This document shows, in pieces, positions 1 to 48,814 of a DNA stretch of 48,814 nucleotides. This DNA comes from an uncultured Thermomicrobium sp. (GTDB lineage: Bacteria; Chloroflexota; Chloroflexia; Thermomicrobiales; Thermomicrobiaceae): positions 1-48,814 of the forward strand of contig CALIMB010000046.1 of the NCBI GenBank assembly GCA_938028665.1, in the 5' to 3' direction. Position 1 is the stretch's first letter. Every line of letters starts with the position of its first letter. Both the position numbers and the translations under genes were made by a program. The notes below the pieces were generated by a model. That model was not told where the DNA came from, ran no database searches, and saw nothing but the letters and a program-made list of their open reading frames with translations.

Positions 1-38
1 ACCAAAGATGCGATTCGTCTCTTGGGCTCTGGTTCGAG

Positions 39-308
39 CTAGGGCCCTGATGAGCTACCAGTGCCGCGTCGCCGATAGGCCTGTTCGAGAAGCTCGATGA
101 GATCTGCGTCAGTGAACAGGAGCGTTTCAGGTGCCAGCGAAAAACTCTCCTTGTCTCGGCCCGGTGCGGCCACATACCCTTTGACGAGAAAGCCCTCTGG
201 CGTCTCGATGACAGCGATACGCGTAAAACGATGCTGATCCAGATAATGCCCGAGAGCCCGGAGGGTATCCTCGTACCGTGTCCGATATCGTCCTGTGTGA
301 TCGCGCAT
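39..308 (-). CDS. hypothetical protein, 89 aa
   Basis: Small soluble protein of about 89 residues that I do not recognise. The ATG at 308 is preceded by an AGGAGGA ribosome binding site, which decides the start; the reading frame continues upstream to 395 but would overlap the preceding gene. The protein has a charged N-terminus (MRDHTGRYRTRYED), a central region that looks like beta strands, and an acidic helix (DADLIELLEQAYRR) before a Gly/Ser-rich tail. No signal peptide, membrane segment or cysteine is seen. It follows the ThDP-dependent enzyme gene by 25 bases on the same strand, so the two are probably co-transcribed and may act together, but that is inference from spacing only. Confidence 0.65.
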   Translation of the reverse strand: MRDHTGRYRTRYEDTLRALGHYLDQHRFTRIAVIETPEGFLVKGYVAAPGRDKESFSLAPETLLFTDADLIELLEQAYRRRGTGSSSGP

Positions 309-333
309 TGTAAACACGTCCTCCTGTGCGTGA

Positions 334-2010
334 TCAGCGAAGCCGATGGAACTCAACGAAACTCGGATGGTGTTCCTCGCTGTCAACGAGGACATCGATC
401 ACAGCTGGCTGGCCTGCGTCATTGGCTCGTCGCGCCCGTTCGAGGGTAGGAGCCAGCTCTTCAGGATCCTCAACGCGCTCAGCGTAGCAGCCGGCGGCTC
501 GTGCCACCAGAGCGAAATCGAAAGTGGCTCTAAATTCCGTGGCGATGACTCGGCCACCCAGCTGTGTGCGTTGAGTCCAGCGGGGCCAGCCAAGTGCGCG
601 ATCATCGAAGATGATCCAGGTGACGCGAAGGTGGTGTTCGACAGCTGTAGGCAGTTCATGCATTCCCATTTGGAATGCACCGTCACCGGTCGTGCACACG
701 ACGTACCAGTCTGGTTTTGCTAAGGCAGCACCGATGGCTCCACAAACGCCAAGCCCCATCGCAGTTTGTTCAGCGGGCGGCACGACAGCACCGCGGTCGC
801 GGACGCGATAGTACGGCCAATAGTAGGCCCAGAGATCCTGAGCTCCATTCTCCATCGCCAGGATGGTTCTCTGGTCAAAGATGCGATTGATGGTGGCAAC
901 GACACGTTTCCCACGAATCGGCTGCTGGTTGGACAGGGCGTCCGCCTCGGCGGCAGCTATGGCAGCTCGCTGCCGTTCGGTCAGTTCTCGTACACGAGCC
1001 TCATTGCGTGGGAGTCCTTCTCGTTCGAGTGCCTCAAGTAGTGCAACGAGCGCGAGTTTTGCGTCGGCCTGAATGGCGACGTCCGGTATCCAGTTCCGGC
1101 CGAGCTCCTCGGCCGCAATATCGATCTGAACAAAGTGCGCGCCGGGCGGAAAATAGGTCCACACACCAGATTGGAACTCTTCCATCCGAGATCCCACGGT
1201 GATGAGAAGATCTGATTCTTCCCAAACTGCTTTTGCGTACTCAGTCCGATAGAGGCCAACAAGCCCCGCGAAAAGCGGATGGTCTTCCGGGATGATGCCG
1301 CGACCTGCCGGTGTGACTTGAACCGGAATTCCCAGCCGTTCCACAAGAGCTTGCACTGCCTCGTAGGCTCCTGAGGAGATGGCACCGCCACCGCAGACCA
1401 GGAGCGGACGCTTTGCTGAGCGAAGTAAGCGGACTAGGGCGGCGATCCGTTGCGGATCTGGGGCGGGGCGCACGGCGCGATCTGCTGGAGTATAGGGTGG
1501 CATGGTTACTCGTTCGAGGGCGTGGTCGGCGGGAATCTCCAGATACACCGGGCCAGGTTGTCCAGTGGTGGCCAGGGTAAGTGCGCGCCGAAGATACCAG
1601 CCGATACGGTCGGGACGCTCGACTGTTGCAGCCCACTTTGTGATGGGCCGGAAGATGCCTACCTGATCTGCCTCTTGAAAAGCTCCCATACCATACGTTC
1701 GGGCTGGCGCTCGGACGCCGAGTGCTAGCACCGGGATGCAACCCGACCAGGCTTCGAGGATGCCGGGAACGAGATTCGCCACGCCCGGGCCGGGGCATCC
1801 AAAACAGCAACCAACTGTGCCAGCGACGCGTGCATATGCGTAAGCCATAAATGCACCGGCTGTCTCGTGGCGAGTCAATATGGGACGGACACCTTTTGAG
1901 TCGTAGAGCGCGTCGTACAACTGTTTTGGCGAACCGGGTAGACCGAAGACGTAGTGGATCCCTTCGCGTTCGAGGATGGTAACGACTTCTTCCCACGCTG
2001 TGCGTTTCAT
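334..2010 (-). CDS. ThDP-dependent enzyme, acetolactate synthase/benzoylformate decarboxylase superfamily
   Basis: 558-residue thiamine diphosphate enzyme with the standard three-domain order: PYR domain with the catalytic glutamate at E49 (RHETAG), central nucleotide-fold domain, and C-terminal PP domain. The metal/ThDP motif begins with GDG at 442-444 and after exactly 24 residues ends in Asp-Asp (469-470) where the family normally has Asn-Asn. Asp can still bind the metal, so activity is plausible. The start is the ATG at 2010 with GGAGG eight bases upstream; the frame extends to 2289 but overlaps the divergent gene. Superfamily members carboligate or decarboxylate 2-oxo acids; the sequence does not fix the substrate. 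No regulatory-subunit gene (ilvN) is next to it, which argues against the biosynthetic acetolactate synthase. It probably shares a transcript with the small gene downstream. Confidence 0.85.
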   Translation of the reverse strand: MKRTAWEEVVTILEREGIHYVFGLPGSPKQLYDALYDSKGVRPILTRHETAGAFMAYAYARVAGTVGCCFGCPGPGVANLVPGILEAWSGCIPVLALGVRAPARTYGMGAFQEADQVGIFRPITKWAATVERPDRIGWYLRRALTLATTGQPGPVYLEIPADHALERVTMPPYTPADRAVRPAPDPQRIAALVRLLRSAKRPLLVCGGGAISSGAYEAVQALVERLGIPVQVTPAGRGIIPEDHPLFAGLVGLYRTEYAKAVWEESDLLITVGSRMEEFQSGVWTYFPPGAHFVQIDIAAEELGRNWIPDVAIQADAKLALVALLEALEREGLPRNEARVRELTERQRAAIAAAEADALSNQQPIRGKRVVATINRIFDQRTILAMENGAQDLWAYYWPYYRVRDRGAVVPPAEQTAMGLGVCGAIGAALAKPDWYVVCTTGDGAFQMGMHELPTAVEHHLRVTWIIFDDRALGWPRWTQRTQLGGRVIATEFRATFDFALVARAAGCYAERVEDPEELAPTLERARRANDAGQPAVIDVLVDSEEHHPSFVEFHRLR

Positions 2011-2064
2011 TGCAATCCTCCAAGTGTCAGAATACTCGACATGATAATTTCGCGACAGATGACG

Positions 2065-2094
2065 TTGGTTGTGCAGCCCGAAGACGGCTAGAAT
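2065..2094 (+). promoter_or_regulatory. possible sigma-70 promoter for the J-domain-like gene
   Basis: TTGGTT (2065-2070) and TAGAAT (2089-2094) are separated by 18 bases in the 123-base gap between the divergent genes. Transcription would begin near 2101, which favours the downstream ATG at 2134 over the one at 2113. The -35 box is a weak match. Confidence 0.35.
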
Positions 2095-2133
2095 GGAACG
2101 GTTGTAACAGGATTGTGCAGTCGAGCGGATGCC

Positions 2134-2973
2134 ATGAAACAGCGTTTCGTGCCAGCCCCATTGTCGCTTCTCCAGCGTGTCACACTGGAGCTTGAGTATT
2201 TGGCGCGGGGTGAACGGCTGCGGGAATTGCGGCAACGTATCACGTTGCTTGAGTTCGCACAGCAGGAGCTCCGCGTGACAATTCAGCAACGTCTTGGTGC
2301 TTTACAGCGGGAAGTCGAGGATCTGCGTGCAGAAGTCCAGATTCTTGAAGCGCGACTGAGTCGCTTGCTTCGTGTCTCCAGACCTCTTTCTGATGAGGAA
2401 CTTGATTCCACGATAGCGGACACAAAGGGCTCTGCATGGCATGAGGAGTGGCGGCGGCAGTACGGTTCCCGGATGAACGGATGTAGGGAAGAGCTCCTGT
2501 GTTCCAATGGTCATGAGACTGAAGTGCTCCGACGGCTGTATCGGATACTGGCCCGGCTCTTACACCCGGATTTGGCGCGTGACGACCACGATCGCGCCCA
2601 ACGTGAGCATCTTATGCGCCTTGTCAATCAAGCCTGGGAACGCCGCGATACGGAACAATTACAGCGTTTGGTAGCTGTCTGGTCTGCTGCTGAGGAGTTG
2701 GCCCATTCGTCCGATCTGGACGATCTTCGTCGCTGTCTCGCGCAGCGGGAAGTGGAGGAGATCCAGCTGGCCCGTCGGCTCCGTGAATTGGAGCGTTCCG
2801 ATCTTGGCCAGCTCCTGAAACGGGGTTCCCAAAGTGTGGAACGATATCTTCAGCGCCAAGAGGAGCTTCTCCGACATGATATCGCGGTTTTGCGTTTGCG
2901 GCGACGCCGCTTGCTTCGCCTAATCGAGGAGCGAAGACGGGAATTGGCTCTCCGCGCGGGACTGCAGTACTGA
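2134..2973 (+). CDS. coiled-coil protein with J-domain-like segment
   Basis: 279-residue protein, rich in Arg, Glu and Leu. Residues about 15-85 and 185-275 are predicted coiled coils from their heptad-like Leu/Glu/Arg pattern. Between them residues about 133-175 resemble a J domain: a helix (RRLYRILARLL) leading into the diagnostic His-Pro-Asp at 144-146, then a loop and a second helix with LVNQAWE. This suggests a DnaK co-chaperone or a scaffold using a J-like fold, but no Gly/Phe region or zinc domain is present, so it is not a classical DnaJ. Neither candidate start (2113 or 2134) has a strong ribosome binding site; 2134 suits the putative promoter better. It is transcribed alone, divergently from the ThDP enzyme, and followed by a hairpin. 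Confidence 0.7.
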   Translation: MKQRFVPAPLSLLQRVTLELEYLARGERLRELRQRITLLEFAQQELRVTIQQRLGALQREVEDLRAEVQILEARLSRLLRVSRPLSDEELDSTIADTKGSAWHEEWRRQYGSRMNGCREELLCSNGHETEVLRRLYRILARLLHPDLARDDHDRAQREHLMRLVNQAWERRDTEQLQRLVAVWSAAEELAHSSDLDDLRRCLAQREVEEIQLARRLRELERSDLGQLLKRGSQSVERYLQRQEELLRHDIAVLRLRRRRLLRLIEERRRELALRAGLQY

Positions 2974-3005
2974 GTGCGTTTAAATCTGGACCGCCAACCT
3001 CCAGC

Positions 3006-3025
3006 ATCCGGTCTATCGACCGGAT
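3006..3025 (+). terminator. hairpin after the J-domain-like gene
   Basis: Perfect 8-bp stem (ATCCGGTC/GACCGGAT) with a TATC loop, 33 bases beyond the stop codon. No T-run follows, so it may be a weak terminator or an mRNA 3' end stabiliser. Confidence 0.45.
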
Positions 3026-4154
3026 CAGTATGAGGGAAATAGTGCCATGCTCTTCGCCTGAGCAGTAGCGCACGGTAAGCAGGTTTCTTGAAGGGACAGT
3101 GGCGCATGACAGTGTCAACTGGCTAAGATCGCTACTCGATTGTCGAATCTCTTTCAGAAGATCGGGGAGGGCTCTGCGGCTCTCCTACTTCGTCGCGATT
3201 CGTGGTTCCCAGAGACGCTCCCACGCCACGTCGCAAATGCCGAATCTTCTCCTGGTCGTCGAGGAGCACGTGGGGAGATGTGCGCAAGGCCTGGATACGA
3301 AGGCTGATAGTCTCGGTCACGGTAGTCGAAGAGGCGAGTACACCGAACCGAGAGCGTTTACAGCGTGTGACGTTTCCGTTGCACAGTAGATCATGATGCT
3401 GAATTGTGCTGTTCACCTTGAGGTATGCAAGAGTCGTGTCGCTACACCGCAACATGAGTCAATCTACGCAATTCTTTACATATGTGGGCGACTGAAATGT
3501 GCAACAGCATTGGAGGCCGGTGCTCGGCCCAGCCGAGCGGCCGCTTGAGCTCTTTGGACACAGGGCTGGAACCTCAGTAGGGCCGGTAATTGACACGGCT
3601 TGACTGGTTGCCGGTGTCCCTGGTGCAAGAGCTTGCGGTCGTGGCATGTTTTGCGGGCAGGGCGGTGCCTACCTTTGGTGCGAAATGGTAGAGCGGAAGC
3701 TGTTCCTGCGTTACAAAGGGTCTCAGCTTGCCACCAATAATTTCTGTCCGGTTTTGGTGGAACAGCTTGGAGGTTCGTTCGGTGCGTTTTCGTCGACGGA
3801 CGTGTCGGCAGCGGAGGTGGATTCGATCCTGCAAGGACAGTGTCTAATTGAACCCTTTCTGGAGCCATCAGTTCTCAAGGAAGCGGTGAAGGTCTTCTTA
3901 GGGGGTTGCGGCAGCCTCGGTGGGACACGAGGATTCGGGAGGTGGCTTACGCAAAGGAAGCGAGCCCAGTTCAGAGTGGTTCCCTGATCCATCTGAAAGC
4001 GATTGAAGTATCAGAGGTGGTGAGATCGGTTGTCGGAGAGCTTGGGTAATCACGGCACTGCAAAGGGAGACTAGACTCCTGAGGTCGAGAGGAGATGCAG
4101 TGTATTGTCACTGAGCGATGTGCCACACCTTTGTGGGGAGCCAGGCAGGTCTCT
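3026..4154. other. 1.1-kb stretch without a convincing gene
   Basis: All six frames are broken repeatedly, and the longest open frames (113 and 130 codons, on opposite strands over 3476-3987) have no ribosome binding site, no recognisable domain and poor composition. The + strand near 3614-3740 encodes a CPWC motif followed by basic residues in one frame and continues better in another frame, which might be an old decayed gene. I cannot name a family. No tRNA, long repeat or insertion sequence end is visible. Confidence 0.5.
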
Positions 4155-4445
4155 TCACAGATGAATGATTTCGGTCTGATAGTCAAGGAGATATCCCTCC
4201 GAGAGATGTTCTTCGATGTACTGCAAGACATGACGGAGCATCTCATCAGCGTGTTGTGCTGAGGTTGACACGCATGCAATTCCCAGTTCGGCGAACTGCC
4301 ACTGTGAGTGGCCATCAACTTCAGCGATGGAGACATTGAAGCGATGTTGGACCTGATGAAGGATAGATTTGATAACCTTCCTTTTCTCCTTCAGGGAATG
4401 GGCGCTCGGAATTTCGATACTAAGGCGAGAAATGCCGATAACCAT
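4155..4445 (-). CDS. DUF503 family protein (YlxP-like)
   Basis: 96-residue protein matching the DUF503/YlxP family in length and pattern: a first beta strand (IGISRLSIEIPSAHSLKEKR), the conserved LKEKR, a helix through about residue 35, then FNVSIAEVDGH and the WQFAELGIACVS strand. The family has a ferredoxin-like fold; YlxP is usually found in nusA-infB-rbfA operons and is suspected of a ribosome or RNA role, though its function is unproven. Here it sits 23 bases downstream of an FAD oxidoreductase gene instead, so the usual translation context is missing and co-transcription with that gene is likely. Confidence 0.85.
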   Translation of the reverse strand: MVIGISRLSIEIPSAHSLKEKRKVIKSILHQVQHRFNVSIAEVDGHSQWQFAELGIACVSTSAQHADEMLRHVLQYIEEHLSEGYLLDYQTEIIHL

Positions 4446-4468
4446 ACTCTGAACTCCAATAGGTCATT

Positions 4469-5614
4469 CTAGATGACGTTTCGCTCCTGGATGAGTTGCC
4501 CTTGCCGGAAGCGTGTTGGGCTGAAGGCACGAATGTCGACAGACGTCGCCGCGCCATCGAGCAAAAGTTCCGCCATGCAGCGACCAACTGCCGGCCCATG
4601 CATGAATCCGTGCCCACTGAAGCCTGCAGCGACTGCCAAACCATCGATTTCCTCGATGCGGCCAATGAGCGGATTGGCATCCGGGGTAACCTCATAGAAT
4701 CCTGCCCAACCACGGCGGATGCGAGCCTGCTCAAAAACAGGGGCCCGGCGGCAGAGTGTCTCAACAGTGCGCGCCATCCATTCAGGGTCCACGGTCTTGT
4801 TAAACCCCGGGGGCTCATCGGGATTTGCCATGCCGAACAGGAATCCCTCACCCTCCGGGTGGAAGTAGAGAGATGATTCGAACTCGATAGTCATGGGAAC
4901 CGTCTTGGGGACGAGTTTGAAAGGTTCGGTGACGAAGCACATGCGACGATACGGTACGACCGGAAGTTCCAGTCCAGCGAGTTTCCCGACTTCACCGGTG
5001 TACGGTCCCGCACAGATGATCGCTGTGCCGCAAGCGATCTCGCCCTCACTGGTGAGGACTCCCTGCAAGCGATCGCCGGCGATTCGGAACCCGGTGACCG
5101 GGCAATGTTCGCGGAATTCAACACCGAGTTTACGAGCCGCTGTGGCGAAACCCATTGTCGCGGTATAGGGGTCGCACCAGCCGTCACGTGGGCAAAACGT
5201 CCCCCCAAGGAGGTCATCTGTGCGGATGGCTGGTTGGATGTCGGCAATCTCTGCAGGCTCCAACCACCGCGCCGGTACTCCTAACGATGTCTGGAGGGTC
5301 AGTGAGGCGCGGAATGCAGCGACATCCTCATGCCGTGTCAAGAGAAAGAGATAGCCGTATTGATGGAGACCTATATCGACGCCAAAACGCTCTGTGAAAT
5401 GTTCCCAATACTCGAAGCTCAAGAGGGACAGACGAATATTCGTCTCGGTGGAAAACTGAAGGCGAATACCGCCCGCAGCATCAGCGGTAGCGCCGCGCGC
5501 AATCTCGTCACGTTGCAGTACAACAATACGCCCGGCTCGTCGTTCCGCGAGATGATAGGCGATGCTACAACCCATGATCCCGGCACCAATAATGACAAAA
5601 TCAGCTTGCTCCAC
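4469..5614 (-). CDS. FAD-dependent oxidoreductase, DAO family (sarcosine oxidase beta-like)
   Basis: 381-residue flavoprotein of the D-amino-acid/sarcosine oxidase family. The N-terminus carries the dinucleotide-binding GAGIMG motif (IIGAGIMGCSIAYHLAE), then the family's AGGIR region, and near the C-terminus GFSGHGFMHGP, typical of the FAD-binding end of DAO enzymes. These enzymes oxidise secondary or primary amines of small amino acids to imines, with oxygen or another acceptor. The start is the GTG at 5614 with GGAGGG seven bases upstream; the frame runs on to 6202 but that overlaps the divergent CBS gene. It precedes the DUF503 gene by 23 bases. The substrate cannot be read from sequence. 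Confidence 0.85.
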   Translation of the reverse strand: MEQADFVIIGAGIMGCSIAYHLAERRAGRIVVLQRDEIARGATADAAGGIRLQFSTETNIRLSLLSFEYWEHFTERFGVDIGLHQYGYLFLLTRHEDVAAFRASLTLQTSLGVPARWLEPAEIADIQPAIRTDDLLGGTFCPRDGWCDPYTATMGFATAARKLGVEFREHCPVTGFRIAGDRLQGVLTSEGEIACGTAIICAGPYTGEVGKLAGLELPVVPYRRMCFVTEPFKLVPKTVPMTIEFESSLYFHPEGEGFLFGMANPDEPPGFNKTVDPEWMARTVETLCRRAPVFEQARIRRGWAGFYEVTPDANPLIGRIEEIDGLAVAAGFSGHGFMHGPAVGRCMAELLLDGAATSVDIRAFSPTRFRQGQLIQERNVI

Positions 5615-5737
5615 TCGTGTCCCTCCACCTACTGGATCAGCCCATGGCGAAGTATAAACGACCCATCTCGTGTGATGCTTAGTCGAGTGGTACGATGCAG
5701 ATGCTGAAATGGGCATGGATGGGAAGTGAGGTTCCCA

Positions 5738-6223
5738 ATGAGTGATGCCATCGACACAGTGTATGCTCGAGAGATCATGACGTCCAATGTCATCACCGTC
5801 CGTCCGGACACGACCCTTGACGAAATCGCCCAGACGTTTGTCGCTCATCGTATCACAGGAGTTCCTGTGGTCGATGAGGAGGGGCGCGTCCTGGGCATTG
5901 TGTCCGAGTTCGATTTGATTGCGAAGCGTGGTCGTACTGCAGCTGATGTGATGACAAGGGAGGTCATTGCCGTCACGGAGGATACACCGGCGGAAAAGGT
6001 CGCTGACCTCATCGTGCAGCAACGAGTTCGACGCGTTCCTGTCTTGCGCGAGGGTCGGCTTGTGGGCATTATCACGCGGGCGGATCTGGTACGGCTGTTT
6101 GCGATGACCCGTTGGAGCTGTCTCCATTGCGGCTACTTTGAGCGTGGGCTTTCTCGGCCTGCAATCTGTAGTGCCTGTGGGTATCGCGCATTTACACTGC
6201 AACGAGAGCCGCCTGGGATGTAA
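5738..6223 (+). CDS. two-CBS-domain protein with C-terminal zinc ribbon
   Basis: 161-residue protein with a tandem CBS pair (residues about 8-60 and 68-122), each showing the family's TGVPVVDEEGRVLGIVSEFD-like or VRRVPVLREGRLVGIITRAD-like core. CBS pairs bind adenosine nucleotides and act as energy or ligand sensors. Residues about 130-153 form a CxxC-x15-CxxC zinc ribbon (CLHC, CSAC), an unusual addition suggesting a nucleic-acid or protein contact. The ATG at 5738, six bases after GAGG, is preferred to the GTG at 5726. The lhgO-like gene starts 10 bases after its stop, so they are co-transcribed. Confidence 0.85.
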   Translation: MSDAIDTVYAREIMTSNVITVRPDTTLDEIAQTFVAHRITGVPVVDEEGRVLGIVSEFDLIAKRGRTAADVMTREVIAVTEDTPAEKVADLIVQQRVRRVPVLREGRLVGIITRADLVRLFAMTRWSCLHCGYFERGLSRPAICSACGYRAFTLQREPPGM

Positions 6224-6232
6224 GGAACGAAC

Positions 6233-7435
6233 GTGATGTTCGATGTTGTGATCATTGGCGCCGGCCTTGTTGGTCTAGCGACGGCGCGCGAGGTTCTGCT
6301 CCGTCATCCCCGGCTGAAGGTCGCGGTCTTCGAGAAAGAGTCGCGGGTTGCGGCGCATCAGTCGGGTCACAACAGCGGAGTCATCCATTCTGGGCTGTAT
6401 TATCGGCCTGGGTCGCTAAAAGCACGGGCCTGCGTCACTGGAGCTGCCAAGCTGAAAATATTCTGTGAGGAGCACGATATTCCCTATCGTATGGTGGGAA
6501 AACTTGTAGTTGCCACAACACCTGACGAGGTGCCACGTCTACTCGAACTTTATCGGCGAGGGCAAGCCAACGGTGTCGAGGGGTTGCAACTGCTGACTGC
6601 TGAAGAGATTCGGGAACGAGAACCCGCGGTGACTGGTATACGCGCCATCTGGTCGCCCCAGACCGGTATCGTCAATTTTGTCCGTGTGGCGGAGGCGTTG
6701 GCCGACGATGTGAGGAGTGCGGGTGGGGAACTCTTTTTTCGCCACACTGTGCTGAGCTTCCACCCACGCAATGGGTTAATGGGTCTGGAAACGACTGGTG
6801 GGCATTATGAGGCGCGCTGGGTGATCGTATGTGCCGGTCTTTACAGCGACCGATTGGCACGTGCAAGCGGAGGGGGTCCTGATCCGGCCATTGTGCCGTT
6901 CCGTGGGGACTATTACCTGCTCCGACCAGAGCGGTCATGTCTTGTACGGACGAATGTGTATCCAGTACCCGATCCACGCTTTCCGTTCCTTGGGGTGCAC
7001 TTCACTCCACGCCTAGATGGATCCGTACTCCTCGGACCGAATGCCGTTCTGGCATTCGCCCGCGAGGGCTATCATCGAACAGCTGTTTGTTGGCGGGACG
7101 TGACAGAGACGCTTTCCTATCCTGGTTTTCGGGCGCTGGCACGCAAATACTGGCGAGTAGGACTCTCCGAGTTCTGGCGAGATGTCAGTAAGCGCGCGTT
7201 CTTACGTGAACTTCGCCGTTTTGTACCGGAACTGGAGGAAGACGATCTACTCCCGGGGCCGTCTGGTGTCCGTGCTCAAGCCCTGTCCCGCGATGGACAG
7301 TTGATCGATGACTTTGTCATTGAGCGACAGCGAGGAATCGTGCACATACGCAATGCGCCCTCGCCAGCAGCCACTTCCTGTCTGGAAATTGCTCGGCTGA
7401 TCGTTAACGATCTTGAGGCAGACCTCTCCTCATAA
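6233..7435 (+). CDS. lhgO: L-2-hydroxyglutarate dehydrogenase/oxidase family flavoprotein
   Basis: 400-residue FAD enzyme of the LhgO/YgaF branch of the DAO superfamily. It shows the N-terminal GAGLVG nucleotide-binding motif, the hallmark HNSGVIHSGLYY segment near residue 48, and a C-terminal SPAATSCLEIA stretch. LhgO enzymes oxidise L-2-hydroxyglutarate to 2-oxoglutarate and pass electrons to the membrane quinone pool. Length (about 400) is normal. Both GTG 6233 and ATG 6236 lie at acceptable distances from AAGGA at 6222. It follows the CBS/zinc-ribbon gene closely, so it may be regulated with it. Its 3' end faces the MFS gene with only seven bases between stops. Confidence 0.85.
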   Translation: MMFDVVIIGAGLVGLATAREVLLRHPRLKVAVFEKESRVAAHQSGHNSGVIHSGLYYRPGSLKARACVTGAAKLKIFCEEHDIPYRMVGKLVVATTPDEVPRLLELYRRGQANGVEGLQLLTAEEIREREPAVTGIRAIWSPQTGIVNFVRVAEALADDVRSAGGELFFRHTVLSFHPRNGLMGLETTGGHYEARWVIVCAGLYSDRLARASGGGPDPAIVPFRGDYYLLRPERSCLVRTNVYPVPDPRFPFLGVHFTPRLDGSVLLGPNAVLAFAREGYHRTAVCWRDVTETLSYPGFRALARKYWRVGLSEFWRDVSKRAFLRELRRFVPELEEDDLLPGPSGVRAQALSRDGQLIDDFVIERQRGIVHIRNAPSPAATSCLEIARLIVNDLEADLSS

Positions 7436-7442
7436 GCAGGAG

Positions 7443-8735
7443 TTAGGGGTGCTGCTCCCTCACGGCAGCAATCGATCCTGCACGGGCGTGCGCAGCTGGA
7501 TGATGACGAAATTGTTGTACGAAAAAGGCGATGGCTGCGGTGCAAAAGAGCGCATAGAGCACAAAAACCGGGACGTAGCCGAAGGTGACGATGAGATGTC
7601 CGCCGAGGAAGCTCGCTGCGGAGAACCCAATGTTCCAGGCAGCACTACGAAGGCTAAAAGCATTGGCTCGAGCTCTTGAAGGAAGCGTTTCGGCTACAAG
7701 CATCGAGTCGATAGGCCAAGCCATTGAGATCGAAATCATGCGGACAACATGGGCAGCGATGGCAAGTGGGATGGCTTGAAACAGGATGAGTGCGGTAAAG
7801 ACCGGGACTGGCGCCAATCGGATGAGTGTGACCGCGCGGAGGGGGCCACAGATGCGTGCAAGAGTGGGGCCAACAAGTCCGAAGATTGCTCCGACGAGAC
7901 TTGCTACCGCATAGATGACGCCGATTGTACGAGCGGAAAGACCAAGAGTGGCAAGGTATACGTTGTAGAACGGAACCACTGCTCCGTTGCCGATGCTCAA
8001 GAGGCCGCCCGCAAGAACAAACGCGATGAGATAACGCCGAAAGTTGGTCCTGGTCTCAGCGTTGAGGTCGTGTCTTTGCAGGGCACCTGGTGTCTGGTGT
8101 GGACCATCACGGGCTTCTCGCATGAGGAGAAGCGGCACAACCGCCACGGCACAAACACCGATGCCTGCAAGCAAAGCTCCGCGATAGGTCAGCACACCGG
8201 GAACGGGAAGGCCGGTGACTGTTCCGAGTGCGGAGGGAAGCCATCCAGCCAAGAGACTGCCGATGGTCGAAGAAACGGAGGTAAGAGATAGGGCCACAGC
8301 GGCAACCGTGGCACGGTGAACAGCTGGAGCATGGTCAATGACAAACGGCATGAGGGGTACGAACAGGAAAGTCGTCGCCATACCTTGGAGGATTGCGCAC
8401 ATCAGAACTACGGCAGGCTGAGTAGCCAGTGCGAGGATGGTTGAGGCAGCCAGATAGGCACCAGTCCCGTATGTCAAACACCACCACGAACCGCGTTGGT
8501 GCAGTAGCCGGCCTAGGCCGAGGGCAGAGAGCGCCAGCGCTCCTGTCGACGCTGCGTTGACCAGGCCAATGAAGTCCTCGCGATATCCCAGTTGGATGAG
8601 GTAGAGATTGTACAGTAGGGTAAAAGCACCGATCGCAACGTTTGAAAAGAGTGCGTACAGAAAAAAGAGGCGGATGTCGCGGGGTAGAGCCAGGAGTGAT
8701 CTCGCATACCGGATGAGGCCTTGGAAAAGCAGCAC
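7443..8735 (-). CDS. MFS transporter, 12 TM
   Basis: 430-residue major facilitator protein with twelve hydrophobic segments in two sets of six and a basic central loop around residues 205-230 (REARDGPHQ to ETRTNFRRY). The first segment follows a cytoplasmic RDIRLFFLYALFSN stretch and the loop between helices 2 and 3 is short, as in drug/sugar exporter-type MFS proteins. The substrate cannot be told. The GTG at 8735 lies 11 bases after GGGAGG; the frame stays open to 9299 but that part is antisense to the trehalose-phosphatase gene and is discarded. It is divergent from otsB with only 36 bases between starts, so their promoters must overlap each other or the coding starts. Confidence 0.8.
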   Translation of the reverse strand: MLLFQGLIRYARSLLALPRDIRLFFLYALFSNVAIGAFTLLYNLYLIQLGYREDFIGLVNAASTGALALSALGLGRLLHQRGSWWCLTYGTGAYLAASTILALATQPAVVLMCAILQGMATTFLFVPLMPFVIDHAPAVHRATVAAVALSLTSVSSTIGSLLAGWLPSALGTVTGLPVPGVLTYRGALLAGIGVCAVAVVPLLLMREARDGPHQTPGALQRHDLNAETRTNFRRYLIAFVLAGGLLSIGNGAVVPFYNVYLATLGLSARTIGVIYAVASLVGAIFGLVGPTLARICGPLRAVTLIRLAPVPVFTALILFQAIPLAIAAHVVRMISISMAWPIDSMLVAETLPSRARANAFSLRSAAWNIGFSAASFLGGHLIVTFGYVPVFVLYALFCTAAIAFFVQQFRHHPAAHARAGSIAAVREQHP

Positions 8736-8771
8736 TGCTAAGCGTCCCTCCCATGCCGAGGGGAGTATACG

Positions 8772-9620
8772 ATGGTTGCATCTTCTGGACATGAGGACAA
8801 TGGCATGGTGCTGCCACCACGCGAGGATGTGGTTCAACGGTTCCTGGAGCGGTCGGTCGTTGTCTTGAACAAACGCCCTGCTGGTGTCATTACCGATTTT
8901 GATGGAACGCTCAGTCCCATTGTGCCGGATCCTGAAACTGCTCAACCGCATCCTCTCGCGGTCCAGGCACTGCGCCTCCTCGTGCAACGCGTGGAATTGG
9001 TTGCTGTCGTATCTGGTCGTCGGGCGGTCGACGTGGCCACTCGCTTGGACGTTCCGGGGCTTGTGATTGTTGGAAATCACGGAGCTGAGCATTTGGTTGC
9101 AGGGCAGCTTAGCATTGCTGCAGAAATCTTCCCCTGGCTCCCATACGTCCAGGAGGCAGCCCGGGCGCTCCGCGTGCAACTGTCCGACTTTCGGATCGAG
9201 GAGAAAGGGGCGACGCTTACGGTCCATCTCCGCGGTATCGAAGCGCATGAACGGCGCCAACAGGCGGCGAAGGCCGTAGAGCAGATCGCAGTGCAGCATG
9301 GTCTCCTTGTTCGCCGTGGCCGGGAGGTTCTGGAACTGCGGCCGAACGTGCCCATTGATAAGGGGGTTGCTGTGGATGCGCTGGTCACTCAGTACAAATT
9401 GCGGGGCGTGCTCTTTGCCGGCGATGATGTGACTGACTTGGATGCCTTACAAGCCTTACAGGAACGCAGGTTGGCAGGGGAGACTGATGCATTCCTGGTC
9501 GGAGTTTGGAGCGAAGAGGCGCCAGAAGCACTGAGCCGTCTTGCAGATGCATTGGTGAGCGGAGTTGAGGAGTTTGCTCAGTTTTTGTACTCGCTGGCGC
9601 AACGTCTCAGTAACAACTAA
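8772..9620 (+). CDS. otsB: trehalose-6-phosphate phosphatase (HAD superfamily)
   Basis: 282-residue HAD phosphatase of the OtsB type, which dephosphorylates trehalose 6-phosphate. HAD motif I is DFDGTLSPI at residues 42-50 with nucleophile D42 and acid/base D44; motif II follows in VVSGR near 79-83; motif IV is GDDVTD at 217-222. Two starts are credible: ATG 8772 (GGGGAG upstream) and ATG 8805 (GAGGA seven bases upstream, giving 271 residues). No trehalose-phosphate synthase (otsA) is adjacent, so the substrate-producing partner must lie elsewhere. Its stop overlaps the stop of the convergent M81 gene by four bases. Confidence 0.85.
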   Translation: MVASSGHEDNGMVLPPREDVVQRFLERSVVVLNKRPAGVITDFDGTLSPIVPDPETAQPHPLAVQALRLLVQRVELVAVVSGRRAVDVATRLDVPGLVIVGNHGAEHLVAGQLSIAAEIFPWLPYVQEAARALRVQLSDFRIEEKGATLTVHLRGIEAHERRQQAAKAVEQIAVQHGLLVRRGREVLELRPNVPIDKGVAVDALVTQYKLRGVLFAGDDVTDLDALQALQERRLAGETDAFLVGVWSEEAPEALSRLADALVSGVEEFAQFLYSLAQRLSNN

Positions 9621-11086
9621 AGTTCATCGAGTGGCCAGATAGGTCGCGTGACCTGACGTAAGGTGAAGAAAGCAAGATCAGTTGTGGAGATCCCAGGGGT
9701 CACCGCTTGAATCACCTCTCTCGGTGAGGAATCGGTCACCCAGAGTTGGTTGTCATGACACCAGGCGAACACGTCCAGCGCGGACTTCAGCACGAGAACG
9801 GAAGCGCGATGAGGTGAGAGGCCGAGGGAGAAGAGGAGTGCCAGATCATCAAAGGGTACTGGGCGTGAGGTGACAATCACATCGACGCGGGCATGGTAGC
9901 GTCCTTCGAGTTCGAGCCAAACCGAGGGGCCGGCGTCGACTGGTTGTCCTGGTGCCAATGGGGAGCGTCTTCGATAGAGCCCGGATCCGACCCGACGTAC
10001 TACACCATGGACAGGGATCGGATATCCATGACGATGATCTTGCTTTCCGCCAAGTTCCAGCTCGATTGCTGCTCCAGGACCTGCACGGTGGGCGATCTCC
10101 ACTGCCTCGGGGTCGACAATACCGGACAAAATTGTCCCGCGTGCTCCCAGATCCAAGGCTGCCCATAGGGCGGCGGTACCCTCACCTGGTGCTCCAGCTT
10201 CAGGTGCGTCGCCAGTGTCTAGGATGATGACTGGGTGGTGTGGAGCAGACATTGCTCGATGGATTGCTTCCTCGATCGTCAGAGACGGCCAGGTGACGGA
10301 GTGGCGGAGCTCGAGCAATTGTTGCCCGAGCTGATGCGCAATAGCTTGGGCGAGTTCTTCGTCGCCGTTGGTCACGACGGCGACGCTGGCTCCGGCGTAG
10401 CTCACGTCGGCATACGGAAAACCTCCCAGAACACTTACCGCAAGGACCTTGGGCTGCGTCTCCCATGCGGCAAGCTTTCTGGGCAACAAGTCGAATGGAG
10501 GAATATCGGTTCGCTGCACGGCGAAGGGAAATATGAGCGGGAGACGGTGGACAACAAGAGAGGGCTCGATGTGTCCACTTGCCCATTCTCTCAGGAGAGT
10601 CAGGGTATGTTCAAGCCGCTGGAAGCGATCACGTGCAGGCCAGTGGAGCGGACCAACAATCAAGGACGTGACATGAGCCATTTGAGGTGGCAACTGTGCG
10701 ACATGATCGACCAATACAGCGATAGGCAGGGTGGGATAATGTTGGCGAAGGTGTTGCAAAAGAAGTAATTCGCCGCTCATCCCGTCCACGACGAGAGTAC
10801 CGGACGCGTGGAGCAGGAGGGCATCGATCGGCTGCATACGCTCGATGGTCTCATCGAGTTGCTGAAGAAACGTGAGAAATTGAGCAGCGGTGATGGAGCC
10901 GCCGGCAGCTTGCACATCGCACAAGTTGAGAAGTTCCAGGTCGAGTCGTTTGGCGATGGGCTGGAGTATGCTGCGCAGCCAGTTCGTCTCCGGCTCGGGG
11001 TCGTCTCTCCAACGGACGACAAATTCTCCTGGTACTCGAGCAAAGGTATTGCTGCGGTAAGCGACCCAAGCGATTCCGATACGCAT
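9617..11086 (-). CDS. M81 family metallopeptidase (MlrC-like)
   Basis: 489-residue protein of the MlrC/DUF1485 family. The N-terminal two thirds begin with MRIGIAWVAYRSNTF and carry conserved LLLHASGTLVVDG and DTGDAPEAGAPGEGT segments; the latter is the recognised metal-site region of the family. The last third (MlrC C-terminal domain) contains VVRRVGSG, GPSVWLELEGRYHARVDVIV and a closing LFSLGLSPHRASVLVLKS segment. MlrC degrades linear microcystin in sphingomonads, but most relatives act on other unknown peptides or amides. The ATG at 11086 has GGAGGGG just upstream. It is a single-gene unit between convergent otsB and divergent accDA. Confidence 0.8.
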   Translation of the reverse strand: MRIGIAWVAYRSNTFARVPGEFVVRWRDDPEPETNWLRSILQPIAKRLDLELLNLCDVQAAGGSITAAQFLTFLQQLDETIERMQPIDALLLHASGTLVVDGMSGELLLLQHLRQHYPTLPIAVLVDHVAQLPPQMAHVTSLIVGPLHWPARDRFQRLEHTLTLLREWASGHIEPSLVVHRLPLIFPFAVQRTDIPPFDLLPRKLAAWETQPKVLAVSVLGGFPYADVSYAGASVAVVTNGDEELAQAIAHQLGQQLLELRHSVTWPSLTIEEAIHRAMSAPHHPVIILDTGDAPEAGAPGEGTAALWAALDLGARGTILSGIVDPEAVEIAHRAGPGAAIELELGGKQDHRHGYPIPVHGVVRRVGSGLYRRRSPLAPGQPVDAGPSVWLELEGRYHARVDVIVTSRPVPFDDLALLFSLGLSPHRASVLVLKSALDVFAWCHDNQLWVTDSSPREVIQAVTPGISTTDLAFFTLRQVTRPIWPLDEL

Positions 11087-11213
11087 CTGTCCCCTCCATC
11101 GTTCCGACGACGTCTGGTTCAGTGGCATACTGCGCTGCTCCGATCAGCTATGATAGGACACGTTAGAGGGCCTGCCGAACGTGAGGGCTGGATAAACCGG
11201 AAGGCGAGGAAAG

Positions 11214-13001
11214 ATGGCAAATCTTTCCCGAATCATGGACAAAGAGTCTCAGTCAGTCTCCTGCCCACGCTGTGAGGTGCAGTTGGCAGGGGACGAAGTC
11301 TACGAGCGATATCGTGTCTGTCCACAGTGTGGGTATCATTTCACCCTTTCGGCTGAGGAGCGAATCCGGCTCCTGGTTGATCCGGGCACATTTGAGGAGT
11401 TCAACCGGCATCTTGTGTCCATGGATCCGCTTGTCTTCTCGGATCGCCTTCCTTATCGCAAGCGTATCCTCCAGGCGCGCGAAGAGACGGGCCTGCGGGA
11501 AGCGGTTATCACCGGGATCGGCCACATCCGGGGGCACGAGGTTGTCCTGGCGGTACTCGACTTTCGTTTTCTTGGTGGGAGTATGGGGTCAGTTGTTGGC
11601 GAAAAGATCACGTTGGCGTTCGAGCGTGCAGCAGAGCGTCGGTTGCCCATTGTGACCGTCTCTGCATCGGGTGGCGCGCGAATGCAGGAAGGTGTCCTCA
11701 GCCTGGTACAAATGGCGAAGACAACAGCTGCAGCCAAGCGCGCCCACGATTCGAGCGTGCCGTTCATCTCGGTGTTGACACATCCCACGACGGGCGGCAT
11801 CTATGCATCGTTTGCCAATCAGGGGGATATTATCCTTGCCGAACCTGGTGCGTTGATCGGCTTTGCCGGACCCCGAGTGGTGAAGGAAACAGCGGGTCTC
11901 GAGCCACTTCGCTCGCACTCGGCCGAATTCTTATTCGAACACGGTTTTGTTGATCAGATAGTAGATCGTCGACGGCTGCGCGACACCATCGGCTTGATTT
12001 TGCGACTGGTGCGGGCGGAGGGAGAGATCGTGGCCCGGCCGGTGATCCGGCGTGTGCTGCCGCACGATGCTCCGGTACGTCGGGCGTGGGAGATAGTGCA
12101 GCTGGCGAGGCATCCGGAGCGACCGACAACGCTGGACTTGATCCGACGGATCAGTCCGCAATTTGTGGAACTCCACGGTGATCGCCTCCATGGTGATGAC
12201 CCGGCAATTGTGGGAGGAATTGGAGAAATTGCGGGGCAGGGGGTAGTCCTGATCGGGCACGAGCGGGGGCATGGTGATCCGGCACGACGCAACGGTCAGG
12301 CGCTGCCGGAAGGGTATCGAAAGGCGTTGCGCCTGATGGATCTGGCAGCACGGTTGCGGCTGCCGGTTATCACACTTATTGATACGCCGGGGGTGTATCT
12401 TGGTGAAGGGGCGGAAGAGCGAGGGATTGCCACGGCGTTGAGTCAGTGTCTTGCGACGATGAGCGTGCTACCTGTTCCGACGATTGCGGTGATTGTTGGT
12501 GAGGGGGGGAGTGGCGGAGCGATCGCGCTGGCAGTGGCGGATCGGGTGCTGATGCTGGAGAACGCGATCTACAGTGTGATATCGCCAGAAGGAGCAGCGG
12601 CGATCCTCTACCGAGACGCGGCACGTGCGCCGGAGGTGGCAGAGTCGCTGAAGCTGACGGCACCGGACTTGTTGCGCCTCGAAGTGATAGATGGGATAGT
12701 GCCGGAACCGGAAGGAGGGGCACACCGGGATCCGGACTATGCGGCAGTTCTGGTGCTGGATGCGATTAGTGAGGCACTGGCTGACCTTCACGACATATCC
12801 CCAGAGCGACTTGTGCGGGAGCGGTATCGCAAGTTCCGCCGAATGGGACAGACCAACACCTATTTCCGAGAGCTTGTTGCGCAAGAGGTCGCGGAACTGA
12901 GCGGATTGATTGGCCGGACGTTGGAAGGCTTACGCGGACGCTTACCGTTCGGACGAGAAGAAGAGGTTGTAGGGCAAGGATCGCCGGGCACCCGCGACTG
13001 A
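11214..13001 (+). CDS. accDA: fused acetyl-CoA carboxylase carboxyltransferase, beta-alpha (AccD-AccA)
   Basis: 595-residue fusion of the two carboxyltransferase subunits that move the carboxyl group from carboxybiotin to acetyl-CoA, the first step of fatty acid synthesis. Residues 17-39 form the AccD zinc finger (C17xxC20, C36xxC39). Crotonase-fold AccD motifs follow (GGSMGSVVGEK, SGGARMQEG, THPTTGGIYASF). The AccA part starts near residue 275 and shows VELHGDRLHGDDPAIVGG, IDTPGVYLGEGAEERG and GEGGSGGAIAL. Fusion of the two subunits is known from several phyla, including Chloroflexota. The start at 11214 has GAGG four bases away; M8 at 11235 is an alternative. No accB or accC is nearby. Confidence 0.9.
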   Translation: MANLSRIMDKESQSVSCPRCEVQLAGDEVYERYRVCPQCGYHFTLSAEERIRLLVDPGTFEEFNRHLVSMDPLVFSDRLPYRKRILQAREETGLREAVITGIGHIRGHEVVLAVLDFRFLGGSMGSVVGEKITLAFERAAERRLPIVTVSASGGARMQEGVLSLVQMAKTTAAAKRAHDSSVPFISVLTHPTTGGIYASFANQGDIILAEPGALIGFAGPRVVKETAGLEPLRSHSAEFLFEHGFVDQIVDRRRLRDTIGLILRLVRAEGEIVARPVIRRVLPHDAPVRRAWEIVQLARHPERPTTLDLIRRISPQFVELHGDRLHGDDPAIVGGIGEIAGQGVVLIGHERGHGDPARRNGQALPEGYRKALRLMDLAARLRLPVITLIDTPGVYLGEGAEERGIATALSQCLATMSVLPVPTIAVIVGEGGSGGAIALAVADRVLMLENAIYSVISPEGAAAILYRDAARAPEVAESLKLTAPDLLRLEVIDGIVPEPEGGAHRDPDYAAVLVLDAISEALADLHDISPERLVRERYRKFRRMGQTNTYFRELVAQEVAELSGLIGRTLEGLRGRLPFGREEEVVGQGSPGTRD

Positions 13002-13083
13002 ACGGTAGTGGTGTCTTGTACCGTGCAGGAATGGACAAGCAGCGCGAGGACGAGTGCTGGTACTAGGTGCCTGTCAGTCGCTG

Positions 13084-13113
13084 TTGACGCGACATGAAAC
13101 GATCGTCTAGGAT
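13084..13113 (+). promoter_or_regulatory. candidate promoter of the polyamine-type transport operon
   Basis: TTGACG (13084-13089) and TAGGAT (13108-13113) with 18 bases between, in the 239-base gap between accDA and the ABC ATPase gene. The predicted leader is about 120 nt. A small inverted repeat (CGCCGT/ACGGCG) lies just downstream. Confidence 0.45.
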
Positions 13114-13240
13114 AGCGTCAGAACGCCGTCACGGCGCTATTGGGCCTTATTGGTTCCTTGTTCAGACGCTGACGGTGTGTGTGATGGTCCATCCGGCAGC
13201 TCGGATTGCCAACGCATCCAGCCGGTGAGGCGGTGGAGTC

Positions 13241-14359
13241 ATGGTAACAGTCAAGGAGAGCACGACGCGAGGAGCGGCGCAGACTGGAGGCGCACGCTTG
13301 CAGTTAATTGAGCTTACAAAAGTTTATGGAGAAGTCGTTGCTGCTGACCGCGTGACTCTCGATATTGCGCCTGGAGAGTTCATTACGCTGCTGGGCCCCT
13401 CAGGATCCGGCAAAACAACCACTCTCATGATGGTGGCAGGCTTTGTGATTCCTACCTCAGGACAAATTCTTGTGAATGGAGAAGATATCGCATTTCGACC
13501 ACCTCATAAGCGGAATATCGGTATGGTTTTCCAGAACTATGCGTTATTCCCGCATATGACAGTGGCTGAGAATATCGCTTTTCCATTAAAGATGCGTAAA
13601 TGGCGACGCGACGAAATTGAGCGGGCGGTGAAAGAGGCGGTCCAACTTGTCCGCTTGCCAGGTTTCGAGGAACGGTACCCACGGCAGCTTTCAGGGGGGC
13701 AGCAACAGCGCGTGGCACTCGCACGAGCGCTGGTCTTCCGACCACCGGTGCTGCTTATGGATGAGCCTTTGGGGGCACTTGATAAGAAGCTCCGGGAAGA
13801 GATGCAGCTGGAAATTAAGCATATCCAGGAGTCCCTCCATATCACTACAATCTATGTGACCCATGATCAAGAAGAGGCTCTCACCATGTCCGACCGCATT
13901 GCGGTAATGCGGGATGGCCGGATCGAGCAGGTCGGAACACCGCGCGAGCTCTATGAAAGACCAGTTAGCGAGTTTGTGGCTAACTTCATTGGGGAGTCGA
14001 ATTTTGTTGAGGGACGGTTCGAACGACGCGACGGACGAGGGTATCTTGTCACGGCTGATGGCTGGCGCATCGCCGTGCAATCGGCAGACGATGTTAGTGC
14101 GGGGGAACCAGTGACGATCGCATTACGCCCGGAGCGCATCGTCCTGGGAGAGGACCGGGGTGATAATCGCGTCGAGGCGATCGTCGAAGAGATCATCTAC
14201 GTGGGGGAAGCGACGAAGTTCCGCGTGCGTGTCCCTGGCGAACGCCTTTTCAGCGTGAAGCAGCCGAGCCGCCTGGAGACCATGCGCTGGCAACGTGGTG
14301 ATCGCGTCCTCCTCAGTTGGCGGGCTGAAGATGCAGTGGTGCTGCGCACGCGAAAGTGA
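13241..14359 (+). CDS. potA: ABC transporter ATP-binding protein, spermidine/putrescine (PotA) type
   Basis: 372-residue ABC ATPase that powers an importer. Walker A is GPSGSGKTT at residues 52-60, the signature LSGGQQQR lies near 154-161, and Walker B is [11 protein letters not shown] near 171-181, followed by the switch histidine in [10 protein letters not shown]. The C-terminal 130 residues form the TOBE domain of the PotA/FbpC/CysA class. ATG 13241 follows a GGTGGAG site. It heads a run of genes (spacing 9, 42, 56, 113, -1 bases) encoding two enzymes, the binding protein and both permeases, so it most likely energises that importer. Gene symbol is by family, not proven substrate. Confidence 0.85.
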
Positions 14360-14368
14360 GGGCATGGG

Positions 14369-15604
14369 ATGAATCAGGAGCTACCGCACGATGCCGATGT
14401 GGTGGTGATCGGGACAGGTGCTTTTGGTTTGTCGGTCACTGCTCACTTAGCTCGGCTGGGAGTGCGACGTGTCGTAGCTCTGGATCGTTTCAAGATTGCG
14501 TCCCAGACCTCGCCGCGGGCAGCAGGCCTGTTTAAGTTGGTGCAAGCTGATGAGCTTCGGACGCGTCTGGCGCGGTTGGCGGTGGATACGGTGCGGAACT
14601 TCGACGTGGAGTTCGGTGTGCCGGTTCCATTTGTCCATTCTGGAAGCCTGATGCTTGCACGCACTGATCGCCACAGTCGCCTGATCGAGGAGGAGGTGGG
14701 TGCGGCGCAGCGATGGGGGGTTGAGGTGGAACTCATCTCTGCCCAGGAAGCGAGTCGCCTTGCACCTTATCTTGAACCAGAGGAGATCCGGCAAGCAGCC
14801 TATGTACCGGGAGACATCTATATCGAGGAGCCTGCGAGCCTCTTGGAAGCATATTACACGGCGGCAGTGCGTTTGGGGGCAACGGTTGTCGGTGACGTGC
14901 CGGTGATTGGGATTCAGGTGCAGAACGGGGCTATACGTGCTGTGGAGACGCCACTCGGGCAGATTCGGACAGAAACTGTAGTGGATGCGGCTGGGGCATG
15001 GGTTCGCCAGGTGAGTCAGTTGGCCGGGGTCGATATCGCTGTACTCCCCATGCGTCATCAGTTGGCGATTACGCATCCTATCCCCGGTATCGAGGCAACC
15101 TACCCGATTACGCGGGTTTTCGATGCAGCTGTATATGTGCGTCCTTGCCGAAACGGCTTGATGTGGGGAGGTTTCGAGTCAGATCCGCTGCCCCTGGATC
15201 CGGCGAACCGCGAGCACGATTTTTGTATTGAGCTTGTTCCCCTTGAGTTTCGGGTGTTAGAGCGCTGCGCCGAATTGGTGCGTCGTGTCATACCGTCGCT
15301 ACTCGATGCAGCAGTGCAAGAGCACCGTGGTGGACTCTTCACGATGACCCCGGATGGGCGTTTCATCGCTGGGCCGGTGCCGAAGGTTCGGGGACTCTGG
15401 GTTCTGAGCGGCTGCAACGGAAGCGGATTTTCATTCTCTCCGGCCTTGGGGCGGCTGCTTGCGGAATGGATTGTCGGTGGTGCTCCCTCAATCGATCTTG
15501 GTCCCCTTGCGCCGGGACGATTTGTTGGAGCGATCGACCCAGGGGTATTGGTGGAGAGGGCGATCTTTCAGTACACGCACTACTACGAGCCTCTGGAGAG
15601 CTGA
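14369..15604 (+). CDS. FAD-dependent oxidoreductase, DAO family, in transport operon
   Basis: 411-residue flavoprotein of the sarcosine/glycine oxidase group. GTGAFG near residue 16 is the FAD-binding glycine motif, SPRAAGLFKLV near 48-58 matches the family's second flavin contact, and GLWVLSGCNGSGFSFSPALG near 345-364 corresponds to the conserved C-terminal flavin/substrate loop. It starts nine bases after the ABC ATPase stop and precedes the M20 gene by 42 bases. Co-location with a polyamine-type importer suggests it oxidises the imported amine or N-substituted amino acid. It is not a close copy of the DAO gene at 4469-5614; their N-termini and active-site loops differ. Confidence 0.85.
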   Translation: MNQELPHDADVVVIGTGAFGLSVTAHLARLGVRRVVALDRFKIASQTSPRAAGLFKLVQADELRTRLARLAVDTVRNFDVEFGVPVPFVHSGSLMLARTDRHSRLIEEEVGAAQRWGVEVELISAQEASRLAPYLEPEEIRQAAYVPGDIYIEEPASLLEAYYTAAVRLGATVVGDVPVIGIQVQNGAIRAVETPLGQIRTETVVDAAGAWVRQVSQLAGVDIAVLPMRHQLAITHPIPGIEATYPITRVFDAAVYVRPCRNGLMWGGFESDPLPLDPANREHDFCIELVPLEFRVLERCAELVRRVIPSLLDAAVQEHRGGLFTMTPDGRFIAGPVPKVRGLWVLSGCNGSGFSFSPALGRLLAEWIVGGAPSIDLGPLAPGRFVGAIDPGVLVERAIFQYTHYYEPLES

Positions 15605-15646
15605 ATTCGGCTGCTTGGTTGAGGTCTTCGGGAAGGAGTGAAGAGC

Positions 15647-17257
15647 ATGCCGGCACAGCTCTACGAGGCGAAGAACACGGCATTTGGCTGGATTGAGGAG
15701 AATGCGCACTGGCTATCGGAGTTTGATTTAGAAATCTGGCGATATGCGGAGCCGGCCTGGCGAGAGTACAAGTCTGCCCGGGCGTATGTGGAGCTCTTAC
15801 GTCGGCATGGTTTCGACATTGAAGTGGGCTCCGGAGGGATGCCCACGGCCTTTGTCGCCAGCTGGGGCGAGGGGAGGCCGGTGGTCGGTACCTACGCAGA
15901 GTATGATGCTGTGCCTGGAAATTCCCAGGAGCCTGTTCCGTATCGGAAGCCGCGGGAAGGGTTGCACCCTTGGGCAGCGGGACACACTGATCCTCATTCC
16001 ATGCTTGGGGTAGCTGCACTGGCAGGGGTCCTGGCGGCCAAGTATGCACTGGAGAAGCACGGTTTGCGTGCGACGCTCCGGTTCTTTGGGGAACCCGCAG
16101 AGAAGGTGTGCGGGTCTAAGCCGGTACACGCAGCAAAGGGGTACTACGACGGATTTGACGCCTTCATCGCTTATCATCCGTCCTACTATCCCAAAGGGAC
16201 GAACACGGTGGCGTGGGAGACACACTGTGGCTCCTATTGGAGCTGCGTTTTCACCTTCGAATGTGTGGAGCCGGAGCGATGGATAGAGCGTCGTCTGTTT
16301 CCCGATGTGGGAGGGGCACATGCAGCAGCACGATGCCCGGGTGCCATCGATGCATTGTGCCTTATGTACACCATGACAAAGTACACGAAAGAAGCAATGT
16401 TTCCACATACTGGATCCTGGACACTGAACGAGTTCGTTCTGGTTGCAGGGGATGCAACAGCCGATAATTTACCTCCACGCTTTGCACAGATTCAATATGC
16501 TTGGCGTTCACCGACGCTGGGAATTCAGGAACAAATCTATCGAGTTCTTGTCAATAACGCGAAACGTGCAGCGGAGGCGGCGGGTTGTCGTGTGTCCGTA
16601 CGCTGGGTGACGAAGACCCGCGTCGGGTTACCCAATCTGACCCTATCTCGAGTTGCCTATGACAATCTGGAGCTTGTTGGCCCGCCGCGTTACAGTGAGG
16701 CAGCGCGGGCGTTTGCTCGGGAGATCCAGCGGAATCTCGGCCTTGAGCCGATGGAGGACCCATTCATCGATGACGTGGAGCGAGTGATTCCACCGGAGGA
16801 GTACGAGGCGAAGATTCGCTCGGCATTGCCGGAATGGCAGCGGAACTTCACGTCAGACGATTACGTGGAGTACACGTGGCATGCGCCGACGGTCCGGTTG
16901 TACACGGCGCGACCGCGCTTGCGTCCTCCTACACCGGACTATGCCTATCCGGCATGGGCGGACAATGCGCTTGGGGGTCGGCCAGAGATTGTTGATCCGG
17001 GAATGTTTGTGGCTGGAAAGGTGATTGCGGCAACCATTCTCGATCTTGTGACCCATCCTGATGTCTTGGAGCGGGCGTGGGATGAATTCCGGGAACGGAC
17101 CGGGGGCGGAATTGGGGGACGTCACTGGGTGGCACCGTTACTGCCGGCGGATTTTGCGCCGCCGATTGATTTGCGTTGGCCGGAGTATATTACGACGGTT
17201 CGGGGTGAGGAATGGTGGATTCCTACGCCGAACCTGGATGCATATGAGCCCTTGTAA
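15647..17257 (+). CDS. M20 family amidohydrolase/peptidase (AbgB-like)
   Basis: 536-residue protein of the M20 metallohydrolase family, closest in pattern to p-aminobenzoyl-glutamate hydrolase subunit B and related amidohydrolases. The N-terminal helix carries the ELSWRYAEPAW-like W-x-x-AEPAWREYKS segment; VVGTYAEYDAVPG gives the catalytic Asp region; FGEPAEKVCGSKP contains the metal-site Glu pair equivalent; and the dimerisation domain spans about 210-380. Where M20D enzymes have C-G-H-N this protein has D-P-H-S (GHTDPHSMLG), so one metal-site residue differs. The ATG at 15647 sits eight bases after AAGGAG; the GTG at 15638 is too close to it. In this operon it may release an amine or amino acid from an amide taken up by the transporter. 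Confidence 0.8.
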   Translation: MPAQLYEAKNTAFGWIEENAHWLSEFDLEIWRYAEPAWREYKSARAYVELLRRHGFDIEVGSGGMPTAFVASWGEGRPVVGTYAEYDAVPGNSQEPVPYRKPREGLHPWAAGHTDPHSMLGVAALAGVLAAKYALEKHGLRATLRFFGEPAEKVCGSKPVHAAKGYYDGFDAFIAYHPSYYPKGTNTVAWETHCGSYWSCVFTFECVEPERWIERRLFPDVGGAHAAARCPGAIDALCLMYTMTKYTKEAMFPHTGSWTLNEFVLVAGDATADNLPPRFAQIQYAWRSPTLGIQEQIYRVLVNNAKRAAEAAGCRVSVRWVTKTRVGLPNLTLSRVAYDNLELVGPPRYSEAARAFAREIQRNLGLEPMEDPFIDDVERVIPPEEYEAKIRSALPEWQRNFTSDDYVEYTWHAPTVRLYTARPRLRPPTPDYAYPAWADNALGGRPEIVDPGMFVAGKVIAATILDLVTHPDVLERAWDEFRERTGGGIGGRHWVAPLLPADFAPPIDLRWPEYITTVRGEEWWIPTPNLDAYEPL

Positions 17258-17313
17258 CGTCGCTGGTGGCATAGTTGTGATGACGGGTGGCACGTGAGGA
17301 AGGAGGGAGATCC

Positions 17314-18546
17314 ATGGCTATTGACTGGGAAGCGTCGCTCCGGCATCTCGAGCGCCAAGGGCGCCTGCGTCGTCGCCAGTTCCTGCGGGCGCTGCTGGCC
17401 TCTGGTCTTACCGTGGTCGGTGCTCCCGGATTGATTGCCTGTGCTGGGAGGCAGCAGGCGACACCGACGACGGCACCGGCGGGTGGTCAGACCCCAGCCG
17501 CAGCCAGTCCAACAGCGGCAGCGGGTGGTGAGCTCAAGGTTGCAGGGTACGACAATCCGAATAAGTGGAAGGGTAAGACGCTCGTCTTCGCCGGCTTTGG
17601 CGGAGCGATGCAGGATGCACAACGCAAAGCAGTACTTGAGCCGTTTGCGCGCCTGACCGGGGCAACAATCGTGGAAGACACCACGGACATCGGCAAACTC
17701 AAGGCCATGGTTGATGCCCGTGCTGTCGAGTGGACAGTCGCTCAGCAAGGCACGTTTGAAAGCCGGGTCCTTGGGAAGCAGGGCTATTTGGAGCCGATCG
17801 ATTACTCTGTGATCGATAAGGCGAACTTCTTCGAGGATGTTGCTGGAGAATTCGATGTTGCCGTGATTTACTGGTCACTCATTCTGGCCTATCGAACCGA
17901 CAAGTTCGGGATGAATCCGCCGCAGGGCTGGAAGGACTTCTGGGACGTGCAAAAGTTCCCGGGCCCACGAGCGATGGATAAGGTGGACGGTCCGGTGGGT
18001 AACCTCGAGTTTGCACTGATGGCAGACGGTGTTCCGAAGGATCAGGTGTATCAAGTTTTACGAAGTGCAGGGGGAGTAGAGCGAGCTTTTAAGAAGCTGG
18101 ACGAGATAAAGCCACACGTGACCGTCTGGTGGGAAGCGGGTGCGCAGCCAGCCCAGCTGCTGACGGATGGGGAAGTGGACATGGCCCAGGCGTGGAATGG
18201 TCGGATCGATGCCGCCCAGCGCCAGGGGGCTCCAATTGCCATCCAGTGGAACGAGGGACTACTGCGCACCGACTCCTTCATCGTTCCGAAGGGGGTGAAG
18301 GAGAAGGAGCTAGCTATGGACTTTATCAACTTCGCGACGCGCCCGGAGGTGCAGGCCGAACTGTCCAAATATATCCCCTACAGCCCGACGAACGCCAAAG
18401 CTTTCGACCTCATGACGGAGGAGCTGAAGGCACGCCTGCCAAGTGCACCAGCACAGAAGGAGAAGCAGCTGCTAGCGGATGCGTCCTTCTGGCTAGAAAA
18501 TCTGGATCGGCTGACCGAGCAATTTAATGACTGGCTGACGAAGTAG
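17314..18546 (+). CDS. substrate-binding lipoprotein of polyamine-type ABC importer
   Basis: 410-residue extracellular solute-binding protein (family 1, PotD-like). The N-terminus has a twin-arginine motif (RRRQFL, residues 19-24), a hydrophobic run and a lipobox L40-I-A-C43, so it is probably exported by Tat and anchored as a lipoprotein at C43. A Thr/Ala/Pro-rich linker follows to about residue 75, then the bilobal binding fold with conserved LVFAGFGGAMQDAQRKA and VDMAQAWNGR segments. ATG 17314 follows GGAGGGAG; an in-frame upstream GTG/ATG at 17287 is disfavoured because it would add a hydrophilic extension. It is followed by a strong hairpin that likely sets its higher expression relative to the permeases. 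Confidence 0.85.
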   Translation: MAIDWEASLRHLERQGRLRRRQFLRALLASGLTVVGAPGLIACAGRQQATPTTAPAGGQTPAAASPTAAAGGELKVAGYDNPNKWKGKTLVFAGFGGAMQDAQRKAVLEPFARLTGATIVEDTTDIGKLKAMVDARAVEWTVAQQGTFESRVLGKQGYLEPIDYSVIDKANFFEDVAGEFDVAVIYWSLILAYRTDKFGMNPPQGWKDFWDVQKFPGPRAMDKVDGPVGNLEFALMADGVPKDQVYQVLRSAGGVERAFKKLDEIKPHVTVWWEAGAQPAQLLTDGEVDMAQAWNGRIDAAQRQGAPIAIQWNEGLLRTDSFIVPKGVKEKELAMDFINFATRPEVQAELSKYIPYSPTNAKAFDLMTEELKARLPSAPAQKEKQLLADASFWLENLDRLTEQFNDWLTK

Positions 18547-18557
18547 TTGCCGTCATA

Positions 18558-18587
18558 GCATCCGGGAGAAACCTCTCTCCCGGATGC
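18558..18587 (+). terminator. hairpin between binding protein and permease genes
   Basis: Perfect 12-bp inverted repeat (GCATCCGGGAGA and its complement) with a 6-nt loop, 11 bases past the stop. It lacks a T-run. Such hairpins between the binding-protein gene and permease genes typically stabilise the upstream mRNA or cause partial termination. Confidence 0.7.
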
Positions 18588-18659
18588 TTGTCACAACAGC
18601 ATGAGTCGCAGTACGGTTTTGACAGCCGCTTCAGTCAACGAGCTTGAAGGGTGTGGTGA

Positions 18660-19562
18660 ATGACGACCGGTAAGGTCCTGGCTGAGCGCACGTATCAGGA
18701 GAGCATCATCAGTCGGCGGTTAGAACTGCGGCGGCAGCTGGGATACATTGTCTTGCTGCTTCCGACGTTGCTCTTACTCCTTGTGCTCTTTGTCTACCCG
18801 ATTGCTCGACTCATTGTGACGAGCGTCTACGACGGAAATCAGTTCACGCTCGAGCATTACCGACGCATCGTCGAGGTCGATCTCTACCTCCGCGTTTTGC
18901 GGACGACGTTCACCATTGCGTTGCAAGTGACCTTGCTCTGCTTGATCCTGGGTTACCCACTCGCGTATTTCCTTGCGAGCGTTCGTGCTCGGACGGCTCG
19001 GCTGCTGATGATCCTGGTATTGATCCCGTTCTGGACAAGCATTCTTGTGCGCACGTATGCCTGGATGGTGCTCTTGCAGCGACAAGGAGTCTTCAACCGT
19101 TGGCTTCTCGAACTGGGATTGATCGATGAGCCACTCCGCATGATGTACAACCGTATCGGCGTACTTGTTGGTATGACTCATGTTCTGTTGCCGTTCATGG
19201 TGCTCCCGGCTTATGCAGTCATGCGGGGAATCGATCCCAATCTGTTGCGAGCAGCCTATAATCTGGGGGCCTCGCCGTTCCAAGCCTTTCTCAGAGTATT
19301 TCTTCCGTTGAGTTTGCCGGGGATAGCGGCAGGAAGTTTGCTTGTTTTCATCCTCGCGCTTGGATTCTTTATCACGCCTGCTCTTATGGGCGGGCGAACG
19401 GACATGATGATTGCGCAGTTGATTGAGACTCAGATCCGGACGCAACTCAATTTCCCGTTCGCGGCGGCCTTGGCAGCGGTACTTCTCATCATTACGCTAG
19501 TGATCTTTGCCATCTACAATCGTTTGCTCGGTCTCGATAAGATGTTTGGGGGTGGCTACTGA
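18660..19562 (+). CDS. potB: ABC transporter permease, PotB type
   Basis: 300-residue inner-membrane permease with six hydrophobic segments; the first spans about residues 27-52 after a basic N-terminus ([10 protein letters not shown]). The cytoplasmic EAA loop, which docks the ATPase, is seen as [18 protein letters not shown] near 198-215. Family members form the channel with a second permease for uptake of polyamines or similar cations. ATG 18660 is preceded by AAGGGTG. The stop TGA overlaps the start ATG of the next permease by one base (TGATG), indicating translational coupling. Substrate is inferred only from family. Confidence 0.85.
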
Positions 19563-20413
19563 TGGTTGAGAGCGCTGCACCGCTGCAGCGAGCAGCTATC
19601 TCAACGCGCCCGTCGAGGCGCAGATGGTCGCTGCCATGGTCGCGTGTCATTTTGGGGCTCTTCAGTGCGCTTGTTCTTTTGTACCTTGTGGCACCGGTGG
19701 CGATCGTCATCCCGATGTCCTTCAGCGCGGCGAAGTATCTCTCGTTTCCACCGCCTGGGCTTTCGCTACAGTGGTATGAGAATTTCTTTACTCGAGCTGA
19801 TTGGACGTCGGCGACAATTCAGAGTATTCGCGTCGCCTTTACAGTCATGGTTCTGGCAACAGTGCTGGGGGTGGCAGCTTCACTTGCGCTCGTGCGCGGT
19901 TCATTTCCTGGGAAAGAACTGATCAACTTAATCATTGTCTCACCGCTCGTTGTTCCGGCAATTATCGTAGCCATTGCAATCTACGGTATTTATGTACGCC
20001 TGTATCTTGTGCAGACGTTCGTCGGACTGGTGCTGGCGCATACGGTACTTGCAATCCCTTATGTCGTCATCAACGTATCGGCAACACTGCGTGGTTTTGA
20101 TGTGCGCCTTGAGCAGGCGGCTCAGAGTCTGGGCGCAAACTCCTGGCAAACCTTCCGGTATGTGACCTTGCCGATAATTAGCCCAGGTATCTTCGCCGGT
20201 GCGGTGTTCGCTTTCATTGCGTCATTCGACGAATTACTTGTTGCTCTGTTCATCGCTGGTGCCCGCGGCCGGACCTTACCAATGCGCATGTTTGAAGGAT
20301 TGCGCATGGAGATCGACCCGACAATTGCGGCGGTATCGTCAATGCTGATCACCTTCTCGGTACTGGTTTTAGCCTCAGCCGAGTTTGCCCGGCGGCGCAG
20401 TCGTGGGGATTGA
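19562..20413 (+). CDS. potC: ABC transporter permease, PotC type
   Basis: 283-residue permease partner with six membrane segments and the EAA loop QAAQSLGANSWQTFRYVTLP near residues 181-200. The first hydrophobic segment (about 28-52) follows a basic N-terminal stretch (RPSRRRWSLPWSR). It starts within the stop codon of the PotB-like gene, so the two are made in equal amounts. It is the last gene of the importer operon; the next gene begins 27 bases later on the same strand but encodes an unrelated permease family, so read-through is possible. Confidence 0.85.
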   Translation: MVESAAPLQRAAISTRPSRRRWSLPWSRVILGLFSALVLLYLVAPVAIVIPMSFSAAKYLSFPPPGLSLQWYENFFTRADWTSATIQSIRVAFTVMVLATVLGVAASLALVRGSFPGKELINLIIVSPLVVPAIIVAIAIYGIYVRLYLVQTFVGLVLAHTVLAIPYVVINVSATLRGFDVRLEQAAQSLGANSWQTFRYVTLPIISPGIFAGAVFAFIASFDELLVALFIAGARGRTLPMRMFEGLRMEIDPTIAAVSSMLITFSVLVLASAEFARRRSRGD

Positions 20414-20440
20414 CACCAAGCGAGTAGTAGGAGGGCTCTG

Positions 20441-21598
20441 GTGCAACCAAGCGAGCGCTCTGCCTCGCAACCCACGGGGAAGCGGAGGTTGCGTCGTGGG
20501 CTCGTGGTAGTCGCTCTGATCACGGTCACCTGGATCGGCTGGTCAGTACGGGGTGCTCTCTTGCCGTTCATGGTCGGGGCGGTTCTCGTCTATCTTCTGG
20601 CTCCCCTGGTGGGAATCTACGAACGACTGATTCCGTTTCGGGCGCGTTTTCCTAGTTTGACGCGGACAATGGCTATTCTGGCGACGTATATCACTGCGGC
20701 AGCCATTGTCGCCGGGGTTGCTATGCTCTTTGTCCCGCCGCTGGTGCGACAGACAAGTGAATTTGTCCAAGCGGCGCCTGGCTACTGGAGGGCCGTGAAT
20801 GCCTATGTCAATGGATGGTTGGCTGAGTACGAGGCTAATGTGCCAGCGGGTGTCCGTGCGCAGATCGAAGGGGCTCTAGGCAGCCTGTGGTCAATGGCAC
20901 TCGGGGCAATACAGCGTGCGATGCGGCTGACATTCGGAGCAGTGGGTGCGGCTATCGGTTTCTTTTCCGCAGTTGTTCTGGTGCCGTTCTGGATGTATTA
21001 CGTACTGAAAGACAGCAGTCGGGCGCTACAGTGGTTCTATGGGTTGTGGCCGGAGAGTTGGCGACCGGATGTGCAAGCGATTGTTCGTATTATTGATCGG
21101 ACGCTAGCAGCCTACATTCGTGGTCAGCTCTTGCTTGGCGTGATCATCGGCGTTGCAGTCGGAGTTGCCATGTGGGCGATCGGATTGACTCAACCGATCG
21201 TCCTGGGACTCATTGCAGGGGTCCTGGAACTTGTGCCCATTCTCGGGCCGATCCTGACCTTCATTGTCATCGCACTTGTAGCGTTGGCCACAGATCCTAG
21301 CAAACTGCTATGGGTTGGCCTTGCCTTTATCATCATCCAGCAGCTGGAGAACAATCTCCTGGTGCCGCGGGTTCACGGCTATGTCGTCGAAATGAACCCA
21401 GCAGTGGTGATGGTACTTGTGGTGACCGGAGGAGCACTGTGGGGAATACCTGGTATGGTCATCGCGGTCCCTCTTGCAGCAGTATCCCGCGACATTTTCC
21501 GGTATCTCTATCGACGGTGGAGTGATCCCGTATCAACGCAGACCGTTCAACCAGAGTTTGCCTCGACTGGGAAATCTTCGCCCGCCAACGGATCGTGA
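20441..21598 (+). CDS. AI-2E family transporter (UPF0118/PerM-like)
   Basis: 385-residue membrane protein of the AI-2E/PerM family with about eight hydrophobic segments: two near residues 24-50, one at 76-98, one at 165-190, and a C-terminal group including the conserved GVLELVPILGPIL and IQQLENNLLVPRVHG segments. Family members export autoinducer-2 or other solutes or act as Na+/H+ antiporters; function here is open. The GTG start at 20441 is set by AGGAGGG seven bases upstream. The last 52 bases overlap the 3' end of the convergent lysS gene. Confidence 0.85.
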   Translation: MQPSERSASQPTGKRRLRRGLVVVALITVTWIGWSVRGALLPFMVGAVLVYLLAPLVGIYERLIPFRARFPSLTRTMAILATYITAAAIVAGVAMLFVPPLVRQTSEFVQAAPGYWRAVNAYVNGWLAEYEANVPAGVRAQIEGALGSLWSMALGAIQRAMRLTFGAVGAAIGFFSAVVLVPFWMYYVLKDSSRALQWFYGLWPESWRPDVQAIVRIIDRTLAAYIRGQLLLGVIIGVAVGVAMWAIGLTQPIVLGLIAGVLELVPILGPILTFIVIALVALATDPSKLLWVGLAFIIIQQLENNLLVPRVHGYVVEMNPAVVMVLVVTGGALWGIPGMVIAVPLAAVSRDIFRYLYRRWSDPVSTQTVQPEFASTGKSSPANGS

Positions 21599-23136
21599 AT
21601 GCCCGGCACAAGATCGAGATAGGGTTGAAGATCCTCAGTGAGCCCCAGTGGCTCAGGCTTTGAGCGTAGCTGTGGAAAGAGAATGACTTCGCGAATCGTT
21701 TGTCGATTGGTGAAAAGCATGATCAGCCGATCAATCCCCAGACCGAAGCCACCGGTGGGAGGCATGCCGTACATGAGTGCGTTGATGTAGTCCTCGTCGA
21801 TCGGCATTGCTTCTTCATCGCCGCGCATACGGTCACGGGCTTGCTCGAGAAAGCGGTAGAACTGGTCAAGCGGATCGTTGAGCTCGGTGTAGGCGTTTGC
21901 CAGTTCAAGGCCTCCAACAAAGAGTTGGAAACGCTCAACCAGACGTGGGTCTTCAGGCTTTCGCTTGGCAAGCGGTGAAAGAGCAACAGGGTAATCGTAC
22001 ACAAAGGTAGGTTGTATCAGTTCAGGGCGAACAAAGGTTTTGAGAAGTTCATCGAGGATCCGTGGCCAAACCGTGTCGGGACGGACGTCAGCTCCGAGCT
22101 CGCGCGCCAGGCGATAGAGGGTCGGCTGGTCAGTAACCGTGAGAAAGTCGATACCGGTATAACGGAGAAGAGCTTCGCGAAAGCTGATACGCGGCCAGGG
22201 TGGCGTGAGGTCGATCATGTGCGGTCCCCAAGACAGGAGGAGAGTGCCGAGTGCCTCCTGGGCAGTGAAAACAATTAATTCTTCACACATCTTCATGATA
22301 TCGTAATAGTCAGCATAGGCAACATAGAACTCAAGCATCGTAAATTCAGGGTTGTGTCGAGCATCGATTCCCTCATTACGGAAATCCTTGCAGATCTCAT
22401 AGACGCGATCATAGCCCCCAACAATGAGGCGCTTCAAATAGAGTTCGTCTGAGATGCGGAGATAGAATGTTTGATCCAACGCGTGGTAGTAGGTGGTGAA
22501 CGGACGCGCAGCAGCGCCCCCATAAACGGGTTGGAGTGTTGGTGTCTCCACCTCTAAGAAGCCTCGCTCGTCCAGGTATCGTCGGATCGCCCGAATGACG
22601 AGTGCCCGTGTGACGAAAACTTGGCGCGTTGCGGGGTTTGTCATGAGATCGACGTATCGTTGACGATAACGCGTCTCGACATCGGTGAGGCCATGCCACT
22701 TGTCGGGCGGTGGATTGATTGCCTTGCTGAGGAGACGCAGTGCAGTCACCTGGAGCGAAATCTCACCGCTTCGCGTGCGGAAAAGATGGCCGTCGGCTTC
22801 GACGAAGTCATTCAGGTCGACGTAACGCTTGAACCATGCTAATTGCTCAGCTCCAAGCGTATCGCGACGGAGGAAGAGTTGAATCGATCCCGAGCCGTCG
22901 CGGATGTGGCTGAAAACCGAGCCACCCATGTCACGGATTGAAACCACCCGGCCTGCCACCGTCACTGGCTCGGGATCTGGCTGGCCGCCCAGGTGCGGTT
23001 CGACTTCAACGAAGCGTGTCACAGCATCGGCGGCGGCTAAGGTGCGCGAGGATCGGGGCGGATAAGGATCTACACCCTGTGCACGGAGCTCGCGAATCTT
23101 CTCCAGGCGTGCTTGCTGCTGATCGTTCAGCGGCAT
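21547..23136 (-). CDS. lysS: lysyl-tRNA synthetase, class II
   Basis: 529-residue class II LysRS charging tRNA-Lys. The N-terminal OB-fold anticodon-binding domain (about 55-165) contains VTVAGRVVSIRDMG; motif 2 is FRNEGIDARHNPEFT near 250-264, and motif 3 is GFGLGIDRLIML near 476-487. The ATG at 23136 has GGGAGGACGC immediately upstream. The C-terminal tail (SKPEPLGLTEDLQPYLDLVP and beyond) runs about 30 residues past the usual end, producing the tail-to-tail overlap with the AI-2E transporter gene. It lies downstream of greA, separated by a perfect 13-bp hairpin, a gene pairing common in bacteria. Confidence 0.95.
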   Translation of the reverse strand: MPLNDQQQARLEKIRELRAQGVDPYPPRSSRTLAAADAVTRFVEVEPHLGGQPDPEPVTVAGRVVSIRDMGGSVFSHIRDGSGSIQLFLRRDTLGAEQLAWFKRYVDLNDFVEADGHLFRTRSGEISLQVTALRLLSKAINPPPDKWHGLTDVETRYRQRYVDLMTNPATRQVFVTRALVIRAIRRYLDERGFLEVETPTLQPVYGGAAARPFTTYYHALDQTFYLRISDELYLKRLIVGGYDRVYEICKDFRNEGIDARHNPEFTMLEFYVAYADYYDIMKMCEELIVFTAQEALGTLLLSWGPHMIDLTPPWPRISFREALLRYTGIDFLTVTDQPTLYRLARELGADVRPDTVWPRILDELLKTFVRPELIQPTFVYDYPVALSPLAKRKPEDPRLVERFQLFVGGLELANAYTELNDPLDQFYRFLEQARDRMRGDEEAMPIDEDYINALMYGMPPTGGFGLGIDRLIMLFTNRQTIREVILFPQLRSKPEPLGLTEDLQPYLDLVPGIHDPLAGEDFPVEANSG

Positions 23137-23177
23137 GCGTCCTCCCTAGTCGCCGAGAATGCCACATGACAGTTTGA

Positions 23178-23208
23178 GAGCGCCGACGGTGCGGTACCGT
23201 CGGCGCTC
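23178..23208 (-). terminator. hairpin between greA and lysS
   Basis: Perfect 13-bp stem (GAGCGCCGACGGT and its complement) with a 5-nt loop, 16 bases past the greA stop on the minus strand. No T-run follows, so partial termination or mRNA end protection is likely. Confidence 0.65.
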
Positions 23209-23224
23209 CCCAATTGTTGCACGA

Positions 23225-23695
23225 TTACTCGATACGCTGAATGGTGAGACGCATTTCACCGCCAGGAGCCTTCACAGTCACAGTTGTCCCGGCGCGCTTG
23301 CCGAGGAGTGCGGCACCGACTGGGGACTCGATGGAGATCCGACCTTGTGCGGCATTCGCCTCCTCGGGGCTCACAATCAGCCAGGTTTCGGTCACGCCCT
23401 CGTCATCGATCACGGTGACACGCGAGCCAAGACGCACTTCGTCACCGGGGCCGCTATAGGAGACAGTCTGGGAACGGCGCAAGATATGTTCGATTTCGCG
23501 AATACGAGCCTCTGTGAAGACGAGCTCCTCTTTCGTATCCTCGTACTCGCTATTGTCGGAAATATCGCCCTCGTTGCTCAGCTGCTGCAGCCGCTCGAGC
23601 AACGCTGGAAGCTTGACATGACGAAGTTGCTCAAGCTCCTGCTCAAGCGCTGCCTTTCCTTCGGGAGTGAGGATAATTAGACGCTCACGAACCAT
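23225..23695 (-). CDS. greA: transcription elongation factor GreA
   Basis: 156-residue GreA, which enters the RNA polymerase secondary channel and stimulates cleavage of backtracked transcripts. Residues 1-75 form the antiparallel coiled coil, with the acidic tip in GDISDNSEYEDTKEE (the D/E residues position the catalytic metal). Residues 80-156 form the FKBP-like domain with GSRVTVIDDEG and ending in MRLTIQRIE. ATG 23695 with GAGGTG seven bases upstream gives the normal family length; the frame upstream to 23827 is not used. It precedes lysS on the same strand. Confidence 0.93.
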   Translation of the reverse strand: MVRERLIILTPEGKAALEQELEQLRHVKLPALLERLQQLSNEGDISDNSEYEDTKEELVFTEARIREIEHILRRSQTVSYSGPGDEVRLGSRVTVIDDEGVTETWLIVSPEEANAAQGRISIESPVGAALLGKRAGTTVTVKAPGGEMRLTIQRIE

Positions 23696-23880
23696 ATCAA
23701 CACCTCGCCTGTCGTTCGCCCCTCCAGCCTCGTTCCTGGAGAGGGAGCATACCGGGAGAACGGCCGACCAAGCACCGGCGCGTGTGAAGTGTTGCCTCAA
23801 ACGGTATCTGGTCCTCAGGTAACACAACAGTGGCCGCGGTTGTTCACCGCGCCACTTCGCCGATTCCCGTACTCCCTCGG

Positions 23881-23954
23881 TGGGTGAGAAGGGACTCGAA
23901 CCCCTGACCTCGCGGATGTGAACCGCGCGCTCTAACCGGCTGAGCTACTCACCC
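23881..23954 (-). tRNA. tRNA-Val (CAC)
   Basis: Cloverleaf on the minus strand: 7-bp acceptor GGGTGAG/CTCACCC, D-stem GCTC/GAGC, anticodon stem CGCGG/CCGCG with loop TTCACAT (anticodon CAC), T-arm AGGGG TTCGAGT CCCTT, discriminator A. The 3' CCA is not encoded (ACCG). Confidence 0.93.
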
Positions 23955-23966
23955 TTACCCGCACGC

Positions 23967-23996
23967 AGTATAGCAAATCAGCGCGCGGTGCAGCAA
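23967..23996 (-). promoter_or_regulatory. promoter of tRNA-Val (CAC)
   Basis: On the minus strand TTGCTG (23991-23996) and TATACT (23967-23972) are 18 bases apart, and the -10 box ends 12 bases before the tRNA 5' end. Confidence 0.55.
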
Positions 23997-24004
23997 CTCC
24001 ATGC

Positions 24005-24388
24005 TCACTCGACAAGTGCAATGCAGTCGACTTCGATTAGCGCACCGGCTGGCAGTCGTGCTGCCTGCACGGTTGTGCGTGGGGGCGGATTCTCAGCAAA
24101 GTACCGGGCATAGACCTCATTGAAAGCTGGAAAATCCTCTAAATTGGCCAGGAAACAGGTTGTCCGCACGACTTGAGAGAGTGAGCTCCCGGCTGCTTCC
24201 AAGATGGCCTTGAGGTTCTCCAGTACTCGCTCCGTCTGCTCGACGATTCCCCCTTCGACCAGTTTCCCTGTCGTCGGATCGAGTGGAATTTGTCCGGCGG
24301 TAAAGATGAACTGGCCGACCCGCACGGCCTGCACATATGGGCCGATAGGCTGTGGTGCGCGGTCTGTTGTAATCACCTGTCGCATCAT
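24005..24388 (-). CDS. ridA: RidA family enamine/imine deaminase
   Basis: 127-residue RidA (YjgF/UK114) protein, normally a trimer that hydrolyses reactive enamine/imine intermediates from PLP enzymes. Family hallmarks are PIGPYVQAVRVGQFIFTAGQ near residues 14-33, VVRTTCFLANLEDF, and the arginine of PPPRTTVQAARLPAGALIEVD that binds the substrate carboxylate. Length is exactly typical. Start is ATG 24388 or the adjacent ATG 24385, after AGGAAGGA. It is transcribed toward tRNA-Val and divergent from the VanW gene. RidA would also suit imines released by the DAO-type oxidases, but no operon link exists. Confidence 0.92.
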   Translation of the reverse strand: MMRQVITTDRAPQPIGPYVQAVRVGQFIFTAGQIPLDPTTGKLVEGGIVEQTERVLENLKAILEAAGSSLSQVVRTTCFLANLEDFPAFNEVYARYFAENPPPRTTVQAARLPAGALIEVDCIALVE

Positions 24389-24478
24389 GCTCTCGTTCCT
24401 TCCTCACCCTCAGGCCACGACCATTGGTGGACCCTACCATGGAGATCGCCGCTTGACAACTCTGGACCGATGCAGCAG

Positions 24479-24496
24479 GTGTACTCTCTGGTACAC
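24479..24496. promoter_or_regulatory. inverted repeat in the ridA-vanW divergent region
   Basis: GTGTAC-N6-GTACAC is a perfect 6-bp dyad in the 153-base divergent gap, 45 bases before the VanW GTG start. A TTGACA lies at 24453-24458 on the + strand, but no -10 box at standard spacing follows. The dyad could be an operator; it may also be chance. Confidence 0.3.
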
Positions 24497-24541
24497 TCTT
24501 GGCCGGTTCGGTGTCCGGACACTTCTGGCATGGGGGGAACC

Positions 24542-26863
24542 GTGAGCATCGCCGAAGTCGTCCGCGAGGTTGTCCAAACACAGGTGCAGTGGGGATCACT
24601 TCGTCGCCTCCTGAGCAGCGCGAGCGCTGTCCTGGCATTGGCTCTGCTCATGGCAACGACGGCTCTTCTGAGCTATGGATGGGCACAGGGAGACCGGATC
24701 TATCCGGGGGTGCGTGTTGCGGGAGTACATGTCGGTGGGCTCACCAACGAGGAGGCTGCACAGCGTGTCGATGAAGCGCTGCGCGCCGTACGCGGAACGG
24801 AGTTTGTGCTTGTTTTCCAAGGGCGAAAGGTCACTGTTCCGGTCGATGAACTGCAACCGCGGTGGGCAACGGCGAGTGCTGTAAGCCGTGCTCACCAACT
24901 CGGTCGTACCGGCAACTTGTGGAATGACTCTGTTACGTGGGTCCGTGCTTGGCTTGGAATGGAAGTCGTGCTCGTTCCGGTGACGTTCGATCCAAAACCA
25001 GTGGAACGTGCACTGGCGCAACTTGCCGCAGTTGCTGCCACGCCACCGAGCGACGCGTATTTCGTGGCCGATGAAAACGGAACAGTGAGCATTATATCCG
25101 AACGTCAGGGAACCGGAATCAATCTTGGGGTGGCGCTCACTGCCGTTGAGCGTTCGCTTGCTGCAGGACGTGGAGGGGTCATTGAACTCGAGCCGGTTCC
25201 TCTCAAACCGTCCCTTCACAGGGCAGAGTTGGAGAGCGTGCTTCCGGACGTGCAGCGCATTCTTGGAGGGCCTGTAACACTGACCGTCAATGGCGAGCCG
25301 CGCTGGATGGTTACTCCTCGGGACCTCGCAACGCTCCTAGTCGTGGAACGACGTGAAGGAAAGCTGGAGGTGCGGCTCGAGCGAACTAAGGTGGAGCGGT
25401 ATCTCAGTGAGATCGCTGACGTGGTGGTCGCACCGGCCAGCGATGCAGAGGTGCGTTGGAATGGCACCCGTTTTGTGGTCGTGCCGGCCCAGTCGGGCGC
25501 AGTCCTTGACGTGTCAGCGACCGTTGATGAGTTCTTAGCCCGTCTTGCGCGGGGCGAGCGGACAGTGCCAGCCCACGCACGTCAAGCGGATCCTCGTGTG
25601 ACGAATGCAATGGCAGAGCAAGCGAGTGCAAAGGCCACTGCTCTCCTCGAGCGGGGCTTAGTGCTGACATGGCCTGAGGGGGAACAGGCCATCCGCGGTG
25701 ATGTGTTGGCGAATCTCCTTGCCTTTGCACCACGGCAAGAAGGCGGGCGAGTAGTCTCTCTGGATGTGGTTCTAAACCGCGATGTGGCCAGGGGATTACT
25801 AGAATCCCTGGTGCCGAATGTGCGACGCGAGGCGCGCGATGCGGTTCTCCGCTATATTGACGGACGCGTGCGCGTTATCGCCCCAGAGCAAGAGGGAAGA
25901 GAAATCGACATCGACGCTACCCTTAACGCAATGGATCGTGCGCTCCGGGAGGGGCAGACGAGCGTTGCTCTTTCGTTGCGGAAGGTTGCTCCGAAGATCA
26001 CTGCTGCAGCAGCTGCCCAGATCGTTATTCGGGAACGGATATCTTCCGGTGCGACCTACTATGGTGACTCAGCTCCGAATCGACGGCACAACGTGGAGCT
26101 CGCGGTTCAGCGTGTGAATGGGGCTCTTGTGCCCCCCGGAGAGATCTTTTCGTTCAATCAGACGGTCGGTCCAATTAACCTTGCTAGCGGGTACAAGGTC
26201 GGATATGGAATTGTGGCGACGAATGGCCGAGTGCAAACGGTTCCATCGGTTGGTGGAGGTGTCTGCCAGGTATCGACGACCTTGTTCCATGCAGCTTTCT
26301 GGGGTGGATTCCCAATTGTGGAACGGAACTGGCATCTCTACTGGATTCCCCTCTATGGGCAACCGCCAAGTGGACTGATTGGGCTTGATGCGACAGTTGA
26401 TACGGACTACGGCCTGGATTTTAAATTCCGAAATGCGACAAACAATTGGATCGCGATCGTGGCTTGGGCGGATGGTTCGTGGGTGCACTTTGAGATCTGG
26501 GGCACAAAACCAAACTGGCGGGTCGAGGTGGAGGATCCCGTCGTAAGGAATGTGGTTAAGGCCGACCCAACGCCTGTGTTCCGTGAATCTCCTGATCTGG
26601 CACCAGGCGAAGAGGTCGTTATCGAACGTGCCCGTGATGGCTTCACGGTCACGATCCGGCGCCGCGTCTATGAGGGAGAGCGCTTGATCGATGACTTGAC
26701 GTTGCAGAGTACGTATCAGCCATCACAAAATGTGACGCTTGTGGGACCACAGCTGTCGCCAACCCCGACGCTGACGCCAGAGGAAGAGTCAAGTCAAGCG
26801 GCGCCTGAGCATGAGCCGACGATGCCGAACAATCCTCAATCAACGGCAACCCCGACTCCCTGA
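24542..26863 (+). CDS. VanW family protein with peptidoglycan-binding-like repeats and G5 domain
   Basis: 773-residue cell-envelope protein. One N-terminal membrane segment (about residues 24-46) leaves the rest outside. Residues about 50-490 contain repeated alpha/beta units of the peptidoglycan-binding-4 type that usually precede VanW (YPGVRVAGVHVGGLTNEEA is the typical opening). The VanW domain spans about 500-645, with FSFNQTVGP, VGGGVCQVSTTLFHAAF and the RNWHLYWIP region. Residues about 645-730 form a G5-like beta domain, then a Pro/Thr-rich tail ends the protein. VanW proteins are tied to cell-wall or spore functions, mechanism unknown. The GTG at 24542 follows GGGGGA directly; an upstream frame to 24290 overlaps ridA. 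It heads a four-gene operon. Confidence 0.85.
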   Translation: MSIAEVVREVVQTQVQWGSLRRLLSSASAVLALALLMATTALLSYGWAQGDRIYPGVRVAGVHVGGLTNEEAAQRVDEALRAVRGTEFVLVFQGRKVTVPVDELQPRWATASAVSRAHQLGRTGNLWNDSVTWVRAWLGMEVVLVPVTFDPKPVERALAQLAAVAATPPSDAYFVADENGTVSIISERQGTGINLGVALTAVERSLAAGRGGVIELEPVPLKPSLHRAELESVLPDVQRILGGPVTLTVNGEPRWMVTPRDLATLLVVERREGKLEVRLERTKVERYLSEIADVVVAPASDAEVRWNGTRFVVVPAQSGAVLDVSATVDEFLARLARGERTVPAHARQADPRVTNAMAEQASAKATALLERGLVLTWPEGEQAIRGDVLANLLAFAPRQEGGRVVSLDVVLNRDVARGLLESLVPNVRREARDAVLRYIDGRVRVIAPEQEGREIDIDATLNAMDRALREGQTSVALSLRKVAPKITAAAAAQIVIRERISSGATYYGDSAPNRRHNVELAVQRVNGALVPPGEIFSFNQTVGPINLASGYKVGYGIVATNGRVQTVPSVGGGVCQVSTTLFHAAFWGGFPIVERNWHLYWIPLYGQPPSGLIGLDATVDTDYGLDFKFRNATNNWIAIVAWADGSWVHFEIWGTKPNWRVEVEDPVVRNVVKADPTPVFRESPDLAPGEEVVIERARDGFTVTIRRRVYEGERLIDDLTLQSTYQPSQNVTLVGPQLSPTPTLTPEEESSQAAPEHEPTMPNNPQSTATPTP

Positions 26864-26906
26864 CGAGTTGACGCTTGGCTCACAGGGCGCGGAAGTGGAG
26901 ACCATC

Positions 26907-28109
26907 ATGAGTGAACGTTCTGCACGAGTCATTGGACTACTTATCGGACTTTCTCTTGGGCAATGGGTCGGGCGGCGGGCACGGGATCGCGTTGCCACAT
27001 GGGAACCGCCGGGTCTAATTGATTGGGGGCGGGCTCGAGAGCTTGCGATGCGCTTCGCTGGGGAAGTGCGACTGAGTGCTGAAGACCGAGAAGCAGTCAC
27101 TGGGACCTATCGGCGCTTGACTGAGGAATTGGCACCAGCAATTGCTACCTTTGTCGGAGCTCCTGTTCCGCCAGGGGCTCAGCGTATCTATGCCTTTGAT
27201 CGTATCGACTGGATTGACGCGAACCTTGAGAGTTTTGCAGAGATCCTGCGACCACTCGAGACGCTCGTATCTCTCCCACAGCATCCACTGGCCAGAGTGG
27301 GTGCGCTGGCCTGGGCGTATGCCGGGAGATCGGCCGCGACGATGGAGATTGGTATGGCCTTGGGCTTTCTGTCCCGGCGCGTGCTTGGTCAGTACGATAT
27401 TACTGTTCTTGGACGTGAACCGGTCACAACGGGGAAATTGTACTTCGTTGAGCCGAATGTTCGGTGGCTTATCCGGACATGGCGGCTTCCGGAGGTCGAT
27501 TTTCGCCGATGGCTGGTGCTGCATGAGGTCACTCATGCCTTTGAGTTCGAAACGTACCCATGGCTTCGGGAACATGTCAATGGACTCCTGCGACGATGGG
27601 TGGAGGCGCTTCGCCTAGATGGCAACTTGGGGCGGCGACTTATCGAGGTCATACGCTCTGCGAGTCGACGTGAAGTGGATCATGAAGTCACTTGGATTGA
27701 ACTGCTCATGTCGCCAGAGCAACGTCGCTTGTTTCGGTCACTGCAAGCGGTTATGGCGGTCGTAGAAGGGTACAGTAATTTCGTGATGCGGCAAGTCGGG
27801 CGCCACCTAGTGAGCAAGTACGATGTCATCGAGCGAAAGTTTGAAGAACGGGAGCGCATGCGGACGCCCGCCGAGCAACTTGTGCTTCGTCTGACAGGTT
27901 TGGATATTAAGCTTGAGCAGTACCGACGAGGAGAGACATTCTGCCGCACCCTCGCTGAGCGCTATGGGCGAGATAGTCTGCAGCTTCTCTGGCGTGGGCC
28001 GGATTTCTTGCCGAGCTACGCGGAGCTCTCGGATCCTGATGCATGGTTCCAGCGAGTACAGCGGAGCGACGATCAGTATGGCGCTAGACCTGACGAAGGT
28101 CATCAGTGA
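26907..28109 (+). CDS. zincin-like metallopeptidase, DUF2342 family
   Basis: 400-residue protein of the DUF2342/Zincin_2 family (often named F420 biosynthesis-associated protein from genomic context). The HEVTH motif at 206-210 supplies two zinc-binding histidines and the catalytic glutamate of gluzincin-like peptidases. A hydrophobic N-terminal stretch (VIGLLIGLSLGQWVG, residues 8-22) could be a membrane anchor or amphipathic helix. The rest is helical, with conserved DWIDANLESF and YSNFVMRQVG segments. ATG 26907 is chosen because GGAG lies eight bases upstream; the open frame begins earlier inside the VanW gene. Its last 32 bases overlap the nurA start. The family's physiological role is unproven; no F420 gene is nearby. 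Confidence 0.85.
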   Translation: MSERSARVIGLLIGLSLGQWVGRRARDRVATWEPPGLIDWGRARELAMRFAGEVRLSAEDREAVTGTYRRLTEELAPAIATFVGAPVPPGAQRIYAFDRIDWIDANLESFAEILRPLETLVSLPQHPLARVGALAWAYAGRSAATMEIGMALGFLSRRVLGQYDITVLGREPVTTGKLYFVEPNVRWLIRTWRLPEVDFRRWLVLHEVTHAFEFETYPWLREHVNGLLRRWVEALRLDGNLGRRLIEVIRSASRREVDHEVTWIELLMSPEQRRLFRSLQAVMAVVEGYSNFVMRQVGRHLVSKYDVIERKFEERERMRTPAEQLVLRLTGLDIKLEQYRRGETFCRTLAERYGRDSLQLLWRGPDFLPSYAELSDPDAWFQRVQRSDDQYGARPDEGHQ

Positions 28110-29271
28110 ATTGCGACGCGCTGTCGCGGTGGCTGTAGCTCGCGCGCAGAGCGGGGCGGACGAATTTGTTGAATTGCTCCGGCGGTTCGACGACACGGAA
28201 GTCCGGAAGCGGGTTGAGGAAGCTCGAACATCATGGCTTCTGGCAGTAGCTCTCGAGCGGTATTTTGCGCGCTATGGTGTTTCTGACCTCTGTCCGGTCT
28301 ACTACAGCTGTGTGGCAACTGACGGGTCACTTGTTACCAGCGATCGGCATGGGCCACTGCATTACGCGATCGTGAATATCGGGTTTTGTGTTCTGGAGTA
28401 TGGCCCCTCTCCGCAAGCCAGACTCGGTGCGCAACCAACCGTGCTGTGGAGAGACGAGGACCTTTGGATTACCGACGGTTCGCGGCGAATTCCGGTTACC
28501 GGAGCTGCTCTTGCCGCACGACGCGCAGTTATGGAGCTGGAAACCGGGTTGCGTCTCAGTGACCGCACACAGTCGCCGGTGGCCGTCTTACAGGATGGAA
28601 CTCTTATCCCATGGGGGTTGGAAGGCCAAACGGGCCTAGTTGTCACCTGGGCCCTGGACAACTTCGCGACCGTTCTCCAGGAGTACCGTCGGCGAAAGGT
28701 TCCAGTTGCTGGAGTGATTAGCTATCCAGGGTCGAGGGATGTCGTGAATGTGCTTCGCGTCGCGGCGTGCGACTACCCACTACTCGGACATGTGGTTGAC
28801 TGCGACGACTGTCTGGCCCGTGTCCAGCGAGGGGAGCGGCAGCAGGCGTGCAGAATTGTCCCTGATGTGACGGATCGCTGGCTTTTTGGGCGCTGTGAGG
28901 ACGTGCAGCTTCGTCCTGGCGAACGCACTGCCTGCTACCGCAGCCGCTCGACGATTTTGCGACAGCTGCCAGAAGAGGATCAGATTGTCTTTTTTTACCT
29001 GCATACCGGCTCAGAGATTGCACGCGTGGAGATACCACTGTGGGTGGCTCTGGACCCTCAGCTTCTGGAGGTGGTTCACGGGATCATTTGGGACCAGTGC
29101 CGTCGGGCGCGTGGCTATCCACTCGCTCTCCAAGAAGCACATGAGCAAGCGGTGGTTCATCGGGAAGAGCGGCTTCAAATTGAGGCTATTGTCGAGCAGC
29201 TCTTCGCTGATGCAGGTCTGATCCAGGAGCGTTCAGCGAAGGAGCGAAGCAAACGTGTCCGCTTTGCATAA
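28078..29271 (+). CDS. NurA domain-containing nuclease
   Basis: 397-residue protein with the NurA nuclease fold, best known as the 5'-3' end-resection nuclease partnered with the HerA helicase in archaea. The catalytic D82-G-S segment (VATDGS) is the metal-binding first motif of NurA; later VVTWALDNF and GVISYPGSRDVVNVLR correspond to further core elements. Three cysteine pairs in the middle (CDYPLL, CDDCLARV, CRI, CEDV) are unusual and may be structural. ATG 28078 lies within the end of the zincin gene; the protein ends 17 bases inside the next gene, so the three are translationally coupled. It probably works with the HAS-barrel protein downstream. Confidence 0.8.
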   Translation: MALDLTKVISELRRAVAVAVARAQSGADEFVELLRRFDDTEVRKRVEEARTSWLLAVALERYFARYGVSDLCPVYYSCVATDGSLVTSDRHGPLHYAIVNIGFCVLEYGPSPQARLGAQPTVLWRDEDLWITDGSRRIPVTGAALAARRAVMELETGLRLSDRTQSPVAVLQDGTLIPWGLEGQTGLVVTWALDNFATVLQEYRRRKVPVAGVISYPGSRDVVNVLRVAACDYPLLGHVVDCDDCLARVQRGERQQACRIVPDVTDRWLFGRCEDVQLRPGERTACYRSRSTILRQLPEEDQIVFFYLHTGSEIARVEIPLWVALDPQLLEVVHGIIWDQCRRARGYPLALQEAHEQAVVHREERLQIEAIVEQLFADAGLIQERSAKERSKRVRFA

Positions 29272-29884
29272 GTTTCAGCGCATTGGTGAAGTGGTTGAGA
29301 CCTCGACGGTGCAATTTGTTGTTGAGTGCGATGAGCTCGATATGGTGCCCGAGCTGGGATCGTTCGTGCGCGTCAGCGGGACAGGTGTTACTGTAATCTA
29401 TGGGATCGTGGCGTTCGCGGAAACCACGGCGGTTGATCCTGGCCGACGGATCGTTCGGCGTGGTTCGGCGCAACTTCAAGATCACGCGCTTTACGAGGCA
29501 AATCCAGAACTGCGCTTCGTTCTCCGCTCACTGTTCGTGGCGGTGGCCATAGGCTACGAGCACTCTGGACAGCTCATCTTCTTGGTGCCGCCCTTCCCAC
29601 CATCCCTTCATTACAGTGTCGAACTCGTGCCAGAGGGCGAGGTGAGTCGGTTGACCGAGGGGTGTGCCTATTTCCCGCTTCTTGTCGATTACAGCGGTCG
29701 GGTGCCTGCCGAACAACTCCTTGCAGCGCACCTCTACTACGTGTACCGCAAACGGGGCCATGACTGGGATTGGCTCGAACGAGCAGCCAAAGAGGTGGCG
29801 CGGCTCTCCAAACGCGACTATGAGCGCTCACTCCGAGTGCTGAGTGCGTTGGAGGTGATCCTTCAGCATGAACTCGGTCGTTAG
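29255..29884 (+). CDS. HAS-barrel domain protein (HerA N-terminal-like), no ATPase
   Basis: 209-residue protein whose first 80 residues match the HAS barrel found at the N-terminus of HerA-type ATPases (IGEVVETSTVQFVVE, then LGSFVRV and VIYGIVAFAETT). The remainder, about 85-209, is not an ATPase: there is no Walker A or B, only a mixed region with a PPFPPS loop and a C-terminal helical part (RSLRVLSALEVILQHELGR). It starts with GTG inside the nurA end and stops four bases into the convergent purH gene. HAS barrels mediate docking between HerA and NurA, so it may be an adaptor to an ATPase encoded elsewhere. Confidence 0.7.
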   Translation: MSALHKFQRIGEVVETSTVQFVVECDELDMVPELGSFVRVSGTGVTVIYGIVAFAETTAVDPGRRIVRRGSAQLQDHALYEANPELRFVLRSLFVAVAIGYEHSGQLIFLVPPFPPSLHYSVELVPEGEVSRLTEGCAYFPLLVDYSGRVPAEQLLAAHLYYVYRKRGHDWDWLERAAKEVARLSKRDYERSLRVLSALEVILQHELGR

Positions 29885-31395
29885 TGGCGAAAATGCCGCT
29901 CTCCGGTGAAGACCATCGCTATGCCCGCGCGTTCTGCGGCCGTGATCACTTCTCCATCGCGGCGTGCTCCACCCGGTTGGATAATCGCGGTGATACCGGC
30001 AGCAGCGGCGACCTCGATGCTGTCGGGGAAGGGGAAGAAAGCATCGCTTGCCAGTACTGCACCGCGAGTTCGTTCGCCAGCCCGCCAGACGGCTAAACGA
30101 ACCGCATCCACGCGATTTGGCTGACCGCCACCGATTCCGACTGTTTGCCCATCACGGGCAATGACAATGCCATTGGAAAGGACGAAGGGCACGATGGTCC
30201 AGGCAAAGGAGAGGTCACGCCACTCAGTCTCATTCGGATGCCGCGTCGTCACGACTTGCCATGAGTCTTGTGAGCGAACGGGGATATCTGGTGACTGTAC
30301 CAAAGCTATGTCTCCGGCACTTCGAAGCACATAAGGAGGATCAGCCCAGGGAGGAGCAAAGACGAGGCGAAGGGTCTTGCGTCGTCGCAGCACTTCTTCA
30401 GCCTCGCGCTCGATCGACGGCGCCACGATGAGATCGAAGAGATGCTGGGCGAGTGATCGAGCCGTTGAAGTATCGACCGGACGATTCAAGGCTACAATAC
30501 CGCCGAAAGCAGAAACTGGATCAGCGTCGAAGGCTCGAGCGAACGCTGCCTCGATTGTCTCGGCAATAGCGACACCACAGGGAGCAGCGTGCTTGACGAT
30601 CACGACAGCTGGCTCAGCGAAGCGGTTGACAAGCTGCCAAGCGGCGGAGGCGTCTAGGATATTGTTATAGGAGAGTTCGACTTCACTAACCATACGCCAA
30701 GAGTCGATTTGGGAAGGGAAGCCAGCGACCCGGTAGAGAGCAGCCGTCTGATGCGGATTTTCCCCATAACGAAGCGCTCGGACCCGGCGTAAGGGGAGCG
30801 GCAAGAGCTCGGGGAAGGACTCAGTTCGCAAGTAGGCTGCAATCTGCGCGTCGTAGGTTGCAAGGTGGGCAAAAGCTTTCGCAGCCAGTTCGCGGCGGAG
30901 AGCATAGGGGACTGCTCGCGGGCCGCCGCGGGCAAGCTCAGTGAGGATGCGCTGGTAGTCGGAGGGGTCGACGATAGGCAGGACCCAGGAGAAATTTTTG
31001 GCTGCGGCGCGAAGCAGGCTTGGCCCCCCGACGTCGATCAGTTCGATCGCTTCGTCTTCTGGTGTTTCGGAGGTCACCGCACGATCAAACGGGTACAAGT
31101 TGACTACAACAAGTTCAATTGGCTCGAACCCGTACCGTGCGAGCTGCTCGAGATCCTCCGGGCGATCGTGGCGAGCAAGAATCGCAGCGTGGATGGCTGG
31201 ATGCAGCGTTTTCACACGGCCGCCGAGGAGATCTGGAAACCCGGTGAGGTCGGAGATTTCGCGAACCGGGACACCGTGTTCGCGTAGGACCCGGGCTGTT
31301 CCGCCCGTTGAAAGGAGTTTCCATCCGAGGGCGACGAGTTGCTGGCCTAACTCTACGATCCCAGACTTGTCGTAGACCGAGAGGAGTGCGCGCAT
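29881..31395 (-). CDS. purH: bifunctional AICAR transformylase/IMP cyclohydrolase
   Basis: 504-residue PurH catalysing the last two steps of de novo IMP synthesis. The IMP cyclohydrolase domain (about 1-190) opens with LLSVYDKSGIVELGQQL and contains GGRVKTLHPAIHAAIL. The transformylase domain follows, with the catalytic KHAAPCG motif near residues 266-272 and the LRYGENPHQ linker. ATG 31395 follows GGGAGG by four bases. It is the distal gene of the roadblock-purM-mglA-HD-purH run, starting 14 bases after the HD gene stop, and its stop overlaps the stop of the HAS gene by four bases. Confidence 0.95.
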   Translation of the reverse strand: MRALLSVYDKSGIVELGQQLVALGWKLLSTGGTARVLREHGVPVREISDLTGFPDLLGGRVKTLHPAIHAAILARHDRPEDLEQLARYGFEPIELVVVNLYPFDRAVTSETPEDEAIELIDVGGPSLLRAAAKNFSWVLPIVDPSDYQRILTELARGGPRAVPYALRRELAAKAFAHLATYDAQIAAYLRTESFPELLPLPLRRVRALRYGENPHQTAALYRVAGFPSQIDSWRMVSEVELSYNNILDASAAWQLVNRFAEPAVVIVKHAAPCGVAIAETIEAAFARAFDADPVSAFGGIVALNRPVDTSTARSLAQHLFDLIVAPSIEREAEEVLRRRKTLRLVFAPPWADPPYVLRSAGDIALVQSPDIPVRSQDSWQVVTTRHPNETEWRDLSFAWTIVPFVLSNGIVIARDGQTVGIGGGQPNRVDAVRLAVWRAGERTRGAVLASDAFFPFPDSIEVAAAAGITAIIQPGGARRDGEVITAAERAGIAMVFTGERHFRH

Positions 31396-31408
31396 TGAAC
31401 CTCCCTCA

Positions 31409-32011
31409 TCATGATGATTCTATATGCTGAGGCAGAATGAGTACATCTTTCCCAAAGACAGCGCGAAAGAGTCCCGAGCGAGCCTGTGCTTTCTCGACTT
31501 CCAGTGTGGGATACGTGTTCGACAGTGCGTAGATAGTGACATACCCGTCAGAGAATTCGATATGAACGTCCTTGACGAATTGTTGATGACTTGCATCAAG
31601 TCCCTCGGCAATGCGAAGAATCGCTGCAAGTTGTTGGACAAGATGGCGGAACCGGGGTGGCAAACGCTGGAACTGCGGATGTCGCAGTGAGGGTTCGGCG
31701 GCACGATGATACCGTGCGATGTTCGCAATCGCCAGCTGTTCCGTCCGATCAAATCCCTTCAGGGGGATTGCCATGATTCGATCGAAACTATATCGGTGAT
31801 GCTCTGCAAGCGAACGGAATTGCCCGCAATCATGCCAGAGTGCGGCTGCGGCCAGTAAATCACGGCCCTCTGGTGGGAGGTGAAAGCGGTCTTGGAGCTG
31901 ATCGAACAGCTGGAGCGCAAGGAAAGCGACATGCTCGCTATGCTCAGGATCAGGCGTCTCGATTGAAGCAGCTGCCCATGCCCGCTCAAGTGATGGATCG
32001 GCGCGAGTCAT
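31409..32011 (-). CDS. stand-alone HD domain protein, Ppx/GppA C-terminal type
   Basis: 200-residue protein equal to the C-terminal helical HD part of exopolyphosphatase/pppGpp phosphatase, without the N-terminal ASKHA catalytic domain. HD-site residues are seen in WHDCG, the following HHRYSFDRI, and IANIARYHR; LAAILRIAEGLDASH and the closing beta region (VHIEFSDGYVTIYA) complete the match. Possible roles are metal-dependent hydrolysis or nucleotide sensing. ATG 32011 follows GGAGG by eight bases; the frame upstream overlaps the MglA gene. It lies between the MglA GTPase gene (49 bases) and purH (13 bases). Confidence 0.8.
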   Translation of the reverse strand: MTRADPSLERAWAAASIETPDPEHSEHVAFLALQLFDQLQDRFHLPPEGRDLLAAAALWHDCGQFRSLAEHHRYSFDRIMAIPLKGFDRTEQLAIANIARYHRAAEPSLRHPQFQRLPPRFRHLVQQLAAILRIAEGLDASHQQFVKDVHIEFSDGYVTIYALSNTYPTLEVEKAQARSGLFRAVFGKDVLILPQHIESS

Positions 32012-32060
32012 ACAATCCGCCTCCACACGGGGAAGTATGCCTGAGCGAGCGTGGTTGGGG

Positions 32061-32636
32061 TTACAGTCGGTCGACAACGAGCTTAATGATGGCGCGGAGC
32101 GTTTCGATGACACCGACAGACCGGACGGCAATAGCTGGAAAACGGGGGACGCGCATGGGATTGAGATAGCGATCAAGGATGTGAATCGGGAGTGCGTTCG
32201 GGAGATCCAACTTGTTGTATTGAAGCACCAAGGGAAAGTCGAGAGGGCGCTTTCCTTGCTTTGCCAAGTTTTGCGCGAGTTCTCGAAGGCTCTGGAGGTT
32301 TTCGGCTAAACGCTCGCGCTGCGCATCGGCCACGAAGACGACTCCATCGGCACCACTCAGGACGGCGATCCGAGTCTGTCGGTAGAGTGTTTGCCCCGGA
32401 ACGGTGTATAACTGGAGGCGGAGTCGGTACCCATGCACGGTGCCAACATCCAGAGGCAGAAAATCGAAGAACAAAGTTCGTTCGCGTTCTGTGTCGATCG
32501 AAATCAACTCACTTTTCGCATGGTCTGGCAGTGAGTTATGGATGACGTGTAAATTAGTCGTCTTCCCGCTGAGCCCAGGGCCGTAGTAGACGATCTTTCC
32601 GTGGATTTCTCGAGTGGCGATGTCAATTAATGCCAT
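32061..32636 (-). CDS. mglA: MglA-type small Ras-like GTPase
   Basis: 191-residue small GTPase close to Myxococcus MglA, the switch that sets cell polarity. P-loop: GPGLSGKTTN near residues 19-28 after KIVYYG; switch II region: TVPGQTLYRQTR; guanine specificity: NKLD near 141-144; the family's FFDFLPLDVG segment lies in the middle. No lipidation signal or membrane segment. It sits 64 bases downstream of purM and 49 upstream of the HD gene on the minus strand, and a roadblock/LC7 gene (the usual MglB-type GAP/partner) lies just beyond purM. Function outside gliding bacteria is unclear; possible roles include pili positioning or metabolic polarity. Confidence 0.88.
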   Translation of the reverse strand: MALIDIATREIHGKIVYYGPGLSGKTTNLHVIHNSLPDHAKSELISIDTERERTLFFDFLPLDVGTVHGYRLRLQLYTVPGQTLYRQTRIAVLSGADGVVFVADAQRERLAENLQSLRELAQNLAKQGKRPLDFPLVLQYNKLDLPNALPIHILDRYLNPMRVPRFPAIAVRSVGVIETLRAIIKLVVDRL

Positions 32637-32700
32637 AACTCTTCACCACCGAGTCATGGCGGTGACTCTCAGTCGCACTGCATTGGCCAACAATTCGAGA

Positions 32701-33774
32701 CTAGGAACCACTCGTCAAGACCACATCCGAGTCTGTTCCGAGGCGCAGACTGACACGCGGTGTGTCCCCCTCGCATACCTGGCCGATGATCCACCCCTCA
32801 CCGGTTGATTGACGGAGTGCCTGAATGAATTGCGCTTCCCCAATGACTACAAAGCCGACTCCCATGTTAAAGACACGGTACATTTCGCTGAGCGGTACCC
32901 GACCCCGCTGTTGGAGTTCCAGGAACAGTGGTGGGACCGCCCACGTTGTGGCATCGATCTCTACACGACGACCCCGAGGAATGATGCGGGCGATGTTTTC
33001 GACCAACCCGCCGCCAGTGATGTGGGCAAGCCCATGTAGACCTGGATGATCCAACCATGGATGTAACAGCGGATAGTAGCACCGATGGGGCTCGAGCAGG
33101 AGATCACCGAGGGAGTGCTGGGTCCATGCCGGGATCTCGGCGAGAATCTGTTGGTCGTGTTCGCGCTCGCCAGTCAAGCCCAGACAAGCTCGCGCGAGCG
33201 TGTATCCGTTCGTGTGCAATCCACTGCTCGGTAACCCAAGGACGAGATCACCAACTGCAATCTGTCGTCCGTCAATGATTCGATCAGTCGAGACCACACC
33301 GACCATGCAGCCAGCCAGATCGTACGTTCCTGCGTGGTAAATGCCGGGAAGCTGTGCTGTTTCACCCCCGATGAGTGCGCAACCCAGCGCTCGGCAAGCG
33401 TCGGTCATACCGCGAACCAGTTCCTCCAGGATATTTTCCTCAAGGCGAGCAGCAGCGAAATAATCCAGGAAGAACAGCGGCTGCGCACCACAGGCAAGAA
33501 GGTCGTTCGCACTGTGATGGACGAGATCAACACCGATACCGTAATGGCGGCCGAGAGTTGCCGCAAGAAGCACTTTTGTCCCGACGCTATCGATAGTTGC
33601 GACCAGCGCCAGGGAGCCATTACTGCCGGGGGCGGCAAAGAAGCCACCAAACAGCCCGAGTGGTCGAAGCACGTCCGGTCCGAATGTTCCCTCCACTACG
33701 CGAGCGATACGTGCTTTGACAGACTCTGCCCGAACGAGATCGACCCCACTACGGGCGTAAGACAACAGCTCCAT
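32701..33774 (-). CDS. purM: phosphoribosylformylglycinamidine cyclo-ligase
   Basis: 357-residue PurM (AIR synthetase), which closes the imidazole ring in purine synthesis using ATP. Family hallmarks are the N-terminal SYARSGVDL, the glycine-rich VATIDSVGTKVLLA near residue 60-73, DLVHHSANDLLACGA, and the IGGETAQLPGIY active-site stretch; the C-terminal ATP-grasp-like half carries AHITGGGLVENIARI. Length is typical. It follows the roadblock gene by 12 bases and is followed 64 bases later by the MglA gene, so the small GTPase module is split by this enzyme. Confidence 0.95.
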   Translation of the reverse strand: MELLSYARSGVDLVRAESVKARIARVVEGTFGPDVLRPLGLFGGFFAAPGSNGSLALVATIDSVGTKVLLAATLGRHYGIGVDLVHHSANDLLACGAQPLFFLDYFAAARLEENILEELVRGMTDACRALGCALIGGETAQLPGIYHAGTYDLAGCMVGVVSTDRIIDGRQIAVGDLVLGLPSSGLHTNGYTLARACLGLTGEREHDQQILAEIPAWTQHSLGDLLLEPHRCYYPLLHPWLDHPGLHGLAHITGGGLVENIARIIPRGRRVEIDATTWAVPPLFLELQQRGRVPLSEMYRVFNMGVGFVVIGEAQFIQALRQSTGEGWIIGQVCEGDTPRVSLRLGTDSDVVLTSGS

Positions 33775-33786
33775 GTATACTCCTCG

Positions 33787-34155
33787 TCACGCTCCCGCGG
33801 ACTGCGTTGCGTGGCTAACCGGGATACCAAGACGACGAACGGCGAGTCGCAGTCGCCCGAGATTCGTGCTGCCAGCGGCGACGAGAACCAATGCCGTATC
33901 CTGGTCGAGAGGTGTGACCAGCACGAGATGCCGATCAAACTCAATGATTGCCTGACGTGGTGTACTGGCGAGCTCCTGCCCTAGCGCCTCGAGCATTAAC
34001 AGCCCGCTGACCGCATTTGCAGCAATCGCTTCAGCGTCGATCTCGGTTCCGCTGGCTGTTGCTGCATCCACGATCAAACCATCAGCCGTGACAACGAGGG
34101 CCGCCTCGAGGGCATAGTCCTTTTGCAACTTTTGGACCAAGTCACCGAATGACAC
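33787..34155 (-). CDS. roadblock/LC7 domain protein (MglB-like)
   Basis: 122-residue roadblock/LC7 protein, the fold of MglB and of longin-like GTPase regulators. The pattern is a helix (FGDLVQKLQKDYALEAALVV), the typical VTADGLIVDAATA turn, a second helix (DAEAIAANAVSGLLMLEALGQEL), then IEFDRHLVLVTPLDQDTALVLV. The GTG at 34155 has AGGAGG five bases upstream and gives a clean roadblock domain; an upstream ATG at 34197 would add an unconserved leader. It is the first gene of a run containing purM and an MglA-type GTPase, and probably acts as the GAP or localisation partner of that GTPase. Confidence 0.85.
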   Translation of the reverse strand: MSFGDLVQKLQKDYALEAALVVTADGLIVDAATASGTEIDAEAIAANAVSGLLMLEALGQELASTPRQAIIEFDRHLVLVTPLDQDTALVLVAAGSTNLGRLRLAVRRLGIPVSHATQSAGA

Positions 34156-34279
34156 ACCTACCTCCTGTTGCTCTGCGCCTCTCGCTTCAACTCTCATTAT
34201 CGCTTGCTGACGGCCACATTGCGAAGGGAATTTCGTCCCAACTCTATCATCGGCGCTGCTCACGTGATTCGGACGGGTG

Positions 34280-35569
34280 TCATCGGGGTACGACATAGTG
34301 ATCCAGCCGAGGAAGGAGCGCAAGCGGGACTTGAGCATCGACGATGATGTCGTTGGCACTGTACCGTCGCTCGGCGATTGTCCCGCGTTCCTCGAGAAGT
34401 GTCAAAAGATTTGTTTCGCGGTACGGTATCCGCAAGCGAACCCAGACAGGTGTTGTGATATCCTGGAGGACTGCGGCGATGCGTTGTCGTAGGGCGTCCA
34501 ATCCCTGGCCAGTAACCGCAGAGACAAGAAGCGCGTTTGAAGGAAGCCCCAACTCTTGGGCAAGCCGCTCGGGATCGACCTCTGGCGTCAGCAAATCGAT
34601 CTTGTTGAGTACCGTAATGGTCGGGTAACCATCTGCCCCGAGTTCGTGTAGGACCTTCCGCACGGTCGCTGCTTGTTCGGCGGCTTTAGGATGTGTTACG
34701 TCCACAACATGCAGGAGCAGCTGAGCATCCAAAATCTCCTCGAGGGTTGCCCGAAACGCGGCAACAAGAGATGTAGGAAGTTTATGGATGAATCCGACAG
34801 TGTCGGTCAAGAGGGCGATTTGCCCGTCTGGGAGGGTCAGTCGGCGCGTGGTGGGATCTAATGTCGCGAATAGCTTGTCCTCGGCTAGGACGGAAGCGCC
34901 AGTCAGGGCATTAAGGAGCGTTGACTTGCCTGCGTTGGTGTAGCCAACGAGGGAGATCACCGGTAGGCGCTCTTGCCGTCGCCGCTGACGATAGCGCTCG
35001 CGATGCCGTCGGACCTCTTCCAACTGGCGACGAATCCAGGCGATCCGTTCTCGGGCACGCCGGCGGTCGATCTCCAGCTGAGTCTCGCCCGGTCCGCGCA
35101 ATCCGACTCCACCAACTGCCTGCCGGGACAAATGAGTCCACATGCGGGTGAGACGCGGCAAACGGTACTCCAATTGCGCAAGCTCAACTTGCAAGCGACC
35201 TTCGCGAGTCTGCGCGCGGCGGGCGAAGATGTCAAGGATCAGCGCGGTACGATCAAGAACTTTCACCTGCAACGCATCCTCAAGGTGCCGAAGCTGGGCG
35301 GGGCTCAGCTCGTCGTCTGCGAGGAGGACAGAAAAGTCCAGCTCACGACGAAGAGCTGCGATCTCCGCCAGTTTACCCGGTCCGACATAATGTCGTGGAT
35401 GAGGATGCGGCAAATGCTGTGTCACGGCGCCAACGACCTGAAGGCCGGCAGTGTCAGCAAGCTGAGCAAGCTCTGCAAGGGAGGACGCAAGATCCCATCC
35501 GTCTTGACGCCAATGGACGCAGACGAGAAGTGCGCGCTCAACAGCTGTGGAGCGATTCGCCTTGTGCGT
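34280..35569 (-). CDS. hflX: ribosome-associated GTPase HflX
   Basis: About 429-residue HflX, which splits or rescues stalled ribosomes. The N-terminal subdomain carries HYVGPGKLAEI; the coiled-coil linker includes GPGETQLEIDRRR; the G domain shows GYTNAGKSTLLNALTG (P-loop) near residue 200, DTVGFIHKLP (switch II) and NKID. No ATG, GTG or TTG codon lies near the expected N-terminus: the frame is open to 35710 but that enters tRNA-Gln. A strong AGGAGG sits six bases before an ACG codon at 35567-35569, exactly where a start is expected. Either ACG is used as a rare start or the base is a mutation or sequence error. Confidence 0.85.
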   Translation of the reverse strand, partial: THKANRSTAVERALLVCVHWRQDGWDLASSLAELAQLADTAGLQVVGAVTQHLPHPHPRHYVGPGKLAEIAALRRELDFSVLLADDELSPAQLRHLEDALQVKVLDRTALILDIFARRAQTREGRLQVELAQLEYRLPRLTRMWTHLSRQAVGGVGLRGPGETQLEIDRRRARERIAWIRRQLEEVRRHRERYRQRRRQERLPVISLVGYTNAGKSTLLNALTGASVLAEDKLFATLDPTTRRLTLPDGQIALLTDTVGFIHKLPTSLVAAFRATLEEILDAQLLLHVVDVTHPKAAEQAATVRKVLHELGADGYPTITVLNKIDLLTPEVDPERLAQELGLPSNALLVSAVTGQGLDALRQRIAAVLQDITTPVWVRLRIPYRETNLLTLLEERGTIAERRYSANDIIVDAQVPLALLPRLDHYVVPR

Positions 35570-35654
35570 GGTAGTCCTCCTGTGAATACTGAGAGATTCG
35601 AGTCGGATCGAGGTGAACCTTCCAAAATGCTTTCGCAGCGCGTTGAGGAGAAAC

Positions 35655-35678
35655 GCCACCGTCCAGCACGACGGTGGC
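35655..35678 (-). terminator. hairpin after tRNA-Gln
   Basis: Perfect 9-bp stem (GCCACCGTC/GACGGTGGC) with 6-nt loop, starting four bases beyond the encoded CCA on the minus strand and followed by GTTTCTCC. Probable terminator that isolates the tRNA from hflX. Confidence 0.6.
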
Positions 35679-35681
35679 TTC

Positions 35682-35755
35682 TGGCTGGGGAGTAGGGATT
35701 CGAACCCCAACTAGCTGATCCAGAGTCAGCCGTCCTACCGTTAGACGACTCCCCA
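35682..35755 (-). tRNA. tRNA-Gln (CTG)
   Basis: Minus-strand cloverleaf: acceptor TGGGGAG/CTCCCCA, anticodon stem GCTGA/TCAGC with loop CTCTGGA (anticodon CTG), T-loop TTCGAAT, discriminator G, and an encoded CCA at 35682-35684. The U1-A72 acceptor start pair is typical of bacterial tRNA-Gln. Confidence 0.93.
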
Positions 35756-35769
35756 ATGACCGTGATGAA

Positions 35770-35798
35770 GTGTAAGCGATCTGCACAAGGCCTGTCAA
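35770..35798 (-). promoter_or_regulatory. promoter of tRNA-Gln
   Basis: On the minus strand a consensus TTGACA (35793-35798) and TTACAC (35770-35775) with a 17-base spacer, ending 14 bases before the mature tRNA. Confidence 0.75.
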
Positions 35799-35864
35799 GA
35801 CTTGCCACTACCACCCAGCGTGCGCTAGGGTTGGGGCAGGAAATACCACAGGAAAGGGGGTGCC

Positions 35865-36788
35865 ATGATGCGAGTGGGGTACGATCGACCGCTCTATATT
35901 TTGGCTTTCGACCATCGGACATCTTTTGAGGAGATGGCAGTGAAAGCGGGAATAGGCGAGGAGGAGCGGGCTGAGAAGATCCGTCAGGCAAAGCAGGTGA
36001 TCTTCGAAGGGTTCGAAGGTGCGATCGCGCATGGGGCGCCACGTGAGGCTGCGGGGATTCTTGTCGATGAGCAGTATGGAGCGGAGGTGGCACGACGAGC
36101 ACGGGAGCGTGGTTTTCTGTTCGCCATGCCAGTCGAGAAGAGTGGGCAGAAGGTGTTTGACTTTGAGTATGGAGAGCAATTTGGCGAGCACATTCTCGCT
36201 TTCGACCCGACCTTTACAAAGGCGCTTGTCCGGTATAACCCGGACGATTCCCCCGATACGAAGAAGATCCAACTGGAGCGTCTCAAGCGGCTCCACGATT
36301 GGCTGCGGGAGCGGGAGCGGCGATTCCTGCTGGAGCTCCTCGTGCCGGCCACCAAGGAACAGCTGGAGCAGGCCGGCGGGGACACCGAGCGCTATGACCG
36401 GGAGATCCGTCCGGAGCTCACACTGCAGGCCATCGACGAGTTTTATGCGGCAGGTATTGTGCCAGACATCTGGAAGATCGAAGGGCTCGATCGGCGCGAG
36501 GATTGTGAACGAATGGCAGCAAAAGTGCGGAGCGGCGGCCGCGATGCGGTTAGCTGTGTTGTGCTCGGGCGTGGTGCTGATCCGGCGCGGGTAGACCATT
36601 GGTTGCGCATGGGAGCTGGCGTACCAGGGTATATCGGATTTGCAATTGGCCGCACGTTGTGGTGGGATGGTGTCCAAGGTTTCTTGAATGGAACGCTGAC
36701 GCGGGATGCTGCTGCGGAAAAGATCGCCGCGAACTATCGCCGTGCGATTGATCTCTTTGTGGAGGCCTCCCAGGCTGCTGTCCGATGA
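35865..36788 (+). CDS. IolC-type aldolase-domain protein (DUF2090)
   Basis: 307-residue TIM-barrel protein matching DUF2090, the C-terminal domain fused to IolC kinase in many inositol degraders, where it acts as 2-deoxy-5-keto-gluconate-6-phosphate aldolase. Typical features are LAFDHRTSFE at residues 13-22, ILVDEQYGAEVA, MPVEKSGQ (likely catalytic Lys), KALVRYNPD, and VPDIWKIEGLD. Here it stands alone, with neither kinase domain nor other iol genes beside it, so its substrate may differ. ATG 35865 or the adjacent 35868 follows AAAGGGGG. A possible promoter TTGCCA-N18-TAGGGT lies at 35802-35831. It is divergent from tRNA-Gln and followed by a 17-bp hairpin. Confidence 0.8.
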   Translation: MMRVGYDRPLYILAFDHRTSFEEMAVKAGIGEEERAEKIRQAKQVIFEGFEGAIAHGAPREAAGILVDEQYGAEVARRARERGFLFAMPVEKSGQKVFDFEYGEQFGEHILAFDPTFTKALVRYNPDDSPDTKKIQLERLKRLHDWLRERERRFLLELLVPATKEQLEQAGGDTERYDREIRPELTLQAIDEFYAAGIVPDIWKIEGLDRREDCERMAAKVRSGGRDAVSCVVLGRGADPARVDHWLRMGAGVPGYIGFAIGRTLWWDGVQGFLNGTLTRDAAAEKIAANYRRAIDLFVEASQAAVR

Positions 36789-36811
36789 TATCTAACAAGG
36801 GACAATAGCCA

Positions 36812-36848
36812 GTGGTAGGAGCGCCGAGCCCCTCGGTGCTCCTGCCAC
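36812..36848 (+). terminator. hairpin after the IolC-type gene
   Basis: 17-bp stem with two G-T wobbles and a 3-nt C loop, 23 bases after the stop. Not followed by a T-run on the + strand. Confidence 0.65.
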
Positions 36849-36867
36849 TCTCAGGGAAGAACAACAA

Positions 36868-36891
36868 AAACCGGCTCAGCTGAGCCGGTTT
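36868..36891 (-). terminator. intrinsic terminator of the tRNA Phe-Val-Leu cluster
   Basis: Fully palindromic 24-base sequence centred on CAGCTG. On the minus strand it is followed by TTTTTGTTGTT, a good T-run, 16 bases after tRNA-Phe. Confidence 0.85.
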
Positions 36892-36906
36892 CCGATTTCG
36901 TTTGGG

Positions 36907-36979
36907 TGCCGAGGGGCGGGATCGAACCGCCGACACCGTGATTTTCAGTCACGTGCTCTACCAACTGAGCTACCTCGGC
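36907..36979 (-). tRNA. tRNA-Phe (GAA)
   Basis: Minus-strand cloverleaf with acceptor GCCGAGG/CCTCGGC, anticodon stem CGTGA/TCACG and loop CTGAAAA (anticodon GAA), T-loop TTCGATC, discriminator A. CCA is not encoded (CCC follows). Confidence 0.94.
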
Positions 36980-36993
36980 TCATACTGCGCTCG

Positions 36994-37066
36994 TGGGCGA
37001 TAGAGGACTCGAACCTCTGACTTCCACGGTGTAAACGTGGCGCTCTACCAGCTGAGCTAATCGCCC
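36994..37066 (-). tRNA. tRNA-Val (TAC)
   Basis: Minus-strand cloverleaf with acceptor GGGCGAT/ATCGCCC, anticodon stem CCACG/CGTGG and loop TTTACAC (anticodon TAC), T-arm AGAGG TTCGAGT CCTCT, discriminator A. CCA not encoded. Confidence 0.94.
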
Positions 37067-37072
37067 GCGAAG

Positions 37073-37159
37073 TGGTGCCGAGGAAGGGATTTGAACCCCC
37101 ACGCCCTTTCGGGCACTACCCCCTCAAGGTAGCGCGTCTGCCTGTTCCGCCACCTCGGC
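37073..37159 (-). tRNA. tRNA-Leu (GAG)
   Basis: Minus-strand class II tRNA with long variable arm (TGCCCGAAAGGGCG), acceptor GCCGAGG/CCTCGGC, anticodon stem CTACC/GGTAG and loop TTGAGGG (anticodon GAG), discriminator A and encoded CCA at 37073-37075. It is first in the Leu-Val-Phe transcript. Confidence 0.93.
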
Positions 37160-37188
37160 ACATCCCTGCCGCCTCGGCAGCACCATAG

Positions 37189-37218
37189 AGTATAGGCACT
37201 GGGCGGATGCGCTGTCAA
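37189..37218 (-). promoter_or_regulatory. strong promoter of the tRNA cluster
   Basis: Minus-strand consensus TTGACA (37213-37218) and TATACT (37189-37194) with an 18-base spacer, 30 bases before tRNA-Leu. Confidence 0.8.
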
Positions 37219-37490
37219 GGGGCGAGCTGCAGGCCACGGACCTCTTAGAGCAGACTCGACCCGAGTGTCTCAACTCCGTGTCCTTACCTTGAGCCGATAC
37301 GCGACAGGCTCGGTTAGGTAAGACACTGGACAAATCGGGGCTGAACACCATGACTCGTGGGCTGGCGAGAACAGAACCCAACAGCGATGATGCGCCATAG
37401 CCAATATCAAAACTACCAAGAAAGCTCGGGTGTTGGACAGTGTCAAGAAAGAATCGCCATTTGGTGGGCCACGATCTCCCTGAGGAGCGG
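37219..37490. other. intergenic stretch between tRNA cluster and fur remnant
   Basis: About 270 bases without a credible reading frame. A CTTACC/GGTAAG-type partial dyad lies at 37283-37323, and no clear promoter precedes the fur remnant. Confidence 0.5.
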
Positions 37491-37866
37491 ATGAATCAGC
37501 TTGTGACGCGATTGCGTTAAGTGGGACTCCGTGCGGCTCGACCGCGGATCCTCGTGCTCGATTTTGATAGATCGTGCTAAAGGGGATCGGGCGGCAGACG
37601 AACCGCTGGCCGATGTTTAGGTCCGCGAAGTCCGACTCTCCTGTGCGACCCTCTATAACGTCATTCGTTCATTCGTGTCATCAGGACTGGTGATAATTGC
37701 GGACAAAGGACTAGGACGAATGCTCCTCAAGCGGGCCAGCGCGTGGCACCATCATTTCATCTGCCGAGAATGCAGTAGCATCAGTGATGTTCCGTGCGCC
37801 ATCGGAGTGAAAAACCCTGTCTGCAACCTGATCTCCCGGGTGCTGAGGGAGATGAAGCCCAAGTGA
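37491..37866 (+). pseudogene. Fur/PerR-family metal-dependent repressor, decayed
   Basis: A Fur-family gene can be followed across two frames. From ATG 37491 (AGGAG just upstream) the first frame reads MNQLVTRLR, stop TAA (37518-37520), VGLRAARPRILVLD, matching the family's N-terminal helix (LR..GLR.T..R..VL). Near 37560 it moves by one frame to DRAADEPLADV, stop TAG (37618-37620), then VREVRLSCATLYNVIRSFVSSG (recognition helix region; normally SLATVYN) and AWHHHFICRECSSISDVPC, the metal-binding HHH..CxxC hallmark. The end at 37866 lacks the usual second CxxC pair. It would have bound DNA as a Fe/Mn/peroxide-sensing repressor, and it lies just upstream of a decayed catalase gene, a classic PerR target. 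Confidence 0.85.
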
Positions 37867-38027
37867 TCTAGCGCGGCAGATGTCCACGCAGTGTCATGCG
37901 TTCAGTAACGGAGAAGGCAGCCACGCGAAGACGATATCCTGCGGGGCTGGCACCACCGTGAGTAATGGGGGGAACCATACTGAGCGACCCCGCAGGAAAC
38001 AGAGGGGCGTTAAAAAAGAGAACCACC

Positions 38028-38914
38028 GTGTACCTCGTATTGATCGACTGCAGATCGAGCAACCGCCTCATAAGGAGCCAGATCACAATACCGCGGCAGC
38101 GGTTCAGGAGCTACTCGCTGGGCGGTTCGGCGAGATGTCGACTCTTATGGATTGTACCGATGACTCCTTCAACTTCTGGGGACGGAACAAACTGCGGTCA
38201 TATTACGATCTCATTGCGAATATTCTGACGGAAGAACTGGGCTATATTGAGCTGGTTGCGGCAACGGTCAATCTAATGCTCTGCGAGACGATCCAGCCTG
38301 GTGCTTCGGAGACGGCGCCGTTGGCAGCTGCGGTGAATCTACGCAACACGCATCACTTCATTGCAACGGCCCAGACAGCTTTCGTCGGAAACTCGATGGG
38401 GGCTTTTGGGCACGGCGACTCCGTTTTCTCCAGCAGTAATCTGGTGCCTGACCGGGCGCACAACTCCTTTCTCGAATGTGGAGCGCTCTTGTACAAGATT
38501 CGCGTCTACCAGATGACGACGAATCCTGTTGCGCGTGAGATGATTGCTTGTCTGCTCGTCCACGGTGGTGTGCATGCCACAGCGTACGCGAAGGCGCTTG
38601 AGCCTTTCATGGCTGTGCTGATGAGAAAACTGCTACCAATTCCGAACATTGAGAAGAGCAATGTCCTGGAGGCCAGAGAGTACGAGAACATGGGAGTCGG
38701 TCGGCACCTTTATCGGTTCAGCCCGGAGGATTACAAGCAGATCATATGCATCTGGAGAGGACTCTTACCAAGTGGAGATGGTGAGCTTGAGATGGTCGAT
38801 GGACCGCCCGAAGGACGGCCAGTACCAGATTTACCCGAACTACTGGAAGAGTTCGCACCAGGTCTTGTCCCAGAAGAGATCGCCGAAATCGTCAAGAAGT
38901 TCGCTACAAGCTGA
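38028..38914 (+). pseudogene. manganese catalase, probably inactivated
   Basis: Non-heme dimanganese catalase closely resembling the Thermus enzyme over its whole length, disproportionating hydrogen peroxide. The expected N-terminus M-x-LRIDRLQIE is recovered only if one base is restored after GTG-TAC-CT (38028-38035); as it stands the native start is out of frame, and an open frame from 37880 supplies an unrelated leader. Using that frame's numbering (codon 1 at 37880), ligands E85, E119, E199 and H232 are present, but the E-x-x-H ligand histidine is Tyr122 (TAT 38243-38245, one C-to-T change from CAT). Other conserved residues near the site (NY..QSFNFRG) are altered to DCTDDSFNFWG. The C-terminus (LYRFSPEDY, VDGPPEG, EIVKKFA) is intact and a terminator follows. 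Confidence 0.8.
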
Positions 38915-38946
38915 AAGAGCCTACTCGTTGTTGCTCATTACGAGGA

Positions 38947-38970
38947 GGGGACCGGTCTCCGCCGGTCCCC
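38947..38970 (+). terminator. intrinsic terminator after the catalase gene
   Basis: 9-bp GC-rich stem GGGGACCGG/CCGGTCCCC with 6-nt loop, followed by ATACTTTTCC. It lies between the convergent catalase and aspS genes and may serve both. Confidence 0.8.
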
Positions 38971-39004
38971 ATACTTTTCCTTCCGAACATATTGAGGGGT
39001 AGGC

Positions 39005-40843
<1,839 letters not shown>

Positions 40844-40859
40844 GCTCTTGCTCCCTCCT

Positions 40860-40879
40860 GGGCGCGCTGCATCGCGCCC
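40860..40879 (-). promoter_or_regulatory. stem-loop just upstream of the aspS ribosome binding site
   Basis: 7-bp GC stem (GGGCGCG/CGCGCCC) with a 6-nt loop in the 56-base mazG-aspS gap; on the minus strand it ends next to AGGAGGG. It could modulate aspS translation or end mazG transcripts. No T-run. Confidence 0.45.
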
Positions 40880-40899
40880 TTTCAGCCCTTCCCAAAGCA

Positions 40900-42276
40900 T
40901 CAAGCGGTAAAGTCCTCAGTCGCTGTTTCACAAAAATGTGTTCGTTCCAGTTCTAGTGTCCACAGACGGAGTACTGTCTCGGCATCGACTTCTTGCTCTG
41001 TGGCAGCCAAGATGGTGCTCACGAGTTGCTGGACGATCGTATCGGCCGGTGTCTCCGGTGTCGTTTTCGTGACGTATTGTCGCACAGTCTCATAGCGTTC
41101 CGGGTTTAGCCGTCGCAGCCGTTCAAGCAATACTTGCGCTCGTGCAAGAGCCGGTAGCGTGAGGGGGACAAGGTAGCGTGGTGATTCCCCTTCCTTCCGT
41201 TCGGTTGCCTTCATCTGCTCCCAGCGTGCCAAAACGGCCCCCGCCGACTCAGCTTTTACTTCTCCGAAGACGTGTGGATGACGACGCACGAGCTTCTCAA
41301 TGACCGCTGCGACGATGTCCTCGTAGACAAAGGTGCCGCGCTCTTCGGCTAACTGGGCATGCATCACAACCTGCAAGAGAACATCTCCAAGTTCCTCACA
41401 CAGGGCGTCGTCATCGTTGCGGTCGATCGCCTCCAATACCTCGTACGTCTCTTCCAGGAGGTACCGTCGGAGGCTGTGGTGTGTCTGTTGACGGTCCCAG
41501 GGGCACCCCCCTGGAGCGCGAAGCCGTGCGATGACCTGTTGCAGTGCCTCAGTCACACGCGCGTCACATGGATTGACTGAGGGTAGATACACCGCCGTCG
41601 AGACGTCGTAGTGGTAATGGTCGAGTTCGTGCAATGGAACGTGCAGCACCATGGGTGAGGTGGTGCCTGCCTGGCGCACGATGCTGACAGTGATGGTGGG
41701 AGGATACAGGCGCTCCAGCGCGAGCTTCACCTGGGAGGCAAGCGGTCGATCATAGAGCTGACCCAATAAAGCTGGTCGCAGTGGAGACAGGGGAGCCCGG
41801 CCGGCGGCGAAGGGGGCTGCCTCGAGGCAGCTTACCAGTTCCAGGGCATCAACGATTTGGAGATTCGTCGCCAGGGCGTCGATACCCAGAATCGGCAACA
41901 CTACGTCGACAAAACTTAAACCAGGTATGATTGAGCAGTCGATCCCGTGCTGAGGTGCATCAATGAGGAGGCGGCGTACCGTCGCTTCGCCGACTAGGGG
42001 GTGGCCAGGCACAGCGTAGACGAGCGGAGCTCGACGTGCCTCCTCGATTACGCGACCAACTATCCGGTCGTAGACCTCCTGGAATGAGGTTGCTGTCTCG
42101 TAAAAATCATCGCAAGCAATCCAGCGATCGGCACGGGGAAAGGACTGTGCAACTGGGTGGAGACGGGTGCGGACAATGACGCGTGCCTCAGACAGGGCAG
42201 AGGCAGCGGCAGCTGTAAGATGCTCCGGTGCGCCTGGTCCAAGGCCGACAATCGTAAGGCGCGTAGGTGCAGCCAT
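40900..42276 (-). CDS. mazG: YabN-type protein: tetrapyrrole methylase domain plus MazG pyrophosphohydrolase
   Basis: 458-residue two-domain protein. Residues about 1-215 form a TP-methylase-like (SAM-binding) domain beginning [18 protein letters not shown] and containing [14 protein letters not shown]. Residues about 240-400 form the MazG domain with [22 protein letters not shown], the [10 protein letters not shown] metal-site helix and [15 protein letters not shown]. MazG cleaves nucleoside triphosphates to monophosphates and clears damaged or alarmone nucleotides; the methylase-like half is of unknown role. Same architecture as B. subtilis YabN, which is also next to murJ/lepA-like or translation genes in some genomes. 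It starts four bases after the lepA stop. Confidence 0.9.
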
Positions 42277-42280
42277 ACCA

Positions 42281-44107
42281 TCACCGCGAGGAGTGGCCTG
42301 ATGAGTCGCTGCCGAGGCTGAGCACAGCCAAGAAGGCCTCCTGCGGGATCTCGACGCTCCCGATCCGCTTCATGCGGGCTTTTCCTTCCTTTTGCTTTTC
42401 GAGTAGCTTACGCTTCCGAGTGACATCGCCTCCGTAGCACTTGGCGAGCACATTTTTTCGAATGGCCCGGATCGTTTCCCGCGCGATGACTCGACTCCCG
42501 ATGGCAGCCTGGATCGGTACATCGAACAGCTGGCGTGGAATCAGCGAACGGAGTTTTTCGACCAGCTCCCGCCCGCGCGCATAGGCCTGATCACGATGAC
42601 AGATCAGTGACAGAGCGTCGACACGCCGTCCATGAACCAGGATGTCGAGCCTGACCAGATCGCCTGCTCGGTAACCGATCGGTTGATAATCCATTGATGC
42701 GTAGCCCTGAGAGCGCGACTTCAGCTGATCATAGAAGTCCACGATGAGTTCCGCCAGCGGCAGATCGACGCTCAGACGGACTCGCTCTTCGCCAAAATAC
42801 TCCATCTCGACCAGCTGACCGCGCCGGCTGGTAACAAGATCCATGAGTCCGCCAATATAGCGGCTGGGTGTCAAGATCGTGGCTCGTGCCCAGGGTTCTC
42901 GGATCTCTTCGATTTCGCCTGCTGGCGGCATCTCGGCAGGCGAATCGATGAACACGGTCGTCCCATCTCGTTTCACAATCTCATACTGCACGCTGGGTGC
43001 TGTTGCCAGAAGCTCGAGTTGGTACTCGCGCTCGAGCCGTTCTTGAATAATCTCCATGTGGAGAAGACCCAGGAATCCGCAGCGAAAACCGAAGCCGAGT
43101 GCTTCGGATGATTCTGGTTCGAAAATCAGAGCCGCATCGTTGAGTCGAAGCTTCTCCAGAGCGTCGCGCAGCGCCTCGTAATCGTCACTGTTCACCGGAT
43201 AGAAGCTCGCGAAGACCATCGGCTTGACCGGGCGGTAACCGGGCAGTGGTTCGCGAGCTGGGCGCTGGGCGTGGGTGATGGTATCCCCGACCTGGCAGTC
43301 ACGCACAACCTTGAGTCCGGTGGCCACGTAGCCAACTTCCCCGGCGGCTAAAGCCGTTACTGGAGTCATGAGCGGCCGGAACTGACCAAGTTCAACCGCT
43401 TCCCCGCTCACACCGCTTGCCATCATCAGGATCGGCTCGCCGGTGTGCAAGGTTCCGTCGATCACACGGATGTAAGCCACAACTCCCTTATACGGATCGT
43501 AGTGGGAGTCGAAAATGAGTGCTCGGAGAGGAGCTTCGCGAGTACCTTGTGGCGGCGGTATACGACGCACAATTGCTTCGAGGATCTCCTCGACGCCAAT
43601 TCCCTCCTTTGCCGAAGCGAAGATGATCTCGTCCGGCAACAACCCGAACTGATCCATCAAGTCCTGGGCAACGCGTTCAGGCATTGCGTTCGGAAGATCG
43701 ATTTTGTTGACGACACCAATGATGGTCAGTCCAAGATCGATGGCCAGCATGCCGTGGGCGAGAGTCTGGGCTTCAATCCCCTGGGTTGCATCGACGACCA
43801 AAAGGGCACCTTCGCAGGCAGCTAGACTACGAGAAACTTCGGCAGAAAAGTCAACATGTCCCGGGGTATCGATGAGATTCAAGACGTACGTCTCCCCGTC
43901 GCGCGCCAGGTACTGCATGCGAACCGCGCGTGCCTTGATGGTAATACCCTTCTCGCGTTCAAGATCCATGGAGTCGAGCACTTGCTCGACCATCTCTCGA
44001 TCACTGATCGTCTGTGTGAACTCAAGGAGACGGTCAGCAAGAGTCGACTTTCCGTGGTCGACATGCGCGATAATACTGAAGTTGCGAATTCGTTCCTGCT
44101 CCGTCAT
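42281..44107 (-). CDS. lepA: elongation factor 4 (LepA) GTPase
   Basis: 608-residue EF4, a ribosome-binding translational GTPase that back-translocates or aids initiation under stress. G1 is AHVDHGKST near residues 14-22; G3 DTPGHVDF; G4 NKID near 134-137. The LepA-specific C-terminal domain includes [25 protein letters not shown] near 555-579 as the usual basic segment. Length is normal (about 600). It follows murJ by 30 bases and precedes mazG by four, within one minus-strand operon. Confidence 0.96.
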
Positions 44108-44137
44108 CGTCTGTTCGTGGCCCCATCAACTGCAGCA

Positions 44138-45748
44138 TCACCGTCCAAGTATAGCTGCCACAATTTGCCTCATTGGTCGACGAAGCCTGCGGCTGAAGAT
44201 AGCGACCAGGCGGGTAACGTCAGGCTGGCGGAAGACGAGCGCCATCAGCAGATACGCCAGCAGAGCGGCGGCAATGGTGTATGCAAAGGCAAAGAATTGT
44301 GCGAGCGACCGTCCACGCGCAGGATCCGTGGCTAGGTCAAGCGGCGTTGCCAGCCAGAGCGTGGCAATGGTGAGCGTTCCCAGGGCTGGCAACGCTCGCG
44401 CTACTCCCTGGAGTGCCTGACCCAAGCCTAAGCGTACCTGCCGGCTCACCAGAAAACCGAGCACCACCATTTCGACTGTCGTGGCGAGCGCGAGACTGAG
44501 AGCCAAGCCACGATGACCGAGGACTCTGCTGAGGATGAGACTGAGGACGAGATTTGTACCGACTGCAACCAGCGCGGCGATGACAGGCGAGCGGCTATCT
44601 TTGAAGGCGTAGGACAGACGTGTCAGAACTTCGACAATGGCATACGCCAGGAGTCCGGGTGCGAACCAGCGAAGGGCTTCCGAGACGAGGTATGTTGAGG
44701 TGGCGGTGAAGGCGCCGAATTGAAAAAGTGTTTGCACGATGCTACGCGAAAAGCCGCCCAAGATGACCGTAATCGGAACTGTGACGAGAAGCAGGATGCG
44801 TAACGTCTGGGCAACGATCTGTTGAAGCTGGTGGTTGTCTCCCGCTGACCGATAACGAGTCAGGGTAGGAAAGAGAACTGTAGCCAGGCTGAGTGCGAAA
44901 ATTCCATGAGGAAGCATAAATATTTGATAGGCATACTGCAATGAGGAGATATATTGGTGGCCGATGCGAGAAGCAAGGTTGGTAGCAATCAGGAGATTTG
45001 CCTGCATAGCAGCTTGGGCAAGCAGTCGTGGTCCAAGAAGAGACAGGACGTCACGGAGACCGGTGACGGAACGGTCAAAGGATAGGAGAAATTGCCAGCC
45101 AGTTCGATACAACGCCCAAAGTTGCAGGGCTGCATAACCCATCGCACCGACGATGACGCCGAGAGCTAGGCCGTAGACACCCATCAAGGGGGCGAAGGCA
45201 ACAGTTCCGGTGATGATACCCAAGTTGTAGAGTAGCGGCGCAACTGCTGGTTCCGTAAACCGTGACTCCGACTCGAGCATGGCCTTGGCAGCGGCTCCGA
45301 TGCCGAGACACAGCGGTGAGAGCATTAGCAAGCGAGTGAGATCTGCTGCCAAGGCACGGCTCTCTGGTGCAAGGCCTGGGGCAACCAGCGTTCCGATCAG
45401 GCTATCTGCGGTGAAAAGCACAGTTACAGACGCAAGCAGAAACACGGCGACCGTCATGCTCAGGAGTGTGTTGGCCAGTCGCCAAGCTGTGCGGCGTTCC
45501 CCCTTCGTCAGGAGTTCAGCATAAACGGGTATGAAAGCTGAACCGAAAGCACCGCTCATCACCACGAGAAAGAGAAGGTCCGGAATGCGGAAGGCTGCAA
45601 CATAGGCATCATAGTCTGGTGAGGTCCCAAATCTTGCTGCGATGAGGATATCCCGTAGCAAACCGAGAAGGCGGCTTGCGATGAACAGGGTGGCGACAAT
45701 CAGCGTGGCACGGGCGAGGTGTTGCCTGTTTTGCTGTTCGACGGTCAT
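44138..45748 (-). CDS. murJ: lipid II flippase MurJ (MviN)
   Basis: 536-residue polytopic MATE-like protein with about 14 membrane segments that flips lipid II across the membrane for peptidoglycan synthesis. The family opening is LIVATLFIASRLLGLLRD with SPDYDAYVAAFRIPDLLF, followed by SGAFGSAFIPVYAELL; central LPHGIFALSLATVLFPTLTR and the KDSRSP loop are also typical. ATG 45748 with GGGAGG five bases upstream replaces a longer frame to 45769. First gene of the minus-strand operon, divergent from rpsT. Confidence 0.93.
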   Translation of the reverse strand: MTVEQQNRQHLARATLIVATLFIASRLLGLLRDILIAARFGTSPDYDAYVAAFRIPDLLFLVVMSGAFGSAFIPVYAELLTKGERRTAWRLANTLLSMTVAVFLLASVTVLFTADSLIGTLVAPGLAPESRALAADLTRLLMLSPLCLGIGAAAKAMLESESRFTEPAVAPLLYNLGIITGTVAFAPLMGVYGLALGVIVGAMGYAALQLWALYRTGWQFLLSFDRSVTGLRDVLSLLGPRLLAQAAMQANLLIATNLASRIGHQYISSLQYAYQIFMLPHGIFALSLATVLFPTLTRYRSAGDNHQLQQIVAQTLRILLLVTVPITVILGGFSRSIVQTLFQFGAFTATSTYLVSEALRWFAPGLLAYAIVEVLTRLSYAFKDSRSPVIAALVAVGTNLVLSLILSRVLGHRGLALSLALATTVEMVVLGFLVSRQVRLGLGQALQGVARALPALGTLTIATLWLATPLDLATDPARGRSLAQFFAFAYTIAAALLAYLLMALVFRQPDVTRLVAIFSRRLRRPMRQIVAAILGR

Positions 45749-45810
45749 GGAGCCTCCCGTGACTCCCACGGTATCTTACTTGGGAGTCCTGGAGGAGTTG
45801 GAGCTGGAGA

Positions 45811-45840
45811 GCGACAGCGAAATACGCGTCGTGCTAGACT
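45811..45840 (+). promoter_or_regulatory. candidate promoter of rpsT
   Basis: Extended -10 TGC-TAGACT (TAGACT at 45835-45840) with GCGACA 18 bases upstream (45811-45816), 53 bases before the rpsT start. Confidence 0.45.
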
Positions 45841-45892
45841 TTGGAGTCGAGACAATGCCGAGAGGTTTGAGAAATCGAGGGGGTAAGGAACC

Positions 45893-46195
45893 TTGCCAAA
45901 CACGAAGTCTGCTGCGAAAGCTTTCCGTCGTTCGGAGCGTCGACGGATCCGTAACCGGATGTGGCGCTCTGCGGCGCGCACATTCATTAAGAAGGCACGA
46001 AAACTCATGGAGGCGGGCGATCTGGAAGCTGCGGCGCGGGCGATCGGGGACGCGATCTCGACACTCGATCGCGCAGCAGCGAAAGGGGTTATTCACAAGA
46101 ACAATGCTGCGCGTCGCAAGTCTCGTCTGATGAAGCGCTTCAACGCTCTGGTGAAGGCACGCCTGCAACACCAAGAGCAGCAACAGACATCTTGA
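45893..46195 (+). CDS. rpsT: 30S ribosomal protein S20
   Basis: 100-residue S20, which binds 16S rRNA helices 9 and 44. Lys/Arg/Ala-rich helical protein with the family pattern [38 protein letters not shown] and the closing [23 protein letters not shown]-type segment. The start is TTG at 45893, decided by AAGGAACC immediately upstream; a weak TTG start is also used by rpsT of E. coli (UUG), where it limits translation. Convergent with holA 14 bases downstream; divergent from murJ. Confidence 0.95.
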
Positions 46196-46209
46196 GGGAA
46201 GCAAAGTTA

Positions 46210-47241
46210 CTACTGTGACGATCCGGGCAATGGCCGCGCTTGTTGCCTGAGGGAGAGCAGAGCGGCAACAAGCGCGGCCTCAATATCGGGGACAATACCA
46301 CGCTTAAAACCCGCGTCGATGGTGCGCAACAGTGCGAGTGCCTCGCAAGCCTGTTCTCGGGTTCGCTGGCTTCGCTGCCGTCGCACCTGCGCGATCCTTC
46401 TTGCCGCTAAGCCAGTTACTGCTGCAACGACGTCGGGCGAGAGCTCTGGTTGTGTCAACGCCGCAACCAGACCTTCGAAGTAGCCAGCAAGTTGACCGAG
46501 CAGTAATTCCGGTGGCGTTCCTGTGTCGAGCGCGTGTTCTAGCTCGCGGACGATGACATCAGGATTTCCCCGTTGCACAGCCTCGACGAGTGCCCATTCC
46601 ACGGGTGGTTCATCCGGAGTAACGAAGGTGCGGACGTCGGCCACGCGAATGACGGTCGCTGGGTAGACGGCAACAGCAAGCTTCGCCAGTTCCGTATCGA
46701 TCCGGGTAAGGTCCACCGTGTTTGTCGCGCTCCGATCAAAATCATTGTCAGTTTGACGATCCTGCAGTGCCGTCGGTGCCACAGCCAGGACGAGCTCTTC
46801 CGCTGCATCAGGCTCAATCTCGACACCGTGAACACGTGCTCGCTCTTGAACCCAACGAACGAGCTCCTTCCCCATCGGAACATTACAGCCAATGAATTGA
46901 ACGGATGAGCCCAGGAGGGCAGTTAGCTGCTGGATCATATCCTGGGGGAGCGATGATTCAATCGTAATGAGATGACAGGATTCTGGAAGTGATCGAAGTA
47001 GGTCCGCGAGATCTTGGTCCAAATGATTCAAACGTAGAGCATCTGACAATAATCCCTCAGCCACAATGAGTCGACGCTTGGCAAAGAAAGCAGGCGTTCG
47101 TGCGGCGGCAGCAATTGAAGCAAATGGGGTGCCGGGAAGGAAGCGTGTGGTGGCGAATCCATGCGGGTCTTCGTGATGCGTGAGCGAGACAAGTGCTTCA
47201 CGCCGGAGGAGTTCGCTGTTGCCAAAGAGGACAGTTATCAT
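46210..47241 (-). CDS. holA: DNA polymerase III subunit delta
   Basis: 343-residue HolA, the clamp-loader wrench that opens the beta clamp. The N-terminus (ITVLFGNSELLRREALVSL) matches the delta-type AAA+ domain without functional P-loop; KRRLIVAEGLLSD, FIGCNVPMGKELVRWVQERA and the C-terminal collar region with LLLGQLAGYFEGLVAALTQ and RRIAQVRRQRSQRTREQACEAL-like stretches follow. ATG 47241 is preceded by GGAGGCGAGC. The holA-rpsT convergent pairing is frequent in bacteria. Confidence 0.85.
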   Translation of the reverse strand: MITVLFGNSELLRREALVSLTHHEDPHGFATTRFLPGTPFASIAAAARTPAFFAKRRLIVAEGLLSDALRLNHLDQDLADLLRSLPESCHLITIESSLPQDMIQQLTALLGSSVQFIGCNVPMGKELVRWVQERARVHGVEIEPDAAEELVLAVAPTALQDRQTDNDFDRSATNTVDLTRIDTELAKLAVAVYPATVIRVADVRTFVTPDEPPVEWALVEAVQRGNPDVIVRELEHALDTGTPPELLLGQLAGYFEGLVAALTQPELSPDVVAAVTGLAARRIAQVRRQRSQRTREQACEALALLRTIDAGFKRGIVPDIEAALVAALLSLRQQARPLPGSSQ

Positions 47242-47344
47242 GCTCGCCTCCAGGGACGGACTTTATCATCAGTGTACCGTTCCAAGAAGATGCCGGCGCA
47301 GAGTTGGCATGCCCGGACGCGTCCGCACTACCGAGAGAAGGTAA

Positions 47345-47854
47345 GCGGTTCTCCTGTTCGCCAATATCTTCCCTCTTCCGGAAGGTGGAGTCCGCAGAAA
47401 TGCACCCTTCGCTGTGCCTTTTGCGGAATCTCCGAGCCCCTCGACCAAGCTTGTGAGCCGGTGGTTTGACAAGACAGTGACTGCCTACAGCAATCGGACC
47501 ACCCCTTTGCTCGGCTGGCCAAGGGATACACTCCGGGCAAGTTGTCGCTACCCGTTGGGATTCGATTGTGCGATCCGGCGGAGACGGCATCGTCTTTGCG
47601 GTCGCTGGGCCGTATAGTGCTGTGCCCCCTACCATTGTGATCGCGCATCCGAATGGGTATCGAGCGCTTTACGGACAGATTCTTGAGCTGTCTCCGCATC
47701 AAGTTGGGCAGCGTCTCCAGCGAGGTGATCCAGTCTGTAAAGTCGAAGATCGCGCTTGTTATCAACACGATCGAGCGCGACAGGTTGACGTCGCCATTGA
47801 CGATGCCAGTGTGAGGGGGTATTCAACCGCGTGCCGCAGGTGAAGGCAGGTTGA
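47345..47854 (+). pseudogene. M23 metallopeptidase (LytM-like) remnant
   Basis: The conserved order of an M23 endopeptidase can be read only by changing frame twice. Frame 1 (47345 to about 47510) gives PFAVPFAESPSPSTKLVSRW and TAYSNRTT. Frame 2 (about 47510-47817) gives GQGIHSGQVVA, where active genes have a zinc H-x-G-x-D, then SIVRSGGDGIVFAVAGPYS, IVIAHPNGYRALYGQ and VGQRLQRGDPV, the glycyl-beta core of M23. The second zinc HxH motif is not recognisable. Frame 3 restores FNRVPQVKAG and TGA at 47852-47854, the usual end. The start is lost. Intact relatives cut peptidoglycan cross-links in the envelope. Confidence 0.7.
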
Positions 47855-48260
47855 TATCAGAGAACAGTCGGTTTGTCGCCGCAGGGCATTGATTCGTGTG
47901 ACAGTACGAAAGCTCGTTACGATGGCGAACAGTTTGGGATCAACTAGACAAGATCTTTGGAGGGCGTTTCTCCGTGAGTGGCAGGATACCTGGTCACGGT
48001 GAGTGCGCTGGCGCTACCTCGTATCGATTCTCGCCACCACGTTGTTTAGAGATGCTCGGCAGCTGTCGTTTCCCAAGCAGAGAAGATTGTCGTGCACGCG
48101 ACAACGGTATTCTCCGCGTCGGCTCTCATGTCCAGCTCTGCGACTCCGTTGGCTGTGATGGTTTCGACACCAGCAACCGAGAGATGGAGGAGCCACCGGC
48201 GGGTATGATCCTGGATGAGGGATTTTGGATTCAAGAACTTCTCCCCAGAGACAGCCAAAT

Positions 48261-48503
48261 GCGGCACGCCACAGTGGGTCTGTGGCCGCAGGATGCGGCG
48301 GTGTCTTGGCGTGGGCTGGTGGGGATTGGTTGATCATCAACGACGTCCTGTTGCAATCAGGTGCGTGGCTAGTGAATGTGGAGTCGGGTGAGCGGGGTGA
48401 GATTACTCGAGGGTTGGGTGTTCCTGGACTAAAGTCGTTGCTGTCCCTGATTCGCGTGGAGGGCAAACTGCCCTCTTTAGATGGGATGGTGCAAGCGGCG
48501 TGA
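48261..48503 (+). pseudogene. possible beta-propeller (PD40/TolB-like) fragment
   Basis: An open segment encodes VLAWAGGDWLIIN followed by GAWLVNVESGERGEITRG, the blade pattern of PD40/TolB-type propellers (W-x-x-DG-W-L then LxLVDVxSGExxxLT). In another frame around 48530-48560 a further blade start (YSDSPGRWIAWS) appears, so the gene seems to have decayed by frameshift. No start, ribosome binding site or continuing domain is seen. The rest of 47855-48814 has no other recognisable gene. Call is tentative. Confidence 0.4.
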
Positions 48504-48814
48504 GGATTGGCAATGGAGGAGTGATCGTCTACTCAGATTCACCTGGCCGTTGGATAGCTTGGTCTTTCGCAGAAGAATATGCGGTTCGGTTCCGAGTTCG
48601 GCACTCAGTCGAAGCTCATGTGAGATGGCGATTGGATCGTGTGCATGGCGAGACTTGTCTCTTGGAGTGTTTGCAGGTTGGTGAACTTGCGTGGTGAGGT
48701 GTGGGTTCGGAACCCTGGAGGGCTCACAGGCTAGGGCTGCGGGTGGCTCTGTTGCTCGGCACCAGCCTGCGCCTTCTGAAAGAAGTTCTTTTATTTGTCG
48801 ATCAGTGACCATCC

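Follow-up and report, generated by a model that had tools for sequence, protein, structure and literature searches.

Among bacterial Ras-like switches MglA is the best studied, usually along with its partner MglB. In Myxococcus xanthus, two accessory polarity proteins also act with MglB, namely MglC, an MglB paralogue, and RomY, which stimulates the GAP activity of MglB.

Group 1 MglAs are recognised by a GxxxxGKT P-loop, an Arg beside the G2 Thr, TVPGQ in G3 and NKxD in G4 (PMC4316618). A D-x-x-G signature marks Group 1 MglBs, and a D-G pair marks the MglBs of Groups 2-5 (Wuichet & Sogaard-Andersen, PMC4316618). MglB further carries an N-terminal strand and a C-terminal helix extension (PMC11016934). 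In M. xanthus, strand β0 of MglA is paired with a strand made up of MglB residues 2-7 (PMC11016934, PMC6785124), and the other contact on MglA is a hydrophobic face of F56, F57 and F59 (PMC6785124). For a small fraction of Group 1 MglAs, coupling to two MglB homologues is reported, only one of which coevolves (Wuichet & Sogaard-Andersen 2014, PMC4316618), and orphan MglAs such as SofG and the Bdellovibrio protein are functional (PMC4316618).

The Thermomicrobium system described here resembles the Group 1 systems of M. xanthus and Thermus thermophilus in its MglA, which has the intrinsic Arg53, TVPGQ and the MglB-docking Phe residues. It differs from them in that MglB is missing genus-wide, Asn5 of MglA is changed, no PilT was found above cut-off, and the roadblock protein belongs to another clade, is short and bears D-G rather than D-x-x-G. 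MglC and RomY likewise are additional proteins beside MglB, whereas Thermomicrobium has no MglB left for such a protein to act on. The genus thus offers a natural test of an MglA-type switch that lacks its standard partner.

Gene order at the locus

The window, i.e. the whole stretch of DNA analysed (48,814 nucleotides, from an uncultured Thermomicrobium sp.), carries the genes hflX-roadblock-purM-mglA-HD-purH in this order on the minus strand. The original prediction had listed the five genes from the roadblock to purH, and all five were recovered where it had placed them. Its inter-gene gaps of 12, 64, 49 and 13 bases came out the same when recomputed from the coordinates; the cluster also extends upstream to hflX, which it had omitted. 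The features are as follows.

34280..35560 (start approximate), minus strand: hflX, ribosome-associated GTPase (TIGR03156, E 7e-142)
33787..34155, minus strand: robl1, 122-aa roadblock/LC7 protein (Pfam PF03259, Robl_LC7, E 2.6e-9)
32701..33774, minus strand: purM (TIGR00878, E 2e-95)
32637..32700, no strand: purM-mglA spacer of 64 bases, the position of mglB in sister genera
32061..32636, minus strand: MglA, Group 1 type (closest solved structure M. xanthus MglA, E 5e-59)
31409..32011, minus strand: stand-alone HD protein (PF21447, Ppx-GppA_III, E 3e-18)
29881..31395, minus strand: purH (TIGR00355)

The first gene of the conserved cluster is hflX, which is the same neighbour in families f1, f2 and f3. 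Its longest open reading frame extends to 35710 and overlaps tRNA-Gln (35682-35755), so that the true start must lie further in. The start codon of robl1 is a GTG at 34155, with AGGAGG 5 bases upstream, and a promoter and terminator scan of the locus returned matches at chance level only. The gene order is identical in the other Thermomicrobium loci examined, far beyond chance.

A run of tRNA-Phe, -Val and -Leu genes lies immediately upstream (window 36905-37159), and a stand-alone DUF2090 protein, similar to the aldolase half of an IolC-type fusion, is encoded at 35865-36788 (plus strand). On the other side, a 209-aa protein (29255-29884, plus strand) overlaps the NurA gene (27913-29271) and gives a weak HAS-barrel match (E 0.2). 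It is kept beside NurA across the family, the HerA ATPase is not next door, and it may serve NurA as a stand-alone HAS-barrel partner.

Absence of MglB from Thermomicrobium

Sister genera in the same family and order have the cluster hflX-robl1-purM-mglB-mglA-HD-purH, with two roadblock genes flanking purM. The second of these, robl2, touches mglA and corresponds to the MglB of other phyla; sister genera thus carry mglB directly upstream of mglA, as Myxococcus does. The distance between purM and mglA is ~560-670 bases in these genera versus ~50-80 bases in Thermomicrobium loci, and no mglB remnant was seen in the 64-base spacer of the window.

Genome-wide, exactly one roadblock domain was found in each of the seven Thermomicrobium genomes (four of them ~99% complete), and two or three in most sister-genus genomes. 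A Chloroflexota MglB profile gave no match at E ≤ 1 in the seven genomes; as a positive control, the same profile matched MglB in five of five related genomes (E 1e-74 to 1e-78), which rules out relocation of mglB elsewhere in the genome. The cognate partner MglB is therefore lost from the genus, and no complete MglA/MglB switch exists there. Sister genera, with robl1 and MglB, fit the described systems of one MglA with two MglB homologues, and Thermomicrobium differs from these systems in having lost the coevolving partner and kept the other. Elsewhere, in Gemmatimonadota (L122, L125, L093), three consecutive roadblock genes stand upstream of mglA.

MglA and the remaining roadblock protein

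The window MglA carries the Group 1 motifs (P-loop GPGLSGKT, R53-T54, TVPGQ82 and NKLD), its closest solved homologues are the MglA structures 6hjh, 5ymx and 3t12 (E 1e-57 to 1e-59), and it is 86% identical to the MglA of the nearest named relative, Thermomicrobium sp. SKYB23. It cannot be classed as MglB-coupled, since MglB is present in none of the seven Thermomicrobium genomes. Within the genus, its dN/dS is 0.035-0.077 where dS is measurable, a value not above that of the neighbour genes, and decay of MglA after MglB loss is ruled out at this level (0.04-0.08). Relative to an outgroup, MglA evolved 3.3 times as fast in the Thermomicrobium lineage as in a sister genus, compared with 1.2-1.6 times for hflX, purM, purH, HD and robl1, in a descriptive comparison of six genes in one lineage.

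One residue stands out. Position 5 is Asn in 129 of 130 other MglAs (the remaining one has His) and Asp in all seven Thermomicrobium proteins. By sequence position Asn5 would sit in β0, where it may contact MglB directly. The docking face F56/F57/F59, on the other hand, is whole in 7/7 Thermomicrobium MglAs.

The sole roadblock domain of the genome, robl1, belongs to the Roadblock/LC7 fold by its PF03259 match and by Foldseek, in which its predicted fold is most like MglB (TM 0.75). It is nevertheless not an MglB. In a tree of 107 roadblock domains, the robl1 and MglB clades split at 100/99 support, with the window protein within robl1 and Myxococcus MglB grouping with robl2 of the sister genera. 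Its invariant pair D39-G40 contrasts with D48..G51 (D-x-x-G) in MglB, i.e. the Group 1 signature is lacking. Its model comprises the roadblock core only, the last helix stopping near the C-terminus, without the N-terminal strand or C-terminal helix extension. The tree, the signature and the sister genera that carry both genes rule out that the window roadblock is MglB, and the earlier view of it as MglA's standard GAP partner, split off by purM, falls with this and with the absence of MglB from the genus. The protein is kept in 7/7 Thermomicrobium genomes under purifying selection (dN/dS 0.09-0.11). An entire genus is thus without MglB, yet keeps MglA and one other roadblock protein under selection.

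Relatives of Thermomicrobium have independently lost all roadblocks. In family f3 of the same order, 22 genomes hold MglA without any roadblock genome-wide; several f3 genomes are incomplete (64-98%), and absence of the roadblock from 30 f3 genomes together is unlikely to be an artefact. Their mglA genes usually adjoin hflX or purM where the context is readable. Among the 21 aligned MglAs of this kind, 17 have Asp5 (the other four being two Asn, one Arg and one Val), and F57 and F59 are retained in 11 and 9, respectively, versus seven of seven each in Thermomicrobium. In the MglA tree one of these lineages (L048) is nested among MglB-bearing relatives, which gives at least three independent cases of N5D, namely Thermomicrobium, L048 and the remaining f3. 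MglA paralogues uncoupled from MglB in Myxococcota, Acidobacteriota and Geobacter mostly have Asn5, and three have Asp. Asn5 as a universal two-way mark of uncoupling is ruled out, because most uncoupled paralogues outside Chloroflexota keep it; within Chloroflexota the N5D pattern holds one way. Set side by side, the three states suggest which residues of MglA serve MglB (Asn5), roadblock docking in general, and GTP hydrolysis.

From these data the following history is proposed. An old Chloroflexota cassette, robl1-mglB-mglA, would have come to lie within a run of purine genes, purM-(purN)-...-purH, and the Thermomicrobium ancestor would then have undergone a clean deletion of mglB between purM and mglA. 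Under strong purifying selection MglA may have been re-specialised, with its MglB-pairing N-terminal strand changed (N5D) and with the hydrophobic β2 roadblock-docking face and the catalytic R53 and Q82 unchanged. A robl1 dimer would dock on MglA-GTP and take over the GAP role of MglB. The product would be a minimal two-protein switch, devoid of the C-terminal helix to which MglB owes its exchange activity, and probably expressed together with hflX and the purine genes. We give this account as a whole slightly better than even credence. The comparison of the three protein families covered sequences and single-chain models. The most economical interpretation is that a roadblock dimer still docks on the Thermomicrobium MglA, with robl1 as the sole candidate. 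Thermomicrobium retains an intact docking face, whereas about half of the relatives without roadblocks show an eroded one, so that a takeover by robl1 is probable.

In a different reading, Thermomicrobium MglA is an orphan GTPase without a roadblock partner, as in roadblock-less f3, and robl1 has a separate job. The two proteins could indeed act independently. Since F56/F57/F59 also survive in about half of the relatives without a roadblock, a retained face is no proof of such a partner; the 22 f3 genomes, the functional orphans SofG and Bdellovibrio MglA (PMC4316618), and the N5D change common to Thermomicrobium and the roadblock-less lineages all fit an orphan. The persistence of robl1 under purifying selection in every Thermomicrobium genome and the full docking face do not, and we regard the orphan reading as credible but unlikely.

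The HD protein, pili and the purine neighbourhood

The HD protein consists of domains III and IV, the C-terminal half of the Ppx/GppA fold (PF21447; model pLDDT 94; Foldseek matches to Ppx/GppA chains). Alignments show that it retains H24, H60-D61, H71, H102 and D139, among which H24, H60-D61 and D139 make up the H..HD..D metal-ligand set, and it is probably a metal phosphohydrolase, as judged from these residues; Deinococcus Ppx has HE in place of the HD pair. It shares the domain III-IV fold with Ppx/GppA exopolyphosphatases, but it stands alone, in a genome without domains I-II, and having domains III/IV only it does not qualify as a Ppx/GppA phosphatase. The catalytic domains I-II (PF02541) were found in none of the Thermomicrobium genomes searched, which rules out that it is a detached regulatory domain of a resident Ppx/GppA. 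Among the loci examined, HD adjoins mglA only in families f1 and f2, and stand-alone relatives occur away from mglA in Ktedonobacteria and other lineages.

PilT was not detected above cut-off in any genome of the family. In most of them there is only a weak ATPase match, in an open reading frame of ~410-540 aa, the size class of CpaF/TadA, and a contig-edge fragment in G011 scores higher than the other weak matches. T. roseum is described as non-motile, with a megaplasmid-borne flagellar system. Involvement in type IV pilus polarity is thus not supported, and this role was set aside.

These results bear on the original prediction of a complete MglA/roadblock spatial switch for polarity or pili, in which the HD protein would sense alarmones or polyphosphate and the switch would be tied to this sensing and to GTP supply. 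The conserved pur-gene neighbourhood and the kept catalytic residues of MglA agree with it. Pilus control, however, meets a family without PilT above cut-off and with weak CpaF/TadA-size matches in its place, and alarmone or polyphosphate sensing meets genomes that lack the Ppx/GppA catalytic domains. Together with the absence of MglB and the restriction of the HD-mglA adjacency to f1 and f2 among the loci examined, this already largely contradicts the complete switch, which we consider very improbable.

The tie to purine genes fared better. MglA was found in 78 of 301 sampled Chloroflexota genomes, and the expected conservation of gene order across the phylum was largely borne out, with mglA just upstream of purH, on the same strand and within ~1.2 kb, in eight families (f1, f2, f6, f12, f29, f43, f46 and f50). 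The distance is 2.4-5.3 kb in f8 and f9, and within the fetched stretch purH was not seen near mglA in f3, f4, f7, f11, f20, f27, f56 and f71. In much of the order mglA lies downstream of purM. The f50 order is purM-purN-mglB-mglA-purH, which looks like mglBA set inside a purMNH run; purN is present in f50 only among the loci examined. Loss of purN from the genome was ruled out by its presence on another contig.

Whether this neighbourhood has meaning for MglA is evenly balanced in our judgement. The arrangement may have arisen by historical accident, as a housekeeping operon that persists because co-expression is convenient, with MglA and purine synthesis functionally unconnected; such an origin of the neighbourhood would leave room for a robl1 takeover of the switch. 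The neighbours vary, with DUF4388, HD or nothing between mglA and purH and purN confined to f50, and no description of a link between mglA and pur genes was found in the papers searched (a limited library). Against an accident, eight families from distant lineages of the phylum still have mglA close to purH, though f3, f7, f20 and f27 do not, and this persistence argues for some selection that holds the genes together. The MglA-purine tie in Chloroflexota thereby becomes a testable, phylum-wide pattern.

A stronger, joint claim can be framed, in which a non-MglB roadblock is the sole GAP after clean loss of MglB, Asn5 is a single-residue marker of coupling to MglB, with a tendency to become Asp once MglB is lost from a genome, and the phylum-wide mglA-purH linkage is one through which MglA activity would follow or control purine/GTP supply. 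All three parts holding together is, in our view, distinctly improbable.

The slot between mglA and purH is itself variable. In Chloroflexia it is occupied by a DUF4388 protein where f1 and f2 have HD. In one f1 genus, with mglA and purH within 2.6 kb, an acetamidase gene is inserted; an acetamidase/formamidase gene (L043, 10664-11977) lies between mglA and HD in one genus. DUF4388 proteins lie just downstream of mglA in L140 (10416-11213) and L134 (10618-11427), and the one in L140, which sits between mglA and purH, carries a MarR-like part.
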